NCBI GenBank assembly: GCA_027022065.1
Contig: JALVZS010000098.1
Span: 3,035-9,671, forward strand
DNA from: a bacterium
GTDB lineage: Bacteria > Thermosulfidibacterota > Thermosulfidibacteria > Thermosulfidibacterales > Thermosulfidibacteraceae
Length of the DNA stretch: 6,637 nucleotides
Reading direction: 5' to 3'
The position numbers and the translations under genes were made by a program. Each line of letters begins with the position of its first letter. Positions within the stretch are counted from its first letter, which is position 1. Below the pieces are notes generated by a model. The model worked only from the letters and a program-made list of their open reading frames with translations. It was not told where the DNA came from and searched no databases. This document shows, piece by piece, positions 1 to 6,637 of this stretch.

Positions 1-688
1 AGATATCATAGATGTGGGTGGGGAGTCCACAAGGCCTGGTTCTGATCCTGTGCCTTTGGATGAGGAGCTGGGAAGGGTCATTCCCGTTGTTGAAGCTATA
101 AAAAAGAGATTTCCCGAAGCTGTGGTTTCTGTTGATACCTACAAGGCAAAGGTTGCGGAAGAGGCGCTTGGACTGGGAGTGGAGATGATAAACGATGTAA
201 GTGCTGCTCGCTTTGACAGCGCCATGGCAGATGTGGTGGTGAGGCACAGGTGCTTGTTTGTCCTTATGCACATGCAGGGAAGGCCAAAAGATATGCAGAA
301 GAACCCCAGCTACAGAGATGTGGTGTCTGAGGTTAAGGAGTTTTTAACTGAGAGGAAAAATTATCTTGTAGAAAAGGGACTTTCCGAAGACCTGGTGGTG
401 GTGGATCCAGGGATAGGCTTTGGAAAGAGGCTTGAGGACAATTTAAAGCTTATTTCACATCTTGATACCTTTTCCGAGGTAGCCCCTGTGCTCATAGGCC
501 CATCCCGCAAGTCCTTTATAGGCATGATCCTGGATCTTCCTCCGGAAGAGAGGCTTGAGGGCACGTTGTCTGCTGTTGCCATCTCCGTTTTCAAAGGAGC
601 GAGGATCGTCAGGGTGCACGATGTGAAGGAGGCTAAAAGGGCGGCTCTTGTTGCTTGGGAAATAGCAAGATGCGGGGATCGCTGTTAA
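1..688 (+). CDS. folP: Dihydropteroate synthase, 3' part (5' end outside window)
   Basis: DHPS condenses 6-hydroxymethyl-dihydropterin pyrophosphate with p-aminobenzoate to give dihydropteroate, a cytoplasmic step of folate synthesis. The reading frame is open from base 2 and encodes 228 residues up to TAA at 686-688. It begins inside the hallmark pterin-site motif DIIDVGGESTRPGS. Further family motifs follow in order: SVDTYKA, MINDVSA, LMHMQGRPKDMQ, VVDPGIGFGK, the phosphate-binding loop IGPSRKSFIG, and a C-terminal RVHDV. The N-terminal strand with the usual GILNVTPDSF-type motif, roughly 50 residues, is missing only because the window starts here. An internal ATG exists at 83 and GTG codons occur near base 14, but a start there would cut into the motif. 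No damage is seen in the visible part. It is the most upstream visible member of the + strand run and overlaps the proposed cdaA start by 19 bases. The family assignment is very secure. Confidence 0.96.
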   Translation, partial: DIIDVGGESTRPGSDPVPLDEELGRVIPVVEAIKKRFPEAVVSVDTYKAKVAEEALGLGVEMINDVSAARFDSAMADVVVRHRCLFVLMHMQGRPKDMQKNPSYRDVVSEVKEFLTERKNYLVEKGLSEDLVVVDPGIGFGKRLEDNLKLISHLDTFSEVAPVLIGPSRKSFIGMILDLPPEERLEGTLSAVAISVFKGARIVRVHDVKEAKRAALVAWEIARCGDRC

Positions 689-1506
689 ATATCTATAATA
701 TCTATTTTGAGCGTCTTCGTTCCATGGGCATAAGGGATGTTATAGACATCCTGATCGTTTCCTTCCTGGTTTACCAGATCATCAAGATGGTTAGGGGCAC
801 CAAGGCCTTTCGTATGCTTCTTGGGCTTTTCTTTTTGGTGCTTTTATCCCTTGTTGCAAAATGGCTTGAGCTGAAGACCCTCATGTGGCTTTTCCAGAAC
901 TTTTGGCAGGTGGGCATACTCATAGTGGTGATACTCTTTCAGCCTGAGTTCAGAAAGGGCCTTGCGGATGTGGGAACCATATATCCTATAGGTCCTACCC
1001 TTAGAGAGAGCATGGTAGTGGATGCGGTGGTTTCTGCCTGTCAGTACTTCTCAAAGAGAAAAATCGGCGCTCTAATCGTGTTTGAAAAGGACATGGGGCT
1101 AAAGAACTACATAGAGTCGGGCATTATACTGGATGCCGTGGTCTCTGAAGAGCTTATCATCTCCATATTCCTTCCCTACTCGCCCATGCATGACGGTGCG
1201 GTTATAATAAGAAACGGCAGGATAGCGGCGGCGGCTTGCCTTCTGCCCCTTTCCTCTGATCCCATGATAAGTAAGGCCCTAGGGACAAGGCACAGGGCAG
1301 CCATAGGCATTACTGAAGAAACGGATGCGGTAGCTGTTGTGGTTTCCGAGGAAACGGGCATTGTTTCTCTTGCGGTTGAGGGAAAGATAAAACGGGAGCT
1401 GGATGCGGAAAGCCTTAAGAGGCTTCTCATGGAGCTACTTTACGGAGAGGAGAAGAAGCGGCATCCCGTATGGGGCAGAAATAGGAGAGAGCAGGAGGCG
1501 GTATGA
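670..1506 (+). CDS. cdaA: Membrane-bound diadenylate cyclase CdaA (DisA_N/DAC domain)
   Basis: CdaA condenses two ATP to cyclic di-AMP, a second messenger that in other bacteria controls potassium and osmolyte uptake and cell-wall homeostasis. With the ATG at 670 the protein is 278 residues, normal for the family. Three hydrophobic helices lie at about 24-41, 46-63 and 79-90, followed by the signature FQPEFRKGL (90-98). The cytoplasmic cyclase domain spans about 110-255. It keeps the DGA motif (MHDGAVII, D175-A177) and the RHR motif (GTRHRAAIG, R207-R209), then VSEETGIVS, so it should be active. Start choice is uncertain. TTG at 655 is possible, and ATG at 724 gives MGIRDVIDIL, close to where many homologues begin. 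ATG 670 has only a weak GGGA nine bases upstream. It overlaps folP by 19 bases and nadK by 4. The common partners cdaR and glmM do not follow. The topology and family length favour CdaA over DisA. Confidence 0.95.
   Translation: MRGSLLNIYNIYFERLRSMGIRDVIDILIVSFLVYQIIKMVRGTKAFRMLLGLFFLVLLSLVAKWLELKTLMWLFQNFWQVGILIVVILFQPEFRKGLADVGTIYPIGPTLRESMVVDAVVSACQYFSKRKIGALIVFEKDMGLKNYIESGIILDAVVSEELIISIFLPYSPMHDGAVIIRNGRIAAAACLLPLSSDPMISKALGTRHRAAIGITEETDAVAVVVSEETGIVSLAVEGKIKRELDAESLKRLLMELLYGEEKKRHPVWGRNRREQEAV
1493..1498 (+). promoter_or_regulatory. Shine-Dalgarno site for nadK
   Basis: AGGAGG lies within the last codons of cdaA, four bases before the nadK ATG at 1503. It supports that start and the ATGA stop/start overlap (1503-1506), an arrangement typical of translational coupling. 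Confidence 0.8.
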
Positions 1507-2348
1507 GGATAGGTATTATAGCCAAGCCAAGAAAGCCCGCAGATAAGGTGGTTTCTGAACTTGTCAAGTGGCTTAGAGAAAGGGATGTGGAGGTCTTCTT
1601 GGACGAGGAAACCGCCGTTGTTGCAGGGCTGGAGTCCAACTACAAGAAGTCGGAAATACCCTATGTCTCAGATGTAATTGTGGTCATAGGCGGTGATGGA
1701 ACCTTTCTTTCTGTTGCAAGACTGGCCTACGGCAATGATGTTCCCATTCTCGGGGTGAATCTGGGAAGACTTGGCTTTCTCACAGAGGTAACCCTGGATG
1801 AGCTTTACGACATCATGGAAAAGGTGCTTTCTGGGGATTACTATGTGGATGAAAGAAGCATGCTTGAGGCCTTCATATACCGCCACGGGGAGAAGGTGGC
1901 GGAGTACAGGGTGTTGAACGATGTGGTGATAAACAAGGGAACCCTTGCAAGGATAATAGAGCTTGAAACGACGGTTGACGGCAAGTTTTTGACCGTTTAC
2001 AGGGCAGATGGCCTCATAATCTCCACGCCTACAGGTTCCACCGCCTACTCTTTAGCGGCGGGAGGCCCTATAATGTATCCCTCCATTCCGGCCATAATAC
2101 TCAACCCTATATGCCCCTTCACCCTAAGCCAGAGGCCTATCGTGCTTCCCGATACCTGCGAGGTGGAGGTGCTACTTAACACGGAGAACGAGGATGTTTT
2201 CGTTACCCTTGACGGGCAGGTGGGCTTTGCCCTTAAAGTTAAGGACCTGGTGAAGGTGAGAAAGGCCAAGAAGAAGATAAAAATAATAAAGAATCCCAAC
2301 AGGAACTTCTTTGAGGTGCTGAGGACCAAGCTCAGGTGGGGAGCCTAG
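1503..2348 (+). CDS. nadK: NAD kinase
   Basis: NAD kinase phosphorylates the 2'-hydroxyl of the adenosine ribose of NAD, using ATP or polyphosphate, and is the only de novo source of NADP. The 281-residue protein has the family's usual length and all its main motifs. These are IGGDGTFL with GGDGT at 63-67 (catalytic Asp65), GVNLGRLGFLTE (84-95), LNDVVINKG (138-146), and YRADGLIISTPTGSTAYSLA from 166 with AGGP completing it at 186-189. The C-terminal half reads LDGQ as in other NadK proteins. The ATG at 1503 is preceded by AGGAGG and overlaps the cdaA stop as ATGA. The stop TAG (2346-2348) overlaps the next start by one base. The product is a soluble cytoplasmic enzyme. Its place beside cdaA and a transporter fusion may only reflect operon packing, although the SDR and the NuoF-like protein in this window are both potential users of NADP(H). 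Confidence 0.96.
   Translation: MRIGIIAKPRKPADKVVSELVKWLRERDVEVFLDEETAVVAGLESNYKKSEIPYVSDVIVVIGGDGTFLSVARLAYGNDVPILGVNLGRLGFLTEVTLDELYDIMEKVLSGDYYVDERSMLEAFIYRHGEKVAEYRVLNDVVINKGTLARIIELETTVDGKFLTVYRADGLIISTPTGSTAYSLAAGGPIMYPSIPAIILNPICPFTLSQRPIVLPDTCEVEVLLNTENEDVFVTLDGQVGFALKVKDLVKVRKAKKKIKIIKNPNRNFFEVLRTKLRWGA
2334..2343 (+). promoter_or_regulatory. Shine-Dalgarno site deciding the GTG start of the ferritin-FNT fusion
   Basis: The purine-rich run AGGTGGGGAG ends four bases before GTG 2348. A GTG at 2336 in the same frame lies inside this run and so would have no ribosome site of its own. This favours GTG 2348, which shares its first base with the nadK stop codon TAG. Confidence 0.7.
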
Positions 2349-3634
2349 TGGGGTATTCCAGAGAGGAGCTTCTCAAGAGACTTCAGGACAATCTTTTAGC
2401 CGAAAGGATTGCTGTGAAGGTATATCACCATGAGTCCCAGCGGGTTAGGGATACAGACATAGCCCTTCTATTTAAAGGGGTGGCTTATACCGAGGCATAC
2501 CATGCATCTTTGCTTGCACAGGCCATAAAGAGATTGGGAGGCTCCCCATCCTCTGGAACAGAAGGGCAGGATAAGGAGCTGATTTCCCTTGTTGACAGCA
2601 TGAAGACCGATGAGGATATACTGAGGCTCAACGTCATCTTGGAGAACAAGGCCTTCAATACATACAAAGAAGATGCCTTCCTGGCCGAGGATCCCCAGAT
2701 AGCCCAGCTTCTTGAAGGGATAATGAAAGATGAGAAGGAGCACATTCAGCTCTTTACCCAGGCCCTTATGACACTTAGAAAGGAGGAGCCTGAAGACGAG
2801 GAGGGCCCTTTACTGGTCTTTCAGAAGGCTGTGGATGCTGGGATAAAGCGGCTCTCCCGTCCCTGGCTTGAGATGTTCATGTCGGGGGTGATAGGTGCCA
2901 TCCACGTTACCTTCGGTGCAGTTGCCATGGCTTCTGCGGCAGGAGCCGTTCATAATGGAGGGATTTCATCTTTGGTGGGTGCCCTTTTCTTTCCCATAGG
3001 TTTTATTCTCCTTAAGCTTTCCCACAGCGAGCTTTTTACGGAGAACTTTCTTGTTCCTGTGGTCCCTGTTCTTGAGGCAGGGGAAAGGGCCTCAAAGCTT
3101 GTAAGGCTGTGGATACTTACCCTTCTGGGAAACCTGCTAGGTGCATGTATTTTTGCCCTTTTGGTGCATGTCGGTGGCAAATATGCTTTAGGGCATCTTC
3201 CCGTTAGTTATATAAAAGGGCTTACCATATATAAGCTTTCCCGTCCTTTTCACGAGGCCTTTATAAGCGCTGTGTTTGCCGGGGCCATAATAACTACAAT
3301 GACTTGGCTTGTGCTTTCCGCAAGAAGTGAGGTTGCAAAACTTATAGCCGTTTGGAGCTGCATATTTGTTATGGCCGCAGGTCATTTTACCCATGTGGTG
3401 GTTTCCACCTCTGAGGTCCTTTTGGGGAAAGTTTACGGTATCCCCGTAAGCTTTACTGTTTGGTTGAAGAGGCTTTTTGTTCCAGCTACCTTGGGCAATA
3501 CCCTGGGCGGGATGCTGTTGATAGCTCTGTTACACTATCTACAGGTGCTTCATACCAAGAAAGCCCATTTTTCCTATCTCAGGGAGAGAAATGAGGCCCT
3601 TGAGAGGGCTGTTAGAGAAAGGCTCAGGCTATGA
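2348..3634 (+). CDS. Fusion protein: ferritin-like diiron domain + formate/nitrite transporter (FNT) domain
   Basis: The 428-residue protein has two parts. Residues 6-143 form a predicted four-helix ferritin/rubrerythrin-like bundle with a complete carboxylate-histidine ligand set: Glu19, Glu49-x-x-His52 (TEAYH), Glu99 (LENKAF) and Glu129-x-x-His132 (EKEH). A short acidic linker (144-154) leads to a full FNT domain (155-401). Its six hydrophobic segments lie near 176-199, 209-224, 251-275, 303-323, 329-359 (broken) and 378-401. FNT hallmarks are SELFTENF (227-234, the Thr-bearing omega-loop region), GHFTHVVVSTSEV (345-357, with His349 aligned to the central pore histidine) and LGNTLGGMLL (382-391). 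The pattern resembles the poorly characterised YfdC-like branch more than FocA or NirC. FNT proteins are pentameric channels for formate, nitrite, hydrosulfide or small carboxylates, and their N-terminus is cytoplasmic, so the diiron bundle should face the cytosol. A charged tail (402-428) follows. The substrate cannot be read from the sequence. The domain calls are firm, but joint function is inference. Confidence 0.88.
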   Translation: MGYSREELLKRLQDNLLAERIAVKVYHHESQRVRDTDIALLFKGVAYTEAYHASLLAQAIKRLGGSPSSGTEGQDKELISLVDSMKTDEDILRLNVILENKAFNTYKEDAFLAEDPQIAQLLEGIMKDEKEHIQLFTQALMTLRKEEPEDEEGPLLVFQKAVDAGIKRLSRPWLEMFMSGVIGAIHVTFGAVAMASAAGAVHNGGISSLVGALFFPIGFILLKLSHSELFTENFLVPVVPVLEAGERASKLVRLWILTLLGNLLGACIFALLVHVGGKYALGHLPVSYIKGLTIYKLSRPFHEAFISAVFAGAIITTMTWLVLSARSEVAKLIAVWSCIFVMAAGHFTHVVVSTSEVLLGKVYGIPVSFTVWLKRLFVPATLGNTLGGMLLIALLHYLQVLHTKKAHFSYLRERNEALERAVRERLRL

Positions 3635-3640
3635 GGAGGT
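3634..3640 (+). promoter_or_regulatory. Shine-Dalgarno site deciding the SDR start
   Basis: AGGAGGT begins on the last base of the preceding TGA stop (3632-3634) and ends four bases before ATG 3645. It is a near-perfect ribosome site and argues against the in-frame upstream ATG at 3591, which lies inside the fusion gene. Confidence 0.85.
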
Positions 3641-3644
3641 CGGT

Positions 3645-4400
3645 ATGATAGATTTAAGGGGAAAATTGGCGGTGGTAACAGGGGCGAGCAGGGGTATAGG
3701 AAAGGCCATTGCTGAAGCACTGGCGGAAGCAGGATGTGAGGTGGTGCTTTTTAGCAGGAAGGAAAACTTACTAAATCAGGTGAAGGAAGCCATAGAGGGA
3801 AAGGGAGGAAAGGCTCACGTTATCTCTGGCAATGTGGGAAAGAGAGAGGATGTTGATAAGCTCTTTTCCTTTGTTGAGGACCAGTTTGGCAGGCTAGATA
3901 TCCTGATAAATAACGCTGGAGTTAGCCCCCATTTTGCTCCCTTCTCCTCAACTGAAGAGAGGGACTGGAACTGGATGCTGGATGTAAACCTAAAGGGCGT
4001 CTTTTACTGCTGTCATAGGGCGTATCCCCTGCTCGTTAAGGGCAGAGAGCCTTCGGTGGTGAATATCTCGTCCATAGTGGGCCTGATAGGTATGGCCAGC
4101 ATAGCGGTCTATACTGCTACAAAGGGTGCCCTTACAACTTTCACCAAGTCCCTTGCCGTGGAGTGGGCAAAAGACGGCATAAGGGTAAACGCCGTATGTC
4201 CAGGGTTTATAACCACGGACATGACGGCAGGCGTGCAGAAAAACGAAAAGGTCCGCACACTTTTAATGTCCCGTATACCAATGGGACGCTTTGGCAGGCC
4301 CGAGGAGGTGGCAGGTGCGGTGCTCTTTCTTGTTTCTCCTTTGGCCTCATACATCACGGGCCACTGTTTGGTAGTGGACGGCGGTTGGCTGTCATGGTAA
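3645..4400 (+). CDS. SDR-family NAD(P)-dependent oxidoreductase (FabG-like)
   Basis: This is a classical short-chain dehydrogenase/reductase of 251 residues, the usual length. It shows the Rossmann cofactor motif TGASRGIG (12-19), the structural NNAG (89-92), and a full catalytic tetrad: Asn115, Ser143 (NISSIVG), Tyr156 and Lys160 (YTATK). The substrate-side PGFITTDM (186-193) and a C-terminal ITGHCLVVDGGW segment follow. Arg16 in the glycine motif and Ser37-Arg38 after the second strand suggest preference for NADPH. The substrate is not determinable. 3-Oxoacyl-ACP reductase, gluconate/sugar dehydrogenase and other alcohol dehydrogenase types share these features. It is not in a fatty-acid synthesis cluster here, so a fabG name is not justified. 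ATG 3645 is chosen over ATG 3591 because of AGGAGGT just upstream and because homologues start shortly before the first strand. It is the last gene of the + strand run, ten bases after the fusion gene and just before a hairpin terminator. Confidence 0.93.
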   Translation: MIDLRGKLAVVTGASRGIGKAIAEALAEAGCEVVLFSRKENLLNQVKEAIEGKGGKAHVISGNVGKREDVDKLFSFVEDQFGRLDILINNAGVSPHFAPFSSTEERDWNWMLDVNLKGVFYCCHRAYPLLVKGREPSVVNISSIVGLIGMASIAVYTATKGALTTFTKSLAVEWAKDGIRVNAVCPGFITTDMTAGVQKNEKVRTLLMSRIPMGRFGRPEEVAGAVLFLVSPLASYITGHCLVVDGGWLSW

Positions 4401-4411
4401 GGTGGAATTTG

Positions 4412-4437
4412 AAGGCCCCGTATAGGGGCCTTTTATT
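4412..4437 (+). terminator. Intrinsic terminator between convergent operons
   Basis: AAGGCCCC (4412-4419) and GGGGCCTT (4425-4432) form a perfect 8-bp stem with a five-base loop GTATA. A T-rich tail (TTTTATT, 4431-4437) follows, twelve bases after the SDR stop. This fits an intrinsic terminator for the + strand operon. Its tail runs into the stop codon of the opposite-strand gene (TAA at 4438-4436). The same stem is formed in - strand RNA directly after that stop, but there it is followed by CAAATT and not a U tract, so it may end the - strand transcript less efficiently. Confidence 0.82.
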
Positions 4438-5155
4438 ATCTGCAGTCCGGGCAGGTGGTCAGTTCTTCCTCTGGGAGACCGGTTTTTTCTCTAAGAAACT
4501 TTAGCTGATCCTCTGTAAGGTATAGCCTTCCGCACTTGGGACAGGGGATAAGTTTGCTTTCCTTGTTCCACCTAGGCATTATTCTGTATCCGTCCTTCTC
4601 CTCAATGGGTATGACATCAACAGGACAAACCACTGCGCACGCACCACACACTATGCACTGGGGGCTTTCCTCGTCAAATGGTGTGCAGACCCTTCTTGTG
4701 AAGCCCCTTCCCTCAAAGCCTATAGCTGAAACTCCAACGACCTGCTCACAGGTCCTCACGCAAAGGCCACAGAGGATGCAGTCATCATTTGACTTAACAA
4801 ACCTTGGTTGTTCCTCAACTCCCAGCTTTTGGGCAAGTTCTCTTAGCTTGGGAAGGTTCGGACATCTAGCCATGAGTAGCTGGAGGACAACCTTTCTGCA
4901 CTTATCTATGAGCTCGTTTCTTGTGGTGACCTCAATTCCTTCGGACACTGGATAGTCGCACGATGTTACTAGCCTCGTTCTTTTGCCCTTTTTCACCTGA
5001 ACAAGACACATCCTGCAGGCGGAATACGGCTTTACCTCTTCATGGTAGCAAAGGGCGGGGATGAAGATGTTGTACCTTCTTGCTACCTGTAAAATGGTTT
5101 CTCCTTTGTAACCCTCTACCTCTTTTCCGTCTATTACAAATCTTACCTTCTCCAT
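4436..5155 (-). CDS. HoxU/NuoG-N-like ferredoxin subunit ([2Fe-2S] + 2 x [4Fe-4S]) of a diaphorase module
   Basis: This electron-transfer subunit of 239 residues resembles HoxU and the N-terminal part of NuoG. Residues 1-78 form a [2Fe-2S] plant-type ferredoxin fold with Cys36, Cys47, Cys50 and Cys66. Residues 126-136 (CILCGLCVRTC) and 167-177 (CIVCGACAVVC, then Pro178) are two [4Fe-4S] motifs whose fourth ligands cross over (Cys177, Cys136). Between them and the first domain, NuoG and HoxU normally carry a His/Cys3 cluster site of the HPxxCxxC type. Here residues 94-125 have one cysteine (Cys98) and no such motif. The C-terminus adds CPKC (205-208) and CPDC (235-238), a zinc-ribbon-like pair. 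ATG 5155 is preferred over GTG 5158 because AAGGTGG (5166-5160) lies four bases before it and only one before the GTG. It overlaps the NuoF-like stop by one base (TGATG), so the two subunits are surely co-made. The catalytic partner is unknown. Confidence 0.9.
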   Translation of the reverse strand: MEKVRFVIDGKEVEGYKGETILQVARRYNIFIPALCYHEEVKPYSACRMCLVQVKKGKRTRLVTSCDYPVSEGIEVTTRNELIDKCRKVVLQLLMARCPNLPKLRELAQKLGVEEQPRFVKSNDDCILCGLCVRTCEQVVGVSAIGFEGRGFTRRVCTPFDEESPQCIVCGACAVVCPVDVIPIEEKDGYRIMPRWNKESKLIPCPKCGRLYLTEDQLKFLREKTGLPEEELTTCPDCR

Positions 5156-6637
5156 CACTCCACCTTCACAGCGTTAAATTTGCAGACCTCTCTGCATATA
5201 CCGCACTTTATGCACTTTTCCTGGTCAATCTTGTGCGGTTGCTTTCTCTCACCAGATATGGCCCCCACGGGACACCTGAGGGCACACACATGGCATCCTG
5301 TGCAGGCCTCCTCGTCTATTACGTACCTTATGAGGGCCTTGCATACACCGGCCCTACATTTTTTGTCCCTTACATGCTCTATGTACTCATCCCTGAAGTA
5401 CCTTATGGTTGAAAGCACAGGATTGGGTGCGCTCTTTCCAAGTCCACAAAGGGATGCGTTCTTTACGACCTCTCCTAGCTCTTCAAGGAGCTCTATGTCC
5501 TCCTCTGTGCCCTTGCCTTCGGTTATTCTGTTCAGTATTTCTAGCATTTGCCTTAGTCCTTCACGACAGGGGGTGCACTTTCCGCAGGATTCTTCCGTGA
5601 GGAACTTGACGAAGTATCTGGCAACATCCACCATGCAGGCCCTTTCATCCATAACAATCATTCCGCCTGAACCCATCATGGAGCCTGCCTGATCCAGACT
5701 GTCAAAGTCCACGGGAAGATCTAATAGACTTTCTGGTAAGCATCCTCCTGACGGACCGCCTGTTTGAACCGCTTTGAACTTTCTGCCGCCAGGAATGCCA
5801 CCGCCTATGTCAAATATGACCTCTCTAAGGGTTATTCCCATGGGCACTTCAACAAGGCCCGTGTTGTTAACAGCGCCAACCAGGGAGAAGATTTTGGTCC
5901 CCTTGGAACCTTCCGTTCCTATCTTGGCGTACCAATCTGCACCTTTGTTTATGATAATGGGAACGTTTGCCCAGGTTTCCACATTGTTGAGCACGGTGGG
6001 ACGTCCCCAAAGACCGCTTTCCGTTGCGTGTATGTACTTGGACCTCGGTTCTCCAACCCTTCCCTCAATGGAGGCCATCAAGGCAGAAGACTCACCACAA
6101 ACGAAGGCTCCACCACCCCTTACTATCTGTATGTCAAAGGAAAAGCCCGTTCCTAGGATGTTCTCACCCAGAAGCCCTAGCTCTCTTGCCTGCTGTATGG
6201 CTATGGTGGCGTTCTCAACGGCAAGGGGATACTCCTTTCTAACATATATGAAGCCCTGGTTTGCGCCAACGGCATAGGCTCCTATTATCATACCTTCTAT
6301 GACACTGTGGGGATTTCCCTCAAGGAGGGATCTATCCATGTAGGCTCCGGGATCTCCCTCGTCGGCGTTACATATCACATACTTTATGGGGGATTCGTGC
6401 TTTGCGGCATCGTCCCACTTCCAGCCTGTAGGAAAGCCAGCTCCTCCACGGCCTCTGAGCCCTGACTTTATCACCTCATCAATGATCTGCCTGGGGGTCA
6501 TTTCCGTCAGGGCCTTGGACATGGCCTGGTAACCGCCTATGGAGATGTAATCCTCAATGCTTTTGGGGTCTATTATGCCGTTTGCGGCAAGAAGCAGCCT
6601 CATCTGTTCCTTATAGAAGGGGCTGTCTTCTTCGTGG
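5155..6637 (-). CDS. NuoF/HndC-type NAD(P)-binding FMN iron-sulfur subunit with C-terminal 2 x [4Fe-4S] ferredoxin domain (5' end outside window)
   Basis: This is the flavoprotein subunit that exchanges a hydride with NAD(P)H at FMN and passes electrons to iron-sulfur clusters. Numbering from Met at 6603: the FMN/nucleotide loop [16 protein letters not shown] spans 48-63, and [13 protein letters not shown] spans 79-91. A glycine-rich nucleotide motif with CGESSAL is at 169-175. The N3-type [4Fe-4S] motif is Cys340, Cys343, Cys346 and Cys386. A C-terminal extension has Cys416/Cys421 and two [4Fe-4S] motifs (434-444 and 464-474), as in HndC, HymB or HydB of electron-bifurcating and NADP-reducing hydrogenases; complex I NuoF lacks this extension. 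Met 6603 is probably internal. The frame stays open to the edge and reads [11 protein letters not shown] before it, matching how such proteins run up to this point. A thioredoxin-like N-terminal domain may therefore lie outside. GESSAL replaces the usual GEETAL, which may affect NADH/NADPH choice. It overlaps the downstream HoxU-like gene by one base. Confidence 0.93.
5160..5166 (-). promoter_or_regulatory. Shine-Dalgarno site of the HoxU-like gene
   Basis: On the - strand AAGGTGG ends four bases before ATG 5155, inside the last codons of the NuoF-like gene. The spacing rules out GTG 5158 as the main start and indicates coupled translation of the two subunits. Confidence 0.65.

Follow-up and report, generated by a model that had tools for sequence, protein, structure and literature searches.

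Fusion of a bacterioferritin-like domain to a predicted YfdC-type FNT channel in one poorly known bacterial order

Ferritin-like domains joined to membrane transporters are known from MbfA of Bradyrhizobium and Agrobacterium, which exports iron (PMC7762939, PMC4902296). Its cytosolic ferritin-like domain, which has ferroxidase activity, is required for transport by the fused VIT1 domain (PMC7762939); it forms dimers in solution, and its possible interaction with Bfr has been assayed (PMC4902296). Proteins of the formate/nitrite transporter (FNT) family have cytosolic termini, and the N-terminal helix of FocA is where PflB controls formate movement (PMC5572259). One survey found the largest FNT cluster among the YfdC-type FNTs, which carry a signature of Glu92 plus Gly172 and for which no substrate is known, the two YfdC clusters being without an assigned function (Mukherjee et al. 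2017, PMC5525234); a later computational study, as cited in PMC10789880, proposes neutral or cationic substrates for YfdC-alpha. Like MbfA, the protein described here has an N-terminal cytosolic ferritin-like diiron domain followed by a C-terminal membrane transport domain, but the membrane part is VIT1/CCC1 in MbfA and FNT in the fusion, which had no VIT1 (PF01988) match and reached 20.5 bits against the NCBIfam MbfA model, for which the cut-off is 450. The resemblance to MbfA-type ferritin-transporter fusions pointed out in the initial annotation of this DNA holds, and genomes of the same order also encode separate rubrerythrin-VIT1 proteins.

The fusion gene lies at 2348..3634 of the window (by which we mean the whole stretch of 6,637 nucleotides that was analyzed; features are on the + strand unless noted) and encodes 428 amino acids, from a GTG start to a TGA stop, with the ferritin-like domain preceding the predicted YfdC-type FNT domain. 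In the ORF listing, the frame 2348-3634 spans both domains without any stop; together with the Pfam matches and the fused orthologues, this bears out the single uninterrupted frame first described from the letters. Two in-frame GTG codons, at 2336 and 2348, are candidate starts, and the latter was preferred because the MKYS starts of the orthologues align with it. Full-length fusions were found in 7 of the 8 other genomes examined of the window's order (G002 to G008), for a total of 8 of 9 with the window's own, and are 59 to 63% identical to the window protein; the G004 copy is frameshifted near codon 53, and the G003 copy is cut by a contig end. The fusion was not found in G001, a genome that is 71% complete. 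No stand-alone FNT gene was found in the eight fusion-bearing genomes, in which the fusion is the sole FNT gene. A fusion-derived profile was also run on overlapping samples of 386, 385, 366, and 366 genomes (~1,100 distinct), in which the window's phylum is represented by one order only: outside that order, every match listed was either an FNT of ordinary length or a ferritin-like protein, in each case standing alone, the two phylum searches having been run at E <= 1e-35, where a strongly diverged fusion could be missed. No match in a plasmid collection covered 80% of the query, the fusion was not found in viral contigs, and long frames in the high-GC relatives L194 and L138, inspected by eye, had no ferritin-like N terminus but only a noncoding upstream frame. 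Our analyses thus confirm that the fusion is real and conserved; it brings together two known domain families in a new way and, in this sample, is confined to one poorly known order. The non-subscription literature searched contained no description of a ferritin-like plus FNT fusion and, in keeping with the initial annotation, no characterized function for one; the architecture may already be listed in databases.

The ferritin-like four-helix domain (residues 1 to 145; 2348..2782) was recognized by Pfam, by profile comparison with the PDB, from AlphaFold helices, and by Foldseek (with a low-confidence model). Pfam gave Rubrerythrin as the best match over residues ~10 to 144 (1.8e-10), followed by Ferritin (5.9e-07). 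From the orthologue alignment and the profile comparison with the PDB, the predicted diiron ligands are Glu19 in helix A (2402..2404), Glu49 and His52 in an ExxH motif of helix B (2492..2503), Glu99 in helix C (2642..2644), and Glu129 and His132 in an ExxH motif of helix D (2732..2743), exactly the set that had been proposed at the outset. All six are invariant in the seven orthologues covering the domain, whose ferritin-like domains are only 43 to 52% identical to that of the window; with 38 of 145 columns invariant, the chance of six chosen positions all being so is p ~2e-4. The frameshift-separated fragment of the G004 copy keeps E19, E49, and H52. Column for column, the profile alignment places the six ligands on E23, E56, H59, E99, E132, and H135 of Desulfovibrio desulfuricans bacterioferritin (1nf4), which we take to be the diiron ligands of that protein. 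Residue 102 is Ala, leaving helix C without the second Glu (ExxE) of true rubrerythrins, and no rubredoxin domain was found in the fusion by Pfam scan. Judged from sequence, the ligand set is of the bacterioferritin type and not that of rubrerythrin proper. The fusion thus shares its six ligands, as well as profile and fold matches, with bacterioferritins and mini-bacterioferritins, but bacterioferritins are soluble cages, whereas the ferritin-like domain of the fusion is membrane tethered. AlphaFold placed helices at residues 5 to 32, 36 to 63, 88 to 108, and 116 to 145, the four-helix arrangement expected of such a domain and the one on which the initial annotation depended. Folded alone and with no alignment, the ferritin part had a pLDDT of 53 (low confidence); its best Foldseek matches were bacterioferritins (probability 1.00, TM ~0.6, E no better than 2e-3), which, given that low-confidence model, are supportive only. 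A short acidic linker, EEPEDEEG (residues 146 to 153; 2783..2806; pLDDT <50 at 143 to 151), leads into the membrane part.

The FNT domain, with six transmembrane helices, occupies residues 157 to 397 (2816..3538) and was identified both by Pfam (Form_Nir_trans, PF01226: 3.2e-53, 181 bits versus a cut-off of 34.6, profile positions 2 to 239 of 240) and by its fold: the FNT part matched LciA, FocA, HSC, and NirC in the PDB at Z values of 27 to 33 (~33 for LciA, FocA, and HSC), with aquaporins at ~16 to 17. The AlphaFold run on all 428 amino acids, which used stand-alone FNTs as the alignment, had a mean pLDDT of 80.9 (~90 in the FNT part, 55 to 80 in the ferritin part) and reproduced broken TM2 and TM5 helices with omega- and S-loop. 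It also placed an N-terminal helix of the FNT domain at residues 154 to 169 (2807..2854), the FocA equivalent of which contacts PflB (PMC5572259), and, in agreement with the orthologue alignment, a conserved C-terminal helical extension at residues 398 to 428 (3539..3631). The FNT reading in the initial annotation stood as to a complete domain, omega-loop (ELFTEN), pore His349, and GN motif (Asn384, in TM6) but not as to kind, as the residue pattern is YfdC-type and not that of FocA/NirC. The near-invariant FNT residues are present: H349 (His209), L229 (Leu89), and T231 (Thr91). Numbered as in FocA, the pore residues of the fusions are F75, F79, H/Q86, T91, E92, N93, K156, G172, M202, T208, H209, V212, and N262. 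The YfdC-type signature (PMC5525234) is found in the omega-loop LFTEN with Glu232 (position 92; 3032..3046) and in Gly312 (N172 in FocA; 3281..3283), and both residues, which define the YfdC subfamily, occur in all fusions. Position 86, charged and mostly basic in YfdC proteins, is His in the window and Gln in the seven other fusions. Two residues, T348 (position 208, mostly Thr in YfdC-alpha) and N233 (position 93), match those of YfdC-alpha, whereas position 100 in this alignment is V/I and not the Pro found in 75% of that cluster. Where canonical FocA/FdhC proteins have N172 and E or Q at 208, the fusions have Gly and Thr. Residue alignment nevertheless identified Lys296 as FocA K156 (3233..3235) and, in Thr348-His349 (FocA E208-H209; 3389..3394), the pore histidine.

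FocA, NirC, HSC, and LciA share with the fusion the fold, pore histidine, T91, K156, and N262, but the fusion has Gly for N172, Glu for S/G92, and Thr for E208, and the solved proteins are without a fused domain. With the YfdC subfamilies (Escherichia coli YfdC and actinobacterial YfdC-type FNTs), the fusion shares E92, N93, G172, V212/T208, and, as in E. coli YfdC, an acidic residue in TM5b; against YfdC-type relatives, it adds its ~145-residue ferritin-like N-terminal domain and keeps K156, which is retained in 8 of 8 fusions but is V, L, A, Y, or F in the YfdC-type proteins compared, E. coli YfdC among them. E92 and E216 are extra acidic residues of the YfdC-type pore. On residue pattern, the pore is of the YfdC type and not a canonical formate/nitrite channel, though K156 and the pore histidine are kept, and the fusion probably assembles as a homopentamer. 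A maximum-likelihood tree placed the fusions in one group (98/93) beside actinobacterial YfdC-type FNTs, with another branch for E. coli YfdC and for DsbA-linked proteins from a haloarchaeon and Salinibacter. These DsbA-linked proteins, encoded on plasmids of Natrinema versiforme (L156:2341-3864) and Salinibacter ruber (L155:2935-4509), have a DsbA-like thioredoxin domain joined to a YfdC-type FNT, at the N terminus in one case and at the C terminus in the other. Like the ferritin-FNT fusion, they combine a YfdC-type FNT with a soluble redox-type domain; unlike it, they have a thioredoxin fold instead of a diiron domain and a separate place in the FNT tree.

Pyruvate formate-lyase (PFL) was absent from 9 of 9 genomes of the order, so a formate link through this enzyme was rejected; formate dehydrogenase was not found in these genomes, nor was full-length NrfA, which gave only 60-residue partial matches. 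The window's genome has NuoG as its sole molybdopterin enzyme, and G002 encodes an additional NapA-like protein (nitrate reductase). With no PFL and with neither formate dehydrogenase nor full NrfA found, a formate or nitrite role is unsupported, and the lack of PFL and full-length NrfA, together with NuoG as sole molybdopterin enzyme, weakens the earlier suggestion that the diiron domain might act chemically on a transported anion such as nitrite. A VIT1 domain was present in 7 of 9 genomes, mostly fused to rubrerythrin, and the three examined by Pfam scan (L116, L163, and L166) join rubrerythrin to VIT1 in the manner of MbfA. In the window's genome, a separate rubrerythrin-VIT1 protein is encoded in addition to the fusion, and elsewhere there are genes for a soluble rubrerythrin and a bacterioferritin-like protein of 170 amino acids. 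Because ferritin-VIT1 and ferritin-FNT proteins coexist, the latter is no simple replacement for the former.

The most economical reading of these data is that the channel may be gated or protected by sensing of iron or oxidant. We tentatively favor a YfdC-type FNT channel in which a fused diiron sensor/ferroxidase domain would control gating, an MbfA-like build on a different pore, for which belief and doubt are nearly in balance. The bacterioferritin-like bundle would bind Fe(II) at the cytosolic pore mouth; iron occupancy of the bundle, or its oxidation by O2 or H2O2, would change its shape, and this change could act via the short linker on the FNT N-terminal helix, the movement of which would open or close the pore much as FocA is controlled at this helix by PflB, a separate protein. 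Points in favor are the presence of the fusion in 8 of 9 genomes, the six invariant ligands matching 1nf4, the FNT fold, the retention of K156, H209, T91, and N262, and the precedents of PflB-FocA and MbfA; points against are the neutral or cationic substrates proposed for YfdC-alpha (as cited in PMC10789880), an uninformative gene neighborhood, and a ferritin model of modest confidence. With K156 and the pore histidine retained, the most likely substrate would be a weak acid or small monovalent anion, though not formate made by PFL. The solute could also be uncharged, and neutral or cationic substrates, iron included, remain candidates because of Glu92, Glu216, and the cited YfdC-alpha proposal.

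The same architecture could instead have converged with MbfA on iron export, its ferritin-like domain capturing or oxidizing iron and the YfdC-type pore, in the place of VIT1, exporting iron or an iron-linked species. The domain order and cytosolic placement are as in MbfA, the extra acidic pore residues E92 and E216 and the neutral or cationic YfdC-alpha substrates proposed computationally (cited in PMC10789880) would suit it, and genes for several multihaem cytochromes are present in at least one relative. However, K156 and the hydrophobic/His constrictions of anion channels are kept and are ill-suited to hydrated Fe2+, the fusions group in the tree with actinobacterial YfdC-type FNTs and not with E. 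coli YfdC, and VIT1-type proteins, mostly rubrerythrin fused, already occur in 7 of 9 genomes; we consider direct iron export rather unlikely, although it ranks next after gating. Less probable again is an enzymatic role in which the diiron domain is a peroxidase/ferroxidase that consumes peroxide or processes a solute at the pore mouth, with the pore conducting a small neutral or redox-active solute. Rubrerythrin is the best Pfam match of the domain, and hints of redox biology come from the DsbA-like thioredoxin fusions of the haloarchaeal and Salinibacter YfdC-type FNTs and from a superoxide dismutase gene adjoining one YfdC-type FNT gene; yet the second helix C glutamate is missing from a bacterioferritin-like ligand set, the fusion has no rubredoxin domain, a soluble rubrerythrin is encoded elsewhere in the genome, and peroxide crosses membranes without need of a gated pore.

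Two further roles carry still less weight than iron export or solute processing. The ferritin-like domain might be an assembly or localization module only, for instance docking a soluble ferritin and leaving transport unaffected: the MbfA domain dimerizes in solution and was tested for Bfr interaction (PMC4902296), and the genome encodes the bacterioferritin-like 170-amino-acid protein, but fully conserved metal ligands would be unneeded for docking alone, and we hold this improbable. An ordinary formate or nitrite channel with an irrelevant N-terminal extension would account for the PF01226 match and the retained K156/H209, and the NapA-like nitrate reductase of G002 is compatible with it; the YfdC-type residues at positions 92, 172, and 208 and arguably 86, the lack of PFL in 9 of 9 genomes, the lack of a full NrfA match, and NuoG as the only molybdopterin enzyme of the window's genome make it more improbable still. 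At the far end of the scale stands an artifact, the joining of two neighboring genes by assembly or frameshift. The frame break in the G004 copy could be read that way, and the initial annotation had named homologues always encoded as separate genes as the sign to look for; the homologues are fused, and a continuous, stop-free frame over both domains in independent genomes at 59 to 63% identity rules such a join out.

A naturally occurring link to a diiron domain can serve as a pointer to the function of YfdC-type FNTs. If the MbfA design was rebuilt in evolution on an FNT pore to give a channel that exports iron or is gated by it, which we regard as a minority prospect, YfdC-type FNTs would have a metal- or redox-linked role and not one in formate/nitrite transport, and the MbfA principle of a ferritin-like domain driving a membrane transporter would extend to an unrelated pore. 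The fusion makes it directly testable whether iron or oxidant state controls an FNT pore.

The surroundings of the gene vary. In the window, the fusion is part of a tight same-strand run, folP-cdaA-nadK-fusion-short-chain dehydrogenase; the full contig shows ftsH upstream of folP. The NAD kinase gene nadK (1503..2348) is context only, outside the function of the fusion; its TAG stop (2346-2348) shares one base with the GTG start, an overlap that suggests translational coupling of the two genes. The short-chain dehydrogenase gene directly 3' (3645..4400, with a longer ORF from 3591) is likewise context only. In G006, the fusion sits at the other end of the same ftsH-folP-cdaA-nadK cluster, and in G005 this arrangement can be followed up to ftsH (fusion-radical SAM-tilS-hpt-ftsH-folP-cdaA-nadK, with genes named from sequence); in G002 and G004, the surroundings are different. 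As its placement varies among genomes, the neighborhood gives no clear clue to function or substrate. Opposite ends of the conserved cluster carry the fusion in different families of the order (L111 versus the window). Elsewhere in the order, a rubrerythrin-VIT1 gene lies directly downstream of a sequence resembling the C-terminal portion of FeoB (L116:1-2337; G003:C33), a ferritin gene lies between two multihaem cytochrome genes a few kilobases from the frameshifted fusion (L114:11983-16011; G004:C10), and a universal stress protein gene (Usp) lies near the fusion gene on the opposite strand (L113:3225-3698; G007). On the - strand of the window, overlapping HoxU/HydA-N-like (4436-5158) and NuoF/HoxF-like (5155-6603) genes probably belong to an NAD-linked hydrogenase module.
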